From assembly GCF_016093545.1 (NCBI RefSeq), contig NZ_JADKYX010000014.1:62001-126000 (forward strand): a DNA stretch of 64,000 nt, read 5' to 3'. How positions within the stretch are numbered: position 1 is the first letter of the stretch; each line of letters begins with the position of its first letter. Of this stretch, positions 1 to 64,000 are shown in pieces. The position numbers and the translations under genes were made by a program. Origin of the DNA: Massilia rhizosphaerae. Its GTDB lineage: Bacteria; Pseudomonadota; Gammaproteobacteria; Burkholderiales; Burkholderiaceae_D. The notes under the pieces were generated by a model that was not told where the DNA came from, ran no database searches, and saw only the letters and a list, made by a program, of their open reading frames with translations.

Positions 1-221
1 TTGGTGGGGCTGTCGTCCGGCGCGATGGCGCGCGTGGTTTCGCGCATCTGGTGCAGCATGTGCGAAATGAAAAAGCTCTCGAAGTCGACGGCGGCCTTGG
101 TCGCTTTGGCAATATAGGCTTTGTCGGCTTTGTCGGCCTTGTCCGCGGCGGGCGCGACCTTGTCGTGGTCCGCGGCTTGGTCCGGCTTGTCCGGATTGAG
201 TGCGTTGACGTTATTTAGCAT
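1..221 (-). CDS. flgJ: Rod-binding protein, N-terminal half of FlgJ (partial, runs off the window)
   Basis: The first 73 codons are visible; the 3' end lies beyond base 1. The product starts [13 protein letters not shown], followed by a Lys/Asp/Ala-rich stretch with an ADKADKADKA repeat (about residues 27-36). It then shows FESFFISHMLHQMRETT, which is typical of the FlgJ rod-binding domain that caps the growing rod in the periplasm. The start codon overlaps the flgI stop by one base (TGATG), so the two are translationally coupled. A separate muramidase-like gene lies at 7110-7844, so the usual two-domain FlgJ appears split here. The visible end does not show whether this copy also carries a hydrolase domain. 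Confidence 0.82.
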   Translation of the reverse strand, partial: MLNNVNALNPDKPDQAADHDKVAPAADKADKADKAYIAKATKAAVDFESFFISHMLHQMRETTRAIAPDDSPT

Positions 222-1390
222 CAGATCACCACGAGTTCGCCTTCGATTGCGCCGGCCTGGTCGAGCGCCTGCAGGATGGCCATGATGTCGTCCGGCGACG
301 CGCCGAGGCTGTTGACCGTGTCGATGATGGTCTGCAGGCGGGCGCCGGCCGGCCAGTGGAACATCTGGCCCGAGCCCTGGTCGACCGAGACCTTCGATTG
401 CGGCGTGACCGCGGTCTGGCCCTTCGAGAACGGCCCCGGCTGGCTGACGGCCGAGCTTTCCGAGATCACGACCTTGAGCGCGCCGTGCGTGATGGCGGCG
501 GATTTCACGCGCAGGCCTTCGGAAATCACGACGGTGCCGGTGCGCGAATTGAAGACGACGCGGGGCACGTCCTCGCCTGCTTCCACCGCCATGTTTTCCA
601 GCTTGGCGACGAAGGCGACGCGCTCGGTCGGATTCTTCGGGGCCACGACCTCGACGCTGGTGCCGTCGGCCGTGGTGGCGACCTGGCCGAAGCGGCGGTT
701 GATCGCGTTCACCACATTGGTCGCGGTGTCGAAATTCGGGTGGCGCAGGCGCAGCAGCACGGCCGGGCCGGTGGCGAAATCGGTCGGGATCTCGCGCTCG
801 ATCTGCGCGCCGTTCGGGATGCGGCCGCTGGTCGGCGTGTTCACCGTCACCGACGAGCCGCTCTTGCCGGCCGCGGACAGGCCGCCGACGACCAGGTTGC
901 CCTGGGCCAGCGCATAGACTTCGTTGTCGGCCGCGCGCAGCTGGGTCAGGAGCAGCGTGCCGCCGCGCAGGCTTTTCGCGTCGCCCAGCGACGAGACGGT
1001 CACGTCGATCTCCTGGCCGCGCCGGTAGCCGGGCGGGAACACGGCCGACACCATGACGGCCGCCACGTTCTTGTTCTTCGCCTCTTCGCCTTCCGGCAGC
1101 TTGACGCCGAACTGCTTGAGCATGTTGACGACCGACTGGCTCGAGTACTTCACCTGCGTGGAATCGCCGCTGCCGTTCAGGCCGACGACGAGGCCGTAGC
1201 CGACGAGCGGATTGTCGCGCACGCCTTCGACGCTGACGAGATTGCGCAGCGGCTGCATGCGGGCGAGGATGGCCGGGTCCGGGCCGACCGGGACCACGCT
1301 CGCGGTCCTGGGTACGGCGGGAGCGGCCAGCGCGGGCAGGGACAGCAGCGCGGCCAGGGCCAATGCAACGATACGTAAGGGTCGGGTCAT
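221..1390 (-). CDS. flgI: Flagellar P-ring protein FlgI
   Basis: This 389-residue protein has a clear Sec signal peptide (hydrophobic core [15 protein letters not shown], cleavage near residue 22). The FlgI signature follows: [21 protein letters not shown] near residue 50 and a C-terminal [16 protein letters not shown] helix. FlgI polymerises into the P ring around the rod in the peptidoglycan layer. The start has a GAGGA ribosome site 7 bases downstream of the flgH stop. It is the second-to-last visible gene of the flgBCDEFGHIJ block. Confidence 0.97.
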
Positions 1391-1397
1391 GTCGTCC

Positions 1398-2066
1398 TCA
1401 GAACGGCATCACCGGACCGGTGAAGAACCGGGTCAGCCAGCCGGGTTTGTTGGCGTCGGCCAGGGTGCCCTGGCCGGAATAGGCGATGCGGGCGTTGGCC
1501 ACGCGCAGCGAGGACACCTGGTTCTCGTTGTCGATGTCCGCCGCGCGCAGATAGCCCTTGATGCGTACGTATTCCTCGCCCTGGTTCAGCTGCAGGGTCT
1601 TTTCGCCGGCCACGCGCAAGAGGCCGTTCGGCAGCACTTCCTGGACGAGCACGGTGATCGCGCCGGACAGCGCGTTCTGCTGGGTGCTGGTGGCGTCGCC
1701 GTTGAAGCTGCGGTCGGCCGAGAGGTCGATGCCGCTGCGGCCGAAGGTCTTGCCGAACGCGGTGATCGGGGTGACCGACGCGGACGAACCCTTGGAAAAA
1801 CTGGTCCCGGCCTTCTTGCTGGCCTGGGTCGTTTCCTGCAGCAGGACGGTGACGACGTCGCCCACGCGGAACGCGCGCGCGTCCGAGGTCAGCGAGACGG
1901 TGTCGGCGCTGAACACGCCGCCCCCGACGCCGGCGCGCGCCGGCTGCGCTTTCGGCAGGGCGAGGGCGTCGTCTTCGGGAACCGAGCGGTTCAGGTGGGC
2001 GCGCGAAGCGCATCCGGTCAGCACGAGGCTGGCCGCCATCCCGGCGGCGAGGGCGAAACGTTTCAT
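1398..2066 (-). CDS. flgH: Flagellar L-ring lipoprotein FlgH
   Basis: The 222-residue product starts with a lipoprotein signal ending in the lipobox LTGC, with the lipidated cysteine at residue 19. The rest matches Flg[21 protein letters not shown] in the middle and the C-terminal [20 protein letters not shown]. FlgH forms the outer-membrane L ring. The start lies 2 bases after the flgG stop. Confidence 0.97.
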
Positions 2067-2068
2067 GG

Positions 2069-2854
2069 TCAGCGGGAAGCCTGGGACAGGTATTGCAGCA
2101 TATTGTCGGCGGCCGACAATACCTTGGTGTTCATTTCATAAGTGCGCTGCGCGGCGATCATGTCGACCATTTCTTCGACGACCTGCACGTTCGAGCCTTC
2201 CAGCGCGCCCTGCTTGATCTTGCCGAAGGCGCCGTCGCCGGCCTTGCCTTCGTTCGGCGTGCCGCTGGCGGCCGTTTCCTGGAACAGGTTCTCGCCCAGG
2301 GCCTGCAGGCCGGCCGGGTTGACGAAGGTCGTCAGCGTGAGCTGGCCGAGTTCGGTCGGGGCGATGTTGCCCGGAACGGTCGCGCTGACCATGCCGTTCT
2401 CGCCGATCGTGATCGCGGTCGCGTTGTTCGGCACGGTGATCTGCGGCACCAGGGGCAGGCCCTGGGCGTTGACCAGCACGCCGTTCGAATCGATCTGCAG
2501 CTGGCCTGCGCGGGTGTAGGCCGGCTGGCCGTCCGGACGGCGCACCTGCAGGAAACCATTGCCGTTGATCGCGACGTCGAGCGACTGGCCGGTGGTCTGG
2601 ATGCTGCCGTTGGTGAACACCTTCTGCGTACCGACGATGTTGACGCCGTTGCCGAGCTGGACGCCATTGCTGACGGTGTTGTCCGCCGTCTGGGCGCCCG
2701 GCTGCTTGTCGACCTGGTAGAACAGGTCTTCGAACACGACGCGGTCGCGCTTGAAGCCCACCGTGTTCACGTTGGCCAGGTTGTTGGCGATGGCCTGCAG
2801 TTTCGCATCCTGGGCCTGCACACCGGTCTTGCTGATCCACATTGCTGGATTCAT
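2069..2854 (-). CDS. flgG: Flagellar distal rod protein FlgG
   Basis: The product is 261 residues, the normal FlgG length. The N-terminus has the rod/hook motif LQAIANNLANVNTVGFKRDR. The C-terminus has LEGSNVQVVEEMVDMIAAQR and ends in the coiled-coil segment NTKVLSAADNMLQYLSQASR. FlgG builds the distal rod that crosses the P and L rings. It follows flgF with a 34-base gap and has a ribosome site (AGGAGAAAG) upstream. Confidence 0.97.
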   Translation of the reverse strand: MNPAMWISKTGVQAQDAKLQAIANNLANVNTVGFKRDRVVFEDLFYQVDKQPGAQTADNTVSNGVQLGNGVNIVGTQKVFTNGSIQTTGQSLDVAINGNGFLQVRRPDGQPAYTRAGQLQIDSNGVLVNAQGLPLVPQITVPNNATAITIGENGMVSATVPGNIAPTELGQLTLTTFVNPAGLQALGENLFQETAASGTPNEGKAGDGAFGKIKQGALEGSNVQVVEEMVDMIAAQRTYEMNTKVLSAADNMLQYLSQASR

Positions 2855-2888
2855 GGTTTCTTTCTCCTGATTCTGGGATGGACGTGCG

Positions 2889-3614
2889 TCAGCCGGCGAT
2901 CAGCTTGTTGCCCGTTTCGTTCATGCTGTCGCTGGCCTTGAACAGGCGCATCTGCACCTCGAAGCTGCGGTTCAGGCTCATGGTGGCGACCATTTCCTCG
3001 ACGGCCGAGACATTGCTGCCTTCGAGCGCGCGCGGGCGGACCTTCACGTCCGGATCGGTCGGCAGGTTGCCGCCGTCGCGGGTGACGATGAGGCCGGCCT
3101 CGTTCTTCGTCAGTTCGGCGCCCGTGGCGTTCACGAGGCGCAGCTTGTCGACGACCTGCATCTGCGTGGCGCCTTCCGTCAGCACGGAGATCGTGCCGTC
3201 CGTGCCGATCTCGACCGCGGTGTGCTGCGGCAGGACGATCGGACCGCCTTCGCCCAGCAGGGGATGGCCGTGCACGGACAGGGCGCCGTCGGGGCCGATG
3301 TCGATCTCGCCCGAGCGGGTATAGGCCTCGTTGTCGCCGTACTGCACGGCGAGGTAGCCCTGGCCGCCGATCGCGACGTCGAGCGGGCGGCCGGTTTCGC
3401 GCACGGCCCCGGCGCGGGTCGAGATCATGTCGGCCTGCATGGTCGACATGTGGCGGTCGTCGTAGCCGAAACCGCCCAACTGCTCCTGGGTCGCCACTTC
3501 CATGCTGGCGCGAAAGCCCGCCGTGTCAAGGTTGGCGAGGTTGTTGGCGTGGACCTGCTGCGCGCGCATCAGGCGCTCGGCGCCGGAGACTGCGGTGAAG
3601 ATCAGTTTATCCAT
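2889..3614 (-). CDS. flgF: Flagellar proximal rod protein FlgF
   Basis: The 241-residue protein has the rod-family N-terminal motif VHANNLANLDTAGFRASM and the C-terminal LEGSNVSAVEEMVATMSLNR. It is shorter than FlgG and lies between flgE and flgG, the standard place for FlgF. It forms part of the proximal rod. Confidence 0.95.
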   Translation of the reverse strand: MDKLIFTAVSGAERLMRAQQVHANNLANLDTAGFRASMEVATQEQLGGFGYDDRHMSTMQADMISTRAGAVRETGRPLDVAIGGQGYLAVQYGDNEAYTRSGEIDIGPDGALSVHGHPLLGEGGPIVLPQHTAVEIGTDGTISVLTEGATQMQVVDKLRLVNATGAELTKNEAGLIVTRDGGNLPTDPDVKVRPRALEGSNVSAVEEMVATMSLNRSFEVQMRLFKASDSMNETGNKLIAG

Positions 3615-3629
3615 GGGTCGTCAAGCCGC

Positions 3630-4850
3630 TTACAGGGCTTGCATCAAGGCCTGCATCATCTGGCTTTCGGAGGTCAGGACCTTCGAATTGGCCTGGTAAT
3701 TGCGCTGCGAGGTCATCAGGCCGACCAGTTCCGACGTGATGTCGACGTTCGAGCCTTCCAGCGCGCCGGTCGAGAGCTTGCCCGACAGGCCCACGCCCGG
3801 CGGATCGATCAGGGCGGCGCCGGACGCCGAGTTGGCGGTCCAGCTCGTCTGGCTGATGGGCGACAGCGCGCCTTCGTTGGCGAACGTGGCGAGGGCGACC
3901 GTGCCGACCACTTGCGACTGGTCGTTGCTGTACTTGGCCACGAGCGAACCGTCGGGGGACATCGACAGGCCGACGAACGAGCCCGACGCATAGCCGTCGC
4001 TGCGGTTGGTGGTGGTGCTGGCTTCGCCGGCGAAGCGCGTCGTGCCCTTGTAGTCGATGGTGACGCTGCCCGCGGCCGCGCCGCCCGCCGCGCCAAACGA
4101 GACATTGCTGGTGGTCGTTCCCGTCAGTGCGCCCGTGGCGTCGAACGTCAGGGCGTGGTCTGCCGTCAGCTCCGTCGCCACGGTGCCGTCGGTCGCGTAC
4201 GTGGGCGAGCGCGCGGCGCCATCCATCGCGTAGAACACGTTGACGGTGTTGTCGTCCGCCTTGACGAAATATTGCGACAGCGTGTGCTGGGAACCCAGCG
4301 AGTCGTAGATGATCGATTGCTTGACCATGTTGTACGATTCGCTCTTGGTCGAGTCGAACTTCGTGGTGGGCACGGTCCAGTCGGCCGACAGGTTGCCGAC
4401 GTAGGCGATGTTGGCCGTCGCGACGGCCGGGATCTGGCCGGTCGGGACCGTCACGTCGCCCATGACGCCCAGCGCGCCGTTCGCGGACACGCCGTAGCCT
4501 TGCACCTTGTTGCCGTTGCTGTCGACCAGGACGCCTTTCGCGTCGGTCGAGAAGATGCCGACGCGCGAGTACTGCGTCGTGCCCTGGCCGTTGACGCTGA
4601 CGAAGAAGCCGCGGCCGTCGATGGCCGCGTCGAGGGCGCGGCCGGTCGTCACGGTGCTGCCGTTCTGGCCGATGTTCTGCGTGACCGAACCGATTTCCAC
4701 GCCGTTGGGCTGGGTGCCGGCCATGAGCGACGCGAAGTTGGCGCGGCTGGCCTTGAAGCCGTAGGTCGCCGCGTTGGCGATGTTGTTCGAGACTGTGTCG
4801 AGTTGTTCGTTGATGGCCTGGATGCCGGACAGTGCGATGTCGAAGCTCAT
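3630..4850 (-). CDS. flgE: Flagellar hook protein FlgE
   Basis: The 406-residue product begins MSFDIALSGIQAINEQLDTV and has the NNIANAATYGFKASRANF motif shared by axial proteins. It ends with LEGSNVDITSELVGLMTSQR and a heptad-rich tail. The variable central domain is Ser/Thr/Gly-rich, as expected for the exposed part of the hook. Position after flgD fits FlgE. Confidence 0.96.
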   Translation of the reverse strand: MSFDIALSGIQAINEQLDTVSNNIANAATYGFKASRANFASLMAGTQPNGVEIGSVTQNIGQNGSTVTTGRALDAAIDGRGFFVSVNGQGTTQYSRVGIFSTDAKGVLVDSNGNKVQGYGVSANGALGVMGDVTVPTGQIPAVATANIAYVGNLSADWTVPTTKFDSTKSESYNMVKQSIIYDSLGSQHTLSQYFVKADDNTVNVFYAMDGAARSPTYATDGTVATELTADHALTFDATGALTGTTTSNVSFGAAGGAAAGSVTIDYKGTTRFAGEASTTTNRSDGYASGSFVGLSMSPDGSLVAKYSNDQSQVVGTVALATFANEGALSPISQTSWTANSASGAALIDPPGVGLSGKLSTGALEGSNVDITSELVGLMTSQRNYQANSKVLTSESQMMQALMQAL

Positions 4851-4891
4851 GTCGATTCCTTGAATACGTTGCGGTAGAGGGAGGGCGCCGT

Positions 4892-5557
4892 TCAGGAGCC
4901 TGTCTTGCCGTTGAAACCCGTGACGGACGAGGGATCGACCTCGCCGATGTTGGCCACCTGGAGCACGACGTGCGTGCCGTTGACGCGCACGCTGTTCAGG
5001 CGTGCCGCCACTTCGACCGTCGGCGAGCTGCCGTCCGATGGCTTGGCCTGGATCGTGTACGAGCCGGGCGCCAGGCCAAGGGCGTCCGGATCGATCGTGA
5101 AGCTTTGGGGGCCCGAACCGGGACCCAGGGCCAGCGTATGCTGCTGGCCGTCGGAGCCGGTCAGGATCAAGTCCGTGCCGGCCGAGAGGCCGTCCAGCTG
5201 CACGGTGCCGTGCACCTTGCTGCCGTCGACCTTGATGGTGTTCGTCGCCACCGTCACGTCGGAGCCGACCTGGCCGCCCATGGCCAGCGTCTGCAGGCTT
5301 TGCAGCACGCTGGCGCTGGCGGTCGTCGTCTGCGACAGGTTCTGCAGCGCTTCCGTCTGCGACAACTGCGACAGCTGGTTGACGTACTGCGTGGGATCCT
5401 GCGGCGACAGCGGGTCCTGGTTCTGGATCTGCGCCACCAGCAGCTTGGTGAACATGTCCTTGTTGGCGTCGGTCGGCGCCTGGGTCGACACCTTGTCGAC
5501 GGCCGCTTGCGCCGTCGTGCCGAACTGGCTGTTGGTGGTGGAGGCGGTGGTCACCAT
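4892..5557 (-). CDS. flgD: Hook-cap scaffold protein FlgD
   Basis: The 221-residue protein contains the FlgD N-terminal signature MFTKLLVAQIQNQDPLSPQ at about residues 35-53 and YVNQLSQLSQTEALQNL. A beta-rich FlgD Ig-like/tudor region follows (about residues 95-200). FlgD caps the growing hook. It starts 2 bases after the flgC stop. Confidence 0.95.
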   Translation of the reverse strand: MVTTASTTNSQFGTTAQAAVDKVSTQAPTDANKDMFTKLLVAQIQNQDPLSPQDPTQYVNQLSQLSQTEALQNLSQTTTASASVLQSLQTLAMGGQVGSDVTVATNTIKVDGSKVHGTVQLDGLSAGTDLILTGSDGQQHTLALGPGSGPQSFTIDPDALGLAPGSYTIQAKPSDGSSPTVEVAARLNSVRVNGTHVVLQVANIGEVDPSSVTGFNGKTGS

Positions 5558-5559
5558 GT

Positions 5560-5964
5560 TCAGGAATCTCCCAGCTTGAGCAGCGACTGCTGCATGGATT
5601 TGATGCGTCCGAGGACTTCGACGTTGGTTTCGAAGGCGCGGCTGGCGGACATCATGTCGGCCATCTCCGAGACTTCGTTGACGTTGGTGTAATAGACCAT
5701 GCCGTCGGCGTCGGCCTTGGGGTTGTCCGGCTCGTGCACGCGGCGCAACGGCTCGGCGCTCTCGACCACGTCGAGCACCCGCACGCCCGCGCTGGCGTCG
5801 TTGCCCATGACGGACGCGAAGACCGGCTTGCGGGCGCGGTACGCTTCCGCCTCGGAGCCGGCCGCGACGTCGGCGTTGGCCAGGTTGCTGGCAATCGTGT
5901 TCAGGCGCACCGACTGCGCCGCCATCGCCGAACCGGCGATCTGGGAAATGTCCTTGAAGCCCAT
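5560..5964 (-). CDS. flgC: Flagellar proximal rod protein FlgC
   Basis: The frame is open further upstream, but the ATG at 5964 gives MGFKDISQIAGSAMAAQSVR and a 134-residue product of normal FlgC length. The rod motif LNTIASNLANADVAAGS and the C-terminal EMADMMSASRAFETNVEVL are present. The longer frame upstream overlaps flgB out of frame and is not coding. Confidence 0.94.
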   Translation of the reverse strand: MGFKDISQIAGSAMAAQSVRLNTIASNLANADVAAGSEAEAYRARKPVFASVMGNDASAGVRVLDVVESAEPLRRVHEPDNPKADADGMVYYTNVNEVSEMADMMSASRAFETNVEVLGRIKSMQQSLLKLGDS

Positions 5965-5974
5965 TGTTGACCTG

Positions 5975-6334
5975 TTATTGACCGTTGATGGCTTTTGCCA
6001 GCCCACGCAACTGCATGTTGATGAAAGTGAGGCTGGTATTGAAATCGGACGAGTTCTGTCCGAATGCCGCTTGCTCGACGCCGATCTCGACGGTGTTGCC
6101 GTCGGCGCTCGGGTGGTAGGGCACGCGGTACAGCGGCTTGTCGTCGGAGAGGGTGAGCTCGCCGTTCTCCGTGTCGATGCGATCCTGCAGCATGGCGCCA
6201 AAGTCGATGTCGCGTGCGGTGTAGCCGGGCGTGCTTTCGTTCGCAATGTTCGCCGCCAACACCTTGGTGCGCTCGGCGCGCAGTTCCAGCGCGTCGGCGT
6301 GCACACCCAGTGCGTCTTTGAAATTAATCGTCAT
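5975..6334 (-). CDS. flgB: Flagellar proximal rod protein FlgB
   Basis: The ATG at 6334 gives MTINFKDALGVHADALELRA and a 119-residue protein, the usual FlgB size; in-frame starts further upstream add a tail unlike FlgB. The motif VLAANIANESTPGYTARDID identifies the rod family. An AGGAG ribosome site sits just upstream. This is the first gene of the leftward flgB-flgJ operon and is divergent from flgA, with 72 bases between the start codons. Confidence 0.94.
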   Translation of the reverse strand: MTINFKDALGVHADALELRAERTKVLAANIANESTPGYTARDIDFGAMLQDRIDTENGELTLSDDKPLYRVPYHPSADGNTVEIGVEQAAFGQNSSDFNTSLTFINMQLRGLAKAINGQ

Positions 6335-6406
6335 GTCAGGAACTCCTGTCGGTTGAACGTCAAATGATTGGTTAGAATCAGATTTTTCCGCAGCCACTAT
6401 TCTCTA

Positions 6407-7120
6407 ATGAATGCTTTCTGTAAGGCAACCCTTGCCGCTTCATCACTTATGCTGTTTTCTGCGTTCGCGCAAGCGGCAACGTCGTCGATTCCGGTGCAAA
6501 TTGAACAAGCCGCCCGTGCCGAACTGGAAAAACAAATGGAGGCGTCCGGCTTGACCGAACCGCAATTCGACATCGCCGTCGTGGCGCCGCGTCCGGCGCC
6601 GCCATGCAGCCAGCAAGTGGCCATCGAACCGCTCGATACCCGTTCTCCCCAGAGGATGCGCTTCGTGGCGCGCTGTCCGGACACGCCCGGATGGCGGTAC
6701 GAGTACGTCGTCCGGGCGCGCGTGAGTGCCATGGTGGCAATCGCGGCGGCACCCGTCGCGCCGAACGAAGCGTTGACGGATGAACAAGTCACGATCGAGC
6801 GTCGTGATATTTCGAACATTGCCGATCCGATCAGTAATCCGGCCGATGCGGTCGGACAAATGTCTCGTCGCATGTTGCGTCCGGGAGACATTTTGCGCAG
6901 CGGACAGCTCCGCGCCCCGATTCTGGTGAAACGCGGCGATGCCGTCACGATGGTCGCGCGGCGCGAAGGCATCGAAGTCAGCATGGCCGGAGAAGCCTTG
7001 GACGAGGGCGGGAAAGGCGCCGTCGTGCGCGTGCGCAACGTCGGCAGCGGGCAGGTCGTGCGCATGCGCGTCGTCGCGCCGGGCACGGTTGAGCCGATCG
7101 ACATACAAATCAGCCGCTGA
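6407..7120 (+). CDS. flgA: Flagellar P-ring assembly chaperone FlgA
   Basis: The ATG at 6407 gives MNAFCKATLAASSLMLFSAF with a good signal peptide ending at AQA. The TTG at 6368 would only add a polar extension. The 237-residue product has the SAF/FlgA C-terminal domain: RRMLRPGDILRSGQL, PILVKRGDAVTMVARREGI and a closing VEPIDIQISR. FlgA is the periplasmic chaperone for FlgI. It faces away from flgB, and its 3' end overlaps the convergent hydrolase gene by 11 bases. Confidence 0.94.
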   Translation: MNAFCKATLAASSLMLFSAFAQAATSSIPVQIEQAARAELEKQMEASGLTEPQFDIAVVAPRPAPPCSQQVAIEPLDTRSPQRMRFVARCPDTPGWRYEYVVRARVSAMVAIAAAPVAPNEALTDEQVTIERRDISNIADPISNPADAVGQMSRRMLRPGDILRSGQLRAPILVKRGDAVTMVARREGIEVSMAGEALDEGGKGAVVRVRNVGSGQVVRMRVVAPGTVEPIDIQISR

Positions 7121-7844
7121 TGTTCTGCAGCTTGCCCGCCAGGCGGGCGAGTTTGGCCGCGTAGGACGGGTCGGTGGCATAGCCGCCCTTGGCCAGTCCG
7201 GCGGCGAACGCCTGGGCATTGTTCCCGGCGCCGAGTGCGCCGTGGAAGCGCGGATTGTCGATCAGCATTTGCGCATAGTCGCGGAAGGCGCTGGCCTGGT
7301 CCGGATAGGCGCGGAAGCGGGCGTTCGTCTTGAGCGCGGCGCCGCCCACGTATTCCGTCGTCGCGGATTCGGCGACGCTGCCGCGCCAGCCGGCATTCGC
7401 CTTGATGCCGAACAGGTTATAGGTCGAGCTGCCGTCCGCGTTGCGCAGCGGACGCTGGCCCCAGCCGGATTCCAGCGCGGCGTGCGCGGAGACGAGCTCG
7501 GGCGCCACGCCCAGCTTGTCGGCCGCTTCCTTCGCCCACGGGGCGATGCTGGCGAGGAAAGCCTGCTGGTCGGGCGACGTGTCGGCGCCGTCGCCCATGA
7601 CGGCGGCCGTCGCGTTCTGGCTGCGGGCGGCCCACATGCGGCCTTCCGCGCTGAGCTGGGCGCTGGTGACGAAGTCGCCGCCGCCGTTCTGGATGAAGTC
7701 GGCGACTTCGCCCTGTACCTCGCCGAAGATGCCGCCGAACTTGGCGCCGCCCGCATCTCTCCCGTTGTCGATGGGCGCCGTGGGTGCGGTGGCCTGGGTC
7801 GGTGTCAGGGCGGGGATCGAGGTCGTGAATTCAGCGTGGCGCAT
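7110..7844 (-). CDS. Flagellar peptidoglycan hydrolase, FlgJ C-terminal-like (GH73 family)
   Basis: The 244-residue protein lacks the rod-binding domain of FlgJ. From about residue 92 it has the glucosaminidase (GH73-type) domain, with SAHAALESGWGQ around the catalytic glutamate E125 and then STYNLFGIKANAGW and FRAYPDQASAFRDYAQML. The first 90 residues are low-complexity. It should open the peptidoglycan for rod passage. It is the last gene of the leftward fliE-to-here run and overlaps flgN by 14 bases. Together with the rod-binding gene at the left edge it makes a split FlgJ. Confidence 0.88.
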   Translation of the reverse strand: MRHAEFTTSIPALTPTQATAPTAPIDNGRDAGGAKFGGIFGEVQGEVADFIQNGGGDFVTSAQLSAEGRMWAARSQNATAAVMGDGADTSPDQQAFLASIAPWAKEAADKLGVAPELVSAHAALESGWGQRPLRNADGSSTYNLFGIKANAGWRGSVAESATTEYVGGAALKTNARFRAYPDQASAFRDYAQMLIDNPRFHGALGAGNNAQAFAAGLAKGGYATDPSYAAKLARLAGKLQNISG

Positions 7845-8259
7845 AGGTATCGTCTCCGCCGTGCAGCAGGCGTTGCATGATCGTAAATTGTTCGGCCATC
7901 AGGTTGCCGTTGCGCGTCGTCGCCTGCTTGCAGTCGCGCACGAGCGCTTCGAGCTCGTCCCAGTCGGTGCGGCCGCGCGCGCTTTGCTGCGCCGGCAGGC
8001 TGCCGAACAGGTCGTCCATCGTCGCTTGCGGGCCCAGCAGGGCGCGCACGAGGTGCACGCGTTGCTGGCGGCGCTGTTCCATCGCGTCCAGCTCGGGCGT
8101 GAGCTGTTCGGCCAGTTGGGCCAGCTCCGCGCCGCGGTGGCGCAGGGCGGCCTGGAACTGGCGTTCCAGCAGGTCGCGGATGGTGCCGCAGGCGCCGAGG
8201 TCGGCCTGGACACCGTCCAGCAGGCGCGCGACGGCCTGGTCGCGGGTCATGCGGCTCAT
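7831..8259 (-). CDS. flgN: Flagellar export chaperone FlgN
   Basis: This 142-residue, mostly helical protein ends with LVRDCKQATTRNGNLMAEQF, matching the FlgN family C-terminus (conserved Cys-x-x-x-N-x-x-N pattern). FlgN carries the hook-filament junction proteins FlgK and FlgL to the export gate. It lies 4 bases after flgM, the usual flgM-flgN pairing. Confidence 0.85.
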   Translation of the reverse strand: MSRMTRDQAVARLLDGVQADLGACGTIRDLLERQFQAALRHRGAELAQLAEQLTPELDAMEQRRQQRVHLVRALLGPQATMDDLFGSLPAQQSARGRTDWDELEALVRDCKQATTRNGNLMAEQFTIMQRLLHGGDDTYAPR

Positions 8260-8263
8260 GGGA

Positions 8264-8545
8264 TCAAACCTTGTTGCCGCTGCCGTGGAAGCGCTGGATC
8301 AGGCCGGCGAGGCGGCCCGCGTCGAACGGCAGCTCGCCCTTGGCCAGCGCGTCGCGCAGCTCGGCCACGCGGGCGGCGTCGAAATCGGGCAGGGCGCCAA
8401 GCGCTTTCTGCGCCGGCTGCAGCACGGCGGATTCGAGGGCGTCGCTGCCGGCGGGGCCGGCAGCGGGGGCCGCGGCCGGCGCGGCGGCACCGCCCACCTG
8501 TGGAGCGATCGAGACGGCAGGCGTGGAGGCGCTGGAAATCTTCAT
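8264..8545 (-). CDS. flgM: Anti-sigma-28 factor FlgM
   Basis: The ATG at 8545 gives a 93-residue protein beginning MKISSASTPAVSI. The middle is Ala/Pro-rich. The C-terminal helices ALPDFDAARVAELRDALAKG and AGRLAGLIQRFHG fit the sigma-28-binding half of FlgM. Its target FliA is encoded four genes upstream in the same run. Lying after motB rather than next to flgA is a departure from the common flgAMN order. Confidence 0.85.
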   Translation of the reverse strand: MKISSASTPAVSIAPQVGGAAAPAAAPAAGPAGSDALESAVLQPAQKALGALPDFDAARVAELRDALAKGELPFDAGRLAGLIQRFHGSGNKV

Positions 8546-8574
8546 GCGTGGACCTCGGGTTTTCGATTGAATCG

Positions 8575-9540
8575 TCATGGTTTCTTTACGATCTGGCTGC
8601 GCAGTGCCTTGAGCTCCGTATCGTCCGTCCTGGACGTGGACGCGTCGTCGGTCAGGGCGTCGGTGGCTGTCGGCGCCCCGAACATGGCCTTGACGGCGGC
8701 GGCCTGCCTGCTCGTCAGGATCAGCAGTTCGATGCGGCGGTTGGCCGAAGCATCCGGATGGACCGGGTCGATCGGGGCGCGGTCGGCCATGCCGACCAGT
8801 TGCAGGATGCTTTCGCCCCGCATGCCGCCGATGAGCAGCTCGGACCGCGCAGCCAGAGCGCGGTTGACCGACAGGCTCCAGTTGGAATAGCTCGCCGGTC
8901 CCGCATTAGTGTACTGCACGGAATCAGTATGGCCTACGATCAACATCTGATTTTCCATTTTTTCGAACAGCGGTGCCATCGCGCGCAACAGTTTCGCGAA
9001 TCTCTCGGTCGGTAGCGCGCTGCCGCGCACGAACATGCCCTGGCGGTCGGTATCGTGCAGCATCACGCGCAAACCGTCCGGCGTGATCACGGTGGCAAGA
9101 TTCGACGCGAGGCCGGCGTCCGCGCTCATCTTTTCCAACTGGTGCGCGAGCGCCGCCAGTTCGGACGGCGATTCGTATTTCATGCGGATGGGCGTGTCCG
9201 AGTGGTTGCCGGTGGCCGGGCCCTCGCTGCCCCCATTGCTCTTGGGCAGCTGGAAACGCTCGATCAGGCTGCCTGCCGGGCTCGACTTGACTTCGGGCTT
9301 GCCGCCCGTGCCATCGATCAGGCCGCTGGCCGTGTTGTCGCGCACGATGTTCTTGACCTGCTCGGCGTTGCGCGCGGCGATCAGCCACAGCACGAGGAAC
9401 AGCGCCATCAGCGCCATGCAGAAGTCGGCGAACGCCACCTTCCACGCGCCATTGTGTTCGTCGTCGTGTTGCTTGCCGCCGCCCCGTTTGACGATGGTGG
9501 CTTCGTGCTGCTTGTCGGCGCCTTTTTTGGTTGCTTGCAC
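8575..9540 (-). CDS. motB: Flagellar stator protein MotB (laf-type position, lafU-like)
   Basis: The chosen start is a GTG at 9540 with a GGAG ribosome site 6 bases upstream; the longer in-frame start at 9579 would overlap motA. The 321-residue protein has a single N-terminal membrane segment, KVAFADFCMALMALFLVLW, with the conserved proton-relay aspartate at about D39. It then has a periplasmic OmpA-like peptidoglycan-binding domain (LIVGHTDSVQYTNAGPASYS, followed by NWSLSVNRALAAR). It anchors the MotA ring to the cell wall and conducts ions. Confidence 0.93.
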   Translation of the reverse strand: MQATKKGADKQHEATIVKRGGGKQHDDEHNGAWKVAFADFCMALMALFLVLWLIAARNAEQVKNIVRDNTASGLIDGTGGKPEVKSSPAGSLIERFQLPKSNGGSEGPATGNHSDTPIRMKYESPSELAALAHQLEKMSADAGLASNLATVITPDGLRVMLHDTDRQGMFVRGSALPTERFAKLLRAMAPLFEKMENQMLIVGHTDSVQYTNAGPASYSNWSLSVNRALAARSELLIGGMRGESILQLVGMADRAPIDPVHPDASANRRIELLILTSRQAAAVKAMFGAPTATDALTDDASTSRTDDTELKALRSQIVKKP

Positions 9541-9553
9541 GGATCGCTCCAGG

Positions 9554-10441
9554 TCAAGCCTTGCGCTTGGCGCCGGCATCCTCGCCGTCGGCCATCGCGG
9601 TGATCCACGCTTCGAGCTGGGCGAAGCTGGGCTTGGTGTTCAGCTGGATCAGGCGGCGGCCCGCGTCGATCGCCAGCAGGGGCGGCTTGCCGGCCACGTG
9701 GGTGCACAGCACGACCTTCACGGTTTCCATCGTCGACGCTTCGGAATTGACCAGCTGTTTCATCATGCCGGAGATCGGGTCGAGCACGCCGTAGCAGAAG
9801 AAGATACCGATGAAGGTACCGACCATGGCGGCGCCCACGCGTTCCGCGATCTCGGCCGTGTCCGCGCCTTCGCCGACGGAGTTCATGGTCATCACGATGC
9901 CCAGCACGGCGGCCAGGATGCCGAAGCCCGGCATGGCCTCGGCGATCTTGTGCAGCGACTTCGAGGGCTGGGCCAGCTCTTCGTGGATGGCGTCGAGTTC
10001 CTGCTCGAGCACGCCTTCCAGCTCGTGGGCGTTGATCTTGCCCATCGCCATCAGACGGAAGTTGTCGACGATGAAAGCCAGCAGCTTGGGCTCGGCCAGG
10101 ATCAGCGGATAGCGCTGGAACATCGGGCTGTCCTTGGGCGCCTCGACGTGGGCGTCGAGGGCCTTGAGGCCGCCGGCGGCCGTCTGCAGCAGTTCATACA
10201 TCAACAGGAGCAGTTGGCGCTGGAACTCGGAGTCGTGCTTGTGCTTGCTTGCGACCTTTTTGACCTGGGAAAACAGTTCGGCCAGCACGTGCTTGGGGTT
10301 GCCCAGCACCAGGGCGCCGGTGGCGGCGCCGCAGATGACGATCAGCTCGGTGGGCTGCCAGATGGCACCGACCGTGCCGCCCATCATCGTAAAGCCGCCG
10401 AACACGGCGCCGAGCACGATGAGAATGCCAAGGATTTGCAT
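9554..10441 (-). CDS. motA: Flagellar stator protein MotA (lafT-like position)
   Basis: The 295-residue protein starts MQILGILIVLGAVFGGFTMM, then has GAIWQPTELIVICGAATGA. This is the E. coli-type MotA N-terminus. Further membrane segments include PGFGILAAVLGIVMTMNSVG and VGAAMVGTFIGIFFCYGVLDP. The cytoplasmic loop between carries the charged residues expected to contact FliG. It lies between fliA and motB, as in laf-type clusters. Confidence 0.95.
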   Translation of the reverse strand: MQILGILIVLGAVFGGFTMMGGTVGAIWQPTELIVICGAATGALVLGNPKHVLAELFSQVKKVASKHKHDSEFQRQLLLLMYELLQTAAGGLKALDAHVEAPKDSPMFQRYPLILAEPKLLAFIVDNFRLMAMGKINAHELEGVLEQELDAIHEELAQPSKSLHKIAEAMPGFGILAAVLGIVMTMNSVGEGADTAEIAERVGAAMVGTFIGIFFCYGVLDPISGMMKQLVNSEASTMETVKVVLCTHVAGKPPLLAIDAGRRLIQLNTKPSFAQLEAWITAMADGEDAGAKRKA

Positions 10442-10468
10442 GATTGTTATTACCTTTCTTGTGGTCGT

Positions 10469-11209
10469 TCAGGCCTGGGCCAGCGCCGCCTTCATCTTGG
10501 CCAGCGCACTTTTGTTGAGCTGGCAGACGCGGGCGTCGGACAGGTCGAGCACGGCCGCGATTTCCTTGTAGCTGAGCTCGAATTCATAAATCATCTGGAT
10601 GACGCGCTGCTCGCGTTCGTTCAGGGCGGAGAGCGCCTGCTCGAGGCTGCGGCGCACCATGAAATGATCTTCCGGACCCGGGGTGCTGTGGGCGCGCTCG
10701 GTGGCTTCCTGCAGCATGTCGTCGAAGCTGAGCAGCTCTTCCGCGCAGTCGTCCAGCAGGAACTGGCGCCACTCTTCCTGGCTGATGCCGAGCGCGTCCG
10801 CCGCTTCCTTGTCGTTCGGTTCGCGCCCGAGCTTGCGGGTGAGGGCGCGCACGGCGTCGCGCATCTTGTGGCTGTCCTGGCGCACGGCGCGCGGACGCCA
10901 GTCCTGGCGGCGCAGTTCGTCGAGAATCGCGCCGCGCACGCGCAGCGAGGCATAGCTGGCGAAACCATTGTCCGGGGTGCCGTAGCGGCGCAGCGCTTCG
11001 AGCAGGCCCATGAGGCCGATCTGCTCCATGTCCTCGCGTCCCATCGCGCCCGACACCTGCGACGTGAGCTGGCGTGCGATGCGCTTGACCAGCGGCGCGT
11101 AGGCGACGAGGTGTTTCTGCTCTTCGGCCGCGCTCATGACCGCGTGGATGGCGGGATCAAAGTATTCGCTGCTGGCGTAGCTGTCGGCGTAGTCGGTCAT
11201 GTAACCCAC
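10469..11209 (-). CDS. fliA: Flagellar sigma factor FliA (sigma-28; lafS-like position)
   Basis: The 246-residue product has region 2 (HLVAYAPLVKRIARQL, then MEQIGLMGLLEALRRY and FASYASLRVRGAILDELRRQ). It also has region 3 and a region 4 helix-turn-helix (ELSYKEIAAVLDLSDARVCQ). This is a standard FliA, expected to transcribe late flagellar and motility genes. Its anti-sigma factor FlgM is encoded downstream. It is inside the fliD-motB block rather than beside flhF/flhG. Confidence 0.96.
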   Translation of the reverse strand: MGYMTDYADSYASSEYFDPAIHAVMSAAEEQKHLVAYAPLVKRIARQLTSQVSGAMGREDMEQIGLMGLLEALRRYGTPDNGFASYASLRVRGAILDELRRQDWRPRAVRQDSHKMRDAVRALTRKLGREPNDKEAADALGISQEEWRQFLLDDCAEELLSFDDMLQEATERAHSTPGPEDHFMVRRSLEQALSALNEREQRVIQMIYEFELSYKEIAAVLDLSDARVCQLNKSALAKMKAALAQA

Positions 11210-11223
11210 ATTGTCCCCGATGG

Positions 11224-11694
11224 TTATTCGATGATCAGCTTGCCGATCATGACTTCCACGAACGGCTTTTCCGTGTGTTCGTGCTCATAATTGGCGTCGA
11301 ACGATTTGTTCAGCTGGTCCGCGTACTGCTCGACCGTCATGCTGGACGCTTCCTTCATCGTGTAGGCCGACAGGGTGCGAACCGCCAGGCTGCGCAGCAG
11401 CGGCAGGTTTTCCTTCGCTTCCTTTTCCTTCGACCCTTCCGTCGACAGCACGAGGTCCGTCGACAGGTAGTGCGTGTCGGTGTCGTCCGGGCCGCGGCGC
11501 AGCATCACGATGACCTTGTCCAGGGTCACGTACTTGAGCGGCTTGCCGTCCCTGGGCCTTTCGTGTTCCGCCTTCTTGGCCGCGCCCGCGGCGGATGCGG
11601 GCTTGGGCATGAACCACCACACCGCGCCACCTGCGCCGGCCGCACTGACGATCACGGCGCCGGCGATGGCGATAATCATTTTCATTTTGCTCAT
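11224..11694 (-). CDS. fliL: FliL family flagellar basal-body protein (lafF-like position)
   Basis: The 156-residue protein has an N-terminal membrane anchor (MIIAIAGAVIVSAAGAGGAV), then MPKP. The periplasmic domain includes KPLKYVTLDKVIVMLRR and the C-terminal KPFVEVMIGKLIIE. FliL proteins surround and stabilise stators. It lies between fliK and fliA instead of immediately before fliM, matching the lafE-lafF-lafS order. Confidence 0.85.
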   Translation of the reverse strand: MSKMKMIIAIAGAVIVSAAGAGGAVWWFMPKPASAAGAAKKAEHERPRDGKPLKYVTLDKVIVMLRRGPDDTDTHYLSTDLVLSTEGSKEKEAKENLPLLRSLAVRTLSAYTMKEASSMTVEQYADQLNKSFDANYEHEHTEKPFVEVMIGKLIIE

Positions 11695-11737
11695 GTTGGT
11701 ACTCGCGCCACGGAGGCGCTATCGATGCATCGATTGC

Positions 11738-12964
11738 TCACGAGTCGCGGCCGAGTTTGAACACGGACGCGGGATTGCCGGCCTCGGCCAGACCGCGGCC
11801 GGGCTCGTTGTCCTGGTCGCGGTCCTGCTGGCGGCCGCGGCCCTGTTGTTGCGGGTCGCCGAACGGCGCCGCGCCGTTCTTCGGCGCCGGGGTCACCGTC
11901 ACCGCGACCTCGGTGTACTGGCGCTGCGCCAGATCGTTGCGCAGGTTGTCGCTGACGGTCTGCAATTGGCGCAGCACGTCGCCGTTGGTGGCCGAGATGG
12001 TCACTTCCAGCTGGCCGGCGGCATGGCGGATCGCGATGTCGATGCGTCCCAGCTGGGGCGGCTCGATGCTGATCGTGGCCTGCTGCACGTTGTTGGCGAC
12101 GTGGACGTTCAGGCGGTCGCCCAGCGTTTCCTGCAGACTTTGACGCCACGCGGTCGGCGGGCCGGCCAGCTTGACGGTGTCGGCCGCCGGCTGGGCCGAC
12201 GGCAATGTCACGGCGCCCGGCACGGACGTGGCCGCGGCGACGTTCGCGCCGGGTTGCGCATTCTGGGACACCGACCCGTCCGCGTTGGCATCCTGGCCGG
12301 TGGCGCCGGCGTGGCCGCCCGCGACATTGGCCTGGACGGCCAGGCGCACGTTCGCCGCCGTCGCATCCGGTTGGGCCGCCTGGGGTGCCTGCAACGATTG
12401 CATGAGCGCCGCCTGGGGCAGGGCGACGGCGGCGCGGCGGCCGTCCTGGCCGGACACGGCGAGCGGCTGGGCCGGCGTGTCGGCCTTGTCGGCCTTGCCG
12501 GCGTCGTCGGCGCCGCCATGCGCATTGCCCTGGGCGGCCTGCACCGCCTGGGTGACCTGTTGCGGCGACAGCGGCATCAGCGGCATCGCCATCGCGGCCA
12601 GCAGGGGTGTGTCGGTCGCCGCCGCGGCGGTCTTGCCGTCGTCCGCCGGCTTGCCGTCGTTGGCGGCCGGGGCGCCGGCCGCTGGCGCCGCCGGGGTCGT
12701 GCCGTCGTCCGTGGCGGGCACGTCGGGCTGGGCGGCCGCCAGCGCCTGCGCGACGGCGCCGTCGGCCTGCTGGCCGAGCCAGCGCGCGAACGGTTGGGTC
12801 GGCGCCGGGGCAGCGCCAGCGGCGGCCGGTGCGGCCGCCGCAGCGGGCGCCGCCGCCTGCGTGTCCTGGGCGGCGGCCGGCGCGTTGGCCGGCTTGGCCG
12901 ATTGGGCCGACTGCGCCGACTGGGCCGGAGCGGACTGGGTTACGGTGTTGAGCATGATCGTCAT
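11738..12964 (-). CDS. fliK: Flagellar hook-length control protein FliK (lafE-like position)
   Basis: The ATG at 12964 overlaps the fliT stop (ATGA) and gives a 408-residue protein. About the first 260 residues are extremely Ala/Pro/Asp/Gln-rich and probably disordered. The C-terminal domain (about 290-370) is the Flg_hook fold: LQETLGDRLNVHVANNVQQA, ISIEPPQLGRIDIAIRHAAG and LRQLQTVSDNLRNDLAQRQ. FliK measures hook length and switches FlhB specificity. Confidence 0.9.
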   Translation of the reverse strand: MTIMLNTVTQSAPAQSAQSAQSAKPANAPAAAQDTQAAAPAAAAAPAAAGAAPAPTQPFARWLGQQADGAVAQALAAAQPDVPATDDGTTPAAPAAGAPAANDGKPADDGKTAAAATDTPLLAAMAMPLMPLSPQQVTQAVQAAQGNAHGGADDAGKADKADTPAQPLAVSGQDGRRAAVALPQAALMQSLQAPQAAQPDATAANVRLAVQANVAGGHAGATGQDANADGSVSQNAQPGANVAAATSVPGAVTLPSAQPAADTVKLAGPPTAWRQSLQETLGDRLNVHVANNVQQATISIEPPQLGRIDIAIRHAAGQLEVTISATNGDVLRQLQTVSDNLRNDLAQRQYTEVAVTVTPAPKNGAAPFGDPQQQGRGRQQDRDQDNEPGRGLAEAGNPASVFKLGRDS

Positions 12965-13290
12965 TCGTGGCTTACGCCCGGTTCGGTTTCGTTGTGCATC
13001 GCGTAGGCGATCCAGCCGTCTTTGTTGGCGCGCATCTCTTCCAGACGCGGTTCGAGCGCGCGCGCGGCGGCGCCGACGTCCTGGGCGGCCGCGTCGTGCT
13101 GGGCGCGCAGTCGTTCCAGCGCGGCGTGTTCCAGGGCATTCCACGGACCGTGCGCGGCGAGCGCGCGCAAGGCCGGGAGCAGGGCGCGCGCCTGCTCGCC
13201 CAGCTTGTCCCAGTTCTTGCGCGCGGCGGCATCCTGCAGGGCGTCGCCCAGCCGTGCCAACTGCGCCTGCCGGTCGATCGCGTCAGCCAT
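12961..13290 (-). CDS. fliT: FliT-like flagellar export chaperone (lafX-like position)
   Basis: This 109-residue, mostly helical protein overlaps fliS by 8 bases and fliK by 4. It has no strong motif that I can match alone. Small size, helical content (LARLGDALQDAAARKNWDKL, LEPRLEEMRANKDGWIAY) and its place directly after fliS fit FliT/LafX, which chaperones the filament cap. The name rests largely on position. Confidence 0.68.
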   Translation of the reverse strand: MADAIDRQAQLARLGDALQDAAARKNWDKLGEQARALLPALRALAAHGPWNALEHAALERLRAQHDAAAQDVGAAARALEPRLEEMRANKDGWIAYAMHNETEPGVSHE

Positions 13291-13672
13291 TGCGTGCCTG
13301 TACGCCGGCCCAGCCCTGGCGGATGGTGGTCATGATCTTCACGACCTCGTCGACCATCGCCGGATCCTGTTTGATGCCGGCGCCATGCAGGTGCGTGACG
13401 CAGAAGTCGTACAGGTCGGCGAGGTTGGCCACGACCTGGCCGCCGGTCTCGAAATCGAGCGAGCTGGAGAGGCCGTTGATGATGTCGACGCATTTGTTGA
13501 TGCTGGTGGCGCGCTGCTCGTAGCGCTTGGCTTCGATGTGTGCGCGCGCGCGCGCCAGTTCGTCGAGCAAGCCGTCGGTGAGCACCAGCACGAGCTCGAT
13601 GGGCGAGGCGCGCGACGTCTGCGCATCGAGGCTGGTCGCGTGATAGCTGCTGTAGGCTTCGGAATAAGACAT
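13283..13672 (-). CDS. fliS: Flagellin export chaperone FliS
   Basis: The 129-residue product begins MSYSEAYSSYHATSLDAQTS and continues SPIELVLVLTDGLLDELAR. This is the FliS N-terminus with the Y-x-x-x-x tyrosine-rich flagellin-binding face. FliS binds the C-terminus of flagellin before export. It follows fliD by 19 bases. Confidence 0.93.
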   Translation of the reverse strand: MSYSEAYSSYHATSLDAQTSRASPIELVLVLTDGLLDELARARAHIEAKRYEQRATSINKCVDIINGLSSSLDFETGGQVVANLADLYDFCVTHLHGAGIKQDPAMVDEVVKIMTTIRQGWAGVQARNG

Positions 13673-13691
13673 CTCGAATCTCTCGGTTGGC

Positions 13692-15107
13692 TCAGTTGGA
13701 AGAGTTGCTGAACAGCGAGGTGAACAGCGAAGAATTGTTTTGCATCGTAGCCTGCAGGGTCTGCAGGTCGGTGAATTGCTTCAGATAGCGCTGGTAGGCG
13801 CTGTCGTATTTCGCGTTGAGGTCCGTCTGGCGCTGGGTCAGGTCCGATTGCAGCTTCGAGTTGGCTTCGGTGCGCTGCTGGATCTGGCCGGTGGTCAGGT
13901 CGGTCCATTTGTTCAGGTAGGTGGTCAAGGAGCCCGCGATGCCGGTCGGCGCAGACGTGCTGGCGGTGCCGATCAGCGTGTCGAGGCCGTTCGGATTGAT
14001 CGCCAGCTGGCTTTGCAGGCGCGTCGCGTCCAGGCCGATCGTGCCGTCCTTGTTGGCAAGGATGCCGTAGCTGGCCAGTGACAGGGTGCCGGACGGGCGC
14101 AGCAGATTGACGAGGTTGTCGCGCAGGGCCACGATGCCCGAATCGTGCGCGAACGCGCCGGCGGCGACGCTGTTCTTCGGGTCGCCCGCCGAGACGAGGC
14201 CGTCGACCGCGCTTTTGAGTTTGTTGTAGGCGTCGACGAAGGCCTGTACGTTCGCCGTCGTGCCGCTGGTGTCGGTGCCGACCGTCAGCGTGATCGGCGC
14301 GGAGCCTGCCGCCTGGGCATGGGTCGCGGTGAACGACACGCCGTCGATGTTCGTGAACGTGTTCGAGGCCTGCTGGATCATCGCGGTGGCCGGATTGGTC
14401 GGGTCGCCCAGATAGAGGATGGCATCCTGGGCCGCCGTCATGATGGTGCGCGACGTGAAACCCGTCTGCAGTCCGGCGTCGGTGGCCTGCGAGCCGTCCA
14501 CCGAGACGGTGTTGGCGACGCCGGTGTTCTTCGACGTCAGCACGAGGCGCGGCGCGCCGCTGACCGTGATGACGCCGGCCGACACCTTGCCCGCGTTGCC
14601 GCTCGCGTTGTTGATGGCGGCCGCGATCTCGCGCACGCTCAGCTTGCCGTCGCCGTCCGAGTCGGCCGTGGCGTCCAGCTGGACCGTGAAGTTGGCCGTG
14701 TTCGTGCCCGCGGCTTCGTTCGCGAGGTTGACGGTCAGCTGGCCGCCGAGCTGCGAGCCGTCCGCCAGGCTGTCGTACGAGACCTGGCTGCTGGTTGCGA
14801 CCTGCTGCACGAACAGGCTGTAGGCGCCGGCGGCGGCCGTCGCGCTGGCGGTGGCCGTGCCGACCGCCGTGTCGGACAGGGTCGCGCTCTGGGCGTACAA
14901 CGTGTGGCCCAGGCCGGACAGGCCGGCGAGCGACGTCTGGAAGGCCGAGATCGCGGCGCTCAGCGTGGAGAGGGCCTTGCCGGTGGCGGTCGCCGCACTG
15001 GTCTGGTTGGTCAGCTGGGTTTGCATGCCCTGGATGTACTGGTCGGCCATGGCCTTGGCCGTGCTGGTCGGGTCGTAGGTGGGGGCGGTGATGACGCTCG
15101 TCGACAT
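13692..15107 (-). CDS. fliD: Filament cap protein FliD (HAP2)
   Basis: An AGGAG ribosome site before the ATG at 15107 sets the start and gives 471 residues. The N-terminus (STAKAMADQYIQGMQTQLTN) and the C-terminal coil (LNKWTDLTTGQIQQRTEANS, then LKQFTDLQTLQATMQNNSSL) fit FliD. FliD caps the filament and folds flagellin into place. It begins the fliD-S-T-K-L-A-motA-motB block, 14 bases after fliJ. Confidence 0.94.
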   Translation of the reverse strand: MSTSVITAPTYDPTSTAKAMADQYIQGMQTQLTNQTSAATATGKALSTLSAAISAFQTSLAGLSGLGHTLYAQSATLSDTAVGTATASATAAAGAYSLFVQQVATSSQVSYDSLADGSQLGGQLTVNLANEAAGTNTANFTVQLDATADSDGDGKLSVREIAAAINNASGNAGKVSAGVITVSGAPRLVLTSKNTGVANTVSVDGSQATDAGLQTGFTSRTIMTAAQDAILYLGDPTNPATAMIQQASNTFTNIDGVSFTATHAQAAGSAPITLTVGTDTSGTTANVQAFVDAYNKLKSAVDGLVSAGDPKNSVAAGAFAHDSGIVALRDNLVNLLRPSGTLSLASYGILANKDGTIGLDATRLQSQLAINPNGLDTLIGTASTSAPTGIAGSLTTYLNKWTDLTTGQIQQRTEANSKLQSDLTQRQTDLNAKYDSAYQRYLKQFTDLQTLQATMQNNSSLFTSLFSNSSN

Positions 15108-15121
15108 ATCGGTTCTCCTGC

Positions 15122-15574
15122 TTATGCGTTTTTTGCCAGCCACGACTGCGTGGCAACTTCATCTTCGCGTTTGCGTTGCGTGCGTTCCTGCGCGCGTGCG
15201 TACGCGGCCTCGTGCTGCTCCAGCACTTTGCCCAGCAGCTCGCGCCTTGTCCAGGCGTGGGCCAGGTTCTTCTGCGCGACGGCCATGTCGGCTTCGTGCA
15301 GTTGCAGGTCGGTGCGATGGGTTTCCGCCAACGCGAAGACGGCCTGCTTGTAGTTACCGCAATTCATGGCCAGCGCCGGCGACAACGGCCGTGCGCCGGC
15401 CGGCTGGCCGGACGGGCCGCTGCCTTCGGCCAGCGCCGTCAGGCGGTCCACGCTGGCCTGGTAGCGCACCCGCGTCGCCTCCTTCTTGGCCAGCGCCGTC
15501 TGCAGGCGCTCGACCTCGGTGCTGCGTACGCGCACGAGGGTGTCCAGGCTGGTGATCGTCTCGCGCTTGCTCAT
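15122..15574 (-). CDS. fliJ: Flagellar export stalk protein FliJ
   Basis: The ATG at 15574 overlaps the fliI stop by 4 bases and gives 150 residues. The protein is almost wholly helical and charged, for example DTLVRVRSTEVERLQTALAK and RELLGKVLEQHEAAYARAQE, consistent with the FliJ coiled coil that acts like a central stalk in the FliI ATPase ring. A much longer open frame upstream is the shadow of fliI. Confidence 0.88.
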   Translation of the reverse strand: MSKRETITSLDTLVRVRSTEVERLQTALAKKEATRVRYQASVDRLTALAEGSGPSGQPAGARPLSPALAMNCGNYKQAVFALAETHRTDLQLHEADMAVAQKNLAHAWTRRELLGKVLEQHEAAYARAQERTQRKREDEVATQSWLAKNA

Positions 15575-16887
15575 GCCATGATCGCTTTCAATTGGTCGAC
15601 GCAGGCCGCGAACGGCGCGTCTTCGCGCGTGCCCTGGCACAGGAATGCTTCGATGTGCGGATGCAGCTGGACGGCGCGGTCGGTCTCCGGATCGGCGCCC
15701 GGATGGTAGGCGCCGAGCGGGATCAGGTCGCGCACGCGCGCATGCCGGGCCAGCGCCGCCTTCAGCTTGCGCGCGGCCTGCGCGTGTTCCGGCGCCACCA
15801 CCTGCGCCATGCAGCGGCTGATGGATTGCGCCACGTCGATCGCCGGGTAGTGCCCGCGTTCGGCCAGTTCGCGCGACAGCACGATGTGGCCGTCGAGGAT
15901 CGCGCGGGCGCTGTCGACGACCGGGTCCTGCTGGTCGTCGCCTTCGGCCAGCACCGTGTAGATGGCGCTCATGCTGCCGTTCTCGTTTTCGCCGTTGCCG
16001 GCCGATTCGACCAGGTGCGGCAGGTTCGAGAACACCGACGGCGGATAACCGCGCGTGGCCGGCGGCTCGCCCAGCGACAGCGCGACTTCGCGCAGCGCCA
16101 TCGCGTAGCGGGTCAGCGAATCGCACAGCAGCAGCACGTTCTGGCCGCGGTCGCGGAAGTGCGCCGCGATCGAGTGGCACAGTTCCGTCGCCATCACGCG
16201 CATCAGGGGCGATTCGTCGGCCGGCGCCACCACCACGACGGCGCGTTTCAGACCTTCGGGGCCGAGCGATTTTTCGATGAACTCGCGCACCTCGCGGTTA
16301 CGTTCGCCGATGAGGCCCACGACGATCACGTCGGCCACGGTCTGGCGCGTGATCAGACCGAGCAGCACCGACTTGCCGACGCCGGAACCGGCCATCAGGC
16401 CGACGCGCTGGCCCTTGCCGAGCGTGAGCATCGAATTGATCGCGCGCACGCCCACGTCCAGCGGCTGTTCCACCGGGGCCTTCTTCAGCGGGTTGACCTT
16501 CGGCGGCGTCGTCGGCAGGGTCTCGTCGCCGCCCAGCTTGCCGCGGCCGTCGATCGGTTCGCCGAGGCCGTTGACCATGCGGCCCATCCACGACGGGCCG
16601 ATCTGGATGCTCGAAGGACCCGTGGCCGGCAGCACGCGGGCGCCGGTCACGAGGCCGTCGGCCTGCTTGAACGGCATCAGGTACGTCACCTTGTCGCGGA
16701 AGCCCACGACCTGGGCGTCGAGCCAGGAACCGTCGACGGTCTCGACGCGGCAGCGCTGGCCCGTGTGCAGGCGGCAGCCCACGCTTTCGAGCAGCAGGCC
16801 CTGCACGGCGACGAGGCGGCCGGTGGGCAGCGCGACCGGCGGCGCCTTGATCTCCAGCGTGCGCAGGGTGTCGGCCAGGGCGCTCAC
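15571..16887 (-). CDS. fliI: Flagellar export ATPase FliI
   Basis: The 438-residue protein has Walker A AGSGVGKS at residues 166-173 and Walker B VLLLCDSLTRYAMA. It also has the family stretches NGLGEPIDGRGKL and LPHLVESAGNGENENGSMSA. It hydrolyses ATP to feed substrates to the FlhA/FlhB gate. It overlaps fliH and fliJ by 4 bases on each side. Confidence 0.97.
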   Translation of the reverse strand: MSALADTLRTLEIKAPPVALPTGRLVAVQGLLLESVGCRLHTGQRCRVETVDGSWLDAQVVGFRDKVTYLMPFKQADGLVTGARVLPATGPSSIQIGPSWMGRMVNGLGEPIDGRGKLGGDETLPTTPPKVNPLKKAPVEQPLDVGVRAINSMLTLGKGQRVGLMAGSGVGKSVLLGLITRQTVADVIVVGLIGERNREVREFIEKSLGPEGLKRAVVVVAPADESPLMRVMATELCHSIAAHFRDRGQNVLLLCDSLTRYAMALREVALSLGEPPATRGYPPSVFSNLPHLVESAGNGENENGSMSAIYTVLAEGDDQQDPVVDSARAILDGHIVLSRELAERGHYPAIDVAQSISRCMAQVVAPEHAQAARKLKAALARHARVRDLIPLGAYHPGADPETDRAVQLHPHIEAFLCQGTREDAPFAACVDQLKAIMA

Positions 16888-17576
16888 TCGGCGTCCTCCC
16901 TGGCGGATGCGTCCAGGCTTTCGCGCACTTGCGTCATGCAGGCGGCCAGGCGGCCCTGGCAGCCGGCGTCCACTTCATGGTCGCCCGCGCGCACGCGGCA
17001 TTCGCCCAGGTCCAGGGCGGGGTCGGCCATCAGGTTCCATTTCTTGGCGCGTTTCGGATCCAGTTCCTGGATGCGCTTGAGTTCTTCCGGATTCATGAAG
17101 ACTTCCACCTCGTCGCGCGTCGGCGGCATCGCGGCCAGCGCTTCGTCGACGAGGTTCAGCATCTGCACCGGCTGCAGCGCCAGTTCGGCGCGGATCACCT
17201 GGCGGGCGATCTTGCCGACCAAGTCCACGACTTCCTTGCGCTGGGCATTGCGGAACTCGGTCTTCATCTTCTTCAGGCTGCGCAGCATCGAGTCGACCGG
17301 CTTGGCCATCTGTTCCAGCTCGGCCAGCGCCTGCTGGCGGCCCTCGGCGACGCCGCGCTCCACGCCTTCGGTGTAGCCGGCGTCGTAGCCGTCGTTGCGG
17401 CCTTCGTCCAGGCCGACCTCATAGCCTTCGCGCTGACCCTGGCGATAGCCGTCGGCCACGGCGCTCTGCCAGTCGTCGTCCGGGGTGGCGGACGACGACG
17501 ACGGGGCACGCTTGGCCGCGCCGGCGGCGATGAACTGCGCCAGCGGGGGGAAGTGGTAAGGCCGGAACTGCTTCAT
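16884..17576 (-). CDS. fliH: Flagellar export regulator FliH
   Basis: The 230-residue protein contains a long run of GxxxG-type repeats at about residues 43-85 (for example GYRQGQREGYEVGLDEG and GYDAGYTEGVERGVAEG), the hallmark of the FliH/YscL stalk. The C-terminal half (VDLVGKIARQVIRAELALQP, EVEVFMNPEELKRIQEL) matches FliH. It links FliI to the C ring and holds it inactive. Confidence 0.93.
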   Translation of the reverse strand: MKQFRPYHFPPLAQFIAAGAAKRAPSSSSATPDDDWQSAVADGYRQGQREGYEVGLDEGRNDGYDAGYTEGVERGVAEGRQQALAELEQMAKPVDSMLRSLKKMKTEFRNAQRKEVVDLVGKIARQVIRAELALQPVQMLNLVDEALAAMPPTRDEVEVFMNPEELKRIQELDPKRAKKWNLMADPALDLGECRVRAGDHEVDAGCQGRLAACMTQVRESLDASAREDAE

Positions 17577-18595
17577 TCCGCAGTCGCCTCGGCAAACAGC
17601 TGGACTTCGATCTCACCGTTGTCGGCGAGCTCCTTGACCTGCGCCATGATCTCGCGGCGGGTCTGCAGGATGCGCGACATCGGCACCGGGCCGGACCGCT
17701 TCATGAGGTCTTCGAAGCTCTGCGCCTGGCGTTTCGGCATCGCGCCGAGCAGGGCCACGCGCAGCGCGGGTTCCGCGCCCTTGAGCGCGATCGCCCACTG
17801 CTCCAGCGGGATCTCGTCGAGCAGGCGGGTGATGGTCTGCTCGGTCTGTTTCGACAGGATGAAGAAGTCGTACATCGACATCTCGATCTGCGAGACCACG
17901 TCCGGATCGTGCGCGCGCAGCAGCTCGACCATCGACGCGCGGTTGTTCGGCAGGCGGTTCAGGATCTCGGCCGCCTGGCGCACGCCTTCCACGGTGGCGC
18001 TCTGGGTGTCGAGCGCGGACAGGCAGCGCTGCACCAGCTCTTCCAGCTCGGACAGCAGGTCGCGGTCGATCTCTTCCAGGCGCGCCAGGTTCAGCAGCAC
18101 CAGTTCGCGGCCGTCTTCCGGCAGCGCGTCGATGATCTGGCCGGCCAGCGCGGGCGGCAGGAAGGCGAGGAACACGGCCTGCATCTGCACGTGCTCGGCG
18201 GCGATGTAGTCGGCCAGCCACTTCGGCGACGCGTACTGCAGGCGCGCCATCATCGGGCGGATCGCGTCGCCGTAGATCGTGTTGAGCACGGAATTCGCAA
18301 TCTCGCTGCCCAGCGCCAGGTCGAGCGAGCGCTTGAGGTAGCTGCGCGACGCGCCGTGCAGGCCGCTTTGCTGGCGGTAGTCGTCGAAGAATTTCTGGAT
18401 CGAGTTCTTCACGGCGTCGACCTTGATGCCGCTCATCCGGCTCATCACCTGGGTCAGCTCGATCAATTCCTCGCGTTCGAGGCAGCGCAGCACGGCCGCG
18501 GCCGGTTCTTCGCCGATGGACAGCAACACGATCGCCGCCTGTTCGACCGGGCTCAGCACCGCTTCCTGCACGTCGTTATTGTTCAGATCCGCCAT
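17573..18595 (-). CDS. fliG: Flagellar motor switch protein FliG
   Basis: The 340-residue product has the N-terminal segment VEQAAIVLLSIGEEPAAAVL, the middle motif GLHGASRSYLKRSLDLALG, and the C-terminal torque helix region EDLMKRSGPVPMSRILQTRR. FliG joins the MS ring to the C ring and contacts MotA. It overlaps fliF by 20 bases. Confidence 0.96.
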   Translation of the reverse strand: MADLNNNDVQEAVLSPVEQAAIVLLSIGEEPAAAVLRCLEREELIELTQVMSRMSGIKVDAVKNSIQKFFDDYRQQSGLHGASRSYLKRSLDLALGSEIANSVLNTIYGDAIRPMMARLQYASPKWLADYIAAEHVQMQAVFLAFLPPALAGQIIDALPEDGRELVLLNLARLEEIDRDLLSELEELVQRCLSALDTQSATVEGVRQAAEILNRLPNNRASMVELLRAHDPDVVSQIEMSMYDFFILSKQTEQTITRLLDEIPLEQWAIALKGAEPALRVALLGAMPKRQAQSFEDLMKRSGPVPMSRILQTRREIMAQVKELADNGEIEVQLFAEATAE

Positions 18596-20327
18596 TTTTC
18601 TTTTGCACCCATTGTTTGACCACTTCTGCCACCCGCTCCGGCTCTTTACCCGCCAGGACCTTCAGGTGGTCGACCATCACATCCACGGCCGAACCGGCCG
18701 GGGGCAAATCGTATTCCTCGAGCAGCGCCTGGACCGGCAGCGTGCCGCCCGCCGAAGCCGTCTCCGGCGCCGCCAGCGCGCCCGCCGCGGCATTTGCAGC
18801 CGGGGCCGGCAACGCGCCGGCGCTGTGCGCGGCCGGCAGGGCGTTGCCTGCGCCGGCCTGGACGGTTGCCAGGGTCGGGGCGACGGCCGCCGCCTGCGGG
18901 GCGACGCGCCGGGTCAGCATGCGCATCAGCGGACGCAGGATCAGGAGCCAGCCGAGCAGGGCGCCGATCGCGTACATGGCGTAGCCGGCCATGTCGACGA
19001 TGTTGTCGCGCTCCTGATACCACGGCCCGACCGCGACCGGGGCCGGGAAGGACAGCGAGGACACCGTCAGCACGTCGCCGCGGGTGGCGTCGATGCCCAG
19101 GCCGCCGCGCAGGATCTTGTCGATATTGGCGATCTCGGCCGGGGTCCAGCCCGTCTTCGGCGACGCGGCCCTGGCGTTGTTCAGCACCACCGCCACCGAC
19201 AGCTTCTTGAGGCGGCCGCGCGAGCGCTTGATCTGGGTGATCGCGCGGTCGTAGGCGTACTGGCGCGTCGTCGCATTCTTGCGCGCGCTGCCGTCGTCGG
19301 GCTGGGCGTTCGATCCGGCCGCGGCGCCGTTGGCACCGTTCGCGGCGTTCGGATCGGCCGGCGGATTGCTCGCGACCGGCGGACGGTTCGACAGCGTGCC
19401 CGGCACGCCCAACGCCATGCGGCTCTTTTCCATCTCTTCGCGCATCGCTTCGCTGGTGACTTTCGGGTCTGCGCCGTATTTCTCCTGCGTTTCCTCGATC
19501 TTGTCGTTGTCGACGTCGGCCGTCACGCTGACCTTGAAGTTGTCGTTGCCGAGCACGGGACCGAGCAGGCCGGCCACGTTGGCGCGCACGTCGTCCTGGT
19601 AGCGCTTGGCGGCGGCGTCGCCCTGGGCGGCGCCGTCGAAGCCTTCGGTCAGGTCCACGCGCGACGACAGGTAGTTACCGTTCTGGTCGACGAGCGACAC
19701 GCGGGCGGGTTCCAGGCCCGCGACGCTGCCCGCGACGAGATTCACGATCGCGGCGATCTGTTCGTTCGACAGCGTGTGGCCGGGCTTGACCGCCACCACC
19801 ACGGAGGCCGACGATTTATCGCCGTCGCTCGCGACGAACGACGACGACTTGGCGATGGCCAGGTGCACGCGCGCCGAGGCGATGGCGTCCAGGGTCAGGA
19901 TCGACTGCGCCAGCTCGCCCTCGAGGCCGCGGCGGAAGCGCACGTCCTGCACGAACTGCGACACGCCCAGCGGGTCGTTCTTGTCCATCAATTCCAAGCC
20001 GGCCGGCAGCTGCGCGGTGACGCCCTTGGCGGCCAGCAGCATGCGCACCTTGCCCAGCTGGCCGGTCGGGACCATCACCTGGCCGGAATCCGGGTGGATG
20101 CGGTAGGGCACGTGCTCGGCGTCGAGCACGCTCATCATGTCGCTGGCGGCGACCTTTTCGTGGGCGCCGAATACCGGCTTGTAGCTGGCCTGGTCGTTCC
20201 ACATGTACAGCATGACCGCCGCGGTGATGCCGATGGCCAGCACCAGCATCGGGGTCAGGTTCTTGGACAGCGCGGGCGGCAGGGCCAGGCGCTTGCCGCC
20301 AAAGGCGGACTTGAGAGTGGCAATCAC
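18576..20327 (-). CDS. fliF: Flagellar MS-ring protein FliF
   Basis: The 583-residue protein has an N-terminal membrane segment (LTPMLVLAIGITAAVMLYMW). Ring-building motifs include QLPAGLELMDKNDPLGVSQ, then LEGELAQSILTLDAIASARV and PARVSLVDQNGNYLSS. A second membrane segment lies near residue 440 (IVDMAGYAMYAIGALLGWLL). The cytoplasmic tail is Ala-rich and ends in a FliG-binding segment. It forms the MS ring that houses the export gate. Confidence 0.96.
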   Translation of the reverse strand: MIATLKSAFGGKRLALPPALSKNLTPMLVLAIGITAAVMLYMWNDQASYKPVFGAHEKVAASDMMSVLDAEHVPYRIHPDSGQVMVPTGQLGKVRMLLAAKGVTAQLPAGLELMDKNDPLGVSQFVQDVRFRRGLEGELAQSILTLDAIASARVHLAIAKSSSFVASDGDKSSASVVVAVKPGHTLSNEQIAAIVNLVAGSVAGLEPARVSLVDQNGNYLSSRVDLTEGFDGAAQGDAAAKRYQDDVRANVAGLLGPVLGNDNFKVSVTADVDNDKIEETQEKYGADPKVTSEAMREEMEKSRMALGVPGTLSNRPPVASNPPADPNAANGANGAAAGSNAQPDDGSARKNATTRQYAYDRAITQIKRSRGRLKKLSVAVVLNNARAASPKTGWTPAEIANIDKILRGGLGIDATRGDVLTVSSLSFPAPVAVGPWYQERDNIVDMAGYAMYAIGALLGWLLILRPLMRMLTRRVAPQAAAVAPTLATVQAGAGNALPAAHSAGALPAPAANAAAGALAAPETASAGGTLPVQALLEEYDLPPAGSAVDVMVDHLKVLAGKEPERVAEVVKQWVQKKNGGSEQ

Positions 20328-20343
20328 GATCGGTTTGTTCCTG

Positions 20344-20706
20344 TCAGACCGGCAGCTTGAGCAGCTCGTCGACGGCGCCCATCACTTTGTTACGGACCTG
20401 CATCAGCATCGAAAAGGACAGATTGGCCTGTTGCGACGACAGCATGGCGCCGACCAGGTCGTCGCTCTTGCCGCTGTCCACGTCAGCCATCTTCTGGTTG
20501 GCCACCTGCTGGTCCTGGTCCACGCTGACCAGCGCATTCTTCATGCTCTGCGCGAAGGAAAAGTTGCCGCCATCGCCCAGGGTGGGGTGGCCGCCATCCA
20601 TCGCCGGCGCCACGACGCCGAGGCGGCTGGCATCGTTGGTGAGGGCTGCCAAGTCTGCCCGGATCAGGCCGGCAAGTTCAGTTCCCATCGTGTTCATCGC
20701 TCCCAT
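20344..20706 (-). CDS. fliE: MS ring-rod junction protein FliE
   Basis: The 120-residue product has the FliE C-terminal pattern LVGAMLSSQQANLSFSMLMQ and VRNKVMGAVDELLKLPV. FliE links the MS ring to the proximal rod. Three in-frame ATGs (20706, 20697, 20688) are possible starts; a GGGAG motif 11 bases before 20688 makes the shortest form plausible. It is the first gene of the long leftward run. Confidence 0.9.
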   Translation of the reverse strand: MGAMNTMGTELAGLIRADLAALTNDASRLGVVAPAMDGGHPTLGDGGNFSFAQSMKNALVSVDQDQQVANQKMADVDSGKSDDLVGAMLSSQQANLSFSMLMQVRNKVMGAVDELLKLPV

Positions 20707-20758
20707 GCTTAAGGTTGTGGGTTGTGACTTTTAGTAAATGTTGCCTTCGCTGGCGGGC

Positions 20759-20773
20759 GTTACATTTGTTACA
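20759..20773. repeat. GTTACA direct repeat, 9-bp period
   Basis: GTTACA occurs twice, separated by TTT, about 55-70 bases upstream of the fliE start. The spacing is close to one helical turn, so it may be a binding site for a flagellar regulator. No factor can be named. Confidence 0.4.
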
Positions 20774-20976
20774 ACAGCCGTTGGCAAAAAGAAAATTGTT
20801 AAATTTCCAGTGCCACACTGTGGCTTGGTTTCTCCCGCAGAACCGAGGAGAATATCAGCGGTCTCGTCGGTACCCAGAGTGATTTTTTGTTTTCCCCAGC
20901 GCAGTAACGGCATCTTACCGTAGGGCAATGGCGAATTCAAAGGGGAAAATCAAATGGCGTGACACAATTTCCCGGT

Positions 20977-20982
20977 TATAAT
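20977..20982 (+). promoter_or_regulatory. Candidate sigma-70 -10 element for fliM-flhA
   Basis: The hexamer is a perfect TATAAT in an AT-rich stretch, 57 bases before the fliM ATG. No good -35 lies 16-18 bases upstream, which suggests an activator-dependent promoter. Confidence 0.45.
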
Positions 20983-21039
20983 AGTTGCCCAGAGGAATGA
21001 AAAGAAAGCATCTCTGCTTATCATTTTTTTAATTTGACC

Positions 21040-21894
21040 ATGCCGATTGCAAACCCCGACACCGCCCAGCAGCACCAAGTGCTCGACCCCTCCCTGCTAG
21101 GGCGTCCGGTACATCTGCTGCCCCAGTTTGCGACGCGTCTCCAGGAGGAACTGGAAGCCGCGATGCAGGGTAGCGCCCGTCGTTACTGGGCCGGATGGCG
21201 CCTCGAACACGTCGAATTCGGCCGTGTGCCGCAAGACCACGGCCTGCGCTGGATGGCCGTGCTGGGCGCCCTGGGCACCGTCGCGGTGACGTTCGAGCGT
21301 GGTTTATTACTGACACTGTTGGAACGGCGCTACGGCGGACGTAGCGCAGGCGCAACGCAACGCGACCCGCAAACGGTGCGCGTGACGGCCACCGAGGAAC
21401 GGCTGAGCGTCGTCTTGACGCAACAGATGGTGGATTTGTTGTATGCACGCGTCGCTGTCAGTGTGGCAATGGAGGTCGCGCCGCGGCCCGTCCCGGCCAA
21501 TGCCGTGGTTGCTTCGGCAATGCCCGGCGAGAGCAACTGGGCCGTGTGCGTGCGGGTACGTGATAACAACGACAATACCGGCCAGTTCTGGATCGCGCCC
21601 GACCAGCAACTGATGGCCACGATCCTGGGCACGCTGCGCCCAGAAAATGTCCGCCCGACCACCGCGCGCGGTCCGGCCGAGCCGCTTGCGACCAGGCTCC
21701 AGGTCAAACTGGACGGCCGTCTGGTCAGCAAGGAAATCACCCTGGGCGCATTGTTCGACCTCAAGGTGGGCGACGTGATTCCGGTGAACGTGGGCCGGGC
21801 CGACGTCCTGCTCGACGAGGCGCGGTTGTTCACCGCCGCCGTCGCCGAGCACAAAGGCAAACTGTGTTTAACCTCTTTTGAAGACGCCGAGTAA
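21040..21894 (+). CDS. fliM: Reduced FliM-like motor switch protein
   Basis: The ATG at 21040 gives 284 residues, against about 320-340 for a typical FliM. No ribosome site is obvious. The C-terminal part (about 205-284) is a SpoA/SurA-type domain shared by FliM, FliN and SctQ (LQVKLDGRLVSKEITLGALF, DLKVGDVIPVNVGRADVLLD). The middle shows a degenerate CheC-like region (LLERRYGGRSAG). The N-terminal EIDALL-type CheY-P binding motif is absent. Position before fliN-P-Q-R supports FliM. A short FliM fits a lateral (LfiM-like) system; an SctQ-like role is the alternative. Confidence 0.8.
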   Translation: MPIANPDTAQQHQVLDPSLLGRPVHLLPQFATRLQEELEAAMQGSARRYWAGWRLEHVEFGRVPQDHGLRWMAVLGALGTVAVTFERGLLLTLLERRYGGRSAGATQRDPQTVRVTATEERLSVVLTQQMVDLLYARVAVSVAMEVAPRPVPANAVVASAMPGESNWAVCVRVRDNNDNTGQFWIAPDQQLMATILGTLRPENVRPTTARGPAEPLATRLQVKLDGRLVSKEITLGALFDLKVGDVIPVNVGRADVLLDEARLFTAAVAEHKGKLCLTSFEDAE

Positions 21895-21899
21895 TCAAC

Positions 21900-22277
21900 A
21901 TGAACCTGAACGATCAATTCGCCGCGAGCGCCGATAGCGACGATAGCGACATCCTCATCGACGACGCACCGGTTGCCGACGAATCCGCGCACGCACCGGC
22001 GGCCGCCCCGAAAGCGGCCCAGCGCCTGCCGCAGATGATGCGCCGCATCCCGGTGACGCTGACGCTGGAAGTAGGTTCGGCCCGCATCTCGCTGCAGGAA
22101 CTGATGGCGATCGGCCCGGACAGCGTGCTGCCGCTCGACGCCATGGCGGGCGAGCCGCTCGTCATCAAGGTCAACGGCGCCGCGATCGGACGCGCCGAAG
22201 TGGTCGTCGCGGGCGAGCAGTACGGCCTCAAGGTGATCGATCTGGACGGCCTGAACCTGGACCTGATCGCGTCATGA
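21900..22277 (+). CDS. fliN: Flagellar motor switch protein FliN
   Basis: The 125-residue protein has an acidic, low-complexity N-terminus. Its C-terminal SpoA domain (IPVTLTLEVGSARISLQELM, MAGEPLVIKVNGAAIGRAEV) is typical of FliN. It forms the base of the C ring with FliM. It follows fliM by 5 bases and overlaps fliP by 4. No fliO intervenes between fliN and fliP. Confidence 0.93.
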   Translation: MNLNDQFAASADSDDSDILIDDAPVADESAHAPAAAPKAAQRLPQMMRRIPVTLTLEVGSARISLQELMAIGPDSVLPLDAMAGEPLVIKVNGAAIGRAEVVVAGEQYGLKVIDLDGLNLDLIAS

Positions 22278-23053
22278 CGTTGCAACGCCGCGGCGCCGCC
22301 GTGCGCCGCCACGCGCCGGTCATCGTGGCCGGCGCCGTTCTTTTGCTGGCCAGCGCGGGCGTGTGGGCCGCCCCGGCGGGACAGGACGTCCTCCCGGGCG
22401 TGATCCCCGGCTCCTCCAGCGGCCTGACGGTGAAGTCGCAGATCCTCGTCCTGATGACCATCCTCGGGCTGCTGCCCGTGATGGTCATGATGATGACGAG
22501 CTTCACGCGCTTCGTGATCGTGTTGTCGCTGCTGCGCCAGGCCCTGGGCCTGCAGCAGGGCCTGCCCAACCGGATCGTCACCGGCGTGGCGCTGATCCTC
22601 ACGCTGCTCGTCATGCGCCCGGTCGGCGAGCAGGTCTGGAACGAGGCCTTCGTCCCGTACGACAAGGACAAGATCTCGCTGGAGCAGGCGCTGAAGATCG
22701 CCGAGGTGCCGCTGTCGCGCTTCATGCTGGCCCAGACGAGCAAGACGGCGCTGGCCCAGATCGCGCACCTGGCCGGCGAGCCGGCCGAGATGAAGCCGAT
22801 GGAGCGCGGCTTCACCGTGAAGCTGGCCGCGTTCGTGCTGTCCGAGCTCAAGAGCGCGTTCCAGATCGGCTGCATGTTGTTCATTCCGTTCCTGATCATC
22901 GACCTGGTGGTGTCGTCGGTGCTGATGGCGATGGGCATGATGATGCTGTCGCCCCTCGTCATCTCGCTGCCGTTCAAGCTGCTGCTGTTCGTGCTGGTCG
23001 ATGGCTGGACCCTGACCGTGAATACCCTCGTCGGCAGCATCCACGGCATCTAG
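22274..23053 (+). CDS. fliP: Flagellar export gate protein FliP
   Basis: The 259-residue protein has a signal-like first segment. The FliP signatures LLPVMVMMMTSFTRFVIVLS and LRQALGLQQGLPNRIVTGVA are present, as is the C-terminal SELKSAFQIGCMLFIPFLII. FliP is the main subunit of the FliPQR export pore. It directly follows fliN. Confidence 0.97.
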   Translation: MTLQRRGAAVRRHAPVIVAGAVLLLASAGVWAAPAGQDVLPGVIPGSSSGLTVKSQILVLMTILGLLPVMVMMMTSFTRFVIVLSLLRQALGLQQGLPNRIVTGVALILTLLVMRPVGEQVWNEAFVPYDKDKISLEQALKIAEVPLSRFMLAQTSKTALAQIAHLAGEPAEMKPMERGFTVKLAAFVLSELKSAFQIGCMLFIPFLIIDLVVSSVLMAMGMMMLSPLVISLPFKLLLFVLVDGWTLTVNTLVGSIHGI

Positions 23054-23072
23054 CCGGCTGCACACTACTCGT

Positions 23073-23342
23073 ATGACTCCTGATATCGCCGTCGACTTCG
23101 TCGTCGAAGCCCTGCAGCTGGTGATGCTGCTCGTGATGGTGCTGGTGGTGCCCGGTCTCGTGGCCGGCGTCATCGTCGCCCTCGTGCAGGCCGCCACCCA
23201 GATCAACGAGCAGACGCTGAGCTTCCTGCCGCGTCTTCTCGTGACCCTGCTGGCCCTGATCCTCGCGGGTCACTGGATGACCGGCAAACTGATGGACTAT
23301 TGCGTGAGCGTGTTCCAGCGCGCCGCGACCCTGGTCGGCTGA
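23073..23342 (+). CDS. fliQ: Flagellar export gate protein FliQ
   Basis: The 89-residue protein has two membrane helices (LVMLLVMVLVVPGLVAGVIV and LLVTLLALILAGHWMTGKLM). Between them lies the family stretch LVQAATQINEQTLSFLPRL. Its stop overlaps the fliR start (TGATG). Confidence 0.95.
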   Translation: MTPDIAVDFVVEALQLVMLLVMVLVVPGLVAGVIVALVQAATQINEQTLSFLPRLLVTLLALILAGHWMTGKLMDYCVSVFQRAATLVG

Positions 23343-24121
23343 TGCTCGAAGTCTCCCACCTGCTGCTGCCGATCATCAGCGCGCTGTGGTGGCCGTTCTG
23401 CCGCATCATGGCGCTGCTGTCGACGGCGCCCGTCATCGGCGACGCGCTGGTGCCGGTGCCCGTGCGCGCGCTGCTGTCCGTGGTGCTCGCGTTCCTGATG
23501 CTGCCGCTGACGAAAGGCGCCGTGATGCCCGACCCGTTCTCGCTCGCCGGCGTCGTCGTGATGGTCGAGCAGGCCGTGATCGGCGGCGTGATCGGCCTCG
23601 CGCTGCAGCTGACGATGGCCGTCGTGAACATGCTCGGCTTCCTCGTCTCGAGCCAGGTGGGCTTTTCGATGGCGCAGATGAACGACCCGTTGAACGGCCA
23701 GCAGTCGGACGTGATCTCGGGCCTGCTCGGCATCGTCGCGATCCTCGTGTTCTTCGCGGTCGACGGCCACCTCGTGCTCGCGGGCGTGCTGGGCCAGAGC
23801 TTCAAGGCCTGGCCGGTCGGCGGCGGCTACGACAACCTGCTGCTGCAGACGGTGGCGCTGAACGTGGGCTGGGTGTTCTCGGCCGCGATCCTGCTGGCGC
23901 TGCCGATCGTGTTTTCGACGATGGTGGTGCAGATCGGCTTCGGTTTCCTGAACCGCGTGGCGCCGTCGCTGAACCTGTTCTCGCTGGGCTTTTCGCTGGT
24001 GACGCTGTTCGGCCTGATGATGCTCGTGCAGGTCGTGCGCTTCATCCCGGAACACTACGTGCAGATGACCAACCAGGTGCTGGAGATGCTCCAGCAGCAG
24101 ATGAGGGCGGGCCATGGCTGA
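23342..24121 (+). CDS. fliR: Flagellar export gate protein FliR
   Basis: The ATG at 23342 overlaps the fliQ stop and gives 259 residues; the in-frame start 42 bases earlier lies inside fliQ. Five to six membrane segments are visible. The family motifs MAVVNMLGFLVSSQVGFSMA and LPIVFSTMVVQIGFGFLNRV are present. FliR completes the FliPQR pore. It overlaps flhB by 8 bases. Confidence 0.94.
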   Translation: MLEVSHLLLPIISALWWPFCRIMALLSTAPVIGDALVPVPVRALLSVVLAFLMLPLTKGAVMPDPFSLAGVVVMVEQAVIGGVIGLALQLTMAVVNMLGFLVSSQVGFSMAQMNDPLNGQQSDVISGLLGIVAILVFFAVDGHLVLAGVLGQSFKAWPVGGGYDNLLLQTVALNVGWVFSAAILLALPIVFSTMVVQIGFGFLNRVAPSLNLFSLGFSLVTLFGLMMLVQVVRFIPEHYVQMTNQVLEMLQQQMRAGHG

Positions 24122-25253
24122 CGGGACCGGCGGCGACAAGACAGAAAAGGCTTCGGCCCAGAAGCTGAAGAAGGCGCGCGAGGAGGGCCATGTCGTCCGC
24201 TCCAAGGACCTGGCCACCGCGGTCGGGATCCTGGCCAGCATGAAGCTGTTCGTGTTCCTGCTGCCCGATTACCTGGAATCGTTCCGGTCGCTGTTCCGGC
24301 TCGTGTACGCGCCGCTCGGCGCGGCGGGCGCGGTCGAGAACGCGATGTCGGTCGTGTGGAGCGGCGCCGCCGTGCTGCTCGTGAAGATGGTGCTGCCCTT
24401 GCTGGGCGTGCCGCTCGCGATCGTGGTGGCGAGCATCGTGCCGGGCGGCCTGATGTTCTCGACGAATAACCTGATGCCGAAGTTCGACCGCTTCTCGCCC
24501 GTGAAGAACCTGGGCCAGCTGGCATCAGGCAAGCACTGGACGACGTTCGCGACGTCGGTGGCCAAGGCGGCGCTGCTGGCGGTCGTGCTCGTGCACGTCG
24601 TGCGCTCCGCGCTGACGGCATGGGTCGACCTGCAGCGCATGCCGCTGTCCGACGCGCTGCTGCATGGCGCCGGCATGATGTTCGACGGCCTGATGTCGCT
24701 GGTCGCCGTGTTCGTGCTGTTCGCGCTGATCGACGTGCCGCTGCAGGTCTTCATGTTCGCCCGCGGCCAGCGCATGAGCAAGCAGGAAGTGAAGGAAGAA
24801 TACAAGAGCACCGAGGGCAAGCCCGAGATCCGTGCGCGCATCCGCCAGCTGCAGCAGCAGATGGCACGCCGCAACGTGAACAAGACGGTGCCGTCCGCCG
24901 ACGTGGTGATCGTGAATCCCGAGCACTACGCGGTCGCGCTGAAGTACGACACCAAGCGTGCGGAAGCGCCGTTCGTGGTGGCCAAGGGCATCGACGAGAT
25001 GGCCCTGTATATCCGCCAGGTCGCGGCGAAGCACCAGATCGAGACGATCGCGCTGCCGCCGCTGGCGCGTGCCATCTACAACACCAGCCAGGTGCAGCAG
25101 CAGATTCCCGCCGCGCTGTACCAGGCGGTGTCGCAGGTGCTGAACTACGTGCTGCAATTGAATGCTTTCCGTGCGGGGCGGCGCCAGGCGCCCCCGCGTT
25201 TCCCGAATGACGTGGCCGTGCCGGCCGCATTGAGTGAGGTATCCCCGACATGA
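24114..25253 (+). CDS. flhB: Flagellar export switch protein FlhB (NPEH variant)
   Basis: The 379-residue protein starts with the FlhB motif KTEKASAQKLKKAREEGHVV and has four membrane segments. The cytoplasmic autocleavage site reads N268-P-E-H271 instead of the common NPTH. Cleavage occurs after the Asn in this family, so it should still work. The C-terminus (FVVAKGIDEMALYIRQVA, then IALPPLARAIYNTSQV) is standard. It changes export specificity from hook to filament together with FliK. Confidence 0.95.
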   Translation: MADGTGGDKTEKASAQKLKKAREEGHVVRSKDLATAVGILASMKLFVFLLPDYLESFRSLFRLVYAPLGAAGAVENAMSVVWSGAAVLLVKMVLPLLGVPLAIVVASIVPGGLMFSTNNLMPKFDRFSPVKNLGQLASGKHWTTFATSVAKAALLAVVLVHVVRSALTAWVDLQRMPLSDALLHGAGMMFDGLMSLVAVFVLFALIDVPLQVFMFARGQRMSKQEVKEEYKSTEGKPEIRARIRQLQQQMARRNVNKTVPSADVVIVNPEHYAVALKYDTKRAEAPFVVAKGIDEMALYIRQVAAKHQIETIALPPLARAIYNTSQVQQQIPAALYQAVSQVLNYVLQLNAFRAGRRQAPPRFPNDVAVPAALSEVSPT

Positions 25254-27346
25254 ATTTCCTGAACAGCTTGATGCTCGAGCTGCGCCGCCAGAAGATCGCC
25301 ACGCCGGCGTTCCTGCTGACGATTCTGGCGATGATCATGCTCCCGCTGCCGCCGGTGCTGCTGGACATCCTGTTCACGTTCAACATCGTGCTGGCGCTGA
25401 TCGTGATCCTGGTGTCCGTGTCGTCCAGGCGCCCGCTGGACTTCTCGGTCTTCCCGACCGTCATCCTCGGCACCACCTTGCTGCGCCTCGCGCTGAACGT
25501 GGCGTCCACGCGCGTCGTGCTGCTGCACGGCCACGAGGGCACGGCGGCGGCCGGCCACGTGATCGAGGCGTTCGGCAACGTCGTCATCGGCGGCAACTTC
25601 GTCGTCGGTATCGTCGTCTTCGTGATCCTCATGATCATCAACTTCGTCGTCGTGACGAAGGGTTCCGAACGGATCTCCGAAGTGTCCGCACGCTTCACGC
25701 TGGACGCGCTGCCCGGCAAGCAGATGGCGATCGACGCCGACCTGAACGCGGGCCTGATCAACCAGGAAAAGGCACAGCTGCGCCGCAAGGAAGTGGCGTC
25801 CGAAGCGGACTTCTACGGCGCCATGGACGGCGCCTCGAAGTTCGTGCGCGGCGATGCGATCGCGTCGATCCTCATCCTGCTCATCAACATGATCGGCGGC
25901 GTCGCGATCGGCGCGCTGATGCACGACCTGTCGTTCGGCGACGCCTTCCGCCAGTATGCGCTGCTGACCATCGGCGACGGTCTCGTGGCCCAGGTGCCGG
26001 CGCTGCTGCTGTCGGCCGCGGCGGCGATCCTCGTCACCCGCATCAGCGACTCGGGCGACTTCGAACAGCAGGTCGGCGGCCAGCTGCTGGCCAACCCCAC
26101 GGTGCTGTACTCGGCCGCCGGCGTGATGGTCATCCTGGCCATGGTGCCGGGCATGCCGTCGTTCTACTTCATGGTGTTCGCGGGCGCCCTCGGCTACGTC
26201 GGCTTCCGGCTCGCGCGCGAGGAGGTGAAGGCGCCGGACGAATCCAGCGTGGCCGCCATCGAAGCGGCGCTGCGCGACGACCGCGTGCCGGAACTCGACT
26301 GGCAGCAGCTGCCGGTCGTGCAGCCGATCTCGATCACCGTCGGCTACAAGCTCGTGCACCTTCTCGACAAGGCGCAGGGCGAAGTGCTGCCCAAGCGGAT
26401 CAAGGGCGTGCGCCAGAGCCTCTCGGAGCAGATGGGTCTCCTGCTGCCTCCGATCGGCGTGCGCGACGACCTGACCCTGCGGCCGAACCAGTACGCGATC
26501 GCGATCAACGGCACCGTCGTGGCCGAGGGCGAGGTCGTGCCGGAATGCCTGATGGCGATCCCGTCGCCGAACGTGTACGGCGAGATCGACGGCATCCCGG
26601 GCATCGAGCCGGCGTTCGGCATGGCCGTCACCTGGATCGATCCGGAGCAGAAGGCCCACGCGCTGGGGCAGGGCTACCAGGTCGTCGAGGTGCCGAGCGC
26701 GATCGCCACGCACACGTCCAAGGTGGCGCGCGACTACATGGCGGAGCTGTTCCGCCACGAAGACGTGCCGGCGCTGATGGAACGCCTGACGGCGCTGTCG
26801 CCCAAGCTGGCGGGCGCGCTGGACAAGGCGCTCACGCACACCCAGCTGCTGCGCGTGTTCCGCGTGCTGCTGGCCGAGAACGTGTCGCTGAAGGACATCG
26901 TCGTCATCGCGACGACCCTGCTGGACAGCTCGGAGACGACGAAGGATCCGATCCTGCTCGCGGCCGAAGTGCGCTGCTCGCTGCGCCGCCAGATCGTGTC
27001 GGGCCTGTACGGCAAGAAGAAGGACATGCCCGCGTTTAACCTGTCGGGCGAGCTGGAAAACATGCTGCTCGGTTCCCTGAACCAGGCGCGCCAGAACAAT
27101 GGCGGCAAGGTCGTGCTGGACAACTACCCGATCGATCCGCAACTGCTGTCGCAGCTGCAGCTGAACATGCCGGTGGCGCGCGAGCAGATGAAGCAGCAGC
27201 ACACGCCGCCGCTGCTCCTGGTGCTGCCGCAGATCCGCCCGCTGCTGGCCCGCTACGCGCGCCTGTTCGCGCCGGGGCTGAACGTGCTGTCGTATAACGA
27301 GATTCCGGAGAATCGTGAGGTGGCGATCATCGGCACGGTCGGCTGA
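25250..27346 (+). CDS. flhA: Flagellar export gate protein FlhA
   Basis: The 698-residue protein has eight N-terminal membrane segments. The FlhA signature region includes GSERISEVSARFTLDALPGK and QMAIDADLNAGLINQEKAQL. A large cytoplasmic domain begins near residue 330. The length is typical. Its start overlaps the flhB stop by 4 bases, and it ends the rightward fliM-flhA run. Confidence 0.97.
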   Translation: MNFLNSLMLELRRQKIATPAFLLTILAMIMLPLPPVLLDILFTFNIVLALIVILVSVSSRRPLDFSVFPTVILGTTLLRLALNVASTRVVLLHGHEGTAAAGHVIEAFGNVVIGGNFVVGIVVFVILMIINFVVVTKGSERISEVSARFTLDALPGKQMAIDADLNAGLINQEKAQLRRKEVASEADFYGAMDGASKFVRGDAIASILILLINMIGGVAIGALMHDLSFGDAFRQYALLTIGDGLVAQVPALLLSAAAAILVTRISDSGDFEQQVGGQLLANPTVLYSAAGVMVILAMVPGMPSFYFMVFAGALGYVGFRLAREEVKAPDESSVAAIEAALRDDRVPELDWQQLPVVQPISITVGYKLVHLLDKAQGEVLPKRIKGVRQSLSEQMGLLLPPIGVRDDLTLRPNQYAIAINGTVVAEGEVVPECLMAIPSPNVYGEIDGIPGIEPAFGMAVTWIDPEQKAHALGQGYQVVEVPSAIATHTSKVARDYMAELFRHEDVPALMERLTALSPKLAGALDKALTHTQLLRVFRVLLAENVSLKDIVVIATTLLDSSETTKDPILLAAEVRCSLRRQIVSGLYGKKKDMPAFNLSGELENMLLGSLNQARQNNGGKVVLDNYPIDPQLLSQLQLNMPVAREQMKQQHTPPLLLVLPQIRPLLARYARLFAPGLNVLSYNEIPENREVAIIGTVG

Positions 27347-27577
27347 TCCGGCATTTGATGGCTATAGGGTCTCACCCTTTAAAGGTCACTCTACAGCACA
27401 ATTCTTGTTGCTCATCAGCGCTCTGCCGTAAAACTAAATTTGGTAAAGCTGGTGGCGGTCCGTCGCGCTCCGGAGCTTTCTTCCATAAATCAGGTGGATT
27501 CGTCGTACCCATAGCCCGGACGGAATTGCGGCAGGGCGACGATCGTGGGAGTGCTTAATTGCGTGAAGCAATAGAGG
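27347..27577. other. Non-coding stretch between flhA and the IS element
   Basis: I see no gene here. A short hairpin AGGGT-CTC-ACCCT at 27366-27378, followed by TT, is the only terminator-like structure for flhA, and it is weak. Small open frames lack start signals and family features. Confidence 0.5.
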
Positions 27578-28967
27578 ATGAGGCTCTTGCAAAACTAGCG
27601 GGGAACGAGGTTTTCGCCTGACGTGGCGAGGAAAAACGAGGCGGGATGGGTGGCCATTGCTGGCATGATGATGGTTCTCTACGCCAATCATCGACACCCA
27701 CGCCATGGAGGCTACCCGACCCGCCCAAATCATGCAACGCTGGAAAGCGATTCAATACGAGGTGTTGCCCGGCCTGGGCGCCGAGGTTGGTTCCCTGACG
27801 CCTAAACTGGAGCGGGTGGTGCACGTGCTGGAGTGGGCGCGCATCGAGGAATTCGTCTCCGATTCCTGGTGCGGCACGGGCCGTCCTCCGCACACGCGGG
27901 CCTGGCTGGCCAACGCGTTTGTCGCCAAGGCGGTGCTGAACATCGGCACCACGGTCGGTCTGATCGAGCGGCTGACGATCGACCGGGCGCTGCGCCGCAT
28001 CTGTGGCTTCGCGCCGTTCTCCAAGCTGCTGTCGGCGGCGACGTTTTCCCGCGCCTTTGGCGAATTCGCCGAGGCCAAGCTGGGCGAGCGTGCGCACGAG
28101 GCATTGATACGGGAGCAGCTGGGCGACCGGTTGATTGGCCACCTCAGCCGCGACGGCACGGCCATCCCGGCGCGCGAGCGGCCGGCCAGGAAGCCGGCGC
28201 GACAAGCGGCCGTGAAGGCCACGACCGGATCGCCGATCCGGCGCCAGCTGGTGCAAACGCTGGCGCGGATGCTGGCCGAACTGCCCACCGCGTGCGACCG
28301 GGGCACCAAGTGCAACGCCCAGGGATACAAGACCAGCTGGAACGGCTACAAACTGCATGTCGACACCGCCGACTGCGGCGTCCCCGTCGCCGCCGTGCTG
28401 ACTTCGGCTTCGATGCATGACAGCCGCGCCGCCGTGCCGCTGTCGTATCTCAGCAAGGAGCATGTCACCAACCTGTACGACCTGATGGACGCCGCCTACT
28501 GTAGCAGGGAGCTGCATGCCCACAGCCGCGACCTGGGGCATGTGCTCCTGATCGACCACAATCCGCGTGGCGGCGAGAAGGAAGAGTTCGAACCCGCCGA
28601 CGCCGTGCGCTACCGCGAACGCAGCGCCGCAGAGCGGACCAACGCCCGTCTCAAGGACGAATTCGGCGCCCGCGCCATCATGGTCAGGGGCCATATCAAG
28701 GTCATGTGCCATTTGATGTTCGGCCTGCTCGCCTTGAGCGTCGACCAATTGTTGCGGTTACGAAGATGACCTTGCCGCCCGCTGTGATCCGCAAATCGCC
28801 GTGCGCCGCCCCGGCGCGGCGCTGTCACGCCCGTGCCATCACCGAAACCATGATTCCGCCACCATAACGACCGCTCAATGTGGCCGCCATCATGAAAATG
28901 CACTTACACACAGTGCGCTTGCATGATGCCGGCCTGAATTCGGCGGGAGGTTTTGCAATTGCCTCAT
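27578..28967 (+). mobile_element. Insertion sequence with a DDE transposase
   Basis: The ends carry imperfect inverted repeats. The left end is ATGAGGC-TC-TTGCAAAAC (27578-27595) and the right end in reverse complement is ATGAGGC-AA-TTGCAAAAC (28950-28967). This is 16 of 18 matching positions. The length is about 1.39 kb with one transposase gene. A clean target duplication was not found; TAG lies near both ends, but the left copy is offset by 3 bases. The element sits between flhA and the PEP-CTERM/flagellin part of the flagellar locus. Confidence 0.82.
27705..28769 (+). CDS. IS4/IS5-superfamily-like DDE transposase
   Basis: The 354-residue protein has a plausible catalytic triad: D150 (SRDGTAIP), D262 (YDLMDAAYCSREL) and E310 (SAAERTNARLKDEFG). 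The stretch WNGYKLHVDTADCGVPVAAV is typical of this transposase superfamily. The frame is intact, so the element may still be active. I cannot assign the exact family (IS1182-like or IS5-like are candidates). About 180 bases of non-coding IS sequence follow the stop. Confidence 0.85.
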   Translation: MEATRPAQIMQRWKAIQYEVLPGLGAEVGSLTPKLERVVHVLEWARIEEFVSDSWCGTGRPPHTRAWLANAFVAKAVLNIGTTVGLIERLTIDRALRRICGFAPFSKLLSAATFSRAFGEFAEAKLGERAHEALIREQLGDRLIGHLSRDGTAIPARERPARKPARQAAVKATTGSPIRRQLVQTLARMLAELPTACDRGTKCNAQGYKTSWNGYKLHVDTADCGVPVAAVLTSASMHDSRAAVPLSYLSKEHVTNLYDLMDAAYCSRELHAHSRDLGHVLLIDHNPRGGEKEEFEPADAVRYRERSAAERTNARLKDEFGARAIMVRGHIKVMCHLMFGLLALSVDQLLRLRR

Positions 28968-29078
28968 TAGTATTTGCATATAGAAATAAAAATAGACTAC
29001 ATTCATCTTTTATTTCAAAACATTAATATTGTCATTTCATCTTTAAAATAGAATTTTCCACAGCAAAAGAGGAATGAA
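28770..29078. other. IS 3' non-coding end and AT-rich leader of the PEP-CTERM gene
   Basis: Bases 28770-28967 are the non-coding right end of the IS. Bases 28968-29078 are strikingly AT-rich compared with the rest of the window and should hold the promoter of the next gene. No clear -35/-10 pair stands out. Confidence 0.55.
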
Positions 29079-29783
29079 TTGAAAATGAGGAAATTTGCCT
29101 TTGCCACATTGGCATTTGCGGTTGCGGGTGTTGCGAACGCGACGGTAATGACTCTGAGTATGAGCGGTTATATCAACAATGGTTATGACAGCTTGGGACT
29201 TTTTGGTGGCAATGGAGCGCTAGGAGGTAAGTACACGTTAACCGTGAGTGTCGATTTGGATAGACCAATTCATTACTCCTCGAGTCCAGGAAGCTACGCC
29301 GGCGAAGACTCGACTGGACCATTTAATGTTGCTGCAACAGTGAATGGCATAACTTATACGTTTGCCGTGGCCAACAATGTAAGTATGTATGAGGGGGTTT
29401 CTACTTCCGGGGTACTGCTCTACGGCACTGGCACAGACGAACTCGGAAGACTGGTTACTCTACACGAGAGTGTGATGCAGAGAATGGCTGTGACTTCATT
29501 GACGGATTACATGTATCTCTCATCGCCACCAACTCCGATTCCTGACCCAATAGTCAGTTTAAGGATCGGTTCAGGTAACGCGGTTACGTTGTTCAACTCA
29601 TATATTGCGAGAACCGTGATCTTGAACGGCGATCCCGTGACGCTCCCTCAATCGGCAGCACCAGCTCCCGGCCCAACTGCCAGTCCTGCATCTACCTCGG
29701 TCCCCGAACCGGCCTCCGCGTTGCTGTTCGGCGCAGGGCTGCTGGGCCTAGCGGGCTTGCGACGTCGCAAAAATCGCTGCTAG
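29079..29783 (+). CDS. PEP-CTERM sorting domain protein
   Basis: The 234-residue secreted protein has a signal peptide (FAFATLAFAVAGVANA). Its C-terminal anchor, VPEPASALLFGAGLLGLAG followed by LRRRKNRC, is the PEP-CTERM sorting signal cleaved by exosortase. The body is Gly/Ser/Thr-rich with no known enzyme motif, so its role is unknown. Start choice is unclear: AGAGGA is 6 bases before a TTG at 29079 and 12 bases before an ATG at 29085. Base composition is AT-richer than its neighbours and it adjoins an IS, which suggests transfer. Confidence 0.85.
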   Translation: MKMRKFAFATLAFAVAGVANATVMTLSMSGYINNGYDSLGLFGGNGALGGKYTLTVSVDLDRPIHYSSSPGSYAGEDSTGPFNVAATVNGITYTFAVANNVSMYEGVSTSGVLLYGTGTDELGRLVTLHESVMQRMAVTSLTDYMYLSSPPTPIPDPIVSLRIGSGNAVTLFNSYIARTVILNGDPVTLPQSAAPAPGPTASPASTSVPEPASALLFGAGLLGLAGLRRRKNRC

Positions 29784-29888
29784 AGTGCTCGAGGCTTGGT
29801 GGGTAGCTTTGTGCACGCGCGACGAAACTGCAACCATCTTTAAAGGGCTGGCACCTCGTGTCCACCAAACCGATGCGGTCCGCGAACA

Positions 29889-30773
29889 TTATGGCGGTCC
29901 GGCCCCGTCGCGCTGTTCGGCAGGCAACAAAAGCGCCAGTTCGGCCATCGCGCGGAACACCGGCAGGCTGAGGGCGGCGGCCGCCTCGGTCGACGGCAGG
30001 CGCGCGTGCACGCGGCCTTCCGGCAGGGCGTCGCGCCACGTCCAGCCGAGCACCCGCAGGCCGGCGCGGCGCACGGCGTCTTCCAGCTGCGGCTGCAGCG
30101 CGCGCAGGTGCACGAGGGTTTCCGCATTCGGCGTGCACAGTTCCAGCATGACGCCGTCGGCCAGCGGCTCGGCCTGCACGGTGACGACGCTGCCGTCGGC
30201 CAGCATCAGTTCCAGGCGCAGCGCGGTACGGCGGCGGCGCCGCTGGGATTTCGATGGTTGTTCCTCTTCCCCGATCACGCGCAGGTGCTGTGCCTGCGGC
30301 CCGTGCGCGTGCACGGTGAAGCGCCACGCGTCGGGCGGCAGGGTGGCCAGGTCGGCCTGGCGCAGCACGCGCGCATCCAGTCCACTCTGCAGCAGTGCGC
30401 CGGGCAGAATTTGCCCGCGCTGTTGCTGGGATGCCTGGATCGCGCGCGTGACGAGCTGGCTGCCGTAGCTGCGCACCATGCCGCGCCAGGAGGTCGCGAG
30501 CGCGCCGCCGTCCGGGCTCGGCCACGTGAGCTGGCGGGCCATGACGACCTGGTCGGGGCGCATCGCCGCGGCGTCCGGCAAGCCGTCGCCGGCGGACGGG
30601 GCGGGCACCGCCTGCGCCGCGGGCAGCGGCAACGGGAGCGCCTCGAGCTCGGCCTGCAGCAGCGCGACCGGGACGGCGGCCGCGACCGCGTCGACCGGCG
30701 CCGCCGGCATCGCACCGGGGGCGCTCGCCGGCACGACGGGTGGCGGAAGGGCGGAGAAGGAAAGGCTGGCCAT
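29889..30773 (-). CDS. Flagellar hook-length-control-like protein (second FliK C-domain)
   Basis: The 294-residue product has an Ala/Pro-rich N-terminal half. Its C-terminal region resembles the Flg_hook domain of FliK: LRLELMLADGSVVTVQAEPL, LVHLRALQPQLEDAVRRAG, then LRVLGWTWRD. It is not the main FliK, which is at 11738-12964. It lies downstream of flagellin on the same strand but is separated from it by a strong terminator. The function is inferred from this weak domain resemblance and from context. It could be an unrelated conserved hypothetical. Confidence 0.6.
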   Translation of the reverse strand: MASLSFSALPPPVVPASAPGAMPAAPVDAVAAAVPVALLQAELEALPLPLPAAQAVPAPSAGDGLPDAAAMRPDQVVMARQLTWPSPDGGALATSWRGMVRSYGSQLVTRAIQASQQQRGQILPGALLQSGLDARVLRQADLATLPPDAWRFTVHAHGPQAQHLRVIGEEEQPSKSQRRRRRTALRLELMLADGSVVTVQAEPLADGVMLELCTPNAETLVHLRALQPQLEDAVRRAGLRVLGWTWRDALPEGRVHARLPSTEAAAALSLPVFRAMAELALLLPAEQRDGAGPP

Positions 30774-30793
30774 GATCTCGGCAGTGTAAAGTG

Positions 30794-30820
30794 AAAAGGC
30801 CAGCTTGCGGCTGGCCTTTT
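30794..30820 (-). terminator. Rho-independent terminator after flagellin
   Basis: A perfect 11-bp stem AAAAGGCCAGC / GCTGGCCTTTT surrounds a 5-base loop (TTGCG). The stem starts with A and ends with T on both strands, so it can work in either direction. It lies 58 bases past the flagellin stop. Confidence 0.88.
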
Positions 30821-30877
30821 GCGAATCCCGGCCGTGTCAGCCCGGGAGGTGGCCTCGCGGCCCTGCGATGACTGCGA

Positions 30878-31756
30878 TTACTGCAGCAGGGACATGACCA
30901 TCGACGACATGCTGTTGGTCTGCTTCAGCATGGCGGTGCCGGCTTGCATCAGCATCTGGTTCGACGTCATGTTCGACGATTCGGTCGCGAAGTCGACGTC
31001 CATGATGCGGCCGGTCGCGGCTTGCGTGTTGCTCGAGATGTTCGACAGGTTGTTGTAGACGTGGTCGAGGCGGTTCGAGATCGCGCCCAGCTTCGAACGC
31101 AGGGCACTGACGCTATCGATGGCGGTCGACAGCTTGCCGATGGTCCCGTTGGCGTTGGTAGCGTTGATTTCGGAGCCGGGCCCGGCGGCGGCAGCCCCGG
31201 TGGCGCCATCGTACTGGGTTGCGGCCAAAGCGATGTTGGAGTGAGCGTCGGACAGCTCGGTGGTGAAGTCGGCGGACATTTTCTCCGTCGAGTCGGCGCC
31301 GATCTGGAAAGTGATGGCGGTGGCCATTTTGCCGCTGCCACTGGTCAGAAGTTTGCTGCCGCCGAAACTGGTGTTGGACATGATGTTGCCCAGTTCGTTG
31401 CTCAGCTGGTCGAACTCGCCCTGCATCGCGGTCTGGTCGTTGGTCGAGGACGAGCCGTCGGCGGCCTGGGTTGCCAGGTCTTTCATGCGGACCAGGATGT
31501 TGTTGACTTCGGACAGCGCGCCGTCGGCGGTCTGCAGCATCGAGATCGAGTTCTGGGTGTTGCGCATTGCGACGGCCATGCCGCTGCTCTGGGCTTTCAG
31601 GCGGGTCGCGATCTGCAGGCCGGCGGCGTCGTCCATTGCCGAGTTGATACGGTAACCGGTCGACAGGCGGGTCATCGAGGTCGACAGGCTGTTCTGGGTG
31701 CGGCTCAGGGAATTCTGTGCGGAAAGCGATGCGACGTTGGTGTGAAGGCTCAGCAT
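30878..31756 (-). CDS. Flagellin (short, lateral-type candidate)
   Basis: An AGGAG site places the start at 31756, giving MLSLHTNVASLSAQNSL and 292 residues. The conserved D0/D1 N-terminus (LSTGYRINSAMDDAAGLQIA, then TRLKAQSSGMAVAMRNTQNS) and C-terminus (RIMDVDFATESSNMTSNQML and MQAGTAMLKQTNSMSSMVM) are intact. The central region is short, so the D2/D3 domains are largely missing. This is common in lateral flagellins. It probably encodes the filament of the flagellar system in this window (lafA-like). Confidence 0.93.
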   Translation of the reverse strand: MLSLHTNVASLSAQNSLSRTQNSLSTSMTRLSTGYRINSAMDDAAGLQIATRLKAQSSGMAVAMRNTQNSISMLQTADGALSEVNNILVRMKDLATQAADGSSSTNDQTAMQGEFDQLSNELGNIMSNTSFGGSKLLTSGSGKMATAITFQIGADSTEKMSADFTTELSDAHSNIALAATQYDGATGAAAAGPGSEINATNANGTIGKLSTAIDSVSALRSKLGAISNRLDHVYNNLSNISSNTQAATGRIMDVDFATESSNMTSNQMLMQAGTAMLKQTNSMSSMVMSLLQ

Positions 31757-31858
31757 GATATGGCTCCTAGTGGCTTGGATACTGTTGGGAGGTTGCGCAT
31801 CTCGCGCTCTCACAAGTACAGGACGACCATTTGGCGCGAGTCATTAAATGCCGAGTGG

Positions 31859-31877
31859 AAATTTTTTTGAAAAATTT
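31859..31877. repeat. Perfect AT inverted repeat upstream of flagellin
   Basis: AAATTTTT and AAAAATTT flank a TTG centre about 100 bases upstream of the flagellin start. The tract could be a curved upstream promoter element or a regulator site. Confidence 0.4.
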
Positions 31878-31982
31878 TTGAGGGCGTGCGCGGGAGCGGA
31901 ATCCCGGTTTCGCCCGTTGTGTATATGGCATCCCGACGGCACCCGGCAAGAATCGCCGGGGCCGCGCGCCGGAACGCCTGTC

Positions 31983-34268
31983 TCAGTTGGTCGACTTGCC
32001 GACGATGAGGCCGCGGCCGCCCAGGTAGAGGGTGCCGAATTCCTTCGGATCGCCGGTGATCACCGTGGCGGCGCCATACTGGTGCTGGGCGTCGTCGACC
32101 CGGACCCAGTTCTGGCCCGTGTCGGTGGAGCGGAAGATGCCCTGCACGCCGCCCACGGTCCCCGACAGATACATGGCCGGATAGCTCGCCCCGGTCGCCG
32201 CCTTGCCGAAGCCCAGCGCCTTGGCGGCGGTCACGTTCGCCAGCTTGGTCCACGCGCCCTGTCCCCAGTTGTTGTTGTGGTACAGGCCTTGCCAGTTGAC
32301 CAGCCAGACGTCGCCGCGCACGCCGGCCGGCGTGACCAGGTTGTCGGACCATGCCGGGATGCCGTTCGTGTTGCTGCTCGAATTGGCCGCCCACCAGCTG
32401 GCGCCCCTGCTGTTGCTGAGGTAGAGGATGCCCGTGGGGCGGTCGTAGGCGTAGAACACGGTGGGATCGGCACCGTCCGATGCGATCAGCGCCGACTTCG
32501 GTACCCCGATGGTCTGCCACGAATTGCCCATGTCGGTCGAGCGCACCGTCGGCGCGGTCCACGTCGACCAGATGATCGACGTGGTGGCGGGGTTGGTACT
32601 GGTGTCGGTGGACATCGCCACGTGGCCGCCGCCCGCCGTCGACGGGCCGTTGCTGCCGAATGCCTGCCAGCTGTAGCCGCCGTTGGTCGACACGGCGCCG
32701 AAATGCTTGTTGGCCGCCGGCTGCCAGTCGTCGGTGCCGACGCGCACCACCAGCCTGGAGTCGGTCTTGGCGTAATCGAGCGACCAGGTGTCCTTGCAGC
32801 TCGGTCCCGTGAACGGGGACTGCGGGTAGACGTTCACGTCCGTGTGGGTGAAGCCGCACACGTCGCCGGCGCCGGTCAGGACGGGGTAGGCGTTCCACAC
32901 ATTGGGAAGCGGCGATTTCAGGTCCAGGATGGCCGTTTCCGCGACACCGTTTTCGCCGTAGGCCCAGGTGGTCCCGGCCGCGGTGAGGTTCTTCGTTTCC
33001 CAGATGCCGCCGCCGAACGAGACGAATGCGTGATTGACGTCGTACGGGTCGAGGATGGAGCCGCCCCAGTTGCCGAAGTCGTTCACCGGGCCGTTCGCGG
33101 TGCGCCACGGTTCCGCGCTGGTGTCGAAGTGGGCGTTCGGCAGGATGTCGGTCCAGTGCGCGCCGCCGTCGGTGGAGCGGTACATGGTCTCGACCTGCGC
33201 GCCCGTGCCGGCGTACCAGTCGATGGTGTTCACCGTCAGCCAACCCGGCCGCCACGGATCGACCGACAGGCCCGCGAAGCCGTACGACTTGGGCGAGACC
33301 GGGCCGTTCGGCGTGACGTCGGCCCACTGGTCCTGGCTCGCGACGTTGATTTTCCAGACTTCGCCGCCGATCAGGCCGCCGGGGCCGTAGTTGTTGCCCT
33401 GGCCGTAGTTGGCGGCGCGCGCGAACGTGACGTAGAGGTAGCCGTCGGGACCGATCTGGCCACGCTGCGGGAAGGCGCCGGCGGCCGGTCCGCCCCACAG
33501 CCGCGACCACGAGTTGCCGCCGTCGGTGCTCTTGTAGACCGGGATGCCGTTGTCGGCGGCCGACTGGGTGTTCACGCCCACATAGATGGTCGGTGTCGCG
33601 TTGCCGGACGTGCCGGATTCCTTGCGGAAGGCGATGAAGGCGATGCCGGCGCCCGTGCCGTCGCTCGTCAGCACGTTGAAGTTCGGCAGGCGGTTCCAGT
33701 GCTGGCCGCCGTCGACGCTCTTCCAGATGCCGTTGGTGGCGGCGTTGGCGCTCGCATTGCCGGTGCCGTAGAACAGGATGTTGCCGTTGTTCGGATCGAC
33801 CTGCAGTTTCTCGCCGGCCTGGCGGCCGCTCTCGTTGCCGCCCGCCGAGAACTGCAACGTCGAGGTGGTGAAGCTGCGGCCCTGGTCGTTCGAGGCCATG
33901 AAGATGGCCTTGTCGGTGCCGTTGCCGTAGCCGCCGCCGCCCACCATGTAGAACTTGCGCGCATCGCTGGGATCGACGGCGATCGAGTCGACCCCCATCG
34001 CATAGCCGAGGCTGGGCGGCAGCCAGTCGTTCAGCGGAATCCAGGTGCTGGTCGACGCATCGTAGCGGTAGGCGCCGCCCACGTCCGTCTTCGCATAGAA
34101 CAGGCCTTGCTGGCCCGGATGGGCGAGGAAGCCGTCGACATAGCCCGTGCCGCCGATTTTCGCGTTACTCCAGGTGTAGGTGGGCGCGGCCGAGGCGGCG
34201 GGCACGCAGGCCATGCCGAACGCCGCCAGCAGCGCCGCGGTCACGCCCGTGGAAGCAAGCAGTTTCAT
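31983..34268 (-). CDS. Secreted GH74 xyloglucanase-type glycoside hydrolase
   Basis: The 761-residue protein has a signal peptide ending near ASAAPT. It is built from tandem BNR/sialidase-like beta-propeller repeats (for example STDGGNSWSRLW, SVDGGQHWNRL). The N-terminal YTWSNAKIGGTGYVDGFLAH and FYAKTDVGGAYRYD motifs are those of GH74, with D62 as the likely catalytic acid in the TDVGGAYR stretch. GH74 enzymes cut the beta-1,4-glucan backbone of xyloglucan. No carbohydrate-binding module is visible. A GH31 glycosidase at 48669 might act on released oligosaccharides. Confidence 0.88.
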   Translation of the reverse strand: MKLLASTGVTAALLAAFGMACVPAASAAPTYTWSNAKIGGTGYVDGFLAHPGQQGLFYAKTDVGGAYRYDASTSTWIPLNDWLPPSLGYAMGVDSIAVDPSDARKFYMVGGGGYGNGTDKAIFMASNDQGRSFTTSTLQFSAGGNESGRQAGEKLQVDPNNGNILFYGTGNASANAATNGIWKSVDGGQHWNRLPNFNVLTSDGTGAGIAFIAFRKESGTSGNATPTIYVGVNTQSAADNGIPVYKSTDGGNSWSRLWGGPAAGAFPQRGQIGPDGYLYVTFARAANYGQGNNYGPGGLIGGEVWKINVASQDQWADVTPNGPVSPKSYGFAGLSVDPWRPGWLTVNTIDWYAGTGAQVETMYRSTDGGAHWTDILPNAHFDTSAEPWRTANGPVNDFGNWGGSILDPYDVNHAFVSFGGGIWETKNLTAAGTTWAYGENGVAETAILDLKSPLPNVWNAYPVLTGAGDVCGFTHTDVNVYPQSPFTGPSCKDTWSLDYAKTDSRLVVRVGTDDWQPAANKHFGAVSTNGGYSWQAFGSNGPSTAGGGHVAMSTDTSTNPATTSIIWSTWTAPTVRSTDMGNSWQTIGVPKSALIASDGADPTVFYAYDRPTGILYLSNSRGASWWAANSSSNTNGIPAWSDNLVTPAGVRGDVWLVNWQGLYHNNNWGQGAWTKLANVTAAKALGFGKAATGASYPAMYLSGTVGGVQGIFRSTDTGQNWVRVDDAQHQYGAATVITGDPKEFGTLYLGGRGLIVGKSTN

Positions 34269-34436
34269 AGGTATCTCGCTTTCGTCAAGTGAAGGAGTGT
34301 CCCGGCGTCTCCTCGCCGGGGGGATTTCTGTCGAGAATCTCTCGAAAAATCACCACGAAGGATTGTGCTCGCCCTTCGATAGCCCTTCCATAACGAAATC
34401 CATCAGCGCCCGCGCGAAATCCCGTGGCCCGCCGCG

Positions 34437-35744
34437 TCAATCCAGGGCGGCCGCCTTCAGCCGCCGGTACAGGCTGCGCTCGCTCATGCCGAGCGCCGTG
34501 GCGAGTTCCTTGCGCGATCCCTTGAAACGCCTGACATAGTCCCGGAAACCCGCATCGTCGCCCGGTTCGGCGGGCGGCGGAGGGGGCGCCGCCACGTCGA
34601 GATGCAGATGGTCGGGACGGATTTCGCCGTCGTCGGCAAACAGGCGGGCCCGTTCGAGAACGTTGCGCAGTTCGCGAATATTGCCCGGCCAATCGTGCGC
34701 CATCAGCGTGGCCAGCGCGGCGCTCGACAGGTGCATGCGCTTGCCGGTGACGCTGGCGCTGCGTGCGAGCAGCGACTCCACCAGCATCGGTATGTCCTCG
34801 CGCCGTTCGCGCAGCGGCGGCAGGCGGATCGGGAAGGCGCTGATCCGGTAGTACAGATCCTCGCGAAATGCCTTGTTCTCGACCATCTCGCGCAGCGGCT
34901 TGTGGGTGGCCGCGACCAGCCGGAAGTCCGCCTGCAGCGTCTCGACGCCGCCGACGCGCCGGTACGTGCCCGATTCGATCAGGCGCAGCAGCTTGACCTG
35001 CATCGACAGCGGCACGTCGCCGATCTCGTCCAGGAACAGGGTGCCGCCCTGCGCCGTCTCCACCAATCCGGGCTTGCGATGGCTGGCGCCGGTAAACGCG
35101 CCGCGCTCGTAGCCGAACAGTTCGCTTTCGAACAGCGTTTCCGTGAGGCCGGAACAGTCGACGACGACGAACGGGCCGCGCGCCCGCGCGCTCTCCTCGT
35201 GCACGGCGCGCGCGAACAACTCCTTGCCGGTGCCGGATTCGCCCAGCAACAGCACGGGCAGGTCCGAGGGCGCCACCCGCCGCAACTCGCCGAGCACGCG
35301 GTTGAAGGCGGGCGAACTTCCCACCAGTCCCTTGCCGCTCGGCTGGGCGGAGGCGTGGCGCACCGTCTGCAGGCGCTCGACGAAGCCTACCACACGGTGG
35401 CCCGCATCGACGATGGGCCGCAATTCCACGTCGACGTGCTCCGGGCCGCGCGGCGTGTGATGGATGTGCAGCACGCGGTCGGGCGCGTGGGTGGCGAGCG
35501 CGTTGCGCATCGGGCAGTGTTCGCCGGCCTGGTCGCACGGGCGGTCGTAGTGGTGCGACATGGCGTAGCACTTGGTCCCGACATACGGCTTGTCGGCCGC
35601 CCCGAACTGGCGCTGGTAGGCCGTGTTGGCCGCCAGTATTTCGTAGTCCGTGTTCATGACGATCGTGGGGGCCGCCTCGTGGTCGAGATAGGAAATCAGG
35701 GCTTGCACTTCCGAAGCCTGGAGGACGTCGTGCGGGGTGTTCAT
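34437..35744 (-). CDS. fisR: FisR-type sigma-54 activator sensing sulfane sulfur
   Basis: The ATG at 35744 ([10 protein letters not shown]) gives 435 residues; a longer frame upstream runs into the control region. The N-terminal domain contains C59, C70 and C77 ([20 protein letters not shown]), the same C-x10-C-x6-C spacing known for the persulfide-sensing cysteines of Cupriavidus FisR. The AAA+ domain has Walker A GESGTGKE and the sigma-54 contact loop GAFTGA. A Fis-type helix-turn-helix ends the protein. It is divergent from the PDO-SQR operon and should activate it when sulfide or polysulfide builds up. Confidence 0.9.
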
Positions 35745-35779
35745 GGGGAACCTGTCGGGGGAGGGCATCGCGCCCATTC

Positions 35780-35832
35780 TGCCTCGTTCTGCCACGACTG
35801 CCAAGTGGCAGTCGGAAACTGCCAATTCTGCC
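35780..35832. promoter_or_regulatory. Candidate FisR enhancer: array of TGCC half-sites
   Basis: Five forward TGCC motifs (35780, 35790, 35799, 35820, 35829) and one reverse copy occur in 53 bases, mostly 9-10 bases apart. The core is a perfect inverted repeat GACTGCC-AAGT-GGCAGTC at 35796-35813. The array lies 86-138 bases upstream of the sigma-54 promoter, the usual distance for a sigma-54 enhancer. Confidence 0.7.
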
Positions 35833-35888
35833 AACAGAGGCGGCCGCTTCCTTCACTGAGCCGCGATGTCATCGAAATTTTCCTGAAA

Positions 35889-35901
35889 ATTCAACGGCTT
35901 G
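35889..35901 (+). promoter_or_regulatory. Candidate IHF site
   Basis: ATTCAACGGCTTG fits the IHF consensus WATCAANNNNTTR at all but one fixed position. It lies between the enhancer array and the sigma-54 promoter, where IHF bending would bring FisR to the polymerase. Confidence 0.5.
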
Positions 35902-35917
35902 GCGGCGGATGATGGCA

Positions 35918-35933
35918 TGGCACGGAATTTGTA
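35918..35933 (+). promoter_or_regulatory. Sigma-54 promoter of the PDO-SQR-cyd operon
   Basis: TGGCACG-GAAT-TTGTA matches the sigma-54 consensus TGGCACG-N4-TTGCW with one change (GC to GT at the -12 element). Transcription should begin near 35944, about 25 bases before the persulfide dioxygenase start. Its presence next to a sigma-54 activator gene supports the assignment. Confidence 0.85.
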
Positions 35934-35967
35934 TAGAAGGGAGTGACTAACCCTGAAGGAGACTGTC

Positions 35968-36843
35968 ATGAGCAAGATACATGTCGAAGGCATGTTCGAC
36001 CCCGCCACCAGCACGATCAGCTACATCGTCATGGACGAGGCGAGCCGCCACTGCGCGCTCGTCGACAGCGTGCTCGACTACGACCCCAAGTCCGGCCGCA
36101 CGTCGACCGCCAGCGCCGACCGCCTGATCGAACGGGTCCACGCGCTCGACGCCAAGGTCGACTGGATCCTCGAGACGCACGCGCACGCCGACCACTTGTC
36201 GGCGGCGCCTTACCTGAAGGAGCGGCTGGGCGGGCGCATCGCGATCGGCGAACACATCCGCAAGGTGCAGGACGTGTTCGGCAAGCTGTTCAATGCGGGG
36301 CCGGGTTTCGCCCACGACGGCAGCCAGTTCGACCATCTGTTTCGCAACGGCGAGGAATTCATGATCGGCACCCTGGAAGCGGTGGCGATGCACACCCCCG
36401 GCCATACGCCAGCCTGCCTGACCTATGTCGTGCGCGACGGCGACGACCTGGCCGCCTTCGTCGGCGACACCCTGTTCATGCCCGACTACGGGACGGCGCG
36501 CTGCGATTTCCCCGGCGGCGACGCGCGCACGCTGTTCGCCTCGATCAACAAGGTGCTCAGCCTGCCGGGCCGCACGCGCCTGTACATGTGCCACGACTAC
36601 CAGCCGGGCGCGCGCGAGGTCCGCTACGAGACGACCGTCGAGGAAGAGCGCACGCACAACATCCACGTACGCGACGGCATCAGCGCGGAGGAATTCGTCG
36701 CCATGCGCAACGCGCGCGACGCCACGCTGCCGATGCCGGTCCTGATCCTGCCCGCCGTGCAGGTCAATATGCGGGCCGGCGGCCTGCCGGAGCCGGAGGA
36801 CAACGGCGTGCGCTACCTGAAGATTCCCCTCAACGCCATCTGA
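35968..36843 (+). CDS. pdo: Persulfide dioxygenase (ETHE1-like metallo-beta-lactamase fold)
   Basis: The 291-residue protein has the metallo-beta-lactamase motif THAHADH at residues 70-76 (H71, H73, D75, H76). Further metal-ligand regions are MHTPGHTPACL and FVGDTLFMPDYGTARCDFPG, the latter typical of ETHE1/PDO. It oxidises glutathione persulfide to sulfite. An AAGGAG ribosome site precedes it. It is the first gene of a sigma-54-driven operon with SQR. Confidence 0.93.
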   Translation: MSKIHVEGMFDPATSTISYIVMDEASRHCALVDSVLDYDPKSGRTSTASADRLIERVHALDAKVDWILETHAHADHLSAAPYLKERLGGRIAIGEHIRKVQDVFGKLFNAGPGFAHDGSQFDHLFRNGEEFMIGTLEAVAMHTPGHTPACLTYVVRDGDDLAAFVGDTLFMPDYGTARCDFPGGDARTLFASINKVLSLPGRTRLYMCHDYQPGAREVRYETTVEEERTHNIHVRDGISAEEFVAMRNARDATLPMPVLILPAVQVNMRAGGLPEPEDNGVRYLKIPLNAI

Positions 36844-36872
36844 CCCATCTGACCACGTACAAGGAGAGCATC

Positions 36873-37064
36873 ATGAAACGCAATGAAGGTACGCTCGACC
36901 GCGCCGCCCGCATCGGTGCCGGCGCCGGATTGATCGGTCTGCACCTGGCCGGCGTGCTGGGCCCCTGGGGCTGGATCGGCATCGTGCCGCTGCTCACCGG
37001 ATTGGTGGGGAGGTGCCCGTTGTACCGCCTGCTCGGCATCGACACTTGCAGGCTCGGGTCATGA
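36873..37064 (+). CDS. Small DUF2892 (YgaP-type) membrane protein
   Basis: The 63-residue protein starts at an ATG with AAGGAGA upstream. It reads NEGTLDRAARIGAGAGLIGL, then LGPWGWIGIVPLLTGLVGRC and PLYRLLGIDTC. These are the two-helix DUF2892 pattern often fused to or next to rhodaneses and sulfur oxidation enzymes. It probably helps sulfur transfer at the membrane, but its exact function is not established. Its stop overlaps the SQR start by 4 bases. Confidence 0.88.
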   Translation: MKRNEGTLDRAARIGAGAGLIGLHLAGVLGPWGWIGIVPLLTGLVGRCPLYRLLGIDTCRLGS

Positions 37065-38722
37065 ACATCAAGCACTTGAGCGCGGCGCTGTCCGTCGCGC
37101 CGCAGATCGCGCCGGCCGACGTGCCGGAGATCGCCGCGGCCGGTTACAAGGCGATCATCTGCAACCGCCCGGACGGGGAGGGGGCCGACCAGCCCAGCTT
37201 CCGCGAAGTCGAGCTGGCGGCGCAGGCCGAAGGGATCCCGGTGCGCTACCTGCCCGTGATCCCGGGGCAATTGAGCGATGCGCAGGCCGGCGAGTTCGGC
37301 CGCCTGCTGGACGAGTTGCCGAAGCCGGTGCTGGCCTACTGCCGCACCGGCATGCGCAGCGCCAGCCTGTGGGGCCTGTCGCGCGGCGGCAGCATGCCGC
37401 CGGCCGAGATCCTGGCCCGCGCCGGCGAATGCGGCTATGACCTGAGCGCGCTGGTGCGCCGCATGGTGGCGCCGGACAGCCGGGTCGATTTCGTCGATGC
37501 CGTGCACCAGGTCGTGATCGTCGGCGCGGGCGCGGCGGGGATCGCGGTGGCCGCGAGCCTGCGCGCGCGCGACCCGGACCTCGACGTCGCGATCATCGAT
37601 CCGGCCGACGTCCATTACTACCAGCCGGGCTGGACCCTGGTCGGCGCCGGCGTGTTCGACGCCGGCGAGACCGTCCGCGCAGTCGGGGCGCTGGTGCCCC
37701 GCGGCGTACGCTGGATCAAGTCGGCCGTGTCGCATTTCGACCCGGAGCGCGACACCGTGGTGCTGGAAGGATGCCGCCGCGTGCGCTACAAGCAACTGGT
37801 GGTATGCCCGGGCCTCAAGCTGGACTGGGGCGCCATCGCCGGACTCGAGGACACCCTGGGCGCCAACGGCGTGACGTCGAACTACCGCTTCGATCTCGCG
37901 CCCTACACCTGGGAGCTGGTGCAAAGCTTCCGGGGCGGCACCGCGCTGTTCACCCAACCGCCGATGCCGATCAAATGCGCGGGTGCGCCGCAGAAGGCCA
38001 TGTACCTGTCGTGCGACGCCTGGCGCCGGCGCGGCGTGCTCGACCAGGCGGACGTCCGCTTCGAGACCGCCGGCACCGCGCTGTTCGGCGTCGCCGACTA
38101 CGTGCCTGCGCTGATGGACTATGTGCGCGCCTACGGGATCAGCCTCGATTTCGGCCGCCGCCTGACGGCGGTGGACGGCGCGTGCCGCGTCGCCACGTTC
38201 GCCGTCGCGGCCCCGGACGGCGAGCGCGTCGAGCAGGTGCCGTTCGACTTCCTGCACGTGGTGCCGCCGCAGGTCGCCCCGGACTTCATCCGCGCCAGCC
38301 CGCTGGCCGACGCGGCGGGCTGGGTCGACGTCGACCAGTCCACCTTGCGCAGCAAACGCTATCCCAACGTGTTCGCGCTGGGCGACGCCGCCAACACGCC
38401 CAACGCGAAGACCGCGGCCGCCGCGCGCAAGCAGGCGCCGGTCGTCGCCCACAACGTGCTGTTCGCGCGCGGCCGGGGCGCGCGCGAGGCCCGCTACGAC
38501 GGCTACGGCTCCTGTCCGTTGACCGTCGAGCGCGGCAAGATCGTGCTGGCCGAGTTCACGTACGGCGGCAAGCTGGCGCCCAGCTTCCCGTCATGGCTGC
38601 TGGACGGCCGCAAGCCGTCGCGCCTGGCCTGGCTGCTGAAGGAACGCATCCTGCCGCCGCTGTACTGGCAGGGCATGCTGCGGGGCCGCGAATGGCTGGC
38701 GAAGCCGGAGATGGTGGGATGA
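37061..38722 (+). CDS. sqr: DUF442-sulfide:quinone oxidoreductase fusion
   Basis: The 553-residue protein has an N-terminal DUF442 domain (about residues 1-135) with a phosphatase/rhodanese-like loop CRTGMRS at 94-100. The SQR flavoprotein domain follows, with the FAD motif VVIVGAGAAGIAVA at 151-164. The two redox cysteines expected for human-type SQR are present at C306 (IKCAGAPQK) and C485 (YDGYGSCPL). It oxidises sulfide to persulfide and reduces quinone. The start overlaps the DUF2892 stop, and the stop overlaps the cydP start. Confidence 0.93.
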   Translation: MNIKHLSAALSVAPQIAPADVPEIAAAGYKAIICNRPDGEGADQPSFREVELAAQAEGIPVRYLPVIPGQLSDAQAGEFGRLLDELPKPVLAYCRTGMRSASLWGLSRGGSMPPAEILARAGECGYDLSALVRRMVAPDSRVDFVDAVHQVVIVGAGAAGIAVAASLRARDPDLDVAIIDPADVHYYQPGWTLVGAGVFDAGETVRAVGALVPRGVRWIKSAVSHFDPERDTVVLEGCRRVRYKQLVVCPGLKLDWGAIAGLEDTLGANGVTSNYRFDLAPYTWELVQSFRGGTALFTQPPMPIKCAGAPQKAMYLSCDAWRRRGVLDQADVRFETAGTALFGVADYVPALMDYVRAYGISLDFGRRLTAVDGACRVATFAVAAPDGERVEQVPFDFLHVVPPQVAPDFIRASPLADAAGWVDVDQSTLRSKRYPNVFALGDAANTPNAKTAAAARKQAPVVAHNVLFARGRGAREARYDGYGSCPLTVERGKIVLAEFTYGGKLAPSFPSWLLDGRKPSRLAWLLKERILPPLYWQGMLRGREWLAKPEMVG

Positions 38723-38919
38723 CCACGCTGTTCCGCAGCCGCAGCCGCGGCCTGCACCGCGCGACCGGTCTGCCGCTGGCGGCGGAAATCGCCATCGTGC
38801 TGGCGGTCAAGGTGACGCTGCTGTTCGCGCTGGCGCACCTGTTCTTCGCCGAACCGGAGGCGAAACACATGCGGATGGATCCCGCGCGGGTGACGCGGCA
38901 CCTGCTCACAACACGATAA
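38719..38919 (+). CDS. cydP: CydP-like small subunit of cytochrome bd oxidase
   Basis: The 66-residue protein has one membrane helix (AAEIAIVLAVKVTLLFALAH). The C-terminal FFAEPEAKHMRMDP resembles the small CydP proteins found before cydA. Its ATG overlaps the SQR stop (ATGA), directly coupling bd-oxidase translation to SQR. It precedes cydA by 25 bases. Confidence 0.75.
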   Translation: MTTLFRSRSRGLHRATGLPLAAEIAIVLAVKVTLLFALAHLFFAEPEAKHMRMDPARVTRHLLTTR

Positions 38920-38944
38920 ACGCAAGCAATCGGAGGTATGCGCA

Positions 38945-40513
38945 ATGTCTGTCATCGATGAAGTGGTCGCGCTGTCGCGGCTGCAGTTCGCCGTCACGGC
39001 GCTGTACCACTTCCTGTTCGTCCCGCTCACGCTGGGCCTGTCCTGGATCCTGGTGATCATGGAATCCGTCTACGTCATGACGGGCAGCGCGGTCTACAAG
39101 GACATGACGCGGTTCTGGGGCAAGCTGTTCGGCATCAACTTCGCCATGGGCGTCGCGACCGGCATCACGCTCGAATTCCAGTTCGGGACCAACTGGTCGT
39201 ACTACTCGCACTACGTCGGCGACATCTTCGGCACGCCGCTGGCGATCGAGGGCCTGGCCGCGTTCTTCCTGGAGTCGACCTTCGTCGGCCTGTTCTTCTT
39301 CGGCTGGGATCGCCTCAGCCGGCGCCAGCACCTGCTGGTGACCTTCCTGGTCGCGCTCGGCTCCAACATGTCGGCGCTGTGGATCCTGATCGCCAACGGC
39401 TGGATGAACAACCCGGTGGGCGCCGCGTTCAACATCGACACCATGCGCATGGAACTGGTCAGCATGACCGACGTGATCTTCAATCCGGTGGCCCAGGTCA
39501 AGTTCGTGCACACGGTCGCCGCCGGCTACGTCACGGCCTCGATGTTCGTGCTGGGAATCTCGGCCTGGTATCTGCTGCGGGCCCGCGATACCGCGTTCGC
39601 CCTGCGCTCGTTCGCCGTGGCGGCCGGGTTCGGCCTCGCGTCCGTGCTGTCGGTGATCGTGCTGGGCGACGAGTCGGGCTATACGGCCGGCGAGGTCAAC
39701 AAGGTCAAGCTGGCGACCATCGAAGCGGAGTGGGAAACCCAGCCGGCGCCGGCCAGCCTGACCCTGTTCGGCATCCCGAACGAGCAGGCCCGGCGCACCG
39801 ACTACGCGATCAAGCTGCCTTGGGTGCTGGGCTTGATCGGCACCCGCTCGACGGACGGCAAGGTCGTCGGCATCGCCGATCTCAAGCGCGAGCACGAAGT
39901 CCGCATCCGGCGCGGCATGCAGGCCTACGCGGACCTGGCGCGGCTGAAGTCGGGCGACCGCTCGCCCGCGGCGGTGGCGGCGTTCGAAGCGACCAAGGCC
40001 GATCTCGGCTACGGCCTGCTGCTGAAGAAGTACACCGACAAGGTGGTCGACGCGACGCCCGCCCAGATCGCGCGCGCCGTCGACGACACCATTCCGCACG
40101 TGCTGCCGATGTTCTGGGCGTTCCGCCTCATGGTGGGCCTGGGCTTCCTGTTCCTGTTCATCTTCGGCGCGTCGTTCTACTTCCTGGTGCGGCGCCGGCT
40201 GGCGCCCCAGCGCTGGCTGCTGCGGCTGGCCGCGCTCGCGATCCCGCTGCCGTGGATCGCGGCCGAACTCGGCTGGGTGGTGGCGGAGTACGGCCGCCAG
40301 CCCTGGACCATTGCCGGCGTGCTGCCGACCCACCTGTCCGCCTCCACGCTGACGCCCGGCAACCTGTATTTCAGCCTGGCCGGCTTCGTCGGCTTCTACA
40401 CGTTCCTGCTGGTGGTCGAGATGACGTTGATGGTCAAGTACGCGCGCCTGGGCCCGAGCAGCCTGCACACGGGCCGCTACCACCGCGAGCAGGGCGCCGG
40501 CCAGCCCACTTGA
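38945..40513 (+). CDS. cydA: Cytochrome bd ubiquinol oxidase subunit I
   Basis: The 522-residue protein is the length of E. coli CydA and has the long Q-loop (about residues 250-370). H22 in [12 protein letters not shown] is the likely haem b595 ligand. The diagnostic GRQPW motif appears in [17 protein letters not shown]. Subunit I binds the haems and oxidises quinol. A GGAGG ribosome site precedes it. Confidence 0.96.
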
Positions 40514-40523
40514 GGAGAACGAC

Positions 40524-41663
40524 ATGATCTTCGATTACGAAACCTACAAGCTCATCTGGTGGGCGTTCGTCGGCGTGCTGCTGGTCGGCTTCGCGCTCAC
40601 CGACGGCTTCGACTTCGGTGTCGGCATGCTGCTGCCCTTCGCCGGGCGCAACGACGGCGAGCGGCGCGTGCTGATCAACGCCATCGGCCCCACCTGGGAA
40701 GGCAACCAGACCTGGTTCATCACCGCCGGTGGCGCCACGTTCGCGGCCTGGCCGCTGGTCTACGCGACCGCGTTCTCCGGCTTCTACGTGGCGCTGATGG
40801 TGCTGCTGTTCTCCCTGTTCCTGCGCCCGGTGGGGTTCGACTACCGGGGCAAGGTGGCCGATCCGCGCTGGCGCTCGGCGTGGGACTGGGGCCTGTTCGC
40901 GGGCGGGCTCGTGCCGCCGCTGATCTTCGGGGTCGCGTTCGGCAACCTGCTGCTGGGCGTGCCGTTCCGCTACGACGAATCGATGCGGGTCGCGTACTAC
41001 GGCAGCTTCTTCGGGTTGCTGAATCCGTTCGGCCTCGTGGCCGGCCTGGTGTCGGTGCTGATGCTGCTGATGCATGGCGCGGCCTTTGCGCTGGTCAAGA
41101 CGGAAGGCGAGGTCGCCGCGCGGTCACGCCGCATCGGCATCGGCGCCGCGCTCGGCACCGCGCTGCTGTTCGCCGCCGCCGGCTTCTGGGTCGCGCACCT
41201 GCCGGGCATGCGCATCGACGCGATGCCGGACCCGAACGGCGCCTTCACGCCACTGGCCAAGACCGTGACGGTGGCGGACGGCGCGTGGATGGACAACTAT
41301 GGCCGGTGGCCGGCCATGATGGCGTTTCCCGCGGCCGGCGTCGGCGGCGCCCTGCTGGCGGCGCTGTGCATGGGGCTGCGCCGGCCGCGCCTGGCCTTCG
41401 GCGCCAGCGCGCTGGCCGTGGCGGCCATCATCGTGACGGCCGGCGCCGCGCTGTTTCCGTTCATCCTGCCGTCGTCGCTGGATCCGCGCAGCAGCCTCAC
41501 CGTCTGGGACGCCGTGTCGAGCAAGCGCACGCTGGGATTGATGTTCTGGATGGTGCTCCTGTTCCTGCCCATCATCGTCGCCTACACCGCCTGGGTCTAC
41601 CGGATCATGCGGGGCAAGGTGACGCTCGACTACATCCGCGAGAACGAACATACGTCGTACTGA
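40524..41663 (+). CDS. cydB: Cytochrome bd ubiquinol oxidase subunit II
   Basis: The 379-residue protein has about nine membrane helices. It begins [20 protein letters not shown] and has the family motifs [15 protein letters not shown] and [19 protein letters not shown]. It pairs with CydA. It starts 10 bases after cydA, with TGAGGAGA as its ribosome site. Confidence 0.96.
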
Positions 41664-41677
41664 GAAAGGAGAGCACC

Positions 41678-41845
41678 ATGTGGTATTTCAGCTGGATCCT
41701 CGGCGTGGGCCTGGCGCTGGCGGCGGGCATCATCAACGTGTTGTGGCTGGAGGCGAACTACGCCTTCGGCCGGCGCGAAGCGAGCGTGACGGAGACGCGC
41801 TTTTCCGAAGCGCGCGAGCAGGAGCGGCGCAAGCGGCGGCGCTGA
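41678..41845 (+). CDS. cydX: CydX small subunit of cytochrome bd oxidase
   Basis: The 55-residue protein begins MWYFSWILGVGLALAAGIIN, the signature of CydX/YbgT with one membrane helix. A charged tail (ARE-QERRKRRR) follows. It stabilises the oxidase. It is the last gene of the operon and ends 6 bases before the convergent P-type ATPase. Confidence 0.92.
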   Translation: MWYFSWILGVGLALAAGIINVLWLEANYAFGRREASVTETRFSEAREQERRKRRR

Positions 41846-41851
41846 AGAGGC

Positions 41852-44380
41852 TCAGCGCGTGCCGGCCCGGCCCGGACGGCGGATCGCGTTCACCCCTTCG
41901 AACCAGGCGACGGCGAGCAGCGACGCGCCGGCGGCGGCGGCCAGCATCCGGACCGGCGGCAATGCGAACGCGAACAGCCGCGCGACCTCCGGGATGGCGA
42001 GCACGACCGCGAGCAGGATCGACGTCGCGATGGCCATCCAGTCGAAGTAGCGATTGGGCGCGCGCTTCATCCGCCACGGCGCCGCGTCCCAGCGGCGGTT
42101 CGCGTAGATGAGCCCGATGTTGGACAGGACCAGCACCGCGAACGTCATGGCGCGCGCGACGTCGGCCGAATGCGCCGCACGGCTGCTCCACACGTAGACG
42201 CCGCACAGCAGGGCCAGCAATCCCGCGCCCTGCGCCAGTCCCCTGGCCAGGACGGCGGTGTCGAACAGGCGGTCGTCGGGGCGGCGCGGCTTGCCGCGCA
42301 TCGTGTCCCGTTCCGGTTCCTCGGCCTCGAACACGAGCGAGCAGCTCGGGTCGATGATCAGCTGCAGGAACAGGATATGCGCCGGCATGAGTATCAGGGG
42401 CCATCCCAGCAGGACCGGGAGAATCGACAGCCCGACGATCGGCACGTGCACCGCGACGACGAACGTGATGGCCTTGCGCAGGTTGGCGAAGATGCGCCGG
42501 CCGTAACGCACCGCCGTGACGAGCGACGTGAAATCGTCCTTGAGCAGCACCAGGCCGGCCGCCTCGCGCGCGACGTCGGTCCCGCGTCCGCCCATCGCCA
42601 CGCCGATGTGGGCGGCCTTCAGCGCCGGCGCGTCGTTGACGCCGTCGCCGGTCATCGCGACGATGTCGCCCTGGCGCCGGAACGCCTGCACCAGCCGCAG
42701 CTTGTGCTCGGGTTGGACGCGGCAGAAGATGTCGGTGGTCGCCAGCCGCGTCGCCAGCGCGTCGTCGTCCAGCGCGGCCAGTTCGGGGCCGGTCATCGGA
42801 TTCCCGTCCGCCGCCAGGCCGGCCTGGCGGGCGATCGACAGGGCGGTACTCGGGTGGTCGCCCGTGATCATCACGACGCGGATGCCCGCCGCGCGGCACT
42901 CGGCGATGGCATGCGGCACGTCGGGCCGCACCGGATCTTCCAGGCCGACGAGGCCGAGGAACCGGAAATCGAAATCGTGCTGGCTCGCCGGCAGATCCCG
43001 CGCCGGGAAGACCGCACGCGCCACCCCGATGACGCGCATGCCGCCGGCGGCCATGCGCGCCACCTGTGCGGCGATCCGCTCGCCCTGCGCGGCGTCCAGG
43101 TGGCACAAGTCGACGATCGCTTCCGGCGCCCCCTTGGCGGCGATCATGCGCGTGGCGGTATCGGGCGATTGCCACACGCGCGACATCGCCAGCATGTCGC
43201 GCGAGAGCGGGTAGTCGTCGACGAGGGCCCAATCCCCGTGCAGGTGTTCGGAATCGGCCAGCAGCCGTTGGCCGGCGTCGACGATGGCCGTCTCCATCGG
43301 ATCGAATGCGCGGCGGTGGCTGGCCAGCACGGCGTATTCAAGCAGGCCGTGAAACGCTTCCGGGAACATGGCGTCCGCCGTTGCCGCGACATCGTATTGC
43401 GCGCCATCGCACCAGAGTTGACGGACGACCATGTGATTGGTCGTCAAGGTGCCGGTCTTGTCGACGCAGAGGACCGTCGTGGCCCCGAGCAGTTCGACGG
43501 CCGGGACGTTTCTCGCCAAGACGTTTTCGCGGGACAGGCGCCAGGCGCCGAGTCCGAGGAACAGCGTCAGGACGACCGGCAATTCCTCGGGGATGATCGC
43601 CATGGCGAGCGTCAGGCCGGCCAGCAGGGCATGCAGCCAGTCGCCGCGCAGCAAGCCGTAGCCGAGCGCCAGCAGCGCCGCCAATGCGAGACCCGCCAGC
43701 GCCACGACTTTCACGATGTGCCGCGTTTCGGTTTGGATGGGCGTGCTTTCTCCACCCAGGTTCGCGAGGGACTTGCCGATCCTGCCCAGGGCGCTGCGTT
43801 CGCCGGTGGCGACGACCTCGCCGCGCGCGGTGCCTTGCGTCACCAGGGTTCCCGAGAAGACGCTGCCGCCGGCATCGTCGCCTGGCGCCGCGTGCTTGGC
43901 GACCGGCGCGGACTCCCCGGTCAGCATCGACTCGTCGACCATCAGGTTCGACGATTCGTGCAACCGGATATCGGCCGGCACGCGGTCGCCTTCGGCCAGG
44001 AGGACCGTGTCGCCGCGCACCAGCTCGCGCCCGGGAATCCTGCGCGGCCGGCCGTTGCGCACGACCAGGGCGCGGGGGCTCGAGAGATCGCGCAATGCGT
44101 CGAGCGACCGCTCGGCGCGGCGCTCCTGGAAGAAGGTGATGCCCATCACGACGAACACGAAGCCCAGCAGCATCAACGCTTCCTGCCGGTCCCCGAGCAG
44201 CATGTAGATGGCGCCGCAGGCCACCAGCAACAGGAACATGGGCTCGAGCACGATATCCCGCAGCAGGCGCAGCATGCTGCGCGGCCGCGATGCCGGCAGT
44301 TCGTTGGGGCCGTCCTGGCGCAGCCGCCGTGCCGCCTCCTCGTCGTCAAGGCCGGGGCGCTGGCCGGGCAATGTGTCCAT
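41852..44380 (-). CDS. P2-type cation-transporting ATPase
   Basis: The 842-residue protein has all P-type ATPase landmarks: an N-terminal cation-ATPase domain, the actuator motif LTGES, the phosphorylation site CVDKTGTLTTNH, the KGAPE nucleotide-binding motif and the hinge MTGDGVNDAPALK. Membrane helix 4 reads AIIPEELPVVLTLFL, close to the PEGLP motif of Ca2+ pumps but with Glu-Leu. It is likely a divalent-cation or proton pump of the P2 group; the ion cannot be set from sequence reading. It is convergent with cydX. Confidence 0.9.
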   Translation of the reverse strand: MDTLPGQRPGLDDEEAARRLRQDGPNELPASRPRSMLRLLRDIVLEPMFLLLVACGAIYMLLGDRQEALMLLGFVFVVMGITFFQERRAERSLDALRDLSSPRALVVRNGRPRRIPGRELVRGDTVLLAEGDRVPADIRLHESSNLMVDESMLTGESAPVAKHAAPGDDAGGSVFSGTLVTQGTARGEVVATGERSALGRIGKSLANLGGESTPIQTETRHIVKVVALAGLALAALLALGYGLLRGDWLHALLAGLTLAMAIIPEELPVVLTLFLGLGAWRLSRENVLARNVPAVELLGATTVLCVDKTGTLTTNHMVVRQLWCDGAQYDVAATADAMFPEAFHGLLEYAVLASHRRAFDPMETAIVDAGQRLLADSEHLHGDWALVDDYPLSRDMLAMSRVWQSPDTATRMIAAKGAPEAIVDLCHLDAAQGERIAAQVARMAAGGMRVIGVARAVFPARDLPASQHDFDFRFLGLVGLEDPVRPDVPHAIAECRAAGIRVVMITGDHPSTALSIARQAGLAADGNPMTGPELAALDDDALATRLATTDIFCRVQPEHKLRLVQAFRRQGDIVAMTGDGVNDAPALKAAHIGVAMGGRGTDVAREAAGLVLLKDDFTSLVTAVRYGRRIFANLRKAITFVVAVHVPIVGLSILPVLLGWPLILMPAHILFLQLIIDPSCSLVFEAEEPERDTMRGKPRRPDDRLFDTAVLARGLAQGAGLLALLCGVYVWSSRAAHSADVARAMTFAVLVLSNIGLIYANRRWDAAPWRMKRAPNRYFDWMAIATSILLAVVLAIPEVARLFAFALPPVRMLAAAAGASLLAVAWFEGVNAIRRPGRAGTR

Positions 44381-44567
44381 CTACTCGCTCCGCATGCATG
44401 TCGGCTCCTTGCGTGGTGCATTCGACGATAGCATCTTCTCCGCACGCACGGTGTCGCATAGAATCTACTCGAATACATTATATCTTTTGACGATATATAA
44501 TTCGATATACAATTGGCGAAAAGCCGAGCCTCGGCTGGACACGCCTTGGGAGAGGGGAGACAACATC
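44381..44567. promoter_or_regulatory. Divergent control region between the ATPase and cytochrome genes
   Basis: Bases 44460-44515 are sharply AT-rich within GC-rich surroundings. They contain TTGACG followed by TATAAT- and TATACAAT-like sequences with irregular spacing, and an imperfect inverted repeat of ATTATATC/GATATAAT type. Promoters for one or both flanking genes probably lie here. Confidence 0.45.
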
Positions 44568-45236
44568 ATGCGACGACGCTTCAGGAAGTTCACACCGGTG
44601 TGGACAGGAATGGCCGTGCTGGCACTGTCGGGGCCCTTGACGCCGGCATTGGCCCAGATGAAGGGCGACGGTGCCGCGATTGCGGCCAAGGGAACGCCTG
44701 CGGGCGCGCTGGCCTGCATGACGTGCCACGGCACCCAGGGCGAAGGCAACGCGGCGGCCGGGTTTCCCCGGCTGGCAGGCTTGCCCGCCCAGTATCTGGC
44801 CGCGCAACTCGACAGCTTTGCGGCGGACAAGCGCCAGAACCCGATCATGGGGCCGATCGCCAAGCAACTCGATGCGGCGCAGCGCCAGGCCGTCGCGGGT
44901 TACTACGGCGCGCTCGCGCCGGTTGCCGCGCCCGCGTCGCCGGAAGGCGGGGCGCTGCGACAGACCGATACCGGCGCGTGGCTGGCGCTGCGCGGGCGCT
45001 GGGACCACGACCTGCCGGCCTGCGTGCAATGTCATGGACCGGGCGGCACCGGCGTCGGGGCGGCCTTTCCCGCGCTCGCCGGACAGTCGAGCGCCTATAT
45101 CGCGGCCCAGCTGCACGCGTTCAAGAACGGCACGCGGCCGGGCGGTCCGCAGGACCTGATGAAGGCCGTCGCCGGCAAGCTGTCGGACGGCGACATCACG
45201 GCGGTATCCAATTACTTCGGCGGGGCCAAACCATGA
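44568..45236 (+). CDS. tsdB: Di-haem cytochrome c, TsdB-like electron acceptor
   Basis: The ATG at 44568 has GAGGGGAGAC upstream and gives 222 residues with a signal peptide (cleavage near ALAQ). There are two haem-binding motifs, C50-MTC-H54 and C152-VQC-H156. The two halves are similar (LAGLPAQYLAAQLDSF and LAGQSSAYIAAQLHAF), as in cytochrome c4. It overlaps the next gene by 4 bases. Pairing with a TsdA-like enzyme suggests the TsdB role; a general c4-type cytochrome is the alternative. Confidence 0.8.
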   Translation: MRRRFRKFTPVWTGMAVLALSGPLTPALAQMKGDGAAIAAKGTPAGALACMTCHGTQGEGNAAAGFPRLAGLPAQYLAAQLDSFAADKRQNPIMGPIAKQLDAAQRQAVAGYYGALAPVAAPASPEGGALRQTDTGAWLALRGRWDHDLPACVQCHGPGGTGVGAAFPALAGQSSAYIAAQLHAFKNGTRPGGPQDLMKAVAGKLSDGDITAVSNYFGGAKP

Positions 45237-46120
45237 AAACGTTCGTACTTTCCCTGATGGCGGCGACCGCGCTGGCCGGCGCCTCGATTGCCGCCGATGC
45301 GGCGGCCCAGGCCAAGGCCGAAGCCAAGCCGGTCCCGTTCACGCCGCCCGCCGCCGACAGCATCCCGGACGACGAGTTCGGCAAAGTGGTCAGGCGAGGG
45401 GAGCAAATCTTCGTCAACACGCAGGAGAATGCCCGCAAGTACGTCGGCAACAGCCTCAATTGCGTCAATTGCCACCTGGACGCCGGACGCAAGGCCAATG
45501 CCAGCCCGTTGTGGGCGGCCTACGTCGCCTATCCGGCCTACCGCAGCAAGAACAAGCACGTGAACACGTTCGCCGAGCGCTTGCAGGGCTGCTTCAAGTT
45601 CAGCATGAACGGCAAGGCGCCGGCGGCCGACGACGAAGTCCTGGTCGCACTCGAGACCTATGCCTACTGGCTTGCCACCGGCGCGCCGGTCCGGCAGGCC
45701 GTGGCGGGACGCGGTTATCCGAGCGTGCCGAAGCCCGCGCAGGCGCCCGACTATGCGCGCGGCCAGAAGCTCTACGCCCAGCACTGCGCGCTGTGCCACG
45801 GCGCGAACGGCGAAGGGCAGGCGAGCGGCGGCAAGACCGCCTTTCCGCCGCTGTGGGGACCGAAGTCGTTCAACTGGGGTGCCGGCATGCATGACGTCAA
45901 GAACGCCGCGGCCTTCATCAAGGCCAATATGCCGCTCGGCCTGGGCGGCACCCTCAGCGACCAGGAAGCCTGGGACGTGGCCATGTTCATGGACAGCCAC
46001 GAGCGGCCCCAGGATCCGCGCTTTGCCGGCTCGGTGGCGGAAACCCGCAAGAAATTCCACGACGAGCCGACCTCGATGTATGGCATGACCGTGAACGGAC
46101 ACGTTCTCGGCAGCAAATAG
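45233..46120 (+). CDS. tsdA: Thiosulfate dehydrogenase-like di-haem cytochrome TsdA
   Basis: The 295-residue periplasmic protein has a signal peptide and haem motifs C77-VNC-H81 and C185-ALC-H189. The segment between them (ASPLWAAYVAYPAYRSKNK, FAERLQGCFKFSMNGKAP) resembles TsdA. C120 is a candidate for the unusual cysteine haem ligand of that family. TsdA joins two thiosulfates to make tetrathionate. Sulfur metabolism genes lie just upstream, which supports the call. Confidence 0.8.
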   Translation: MKTFVLSLMAATALAGASIAADAAAQAKAEAKPVPFTPPAADSIPDDEFGKVVRRGEQIFVNTQENARKYVGNSLNCVNCHLDAGRKANASPLWAAYVAYPAYRSKNKHVNTFAERLQGCFKFSMNGKAPAADDEVLVALETYAYWLATGAPVRQAVAGRGYPSVPKPAQAPDYARGQKLYAQHCALCHGANGEGQASGGKTAFPPLWGPKSFNWGAGMHDVKNAAAFIKANMPLGLGGTLSDQEAWDVAMFMDSHERPQDPRFAGSVAETRKKFHDEPTSMYGMTVNGHVLGSK

Positions 46121-46128
46121 GAGGACAT

Positions 46129-46521
46129 ATGACTCAGCGATATGGCTACGGCAAGACGGTACGGTGCGGCTTCGACGAGGCGGTGAATCTGGTCATCGAG
46201 GCGCTGCAACGGGAAGGCTTCGGCGTCCTCAGCGACATCGACGTCGCCGCGACCCTGAAGAAGAAACTCGGGGCGGACATGCCGCCTTACCGCATCCTCG
46301 GCGCCTGCAACCCGCCGCTGGCGCAACGGGCGATCGCGGCCGAGCCGTCGATCGGGTTGCTCCTGCCTTGCAATGTGCTCGTGCGGCAGGACCCGGCGGG
46401 TGCCGTGCACGTCGAGGTGATGAACACCGAGACGGTCCTGCAACTGGTCGACAAGCCGGAGATCGCGGCGCTGGCCACGGAGGTACGCGAGCGTCTCGAC
46501 AGGGTGCTTCGCGCGATCTGA
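46129..46521 (+). CDS. DUF302 domain protein
   Basis: The 130-residue protein matches DUF302 over its length: GFDEAVNLVIEALQREGFGV, ADMPPYRILGACNPPLAQRA and SIGLLLPCNVLVRQD. It has no signal peptide. Its function is unknown, but such proteins often accompany sulfur- or redox-related genes. It starts 8 bases after tsdA with an AGGAG site, so it is probably in the same operon. Confidence 0.85.
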   Translation: MTQRYGYGKTVRCGFDEAVNLVIEALQREGFGVLSDIDVAATLKKKLGADMPPYRILGACNPPLAQRAIAAEPSIGLLLPCNVLVRQDPAGAVHVEVMNTETVLQLVDKPEIAALATEVRERLDRVLRAI

Positions 46522-46524
46522 GCC

Positions 46525-46555
46525 GGACGACGCCGGACCGGATCGCGCGTCGTCC
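46525..46555. terminator. Hairpin between convergent genes
   Basis: GGACGACGC (46525-46533) pairs perfectly with GCGTCGTCC (46547-46555), leaving a 13-base loop. It lies between the DUF302 stop and the oxidoreductase stop. There is no clear U-tract, so it may be a weak or factor-aided bidirectional terminator. Confidence 0.45.
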
Positions 46556-46558
46556 GCG

Positions 46559-47560
46559 TCAGGCGATCGAGACCACCAGCTTGCCGCTCGCCTTGCCGTC
46601 CACGAGGTCGCGATGGGCGGCGTTCGCGTCGGCCAGGGCGTACTCGGTGGGATCGACGCGCACCGTGATCTTGCCGGCTTCGACGAGGCGAGTGGCTTCG
46701 CGCAGGATGGCTCCGTGGGCGGCGCGCCCCTTGCCGCGGATGAGCGGCAGCAGGGTGAACACGCCGGAATAGGTCGCCGCCCGGAAGGACAGCGGGGCCA
46801 GCGCATGCGTGCCCCATCCCAGGCAGCTGACCACGTGGCCCCCGTACAGGCGCGCGGCGCGGAACGACGCATCCAGGGTCGCGCCGCCGACGGTGTCGTA
46901 GACGATGTCGAATCCTTCGCCATCGGTGTAGCGGTCGACGTAGTCGTCCACGCTGCTGGCCCTGAAATCGATGGCGGTCGCGCCGTAGCCTTCGATGGCG
47001 CTGCGCTGGCGCGCTTCGCCGGTCGCGTAGACCTCGGCGCCGAACGCCCGCGCGATCTGCACCGCGATGTGGCCGACGCCGCCGGCGCCGCCGTGCACGA
47101 GCACCTTCGCGCCCGCCCCGACCTGGGCGCGGTCGACCAGGCCTTCCCAGGCCGTGATGAAGACCAGGGGCAGGGCGGCCGCTGCGCGCATCGACATGTT
47201 CCGCGGCTTGTGGGCCAGCAGGTCGGCGTCGACGGCGGCGTACTGGGCCAGGGAGCCCTGCACGCCGGCGATCCCGCCGGTCATGCCGTAGACCTCATCG
47301 CCCGGGCGGAATCCGGCGACGCCCGCGCCGACCGCTTCCACGACGCCGGCCATGTCGATGCCGAGGATCGCGGGGAGGACGGCGCGTGCGTGATCGGCCT
47401 TGCCCGCCGCGATCTTCGTGTCCAGCGGGTTCACGCCGCTCGCTGCGATCCGGACCAGGACCTGGCCGGGACCCGCCACGGGGCGGTCGATTTCGGCCAG
47501 GACCATCGGCTCGCCGAAGGCGCGCAGGACGACTGCTTGCATGGTTGTTGCGGTATTCAT
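46559..47560 (-). CDS. Zinc-independent MDR / quinone oxidoreductase-like protein
   Basis: The ATG at 47560 has AGGAGTGATC upstream and gives 333 residues; in-frame starts further up run into the intergenic region. The protein shows the medium-chain reductase fold: QVLVRIAASGVNPLDTKIAA, LPAILGIDMAGVVEAVGAGV and the NADP-binding motif KVLVHGGAGGVGHIAVQIAR. It lacks the structural-zinc cysteine cluster, as in quinone oxidoreductases. It is divergent from a LysR gene that probably controls it. The substrate is unknown. Confidence 0.87.
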   Translation of the reverse strand: MNTATTMQAVVLRAFGEPMVLAEIDRPVAGPGQVLVRIAASGVNPLDTKIAAGKADHARAVLPAILGIDMAGVVEAVGAGVAGFRPGDEVYGMTGGIAGVQGSLAQYAAVDADLLAHKPRNMSMRAAAALPLVFITAWEGLVDRAQVGAGAKVLVHGGAGGVGHIAVQIARAFGAEVYATGEARQRSAIEGYGATAIDFRASSVDDYVDRYTDGEGFDIVYDTVGGATLDASFRAARLYGGHVVSCLGWGTHALAPLSFRAATYSGVFTLLPLIRGKGRAAHGAILREATRLVEAGKITVRVDPTEYALADANAAHRDLVDGKASGKLVVSIA

Positions 47561-47638
47561 GATCACTCCTTTCAATCGGTGTGACCCAGTGTAGGGGCCT
47601 TGCGCGTCCGGAAAAACCGGGCAGTCGGCGATGCAGTA

Positions 47639-47652
47639 TTCCGGATTCGGAA
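47639..47652. promoter_or_regulatory. LysR T-N11-A box
   Basis: TTCCG-GATT-CGGAA is a perfect 5-bp inverted repeat that fits T-N11-A. It lies between the divergent oxidoreductase and LysR genes. A TACAAT -10-like hexamer at 47671-47676 faces the LysR gene, so bound regulator could control both directions. Confidence 0.6.
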
Positions 47653-47711
47653 ACAATCGACATCCGCTGCTACAATGCCCGGCCATCGTGACACGACTTG
47701 GGATGAACAGC

Positions 47712-48638
47712 ATGGATCGCCTGGATGCGTTGAAAGTCTTCTGCAGTGTCGTCGACGCGGGCGGGTTCAGGCGCGCCGCCGACCGCCTCGGCATATCCAC
47801 GACGTCGGTGACGAACCAGGTGGCGGCGCTGGAAGCGCGCTTTCGCGTGAAACTGCTGCACCGGACCACGCGCAGCATGTCCGTCACCGACGAGGGACGG
47901 CAGTGTTACGAAAGCGCCATGCGCCTGCTGGCGGACATGAACGAGCTGGAAGACGTCCTGCGCCACTCCACCGCGGCCCCGAGCGGCCTGTTGCGGGTCG
48001 ACATGCCCGGCATCATCGGCACGCAGATCGTCTCCCCGGCGCTGCCGGGCTTTCTGCGCAACTACCCGGAAGTCACGGTGCGCATGAGCGCCAACGACCG
48101 GCTGGTCGACATGGTGGAAGAAGGCATCGACGTGCTGGTCAGGATCGGGAACCTGGCCGACTCCCGTCTCGTGGCCCAGACCCTGGCCGGCACGCGCTAC
48201 GTCTGCTGCGCGGCGCCGGATTACCTGGCGCGGCGCGGCCGGCCCCAGTCGCCGGAAGACCTGGACCACTTCGACTGCCTGAATTTCCTCTACCCGAAGT
48301 CGCGCCGGGTCCGGCCCTGGTATTTCCAGCGCGACGCCCAGGTCACCTCGCTCGCGCCGCGCGGCATCTTCGTCTCCGACCACGTCGAAAGCTTGATCGG
48401 GGCAGCGGTGGCGGGTGGCGGCATCATCCAGGTGCTGTCGATCTCTGTGCAGGACCGGATCCGACGCGGCGCCCTGGTGCCGCTGTTGACCGAATGGACG
48501 GCGCCGGGCCCCGACGTGGCGGTGCTGTTCCAGCAGCGGCACCTGCGCGCCGCCAAGGTGAAGGTGTTCGTCGAGTTCCTGCACGCGGTCTTCCGGATGC
48601 GCTGCCGCGATCAGCCCGCGCGCCAGGAAATGATATAA
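47712..48638 (+). CDS. LysR-family transcriptional regulator
   Basis: The start MDRLDALKVFCSVVDAGGF is the usual LysR beginning; an in-frame ATG 9 bases earlier is also possible. The helix-turn-helix (FRRAADRLGISTTSVTNQVA) is followed by a LysR substrate domain (about residues 90-295). The protein has 308 residues. It is divergent from the oxidoreductase at 46559-47560, and the effector is unknown. Confidence 0.92.
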   Translation: MDRLDALKVFCSVVDAGGFRRAADRLGISTTSVTNQVAALEARFRVKLLHRTTRSMSVTDEGRQCYESAMRLLADMNELEDVLRHSTAAPSGLLRVDMPGIIGTQIVSPALPGFLRNYPEVTVRMSANDRLVDMVEEGIDVLVRIGNLADSRLVAQTLAGTRYVCCAAPDYLARRGRPQSPEDLDHFDCLNFLYPKSRRVRPWYFQRDAQVTSLAPRGIFVSDHVESLIGAAVAGGGIIQVLSISVQDRIRRGALVPLLTEWTAPGPDVAVLFQQRHLRAAKVKVFVEFLHAVFRMRCRDQPARQEMI

Positions 48639-48668
48639 ACGCGAATACCGACCGATCAGGAGACCAGT

Positions 48669-51161
48669 ATGCAGGACCACGTCCTCAAGCAGGGCATCGC
48701 CGCCGTCGCGCTGGCGCTGTCCGTTCTCGCCGCCGCGCCGGCCCAGGCGCAGCCGGCGACCATCGGCGCCCAGGACGACGGCATGATTGTGCGCCAGGGC
48801 AGCCTGCGCATCCGCGTGCGCGCCCTCACGGACGACATCCTGCGCGTGACGATGGGCGCGGCGGGCACGCTGCCGGAAGACGCCAGCTGGGCCGTGCCGG
48901 CCGACGTGCGCGCACGCCACGTGCACGTGCAGGCGAGTCCGACCGGGTTCGCCACGCGCACGCTGCGCGTCGACCTGCGCGACGGCCGGCTCGTGGTGAG
49001 CGACCTGGCCGGCAAGGTCATCTCGGCCGACGCCATCGATCCCGTCAAGGTCGACGGCCACGCGTTCACGCTGCGCAAGCAGATGCCGCAGGCCGAGCAT
49101 TATTTCGGCCTCGGCGACAAGACCGGTGGCCTGGACCGGCGCGGCAAGAGCTTCGTCGACTGGAACACGGACGCATTCGGCTTCGGCTCGGCCGACGACC
49201 CGATCTATAAATCGATCCCGTTCTTCATCGGCGTCGGCGGCGCCGGGGGCAGCTACGGCGTCTTCCTCGACAACACGTACCGCAGCTGGTTCGACTTCGG
49301 CCACCGCGAGGACGGCGTGCTGGCATTCGGCGCGCCGGACGGTCCGATCGACTACTACCTGATCCACGGCCCGTCGACGGCCGAGGTGGTGCGCCGCTAC
49401 ACCGACCTGACGGGCAAGGCGCCGCTGGTCCCGCGCTGGGCCCTGGGCTACCAGCAGTCGCGCTACAGCTATATGTCGGCGGACGAATTGCGCGGCGTCG
49501 TCGCGCGGCTGCGCGCCGAACGCGTGCCCACCGACGTCGTCTGGCTCGACATCGACTGGCAGGACCGCAACCGGCCGTTCACCGTCGACAAGAAAGCGTT
49601 CCCCGACATGCCGGGCCTGATCCGCGACCTGGGCCGCCAGGGCATCAAGCTGATCACGATCACCGACCTGCACGTGGCCAAGGTGGAGCAGGGCTATGCG
49701 CCCTACACCAGCGGCGCACAGGGCGACCATTTCGTGAAGAACGCGGACGGCACGACGTATGTCGCGCCGGTGTGGCCCGGCCCGTCCGTGTTCCCCGACT
49801 TCACGCGGGCGGCCACGCGCGACTGGTGGGGTGGCCTGTTCAAGGAGCAGGTGCGGTGGGGCGTGGCCGGGTCGTGGAACGACATGAACGAGCCGGCCAT
49901 CTTCAATACGCCGACCAAGACCATGCCGCTGGACACGCGCCACCGCATCGACTCCGACGATTTCGCGCCGCGCACCGCCGACCACCGCGAGATCCACAAC
50001 GTGTACGGCATGCAGAACACGCGCGCCACCTACGACGGGCTGCGCAAGCTGGCGCCGGGCGAGCGCGCCGTCGTGATGACGCGCGCCAGCTATGCAGGCG
50101 GCCAGCGCTATGCCGTCACCTGGACCGGCGACAACAGCGCCACCTGGGACCACCTGAAGTTGTCGGTCCAGCAGATCATCAACCTGGGCCTGTCCGGCTT
50201 TTCGTACGGCGCGGCCGACGTCAGCGGCTTCACGGGCGGACCGGCCCCGGACCTGCTCACGCGCTGGTTCGAGATCGGCGCGTTCTACCCGCTGTTCCGC
50301 GACCACTCGGCCAAGGGCACGCCGCGCGTGGAACCGTGGGTCGACGGCCCCAAGCACCTGGCGATCCGCCGCAGGTACGTGGAGGAGCGCTACAAGCTGA
50401 TGCCCTACCTGTACGCGCTGGCCGAGCAGAACGCACGCACCGGCGACCCGATCCTGCGGCCCGTGTTCTACGACTACCCGTCGGCGCTGAACCTGTCGTG
50501 CGACCAATCGTGGACGTTCACGCTGGGCCGCGCGCTGCTCGTGTCGCCGCCGCCGCATCCCGAATCGCCCCAGTCCTACCGCACCTGCCTGCCGGAAGGC
50601 GGCTGGTTCGATTACTGGACGGGACTGCCGGTCGGCCAGCCGGCGCCGGCCGCGCAGGACCAGGTGATCCAGTCCGCCACCCAGGCCACGGGCGAGGCGC
50701 ACGGCGGCGGTTCGTTCGTGACCGAGACGGTGCGCCTCGCGCACCTGCCCGTGTACGTGCGGGCGGGCACGATCCTGCCGCGCCAGAACGTCGTGCAGTC
50801 CACGGCCGACACGCCGCGCGGCCCGCTGATGCTGGACGTGTACCCGGGCCCCGACTGCACCGACGAGCTGTATCTCGACGACGGCCATTCGATGGACTTC
50901 GAGAAGGGCGGCTACCTGCGCCAGGCGGTGAGCTGCACGGTGCGGCCGGACGGCGTCGCCATCGAGTTCGGCCCGCGCGAGGGCCGCTTCGCCCCGTGGT
51001 GGCGCCGGCTGGCCATCACCGTGCACGGCTGGCAGGGCAAGGCCGACGTGCGCGCCGGCGGGCAGGCGCTGGCGGGCCGCGTCGATCCGGCCAGGCGCAC
51101 GGTGAGCTTCATGCTGGACGATGCGGCGCACCCCGCGACGGTGGTGGTGCGGCGGCAGTGA
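48669..51161 (+). CDS. Secreted GH31 alpha-glycosidase
   Basis: The 830-residue protein has a signal peptide (AVALALSVLAAAPAQAQ). The GH31 catalytic nucleophile is D405 in GSWNDMNEP, and D488 in YAVTWTGDNSATW is the likely acid/base. The barrel motifs VVWLDIDWQD and GFSYGAADVSGFTGG are present, and a beta-sandwich domain ends the protein. It should release alpha-linked glucose or xylose from oligosaccharides. Alpha-xylosidase activity would fit the GH74 gene in the window, but sequence reading cannot decide this. Confidence 0.92.
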   Translation: MQDHVLKQGIAAVALALSVLAAAPAQAQPATIGAQDDGMIVRQGSLRIRVRALTDDILRVTMGAAGTLPEDASWAVPADVRARHVHVQASPTGFATRTLRVDLRDGRLVVSDLAGKVISADAIDPVKVDGHAFTLRKQMPQAEHYFGLGDKTGGLDRRGKSFVDWNTDAFGFGSADDPIYKSIPFFIGVGGAGGSYGVFLDNTYRSWFDFGHREDGVLAFGAPDGPIDYYLIHGPSTAEVVRRYTDLTGKAPLVPRWALGYQQSRYSYMSADELRGVVARLRAERVPTDVVWLDIDWQDRNRPFTVDKKAFPDMPGLIRDLGRQGIKLITITDLHVAKVEQGYAPYTSGAQGDHFVKNADGTTYVAPVWPGPSVFPDFTRAATRDWWGGLFKEQVRWGVAGSWNDMNEPAIFNTPTKTMPLDTRHRIDSDDFAPRTADHREIHNVYGMQNTRATYDGLRKLAPGERAVVMTRASYAGGQRYAVTWTGDNSATWDHLKLSVQQIINLGLSGFSYGAADVSGFTGGPAPDLLTRWFEIGAFYPLFRDHSAKGTPRVEPWVDGPKHLAIRRRYVEERYKLMPYLYALAEQNARTGDPILRPVFYDYPSALNLSCDQSWTFTLGRALLVSPPPHPESPQSYRTCLPEGGWFDYWTGLPVGQPAPAAQDQVIQSATQATGEAHGGGSFVTETVRLAHLPVYVRAGTILPRQNVVQSTADTPRGPLMLDVYPGPDCTDELYLDDGHSMDFEKGGYLRQAVSCTVRPDGVAIEFGPREGRFAPWWRRLAITVHGWQGKADVRAGGQALAGRVDPARRTVSFMLDDAAHPATVVVRRQ

Positions 51162-51293
51162 CAGGACAGGCCGCGCCCGAATGTTGCAGCCAACGGATAA
51201 GCGTGCGGGATTGGGATAGCCGCGAAGGATCGTGATCGAGAGAATCCGTATGTACAGGCCGTTTTTTGGCATGTCAACTTTGCGGATTGCTCG

Positions 51294-53264
51294 ATGAACC
51301 GGTATTCCAGTCTTCCCATGGAGAACCCTCATCCGGTCACTCGGCAAACAGCACTTGTCCAGAAGGGTGACATGCGGCGCGTAGAAAGCGGTATCGGGCA
51401 AATGGAACAGGTCATGAAAGACAAGGCCTGGGACATCGTGAGGCAGTTTTATACGGAGCTGTCACGGCTGCCGAAGTCCAGGCGTATCCTGGACATCCTG
51501 TCCGAGGACGAGTTGTTGCACTTGCAGGCGCACCAGGCGCAAAACCTGCAACGCTTGGCCGGACTGCAACCGGACGATACCCGCGGACATGAAGCCATTG
51601 CCCTGGACGTCGGGCGCATTCACGCCATTGTCGGATTGGACCGGGACGAGCTGGCAAACAGCCGCAGCATCCTGATGGAGGTCATCTACCGCCTCGTCAA
51701 GGACGACGTGTCGCTGGAAGCCATGGCCGTCTACAGCCAGTGCCTGTCGCAAGACCTGGCCTACCAGCTCAAGGCCTATCAGGACCTCGCGGACTCGCAA
51801 CAAAGTATTTTGCTGGAAATTACCAAGGCCGCCTGGTGTGCGCAAAACTATACCGACCTCATCCAGCAGGCCGTCAGCATCCTCGCGAATCACTACGACA
51901 TCGGCGTCTGTGCCATCGGACGCCCGGACGAGCAGGGCGTTTTTCATTTCGAGCACGTCGAGAGCCGATCGAACAAGGTCGCGCCGAACGTCATCAGCGC
52001 GTTGGATCCGCCTCCCGTCGTCCATGCCGACGATCCGTCGGGCCAGGGGCCGACAGGCCGGGCCTGGCGTAGCGGCAAGATCGAGCGCGTCCTGAATTTC
52101 AAGACACAAACAAGCCCGCACGGTATCCAGGCCATGGCGCTCGGCCTGCGCTCGTGTGCGGCCATTCCCTTGCGCTCCCCCGATCAACCGATTTCATTCG
52201 CCGTATTGCTATTGTTCAGCGTGTACCCCGGCGGATTCATCGGCAAGCTCCAGGAAACCTTTATCAACCTGATACAGAGCATCCTGGGCAGCGCGATCGC
52301 ACGGCTCAAGATCGAAGACAATTACACGCCGGTCGTTTCCCTGCTGGACCGGCAACACATATCGGCATTGCTCCATTCCGATGCCCTGCAGTTCCACTAC
52401 CAGCCGATACTCGACCTGCGTTCCGGCAGCGTGACCAAGGTGGAAGCCCTGGCCCGCTTGATGAACGACGACGAGATCCTGGCACCCGACACGTTTTTCG
52501 CGGCCTTGTCGCCGGACGATTTTCTGGAATTGTATGTGCGCGGCTTGAATCGCGCGCTGCTGGATCGCCGGCGCTGGCTGGAGCAAGGTATCGAATTGGA
52601 CGTGTCCTTGAACCTGCCGCCGTCGGCAATGAACGACTGCCGTTATCTGGAAGCGACCCGCCACGCACTCGCGGTTCACGCATGCCGCCCCGAACGGTTG
52701 ACACTGGAAATGCTGGAAAACGAATCCCTGGGCCCGTACGACAACCAGCAGACGCTGTTATCGCAGTTCAAATCGCTGGGCGTGCAGTTGGCGCAGGACG
52801 ACTTGGGGTCGGGGCATAGCGGACTGACGCGCTTGCGCACGCTGCCGTTCGACGGCATCAAGATTGACCGCGGCATCGTCAAGACCCCGGACGGCGCCAG
52901 GGACATCGGCAACGCCCGGGATGCGTTGCGCTTCGCCTATCAATTGACGCGGTTGGGGCATTCGCTGGGCAAATGGGTGGTCGTCGAAGGCATCGAGAAT
53001 CCGGAGATGCTGGAAGCGATGATGATACTGGGCGTGGATGCGGTGCAGGGCTACACGGTGGCCAGGCCGATGCCGGCCGACCGCTTGCCCGAATGGGTCG
53101 ACGCGCATGCCGGGGCGCCATTCGTCCACGCGCTCGACGGCGTATTGCCCCGCCTGGCCAAATCCATCATTTGCGAAGAGCGTTTGTCCATCGTTCAGCT
53201 GCATCGCCAGAACGCCAGGAAGGCCGCCCCGGCCCGGCCGACACGCACGGCACCCGGTACGTAA
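51294..53264 (+). CDS. Globin-GAF-EAL c-di-GMP phosphodiesterase
   Basis: The 656-residue protein has three parts. An N-terminal globin-coupled sensor domain (about 35-165) has the proximal-histidine motif VGRIHAIVGL with H110. A GAF domain covers about 175-340. An EAL domain (about 355-600) keeps the catalytic residues: E384 (VEALARL), N440, D502/D503 (QDDLGSGHSG), K523, E565 and Q585. It probably breaks down c-di-GMP in response to O2 or another haem ligand. The start is uncertain; ATGs at 51318 and 51372 are alternatives, the latter with AAGGG upstream. Confidence 0.85.
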   Translation: MNRYSSLPMENPHPVTRQTALVQKGDMRRVESGIGQMEQVMKDKAWDIVRQFYTELSRLPKSRRILDILSEDELLHLQAHQAQNLQRLAGLQPDDTRGHEAIALDVGRIHAIVGLDRDELANSRSILMEVIYRLVKDDVSLEAMAVYSQCLSQDLAYQLKAYQDLADSQQSILLEITKAAWCAQNYTDLIQQAVSILANHYDIGVCAIGRPDEQGVFHFEHVESRSNKVAPNVISALDPPPVVHADDPSGQGPTGRAWRSGKIERVLNFKTQTSPHGIQAMALGLRSCAAIPLRSPDQPISFAVLLLFSVYPGGFIGKLQETFINLIQSILGSAIARLKIEDNYTPVVSLLDRQHISALLHSDALQFHYQPILDLRSGSVTKVEALARLMNDDEILAPDTFFAALSPDDFLELYVRGLNRALLDRRRWLEQGIELDVSLNLPPSAMNDCRYLEATRHALAVHACRPERLTLEMLENESLGPYDNQQTLLSQFKSLGVQLAQDDLGSGHSGLTRLRTLPFDGIKIDRGIVKTPDGARDIGNARDALRFAYQLTRLGHSLGKWVVVEGIENPEMLEAMMILGVDAVQGYTVARPMPADRLPEWVDAHAGAPFVHALDGVLPRLAKSIICEERLSIVQLHRQNARKAAPARPTRTAPGT

Positions 53265-53336
53265 CGAACACACACCCGATTGAAGATCTGCCTGAACGAC
53301 GTTCGCGTGCGGTCATTCAAGAAAGCGACCAACAGC

Positions 53337-54923
53337 ATGCGTAAAAACCTGCCCGTAACCGATATCCAGTACCACATGGAGGATGGCAAGCCGATCGTGT
53401 CGAAGACCGATCTCAAGGGAAAAATCACCTACGTCAATCCGTATTTCATCGAAGTCAGCGGATTCAGCAAAGAGGAATTGATCGGCGCGCCGCATAACCT
53501 GGTGCGCCACCCGGACATGCCGCCCGAAGCGTTCGAAGACTTGTGGAAGTCCATCAAGGCCGGCCAGCCGTGGACCGGGATGGTGAAGAACCGGCGCAAG
53601 AACGGCGACTTCTACTGGGTCGTGGCCAACGTGACCCCCGTGATGGAAAACGGCCGTGCGAGCGGCTACATGTCGGTCCGTACCAGGCCGAGCCGCGCGC
53701 AGGTCGAGGCGGCGGAGCGGGCTTATCGAAGCATCGTTGCCGGCAATCCGGATCGCATCGCGATCCGCGAGGGACAGATCGTGCGTACCGGCCTGGCCGG
53801 CTTGATCCCGGCATTGAACGACCTGCCGGTGAGCGCGCACATCACCTTCGGGCTGCTGACGATCTGTGCCTCGTATCTCGGCATGGGCATCCTCGGTTTC
53901 GCGGCGTCGAGCGGCGGGACGGCGCGCGGATTCGCCGCTGCCGCCGCCTTCGGCGTGGCGGGCGCAGCGTCGCTGGGATACTTCCTCCACAAATCCGTGG
54001 TCGTCCCCTTGCGCGGCGCGATCCGTGCCGCGCGCACGATTGCCGGCGGCGATCTGACCAGCACGTTCGAAACACACCGCGGTGGCGATATGGGGCAATT
54101 GCTGCGGGCCTTGCAACAAATGAACGCCAATCTCCTGGCGATCGTCGGCGACGTGCGCACCAATGTCGATGCCGTGAACGTCGCGACCAGGGAAATTGCC
54201 GCAGGCAATATGGACCTGTCGGCACGCACCGAAGCGCAGGCCGCCAGCCTCGAACAAACCGCGTCCAGCATGGAAGAATTTTCCTCGAGCGCGAAGCTGA
54301 ATGCGGACCATGCGCAGCGCGCCAACGAACTTGTCGAGTCCGCCTCGGCCGTTGCGGTCAAGGGTGGTCAAGCCGTGTCGAGGGTGGGCGCGACGATGGG
54401 CGGTATCAGTGCCTCGGCGAAGAAGATCGCCGACATCATCGGCCTGATCGATCGTATCGCGTTCCAGACCAATATCCTGGCGCTGAATGCCGCCGTCGAG
54501 GCGGCGCGCGCGGGCGAGCAGGGGCGTGGCTTTGCCGTGGTCGCCGCCGAAGTGCGGAGCCTGGCGCAGGGCTCCGCCGCCGCGGCCAAGGAAATCAAAG
54601 GGCTGATCGACGACTCGGTTGCGCGGGTCGAACTGGGGAACCGCCTGGTCGGCGACGCCGAGCACATCATGACGGACATCGTGGAGTCGGTGCGGCGCGT
54701 GGCCGGCATCATGCACGAGATCGCTTCCGCCAGCCGTGAGCAAAGCAGCGGCATCGACCAGGTCAACCGGGCCATCGGCACGATGGGCGAAGTCACTCGG
54801 CAGAATGCCGCGCTGGTGGAACAGACGGTCGCAGTGGCTTCCAGCCTGGAAGAGCAGGCAATGCAGCTGTCGCAGGCGGTGAGCGTATTCAAACTGGACG
54901 GAAAGAAGCATGAATATCACTAA
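53337..54923 (+). CDS. PAS-domain chemoreceptor (Aer-like MCP)
   Basis: The ATG at 53337 ([17 protein letters not shown]) gives 528 residues. An N-terminal PAS domain ([20 protein letters not shown], then [20 protein letters not shown]) resembles Aer and would sense redox or energy state. Two adjacent membrane segments (about 145-190) and a HAMP-like region follow. The signalling hairpin reads [20 protein letters not shown]. It overlaps the next chemoreceptor by 14 bases. No methylation or Che genes are nearby. Confidence 0.92.
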
Positions 54924-56511
54924 CCTGAAGATCGGCACGCGCCTTGTTGCCAACAATGTCGTGATGGGCCTCCTGCTGGTGGCCTGTATTTCCCTGGGCA
55001 TCACCATGCTGGGCCGCGTCAATGGCGCGACTGCGATCATCGTCACGGACTCCGTGCCGAAGGCGGCGCAGGCGACGCAGGCGATGGGCGATATCAATGA
55101 CATCGCGATTGCGTTGAGCAATATGCTGCTCAACGAGGATAGCGGGGAGAGGAACAAGCAGCAAGCGCACATCACGGAATCGCGAAAAGGCTTGCACGAA
55201 AAACTCGCCTATCTGGAGCGAACGGTCGATCTGCCGAAAGGCAAGGCACTGTTGCGGAAAGCGCTGGACGCCGATGCGCAATACGCGGCCTGCACCGACC
55301 GGTTGCTCACGCTGCTTGCCGCCGATACGCCGGACGCGCAGAAGGCTTACCTGAACCAGAAGTTTGGCCCGGCATTGGCCGCGTACAAGGCCGCGATCAA
55401 CGACATCATCGGATTCGAGGTGGAGCGCATGAACGCGTATAGCGAACGTGCCGCGACGACCCATGCGACCAGCCGCCTGATGATGCTCGGCCTGGGCGCT
55501 GCGGCGTTGCTGTTCGCCGCTGTCATGGGCATCCGGATCACGCTCTCGATCACCCGTCCGCTGAAGCAGGCGCTGACGCTGGCCAATACGGTTGCCGCGG
55601 GCGACCTGACCAGCCGGATCGACGTCCGGACCACGGAAGAAACCGGGCAGCTCCTGCAGGCGTTGAAGAACATGAACGATAGCCTGGTGAAGATCGTGGC
55701 TCAAGTGCGCAACGGCACCGGGGCGCTTGCCAGCGCCTCCAGCCAGATCGCCACCGGCAATCTCGATTTGTCCTCGCGCACCGAGCAGCAAGCGAGCTCG
55801 CTGGAAGAAACCGCTTCCTCGATGGAAGAATTGACGTCGACCGTCCGGCGCAACGCCGACGACGCGCGCGAGGCAAACGGCCTGGCGCTGTTGGCCTCCG
55901 AAACGGCGGTCAAGGGTGGGGCGGTGGTGCTGGAGGTCGTCGAGACGATGAGTTCGATCCACGACTCGTCCAGGATGATCGTGGACATCATCGGGGTGAT
56001 CGATGGGATTGCGTTCCAGACCAATATCCTGGCGTTGAACGCGGCGGTGGAAGCGGCGCGCGCCGGCGAGGCGGGGCGTGGCTTCGCCGTGGTGGCCGCC
56101 GAAGTACGAACGCTTGCGCAACGCAGCGCGGTCGCGGCCAAGGAAATCAAGGCGCTCATCGACAATTCGGTGGGAAAAGTGGACGCGGGAAGCAAGCTGG
56201 CGGAACGGGCGGGCGCGGCGATGGAAGAGATCGTCGACAGCGTCAAGCGCGTCGGCGGGATCATGGGCCGGATCACCGCCGCCGCGCAGGCGCAGACGGC
56301 CGGGATCGAACAGGTCAACCAGGCCATCGGGCAGATGGACCACGTCACGCAGCAGAACGCGGCGCTCGTGGAGGAAGCGGCAGCGGCGGCCCAGTCCATG
56401 CAGGACCAGGTGGCGACGCTGGCGGATGTCGTCAGCGTATTCAAGCTTGATGCGCCGGCGCCACGCCTGGCCATTGCGACGCCATTGCTCGGCGATCAGC
56501 CCTGCAAATAG
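54910..56511 (+). CDS. Methyl-accepting chemotaxis protein with four-helix-bundle sensor
   Basis: The 533-residue protein has a TM1 segment ([20 protein letters not shown]) and a periplasmic four-helix-bundle (4HB_MCP) sensor of about 150 residues. TM2 ([20 protein letters not shown]) follows, then HAMP and the signalling tip [20 protein letters not shown]. The ligand is unknown. It begins inside the preceding MCP gene, so the two are translationally coupled. Confidence 0.94.
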
Positions 56512-56546
56512 GAAAATTTTTTACGCTGCGTATGATAGTATTTTCG

Positions 56547-56563
56547 TTGCATTGACGCGGATC
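56547..56563 (+). promoter_or_regulatory. Diverged third copy of the catabolic operator, upstream of the AraC regulator
   Basis: TTGCATTGACGCGGATC shares TTGCATTGACG with the two operators at 57890 and 61051, then diverges by one inserted base. It lies about 145 bases before the regulator start and may serve autoregulation. Confidence 0.5.
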
Positions 56564-56706
56564 AAACTTATAAAGAAGCAGGAAAAACCGCTGCTCACAT
56601 CATGCGCGCTGCGAGTGGGGAAACAGTCCGGGCGACGACGCCGTATTCCATGCTCGGAACACGAATCCCATCATTGGTCGTTCATTATGCGTTCGAGAGA
56701 GAGACT

Positions 56707-57705
56707 ATGGCGCACTGCACTTTTCCTTCCGTGACTCCGGCCGATTCCGTGCTGTCGGCCTATGGCCTGTGCCAGACGTCCGATATCGAAGAGGCGCGCT
56801 CGGTCGGTGAGCACATCTTTTGCAAGAACACGATCTATTCCAGAGATCCCCAGTTCAATACGCGCGTCAATTACCGGCGCGCGGGCGGCCTGGGCGTGGG
56901 GCGCATGACCTATGGCGGCGAGACCATCATCGATCCGGATGTGATGGAGTCGTTTGCACTGATCCAGGTGCCGATCAGGGGGCGCGAGCTGATCGAGTGC
57001 GACGGCAAGCCGGTCTTGTTCGAATCCGAGCAGGGCGTCGTGCTGAACGCGCATGCGCGCACGCGCATCCACCACATGGCGAATACCGAGAAAATCATCG
57101 TCCGGGTCGATAACGACGTCGTCAAACGCCATTGCCAGCAGCATCTCGGCCGCACTTTGCAGAAGGACGTCGAGTTCAAGACGGGCATGGCGCTGAATAC
57201 GCCCGACGGCCGCAATTTTGTCCAGATGCTGGCGTGGATGTGCGACGTCCTGTCGAACTCGAACAAGCTGTCGCCGCTGTTGAGCAAACAACTGGAATCG
57301 ACGTTCGTGGGCACGCTGTTGAGCTGCCAGCCGAACAACTACAGCGCGGAACTGCACGAAGACAAAGGGCAGTCCATCGCGCCGTCCTTCGTCAAGCGCA
57401 TCGAGCATTACATCGAAGAACATGCCCATGAGCCGATTTCGGTGGGTGACCTGGCGGAATATTCCGGCGTCAGCACGCGCTCGCTGTTCTCCGCGTTTCG
57501 CCGCTTCCGCAATATCTCGCCGATGCACTACCTGAAGGAAGTCCGCCTGCGCCGCGTGCATGACGAACTCCAGCAGGCCCAGCCTTCCAGCGGCACCGTG
57601 ACCGCCGTCGCATTCCGCTGGGGCTTCAGTCATCTGGGGCACTTCACGACCGACTACAAGCGCCGCTTCGGCGAAACCCCGTCCGAAACCTTGATGCGTT
57701 CCTGA
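56707..57705 (+). CDS. XylS/AntR-type AraC-family regulator
   Basis: The ATG at 56707, after GAGAGAGA, gives MAHCTFPSVT and 332 residues. The N-terminal half is a cupin-like AraC_binding domain (for example ESFALIQVPIRGRELIECDG). The C-terminal double helix-turn-helix (ISVGDLAEYSGVSTRSLFSA, AFRWGFSHLGHFTTDYKRRF) is like AntR, OxoS and related regulators of aromatic catabolism. It probably activates the downstream catabolic genes through the TGCA-N6-GGATA elements. Confidence 0.9.
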   Translation: MAHCTFPSVTPADSVLSAYGLCQTSDIEEARSVGEHIFCKNTIYSRDPQFNTRVNYRRAGGLGVGRMTYGGETIIDPDVMESFALIQVPIRGRELIECDGKPVLFESEQGVVLNAHARTRIHHMANTEKIIVRVDNDVVKRHCQQHLGRTLQKDVEFKTGMALNTPDGRNFVQMLAWMCDVLSNSNKLSPLLSKQLESTFVGTLLSCQPNNYSAELHEDKGQSIAPSFVKRIEHYIEEHAHEPISVGDLAEYSGVSTRSLFSAFRRFRNISPMHYLKEVRLRRVHDELQQAQPSSGTVTAVAFRWGFSHLGHFTTDYKRRFGETPSETLMRS

Positions 57706-57735
57706 TGCGTTCCTGACGCGTACTTGATGCGCCGG
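57692..57735. repeat. Four 11-bp tandem units across the regulator stop codon
   Basis: TGATGCGTTCC occurs twice without change (57692, 57703), then as TGACGCGTACT (57714) and TGATGCGCCGG (57725). The first TGA of the second unit is the stop codon of the AraC gene. Slippage here would alter the C-terminus or the trailer length. Confidence 0.75.
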
Positions 57736-57889
57736 CGCTCGCCGGTGCATTACCCGTAGCACCTTCGCTGCACCGCGCGTGCATGCCGCAGGCGCCGCTC
57801 CGGCGCCATCCCACCGAACCTTCGATACGCTCCCGATCGCCGCCGGCCGCCATGGCCTGCGCCGACCGGCGCGGCAGCGCGTTCTTTTC

Positions 57890-57927
57890 TGCATTGACGG
57901 GATAGTGGTTTCGCCGGCGGGAGCGCC
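57890..57927 (+). promoter_or_regulatory. Operator copy A (TGCA-N6-GGATA) before the ADH-cupin-hemerythrin-SDR operon
   Basis: TGCA-TTGACG-GGATA at 57890-57904 fits the XylS-type half-site TGCA-N6-GGNTA. The following 23 bases are also conserved with copy B: 36 of 38 positions are the same. It is 60 bases upstream of the first start. TTGACG within it could act as a -35 element. Confidence 0.75.
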
Positions 57928-57986
57928 GGCCGGCCCGCCGTGCCCTAGCATCGACTCCGAACCTACTACCAGATCAAGGAGACCGA

Positions 57987-59102
57987 ATGAACGCTTCGAA
58001 GCAGATGAAAGCCATGCGCGTGCATGACGCCAGCGGCCGTTTTCAGCTCGATACGGTGCCGCTCCCGGAGCTGTTGCGCCCGACGGATGTGCTCGTCGAG
58101 GTCAAGGCGTCCGGCGTCGTGCCGAACCTGCGCAACGTGATCAGCCACTATGGCGAACGTTCCTACCTGACCTTGCCTGACTTGCCCGCGATTTTCGGTC
58201 TCGATATCGCAGGCGTCGTCGCCAGGGTCGGTACGGCCGTGACGGGCATCGCGCCGGGCGACCGCGTGTACGTCAATCCGGGCCGCTCCTGCGGATCGTG
58301 CCATGCCTGCCGCGGCGGCGAGCCGACCAACTGCGTCGCCTACACCTTCCAGGGCTATTTCGGCTTCGGACCGAATTCGAAGCAAATCTACAAGCAATAT
58401 CCGTACGGCGGCTTCGGCCAGTATGCGACCGCGCCGGCCGACGGCCTCGTCAAATTGCCGGAGGCGGTCAGCTTCGAGCAGGCCGCCCGCTTCGGCTATC
58501 TGGGCACCGCCTATTCGGGCTTGCGCAAGGCGGGTGTCGGCGCCGGCAAGACGGTCCTGATCAGCGGTGCCAGCGGCACGCTCGGCCTGTGCGCGGTGCA
58601 GATCGCGCGGGCGATGGGGGCGGTCAAGATCTTCTGCGTCGCGCGCAACCCCGAGTTGCTCGAGCAAGTGCGCGCACTCGATCCGCGGCGGATCCGCACC
58701 TTTTCGTATGGCTCCGGCGATCTCGGCGAGTGGGTGCGGAGCGAGACGGACGGCGTCGGCGTCGATGCGGTGCTCGACGCGATCGGCCCGGGCGCGTCGC
58801 ACCAGGTCACGCTCGATTGCCTGCGGACGCTGGCCCGTGGCGGCCGCCTGGTCGAAGTGGGCGCGATGTCCGATCCGCTGCCGTTGAACCTGCACGAGAT
58901 CATGTGCTCGCAAATCAGCCTGATGACGTCGCTGTGGTTCACCGTGGGCGAAGGCCAGGACCTCGCGTACATGGCCGCGGCGGGCACGCTGGACTTGAGC
59001 GTGTTCGACCATCACCGGTATGCGCTGGAGCAGGCCAACGAGGCGCTCGCCGACGCCGAGCAGCGCAAGGGCGGTTTCGTCAACGTGGTGATCGTGCAGT
59101 GA
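57987..59102 (+). CDS. Zinc-dependent alcohol dehydrogenase (MDR family)
   Basis: The 371-residue protein has the structural-zinc cysteine cluster CGSCHACRGGEPTNC (about residues 104-118) and the nucleotide-binding motif LISGASGTLGLCAVQ. The substrate-pocket residues cannot be matched to a known enzyme. It starts with AAGGAGA upstream and is the first gene of the operon controlled by operator copy A. It probably oxidises an alcohol intermediate of the aromatic pathway. Confidence 0.88.
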   Translation: MNASKQMKAMRVHDASGRFQLDTVPLPELLRPTDVLVEVKASGVVPNLRNVISHYGERSYLTLPDLPAIFGLDIAGVVARVGTAVTGIAPGDRVYVNPGRSCGSCHACRGGEPTNCVAYTFQGYFGFGPNSKQIYKQYPYGGFGQYATAPADGLVKLPEAVSFEQAARFGYLGTAYSGLRKAGVGAGKTVLISGASGTLGLCAVQIARAMGAVKIFCVARNPELLEQVRALDPRRIRTFSYGSGDLGEWVRSETDGVGVDAVLDAIGPGASHQVTLDCLRTLARGGRLVEVGAMSDPLPLNLHEIMCSQISLMTSLWFTVGEGQDLAYMAAAGTLDLSVFDHHRYALEQANEALADAEQRKGGFVNVVIVQ

Positions 59103-59140
59103 GCGCACGGTCCGCAACCAGCAAGGACAAGGAGTTTGAC

Positions 59141-59671
59141 ATGGTAAGACGTATCGTAACGGGCGAACGTAACGGCAAGTCGGTGGTCGTGTTCGACAGC
59201 CAGGTGGAGAACACGCACGACTACGCGTCGGTGCCCGGTTTCCGCACCACGCTGGCATGGGCTTCCGAGCTTGGGCCCACGTTGCCCTTCGACGGGCGCG
59301 ACCCGGCCGCCGGCATCCAATCGATGCTGCCCGCACCAAATGGCACGCGCGTGATCGTCGTGCAGTTCCCGCCCGACAGCGTGATGGCCGCGCCGGGCTT
59401 CGACGGTGCCGCGACCGGCGCGGAATACGCGGCATTCCTGCCGGGCCTCGCCGAGACCTTCGATGCCGACGGTTCCGGCTTCCACCGCACCGCCACGGTC
59501 GACTACGACGTGATCCTGTCCGGAGAGCTGTGGCTCGAGCTCGACGATGGCGAAGTCCGCCACCTGAAGGCCGGGGACGTCGTGATCCAGAACGGCACGC
59601 GCCACGCGTGGCGCAACCGGACCGAAACGCCGGCGGTGATGCTGTCCGTGCTGATCGGCGCCGCAATCTGA
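59141..59671 (+). CDS. Cupin-domain protein
   Basis: The 176-residue protein has a C-terminal cupin fold: YDVILSGELWLELDDGEVRH, LKAGDVVIQNGTRHAWRN. The first part is extra and not recognisable. It may bind a metal and catalyse an isomerisation or dioxygenation, or act as a sensor. The function is not known. A GGAG site lies 6 bases upstream of the start. Confidence 0.82.
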   Translation: MVRRIVTGERNGKSVVVFDSQVENTHDYASVPGFRTTLAWASELGPTLPFDGRDPAAGIQSMLPAPNGTRVIVVQFPPDSVMAAPGFDGAATGAEYAAFLPGLAETFDADGSGFHRTATVDYDVILSGELWLELDDGEVRHLKAGDVVIQNGTRHAWRNRTETPAVMLSVLIGAAI

Positions 59672-59693
59672 CGGTTCGACGCGGAGTCTTCAC

Positions 59694-60212
59694 ATGTCAC
59701 ATCATCACGCACATGCGCACCAGGGCGGATTCGACGAGAACGCCGCCGAGCGGCTCGAGTGGAACGACGCGATGCTGCTCGGCCACGGCCCGACGGACGC
59801 CGCGCATGAAGAATTCGTGCAGGTCGTCAAGGCGCTTGCGGCATGTAACGCGGTCACGGCTCTCGGCTGCCTGCAGGCGGTCGAGGACCACCTGCTGTCG
59901 CATTTCGAGTCCGAGCGGCAGGCTATGGTGCGCACAAGCTATCCGAACATGGATTGCCATCTCGACGAACACCAGAAGGTCCTCGACACGGTGCTGGAGG
60001 TGAACCGGCTCGCGCAGGCCGGGCAGGTGGGCTTGCGCGACGTGCGACGCCTCGCGGCCGCGCTCGCGGACTGGTTCCCGAAGCACGCCACTTACCTGGA
60101 TTCCGCGCTGTCGACGTGGATCACCAAACGCAGGCATGGCGGCGCACCGGTGATCCTGCGGCGCGACATCCGTGCCGGCGTACAGGGCGGAGCGTATGCG
60201 GATGAAGGATAA
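59694..60212 (+). CDS. Hemerythrin-like di-iron protein
   Basis: The 172-residue protein opens with a His-rich tail (MSHHHAHAHQGG). The four-helix hemerythrin pattern follows: LEWNDAMLLGHGPTDAAHEE, HLLSHFESERQAM, MDCHLDEHQKVL and WFPKHATYLDSAL. Together these provide H-x3-E, H-x3-H and H-x4-D metal ligands. It binds O2 or stores oxygen, and perhaps supplies or senses O2 for the oxygenase. It overlaps the SDR start. Confidence 0.88.
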   Translation: MSHHHAHAHQGGFDENAAERLEWNDAMLLGHGPTDAAHEEFVQVVKALAACNAVTALGCLQAVEDHLLSHFESERQAMVRTSYPNMDCHLDEHQKVLDTVLEVNRLAQAGQVGLRDVRRLAAALADWFPKHATYLDSALSTWITKRRHGGAPVILRRDIRAGVQGGAYADEG

Positions 60213-60939
60213 GGTGGGACTGGTGACGGGCGGCGGCTCCGGCATGGGACGCGCGGCTGCGTTGGCCCTCGCGGCCGAGGGCGCGACGGTGGTGCTGGCC
60301 GGCCGTACCGAAGACAAGCTTGCCGCCGTGCGCGACGAGATCGTCCGGTCGGGCGGCAAGGCCGAGATCCAGGCGATGGACGCGTCGCGCCGCGACGACC
60401 AGGAGGCGCTCGTCCGGTTCGTCGAGTCGCGTTTCGGCCGTCTCGATTTCGCGTTCAACAATGCGGGCGGCCACGCCGATTTCAAACCGATCCATCACAC
60501 GTCCGTCGACGAGTCGGAATGGGTCATCGACCTCAATTTCAAGGGGGTCTACTACGGCGTGAAGTACCAGGTCGAGGCGATGTTGCGAGCGGGTGGCGGC
60601 GCGATCGTGAACAACGCGTCGATCTTCGGCCTGCGCGGCATCGACGGCATTGCCCACTATGTCGCGGCCAAGCATGCGGTGGTCGGTCTCACGAAGGCCG
60701 TCGCGAAAGAGTATGCGGCCAGGAACATCCGCATCAACGCCGTGTGTCCGGGCGCGACGCAAACGCCGAACTACATGCGCTCGACGGGCGGCGACATCCA
60801 CCTGCTCGACGACATGATCCCCATGCGCCGCATCGGCCAGCCGCAGGAAGTGGCCGAGGCCGTGCTCTACCTGCTGTCCGACAAATCGGCCTACGTGACC
60901 GGTGCGGTGCTGTCGGTCGATGGCGGGATGACGGCCTGA
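60202..60939 (+). CDS. Short-chain dehydrogenase/reductase
   Basis: The ATG at 60202 has GGAG 9 bases upstream and gives 245 residues. It has TGGGSGMG at 9-16, NNAG near 86-89, and the catalytic S140, Y153 and K157 (YVAAK). It is a classical NAD(P)-dependent SDR and may dehydrogenate a dihydrodiol or ketone. It is the last gene of the operon before a strong terminator. Confidence 0.91.
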   Translation: MKDKVGLVTGGGSGMGRAAALALAAEGATVVLAGRTEDKLAAVRDEIVRSGGKAEIQAMDASRRDDQEALVRFVESRFGRLDFAFNNAGGHADFKPIHHTSVDESEWVIDLNFKGVYYGVKYQVEAMLRAGGGAIVNNASIFGLRGIDGIAHYVAAKHAVVGLTKAVAKEYAARNIRINAVCPGATQTPNYMRSTGGDIHLLDDMIPMRRIGQPQEVAEAVLYLLSDKSAYVTGAVLSVDGGMTA

Positions 60940-60968
60940 CGGCGCACGGCGCGCGACGCATCGAATCG

Positions 60969-61004
60969 AAGGGCCGGGTCCTGTGCAAACGGGGCCCGGC
61001 CCTT
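60969..61004 (+). terminator. Strong terminator after the SDR gene
   Basis: AAGGGCCGGG pairs with CCCGGCCCTT (10 bp) around a 16-base loop, and is followed by GTTCATTT. It separates the ADH-SDR operon from the Rieske oxygenase gene, which has its own operator copy. Confidence 0.82.
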
Positions 61005-61050
61005 GTTCATTTGCCGCCCAAATCGCCGCCCGCACATGGACGTGTTTTCT

Positions 61051-61088
61051 TGCATTGACGGGATAGTGGGTTCACCGGCGGGAGCGCC
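61051..61088 (+). promoter_or_regulatory. Operator copy B (TGCA-N6-GGATA) before the Rieske oxygenase
   Basis: This 38-bp element is the same as copy A at 57890 at 36 of 38 positions, starting with TGCA-TTGACG-GGATA. It lies 80 bases upstream of the oxygenase start and just after the SDR terminator. It is the likely binding site for the AraC regulator at 56707. Confidence 0.75.
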
Positions 61089-61167
61089 AGCAACGATGCC
61101 GCTACGTACGATGGCATCACCGCTTCGCACAGGACGAAGCATCTTTCCCATACAGTAGGAGACTCCC

Positions 61168-62508
61168 ATGGCAGATAAACCCGTTGTCCGTCGCCGCGTC
61201 GTCAAGACCGGCATCAGCGAAGAGCGCACCAACAGCAGCAAAGTCCAGAGCCAGTACCAGCCGTACAAGGATGCGGCCTGGGGCTTCATCAATCACTGGT
61301 ACCCGGCCTTGTTCAGCCATGAACTGCCGGAAGACCAGGTCGAAGGCATCCAGATCTGCGGCATCCCCATCGTGTTGCGCCGTGTCGACGGCAAGATCCA
61401 TGCGCTGAAGGATCAATGCGTGCACCGCGGCGTTCGCCTGTCGGAAAAGCCGATGTGCTTCAACAAGGAGACGATCTCCTGCTGGTACCACGGCTTCACG
61501 TTCGACCTCGATACCGGCGTGCTGTCCACCATCGTGGCCAACCCGGAAGACAAGCTGATCGGCACGACCGGCATCACGACTTACCCGGTGCGCGAAGTGG
61601 CCGGCATGATCTTCGTGTTCGTGCGCGAGGACGATTTCCCGGACGCCGACGTGCCGCCGCTGTCCGACGACCTGCCGTTCCGCTTCCCGGAAAACAGCGA
61701 ACGCTTCCCGCACCCGCTGTGGCCCGCCTCGCCGAGCGTCCTGGACGACAACGCCGTGGCGCTGGGCATGCACCGCACCGGCTTCGGCAACTGGCGCATC
61801 GCTTGCGAGAACGGCTTCGACAATGCCCACATCCTGGTCCACAAGGACAACACGATCGTCCACGCGCTGGACTGGGTCCTGCCCCTGGGCATCCTGCCGA
61901 CCAGCGACGATTGCATCGCCACCGTCGAGGACGACAACGGGCCGAAGGGCTTGATGCAGTGGCTGTTCACCGACAAGTGGGCGCCCGTGCTCGAGAACGA
62001 AAAGCTGGGACTCAAGGTGGAAGGCATCAAGGGCCGCTACTACCGCACCTCGGTGGTGCTGCCGGGCGTGCTGATGGTCGAGAACTGGCCGGAAGAGCAC
62101 GTGGTGCAGTACGAGTGGTACGTGCCGATCACCGACGACACGCACGAATACTGGGAAGTGCTGGTGCGCGTGTGCCCGACCGAGGCGGACCGCAAGAAAT
62201 TCCAGTATCGCTTCGACCGCGTCTACAAGCCGCTGGCGCTGCACGGCTTCAACGACTGCGACCTGTATGCCCGCGAAGCGATGCAGAACTTTTATGCCGA
62301 CGGCACCGGCTGGGACGACGAGCAGCTGGTGGCGACCGACGTGTCGCCCATCACCTGGCGCAAGCTCGCGTCGCGCTGGCACCGCGGCATCGCCAAGCCT
62401 GGACGTGGCGTGGCCGGCGCGCTGAAGACGAGCAGCCTGCGCTTCAAGGATACGGCCGACGGCATGCGTCCCGGCTACAAGGTCCCGAAGATTCCGGACG
62501 AAGAGTAA
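61168..62508 (+). CDS. CarAa-like Rieske non-haem iron oxygenase, terminal component
   Basis: The 446-residue protein has a Rieske cluster motif C84-x-H86 and C105-x2-H108. The catalytic iron site D218-x2-H221-x3-H225 (GFDNAHILVH) is present, with D365 near LYAREAMQNFYADGTGW a likely third ligand. GFINHWYPALFS, CWYHGFTF and FEW/YEWYVPI-type stretches align closely by eye with carbazole 1,9a-dioxygenase CarAa. The protein is longer, with an N-terminal extension. The substrate is unknown. No ferredoxin or reductase gene is visible in the window. Confidence 0.9.
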   Translation: MADKPVVRRRVVKTGISEERTNSSKVQSQYQPYKDAAWGFINHWYPALFSHELPEDQVEGIQICGIPIVLRRVDGKIHALKDQCVHRGVRLSEKPMCFNKETISCWYHGFTFDLDTGVLSTIVANPEDKLIGTTGITTYPVREVAGMIFVFVREDDFPDADVPPLSDDLPFRFPENSERFPHPLWPASPSVLDDNAVALGMHRTGFGNWRIACENGFDNAHILVHKDNTIVHALDWVLPLGILPTSDDCIATVEDDNGPKGLMQWLFTDKWAPVLENEKLGLKVEGIKGRYYRTSVVLPGVLMVENWPEEHVVQYEWYVPITDDTHEYWEVLVRVCPTEADRKKFQYRFDRVYKPLALHGFNDCDLYAREAMQNFYADGTGWDDEQLVATDVSPITWRKLASRWHRGIAKPGRGVAGALKTSSLRFKDTADGMRPGYKVPKIPDEE

Positions 62509-62560
62509 GCCACGTGCGGGCTGCGTCGGCGCCTGAATTCTTCCGCGGCATGGAGTGAGC

Positions 62561-63958
62561 ATGGAAAACGATTTGCACTATCTGGAACTGTCCGAGCTGT
62601 CGCTGCTGATCCGCGGCGGCAAGATATCGCCGGTCGACGTCGCGCAGGCGCAACTGGCGCGCATCGAGCAGCTCGACGGCAAACTCAACAGCTATGCGTA
62701 TGTCGCGGCGGAGCAGGCGTTGGCGCAGGCGCGCCAGGCCGAGGCCGAAATCGCGCGGGGCGAGTATCGCAGCCCCCTGCACGGCGTGCCGATTGCCGTC
62801 AAGGACCTGTTCTGGACGCACGACATGCCGACCACGGCGGGCACCACGATCTACCGCGACTTCGTGCCGCCGGAAGACGCGACCGTGGTGGCGCGCCTGA
62901 AAGCCGCGGGCGCCGTGAACCTCGGCAAGCTGCGCATGACCGAGGGCGCGTTCGCCATCCATCATCCCGACTTGCCGGCGCCGGTCAATCCCTGGGGCGC
63001 GGCGCACTGGGCCGGCGCGTCGTCCAGCGGCAGCGGCGTGGCCACGGCCGCCGGCTTGTGCTACGGCGCGCTGGGTACCGACACGGGCGGCTCGATCCGC
63101 TTCCCGTGCGCGGCCAACGGCCTGACCGGCCTCAAGCCGACCTGGGGCCGCGTGAGCCGGCACGGCGTGTTCGAGCTTGCGGCCAGCCTCGACCACGTCG
63201 GCCCGATGGCGCGCAGCGCCAGGGACGTGCTCTACCTGCTGTGCGCCATCGCCGGCCACGACCCCAGGGATCCCACCTCGCTGCCCGGCGCATGCCTGGA
63301 AATCCCGCGGGTCGACGACACGTTCAAGGGCCTGCGCGTCGGCGTGGACGAATCGTGGCTCAGCGACGGCGTCGATCCCGCCATCCAGCACGGCCTGCAG
63401 CAGATCATGGCGTTCGTGCGCGAAGGCGGCGGCGTCCTGCACAGCGTGCGGATGCCCGACACCCGTGCCGTCAGCACGAACTGGGAACGGCACTGCGGCG
63501 TGCAGACGGCGATCGCGCACGAAGCGACGTATCCGCGCCGTGCCGCCGACTACGGCCCGGCCTTGAGCCGCCTGATCGATGGCGGGCGCGAGCTGGGCGG
63601 CCTGGACTACCAGCGCATCCTGCTGGCCGCGCAGCGCTTCACCGGCGAAGTCGACGCCTTGTTCGATCGGGTCGACCTGGTGCTGGCGCCGGTGCAGCCG
63701 TATGCCGCGCCGACCTACGAGCAGCTGGCGGACCTCGCGCAGGATCCCGAGGCGAACCGGCACCTGATCCAGTTCACCGCGCCGTTCAACGTGAGCGGCC
63801 ATCCATGCCTGAGCCTGCCTTACGGCTGCACGCAGCAGGGCTTGCCGCTGGGCGTGCAGTTCATCGGAAAAAAAGGCGCGGAAGCCGTCTTGTGCCGCGC
63901 CGGCATGGCCGTGCAGCGCGTCAGCGACTGGCACAAGCAGCATCCGCCCGGAATCTGA
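62561..63958 (+). CDS. Amidase signature family hydrolase
   Basis: The ATG at 62561 with GGAG 5 bases upstream gives 465 residues. The amidase signature is intact: GVPIAVKDLFWTHDMPTTAG holds the catalytic Lys, and GASSSGSGVATAAG and GTDTGGSIRFPCA hold the Ser-cisSer pair. It hydrolyses an amide, perhaps one formed or taken up in the adjacent aromatic pathway. It follows the oxygenase by 52 bases without a terminator. Confidence 0.92.
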   Translation: MENDLHYLELSELSLLIRGGKISPVDVAQAQLARIEQLDGKLNSYAYVAAEQALAQARQAEAEIARGEYRSPLHGVPIAVKDLFWTHDMPTTAGTTIYRDFVPPEDATVVARLKAAGAVNLGKLRMTEGAFAIHHPDLPAPVNPWGAAHWAGASSSGSGVATAAGLCYGALGTDTGGSIRFPCAANGLTGLKPTWGRVSRHGVFELAASLDHVGPMARSARDVLYLLCAIAGHDPRDPTSLPGACLEIPRVDDTFKGLRVGVDESWLSDGVDPAIQHGLQQIMAFVREGGGVLHSVRMPDTRAVSTNWERHCGVQTAIAHEATYPRRAADYGPALSRLIDGGRELGGLDYQRILLAAQRFTGEVDALFDRVDLVLAPVQPYAAPTYEQLADLAQDPEANRHLIQFTAPFNVSGHPCLSLPYGCTQQGLPLGVQFIGKKGAEAVLCRAGMAVQRVSDWHKQHPPGI

Positions 63959-63981
63959 CTTTCACCGTAATGAGAAACACC

Positions 63982-64000
63982 ATGCGTAACGTCACACTTA
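63982..64000 (+). CDS. Possible start of a next gene (runs off the window)
   Basis: An ATG with GAGAAAC upstream opens a frame reading MRNVTL to the end of the window. An in-frame ATG at 63970 is an alternative. Too little is present to identify a family. Confidence 0.3.

Follow-up and report, generated by a model that had tools for sequence, protein, structure and literature searches.

The locus raises the question of whether a cytochrome bd oxidase encoded immediately behind sulfide oxidation genes is made together with them, as part of the response to sulfide. Sulfide blocks haem-copper oxidases, bd oxidases tolerate it, and sulfide:quinone oxidoreductase (SQR) functions only if quinol is re-oxidised. 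If the two activities are coupled, one switch would yield SQR and a sulfide-tolerant oxidase together, which would solve the problem of quinol re-oxidation under sulfide. On the basis of gene arrangement, promoter motifs, and comparison between genomes, we consider it likely that PDO-DUF2892-SQR-cydPABX is a sulfide-responsive respiratory operon under FisR/sigma54; its co-transcription, induction by sulfide, and physiological benefit are what we infer from these data.

In the window, that is, the whole stretch of 64,000 nucleotides analysed, the genes for PDO, a YgaP-like transmembrane protein, SQR, cydP, cydA, cydB, and cydX form one tight string on the forward strand (35968–41845, limits from sequence), and the gene of a FisR-type sigma54 activator is divergent from it (Table 1). 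The PDO–DUF2892 gap is 29 nt; 4-bp ATGA overlaps join DUF2892 to SQR and SQR to cydP, where the cydP start spans the sqr stop (38719–38722); and gaps of 25, 10, and 14 nt separate cydP from cydA, cydA from cydB, and cydB from cydX. These limits and gaps bear out the first-pass annotation, which had described a single string with a four-base SQR/cydP overlap and short gaps before cydA, cydB, and cydX. Its remark that the string has no terminator also holds for the SQR–cydP and cydP–cydA junctions, where no terminator-like site was found on the forward strand, in a scan performing near chance level (8 matches in total versus 5.1, sd 2.3, in shuffles).

Table 1. Genes and putative regulatory sites of the locus (positions in the window).
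Feature	Position	Strand	Description
fisR	34437..35744	-	PAS + sigma54-activator AAA+ + Fis-type HTH; PF08448, PF00158, PF02954
Putative FisR activating sites	35789..35833	+	Five CTGCCA/TGGCAG half-sites, including perfect palindrome ACTGCCAAGTGGCAGT
Putative sigma54 -24/-12 promoter	35918..35932	+	TGGCACGGAATTTGT; 10/11 consensus positions
pdo	35968..36843	+	Persulfide dioxygenase, metallo-beta-lactamase fold; PF00753
DUF2892 / YgaP-like transmembrane protein	36873..37064	+	PF11127 YgaP-like_TM, 81.3 bits
sqr	37061..38722	+	N-terminal BLH phosphatase/sulfur-transferase domain fused to human-SQOR-like sulfide:quinone oxidoreductase; PF04273, TIGR01244 above cutoff
cydP	38719..38919	+	Putative small bd-oxidase subunit; NF045611 41.8 bits (cutoff 29.6)
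cydA	38945..40513	+	bd-I type subunit I; PF01654; E. coli bd-I 774 bits
cydB	40524..41663	+	bd oxidase subunit II; TIGR00203 466.8 bits, above cutoff
cydX	41678..41845	+	Small bd-oxidase subunit; PF08173 YbgT_YccB above cutoff

The PDO has its best PDB match in 4efz (475 bits; ETHE1 entry 4chl, 97.9 bits). Aligned to 4efz, it carries the ETHE1-like HxHxDH motif (HAHADH at 71) and the downstream His and Asp (PGHT at 144, GDTLF at 166), which presumably provide the iron ligands. The SQR matches human SQOR (2.7e-91) and combines an FAD fold with C306 (KCAG) and C485 (SCPL), which align with the human SQOR cysteines and which we take to be the redox pair; we refer such human-SQOR-like enzymes to type II. 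The N-terminal BLH phosphatase/TIGR01244 sulfur-transferase domain of this protein is an addition to the earlier description. In the window CydA, the E. coli residues H186, M393, E107, E445, K252, and E257, which we take to be haem ligands and quinol/proton residues, are all conserved, and the product of cydP, the gene directly before cydA, scores above the curated NF045611 cutoff. This cydA is the only one found in the genome (1 match), versus seven COX1-family genes above the cutoff. No match to CydD (TIGR02857) over the cutoff was found in the genome (best 281.5 versus 435 bits), and the search thus did not locate the assembly factor CydDC.

All three domains of the FisR protein exceed their Pfam cutoffs, PF02954 barely (22.1 versus 22 bits). 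Its sensor domain contains Cys59, Cys70, and Cys77 with a spacing of 11/7, which recurs in all six other FisR genes examined (L195, L154, L194, L196, L092, L090) and is absent in the L094 regulator; three conserved cysteines and a response to reactive sulfur species are described for FisR in the relevant passage of PMC9774590. Upstream of PDO, the palindrome ACTGCCAAGTGGCAGT (ACTGCCA-NN-TGGCAGT, 35797–35812) is the single perfect occurrence in the 7.0-Mb genome. The consensus used for scoring TGGCACGGAATTTGT is the one we assume for sigma54 −24/−12 promoters. The computed candidate FisR recognition motif, CTGCCA-NN-TGGCAG, lies some 78–108 bp before the −24/−12 site and could be used to predict FisR regulons. 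No FisR-type sigma54 promoter was found in the 420–450 bp upstream of the window cydA.

We defined a FisR-type signature as a sigma54 score of at least 9 of 11 plus at least two half-sites; it should be noted that the background in random windows was determined only at three or more half-sites. For named loci L210, L213, and L221, in which DUF2892 is the first gene, the promoter search was made ahead of that gene. The signature is present at 21 of 23 PDO promoters, the two misses (L091, L093) being without a FisR match, and at 26/27 FisR-linked promoters in the named loci; it occurs at none of 19 FisR-less named loci hand-picked out of 53. L091 has an ArsR gene resembling BigR, under the BigR cutoff. 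At L103, the PDO signature is present with no fisR match in the 16 kb covered at this locus. A strict pattern searched in 392 family genomes gave one match each in 19 genomes (reversed control: 0 among the matches listed); 18 of the 19 sites are beside fisR, 15 of these 18 with pdo, the window included, and the site in G139 lies upstream of an S-type cydA.

The signature also stands upstream of 10 fisR-adjacent cydA genes in the family and upstream of cyd in 8 of 9 fisR-linked named cyd loci; cydPABX units that neighbour fisR without being part of the SQR operon usually have a FisR-type promoter of their own. At L243, fisR and cyd are near each other, yet cydA has no signature, and FisR-less named loci with cyd linkage gave 0/6. 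Control of distant cyd genes by FisR was rejected, since the signature was found at none of 16 cydA genes unlinked to fisR (L135–L145, L148, L152, L019, L020, L024), all from genomes where fisR adjoins pdo; many FisR bacteria would therefore do without cyd–FisR wiring. The loose signature at the L007 cydA, with only two half-sites and no nearby fisR match, was treated as chance.

The window cydPABX might instead be expressed mainly from its own internal oxygen-responsive promoter, with the FisR link reduced to minor read-through, which we regard as unlikely. Perfect FNR/Anr-like boxes TTGATNNNNATCAA, scored against what we take to be the FNR/Anr consensus, stand upstream of native cydPABX in two relatives of the same genus (L296, L297) and make low-oxygen control plausible as the ancestral state. 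Anoxic-survival fitness genes of Burkholderia cenocepacia, as listed in the cited part of PMC9104464, include cydP, cydA, and cydB. The box is, however, missing in the window, where the best matches are 8/10 upstream of cydA and 7/10 upstream of pdo, and an FNR/Anr promoter was rejected on this ground; since a box of at least 9/10 occurs in only 3 of 33 upstream regions of the native CydA clade, to which the window protein belongs, this absence is weak evidence. The position of the cydP start across the sqr stop also speaks against an internal promoter, as does the lack of a sigma70-like forward-strand promoter in 32000–43000, the latter from the same near-chance scan, which gave nothing usable. 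Promoter scans of this kind are consensus-based, and an internal promoter in sqr may escape them.

Most FisR-linked CydA proteins fall into a single clade with members in Cupriavidus, Pseudomonas, and Oxalobacteraceae. The window CydA groups with the native CydA of its family (23 rows, support 100/99), and the AU test gave p = 0.0008 against its placement in the FisR-associated clade (groups chosen after seeing the tree), so that membership in this "sulfide-bd" clade was rejected. A second tree was built without L164, L296, and L297; neither tree includes the truncated sequences L113 and L216, and long branches are flagged in both. This position within the native clade suggests that the window cyd genes were probably recruited to the FisR operon separately.

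Cyd genes adjoin SQR in 8 of the 28 family genomes having both genes, in 4/6 SQR-bearing genomes of the genus, and at 15 of 80 named SQR loci, versus about 0.27 by a rough expectation; nearby cyd genes were not found in the other 20 family genomes and at 65 named loci, some with incomplete flanks. Because recurrence in other genomes is well above this rough expectation, the cyd–SQR linkage is, as judged from gene neighbourhoods, more than chance. The gene order of the window is rare, elsewhere seen in G531 and G553, of the same genus with DUF2892 moved, and in G474, from another family, where SulP is added and the regulator is different. In L195, cydPABX, a PDO-like gene, and an SQR-like gene are followed by a gene for a truncated globin.

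A functionless juxtaposition left by rearrangement would fit this rarity, as well as the finding that scans of upstream regions gave no FisR signature for the other members of the window CydA clade. It is nevertheless highly improbable: G531 and G553 have a nearly identical operon plan with a CydA from the other clade, sqr and cydP overlap by 4 bp, and chance adjacency is rejected by the recurrence itself. A lack of conservation had been named at the outset as grounds for abandoning the proposal; cyd genes do recur beside PDO-SQR-fisR. Overall, comparative genomics supports the idea of the first-pass annotation that SQR and the bd oxidase may be co-expressed under FisR, given a FisR-type sigma54 promoter with a site array ahead of PDO and none found in the 420–450 bp before cydA, the recurrent linkage, and the own FisR-type promoters that fisR-adjacent cydPABX units usually have.

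Other bacteria appear to have made the same SQR–bd pairing separately. We give even chances to a broader reading, in which cytochrome bd would be a mobile module of the sulfide response governed by FisR. A distinct bd-I lineage dedicated to sulfide stress, driven by a FisR/sigma54 promoter of its own, would accompany fisR in Beta- and Gammaproteobacteria; where this lineage is missing, bd oxidases of other kinds (a native bd-I in the window, S-type oxidases in G139 and in a Burkholderiales MAG) would have come separately under that switch. These bacteria would then produce SQR and an oxidase proof against sulfide simultaneously. The carrier clade (Cupriavidus, Pseudomonas, Oxalobacteraceae) and the apparently separate recruitments are available for comparison.

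In the window operon, basal SQR would oxidise sulfide to sulfane sulfur, which FisR would sense via its three cysteines; FisR would then bind the CTGCCA/TGGCAG array and activate sigma54 polymerase at 35918–35932, giving a single mRNA through pdo, DUF2892, sqr, cydP, cydA, cydB, and cydX. SQR would transfer the electrons from sulfide to ubiquinone, persulfide would be cleared by PDO together with the sulfur-transferase domain, and CydABX, with CydP, would oxidise ubiquinol as a sulfide-tolerant oxidase while haem-copper oxidases are blocked. The same co-regulation could answer to sulfane sulfur that arises inside the cell, from cysteine breakdown or late in growth, or to respiratory stress in general (NO, peroxide, cyanide), with bd serving as a stress-tolerant oxidase and not for outside sulfide. 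The use by FisR of three conserved cysteines in responding to reactive sulfur species (PMC9774590, as cited above), the resistance to metal, NO, sulfide, and cyanide that the Chromobacterium bd oxidase confers according to the cited part of PMC11837568, and the globin after cydPABX in L195 are consistent with such a signal; the recurring partners of cyd, however, are pdo and sqr, and we consider this alternative improbable, slightly more so than an internal promoter. The proposal of a sulfide-responsive operon is directly testable: the DNA site and the promoter are specified, and the single bd oxidase of the genome lies in the operon.

We found no report of a shared SQR–cyd operon or of FisR-controlled cyd in the open-access literature searched. 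Chromobacterium violaceum cioRAB (PMC11837568) and the CydE-regulated cytochrome bd of Alishewanella (PMC6096048) resemble the window in that a bd oxidase with a dedicated regulator confers sulfide resistance; they differ in having MarR- and GbsR-type regulators, and the cited parts of these papers do not mention linkage to SQR/PDO. Burkholderia cenocepacia H111 has the same four-gene oxidase unit, cydPABX with cydP first, but in the cited part of PMC9104464 it is tied to anoxic survival and sulfide genes are unmentioned. Cupriavidus pinatubonensis JMP134 shares a FisR-controlled pdo-sqr operon, as described in a citing passage; in C. pinatubonensis HN-2 (L215) no cyd match was found within the 9-kb flanks. 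Sulfide induction of cydAB and the meeting of SQR and bd via quinone have already been described for Acinetobacter: in the cited sections of PMC7315123, sulfide induces cydAB of A. baumannii, and SQR and CydAB are predicted to be linked through ubiquinone, the same functional idea as in the window. The FisR operon of that species, A1S_1708-1711, likewise has a divergent sigma54 activator FisR, PDO, SQR, and a predicted sigma54 promoter, but as described there it is without cyd genes, and section 7 of the paper does not demonstrate FisR dependence of cydAB. Sulfide-induced cydAB of A. baumannii differs from the genomes with cyd beside fisR under its own FisR-type promoter, and, being a separate locus (A1S_1433-1434), also from the window, where the cyd genes lie inside the sqr operon.

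The first-pass annotation proposed a sulfide-to-oxygen chain in which SQR and a bd oxidase are co-expressed under FisR, with SQR and cydP overlapping by four bases and short gaps onward. The gene junctions agree with this layout: ATGA overlaps occur at DUF2892-SQR and SQR-cydP, and the remaining operon gaps are 10–29 nt. In sequence comparison, SQR matches human SQOR (2.7e-91) with both redox cysteines aligned, and a family profile places a BLH phosphatase/TIGR01244 domain at its N-terminus. CydA is of the bd-I type and keeps E. coli residues H186, M393, E107, E445, K252, and E257, while the divergent FisR has three cysteines spaced by 11 and 7 residues. A search of the window's genome (G000) found one cydA, that of this operon, and seven COX1-family genes above the Pfam cut-off, a family that can include NO reductases. 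CydD was not found in G000 above the TIGR02857 cutoff (best 281.5 vs 435 bits), though a bd oxidase is present.

Features of the window and of two comparison loci (L094, L195)
Feature	Position	Strand or orientation	Basis or remark
PDO, DUF2892/YgaP-like membrane protein, SQR, CydP, CydA, CydB, CydX	35968-41845	+	family match for each
PAS/AAA/Fis activator (fisR)	34437-35744	divergent from operon	family profiles
Putative sigma54 site TGGCACGGAATTTGT	35918-35932	upstream of pdo	10/11 positions of the consensus used
P-type ATPase	41852-44380	-	TIGR01494 over cutoff; converges on cydX, gap 6 nt
Two c-type cytochromes	44208-46120	+	second with SoxA/TsdA domain (PF21342); 2-3 kb past cydX
Sigma54 activator	L094:5245-6600		beside PDO-SQR-SulP-cydPABX operon; Cys 68, 74, 77, 81 in ORF as read
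cydPABX, short PDO-like protein, SQR-like flavoprotein, truncated globin	L195:8002-13647	divergent from fisR	

We take the c-type cytochrome pair to be a tsdBA-like thiosulfate dehydrogenase (TsdA/TsdB); in the same-genus locus L309, homologues of both proteins (56% and 79%) are found near SQR.

Five CTGCCA/TGGCAG half-sites, a perfect palindrome among them, lie 90–129 bp upstream of the sigma54 site. The palindrome ACTGCCANNTGGCAGT occurs once in the 7.0 Mb genome, at this pdo promoter. When up to two mismatches were allowed, the motif was found at 15 sites and its reversed control at 22, so the palindrome is informative only in its perfect form. We defined a promoter signature as a sigma54 score of at least 9 (of 11) with at least two half-sites. 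It was present at 21 of 23 PDO promoters. Neither of the two that lack it, L091 and L093, has a FisR match in its locus; L103 has no such match either, yet carries the signature. An ArsR gene resembling BigR is found in L091. Among the named-species loci, 26 of 27 FisR-linked ones carry the signature (the exception, L264, scored 8), as against 0 of 19 FisR-less ones hand-picked from 53. In random 450-bp windows of the same loci, 118 of 20,000 carried the signature with three half-sites, true sites included, a figure that applies to the three-half-site level only. A stricter pattern gave one match each in 19 of 392 family genomes and none for the reversed control among the matches listed; 18 of the 19 adjoin fisR, 15 of these with pdo (the window's own counted), and that in G139 precedes an S-type cydA. 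It should be noted that this pattern passes over many FisR loci, for example those of G531 and G553. On this comparative evidence, we assign the motif to FisR as a putative site. The native cydPABX of two same-genus loci, L296 and L297, has a perfect FNR/Anr-like box, TTGATNNNNATCAA, upstream of cydP, which was not found upstream of cydA or pdo in the window.

The suggested survey of relatives showed that the linkage recurs. The family set (145 genomes) has cydA in 113, an SQR match in 33 at 1e-40, and both in 28, one of which, G079, matches by the N-terminal domain alone. In 8 of these 28, cyd lies beside the SQR locus: on one contig in five (G000, G139, G027, G045, G135), and by inference in three (G086, G064, G060), whose contigs break within pdo or shortly after it. 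Of 399 order-level genomes at 1e-60, 30 have SQR and 218 cydA, with linkage in at least two (G000, G474), a lower bound because cydA places were incompletely listed. Six of 62 genus genomes have SQR, that of G572 being a fragment, and four (G000, G139, G531, G553) have cyd within 3 kb of it. Side observations from SQR loci are a BigR-like neighbour in G533 and G572, an in-frame stop in the full SQR copy of G533, and an N-terminal domain in a different frame from the SQR part in L310 and L311 (separate genes or a frameshift). Among named SQR loci, 15 of 80 have cyd genes inside the extracted flanks, including Cupriavidus laharis, C. basilensis, Pseudomonas pharyngis, P. sputi, and P. corrugata; the flanks of the other 65, some of them short, have none. 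About 0.27 would be expected from 1.22 Mb of flank at 1.03 cydA per 4.6 Mb (a density set by hand from family-set cydA counts), which is only a scale because related genomes are not independent.

Five arrangements of cyd relative to fisR, pdo, and sqr were seen. In plan a, pdo-sqr and cydPABX share one operon (window, G531, G553, G474). G531 and G553, of the window's genus, have the order PDO-SQR-DUF2892-cydP-cydABX; a FisR-type promoter was found at their pdo but not at their cydA. G474, from another family, has PDO-SQR-SulP-DUF2892-cydP-cydABX and a different sigma54 activator without the three-cysteine spacing. The L094 activator, which lacks this spacing, is possibly a different sensor doing the same job. 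In plan b, cydPABX follows fisR, opposite pdo-sqr, and cydP is preceded by a FisR-type promoter of its own (G045, G086, G064, G060, two Cupriavidus, three Pseudomonas, and two Oxalobacteraceae MAGs). In plan c, cydPABX, also with its own FisR-type promoter, diverges from a more distant fisR (49–53% identity; G012, G118, G037, G069, G042). In the members checked, it is followed by PDO-like proteins of a different kind, to which an SQR-like flavoprotein and a truncated globin are added in G012. Judged by its genes, L195 has a comparable set of functions, in which PDO and SQR are non-orthologous. All ten tested loci of plans a–c have, ahead of cydA, an ORF that scores above the CydP cutoff, and so do L094 and the window. 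In plan d, the genes behind the FisR-type promoter are S-type cydAB (G139 and L210, a Burkholderiales MAG). Plan e has cyd beside SQR with neither FisR gene nor signature (G027, G135, and six named loci, signature in 0 of 6); L272 is long-type and the other five S-type. The L272 record, titled Oceanobacillus (Bacillota), has proteobacterial-type PDO, SQR, and CydA and is probably mislabelled or contaminated.

Upstream scanning of 79 cydA records, with two genes present twice, found the signature at 13, or 11 genes. Ten of these genes adjoin fisR; the remaining one, L007, has no fisR match and just two half-sites. In L243, fisR and cyd are near each other, yet cydA lacks the signature. Nor was it found at 16 cydA far from fisR in genomes having fisR beside pdo, which counts against FisR control of cyd as a general rule.

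Those long-type CydA with FisR promoters that entered the trees (14 rows in the first tree, of 71 rows, and 13 in the second) form one clade with G474 in both trees; G531 and G553 also join it in the second (16 rows, support 100/100). L182, the second copy of G042, belongs to this clade in the 71-row tree and lacks the signature. The window CydA groups with native family CydA (23 rows, 100/99, second tree), for which no FisR promoter was found in the regions scanned. AU tests rejected its placement in the FisR clade (p = 0.0008) and a grouping with the remaining operon members (p = 1.4e-6), values that are only indicative because the groups were chosen after the tree was seen, under LG+G4. Its closest kin, at 84% identity, are in genomes of genus g26, three of which have a PDO-DUF2892-SQR operon with SQR 72–73% identical to the window's, the highest in the family search, and cydA more than 600 kb away or on another contig. 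Most simply, native-type cydPABX would have been brought under the pdo promoter in the window lineage, and G531 and G553 would have arrived at almost this arrangement using the other oxidase; as a variant, one oxidase may have been replaced by the other within an older operon.

In the mechanism that we infer, the operon would be co-transcribed and induced, with a benefit to the cell: SQR would generate sulfane sulfur that activates FisR, and active FisR would drive a single transcript encoding both the sulfide-oxidising enzymes and a quinol oxidase that tolerates sulfide. According to PMC9774590, FisR senses reactive sulfur via three cysteines. In the limited, mainly open-access literature covered, we found no account of cyd genes that share an operon with sqr or are controlled by FisR. 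Within this limited search, such an operon appears unreported, as do a FisR-type promoter at cyd and a CydA clade associated with FisR. The concept of SQR/bd coupling is already known. In A. baumannii, as PMC7315123 describes, sulfide induction of pdo-sqr depends on FisR, a separate cydAB is sulfide-induced and refractory to sulfide, and its link with SQR through quinone was predicted. That cydAB is a separate locus, whereas the cyd genes of the window lie inside the sqr operon.
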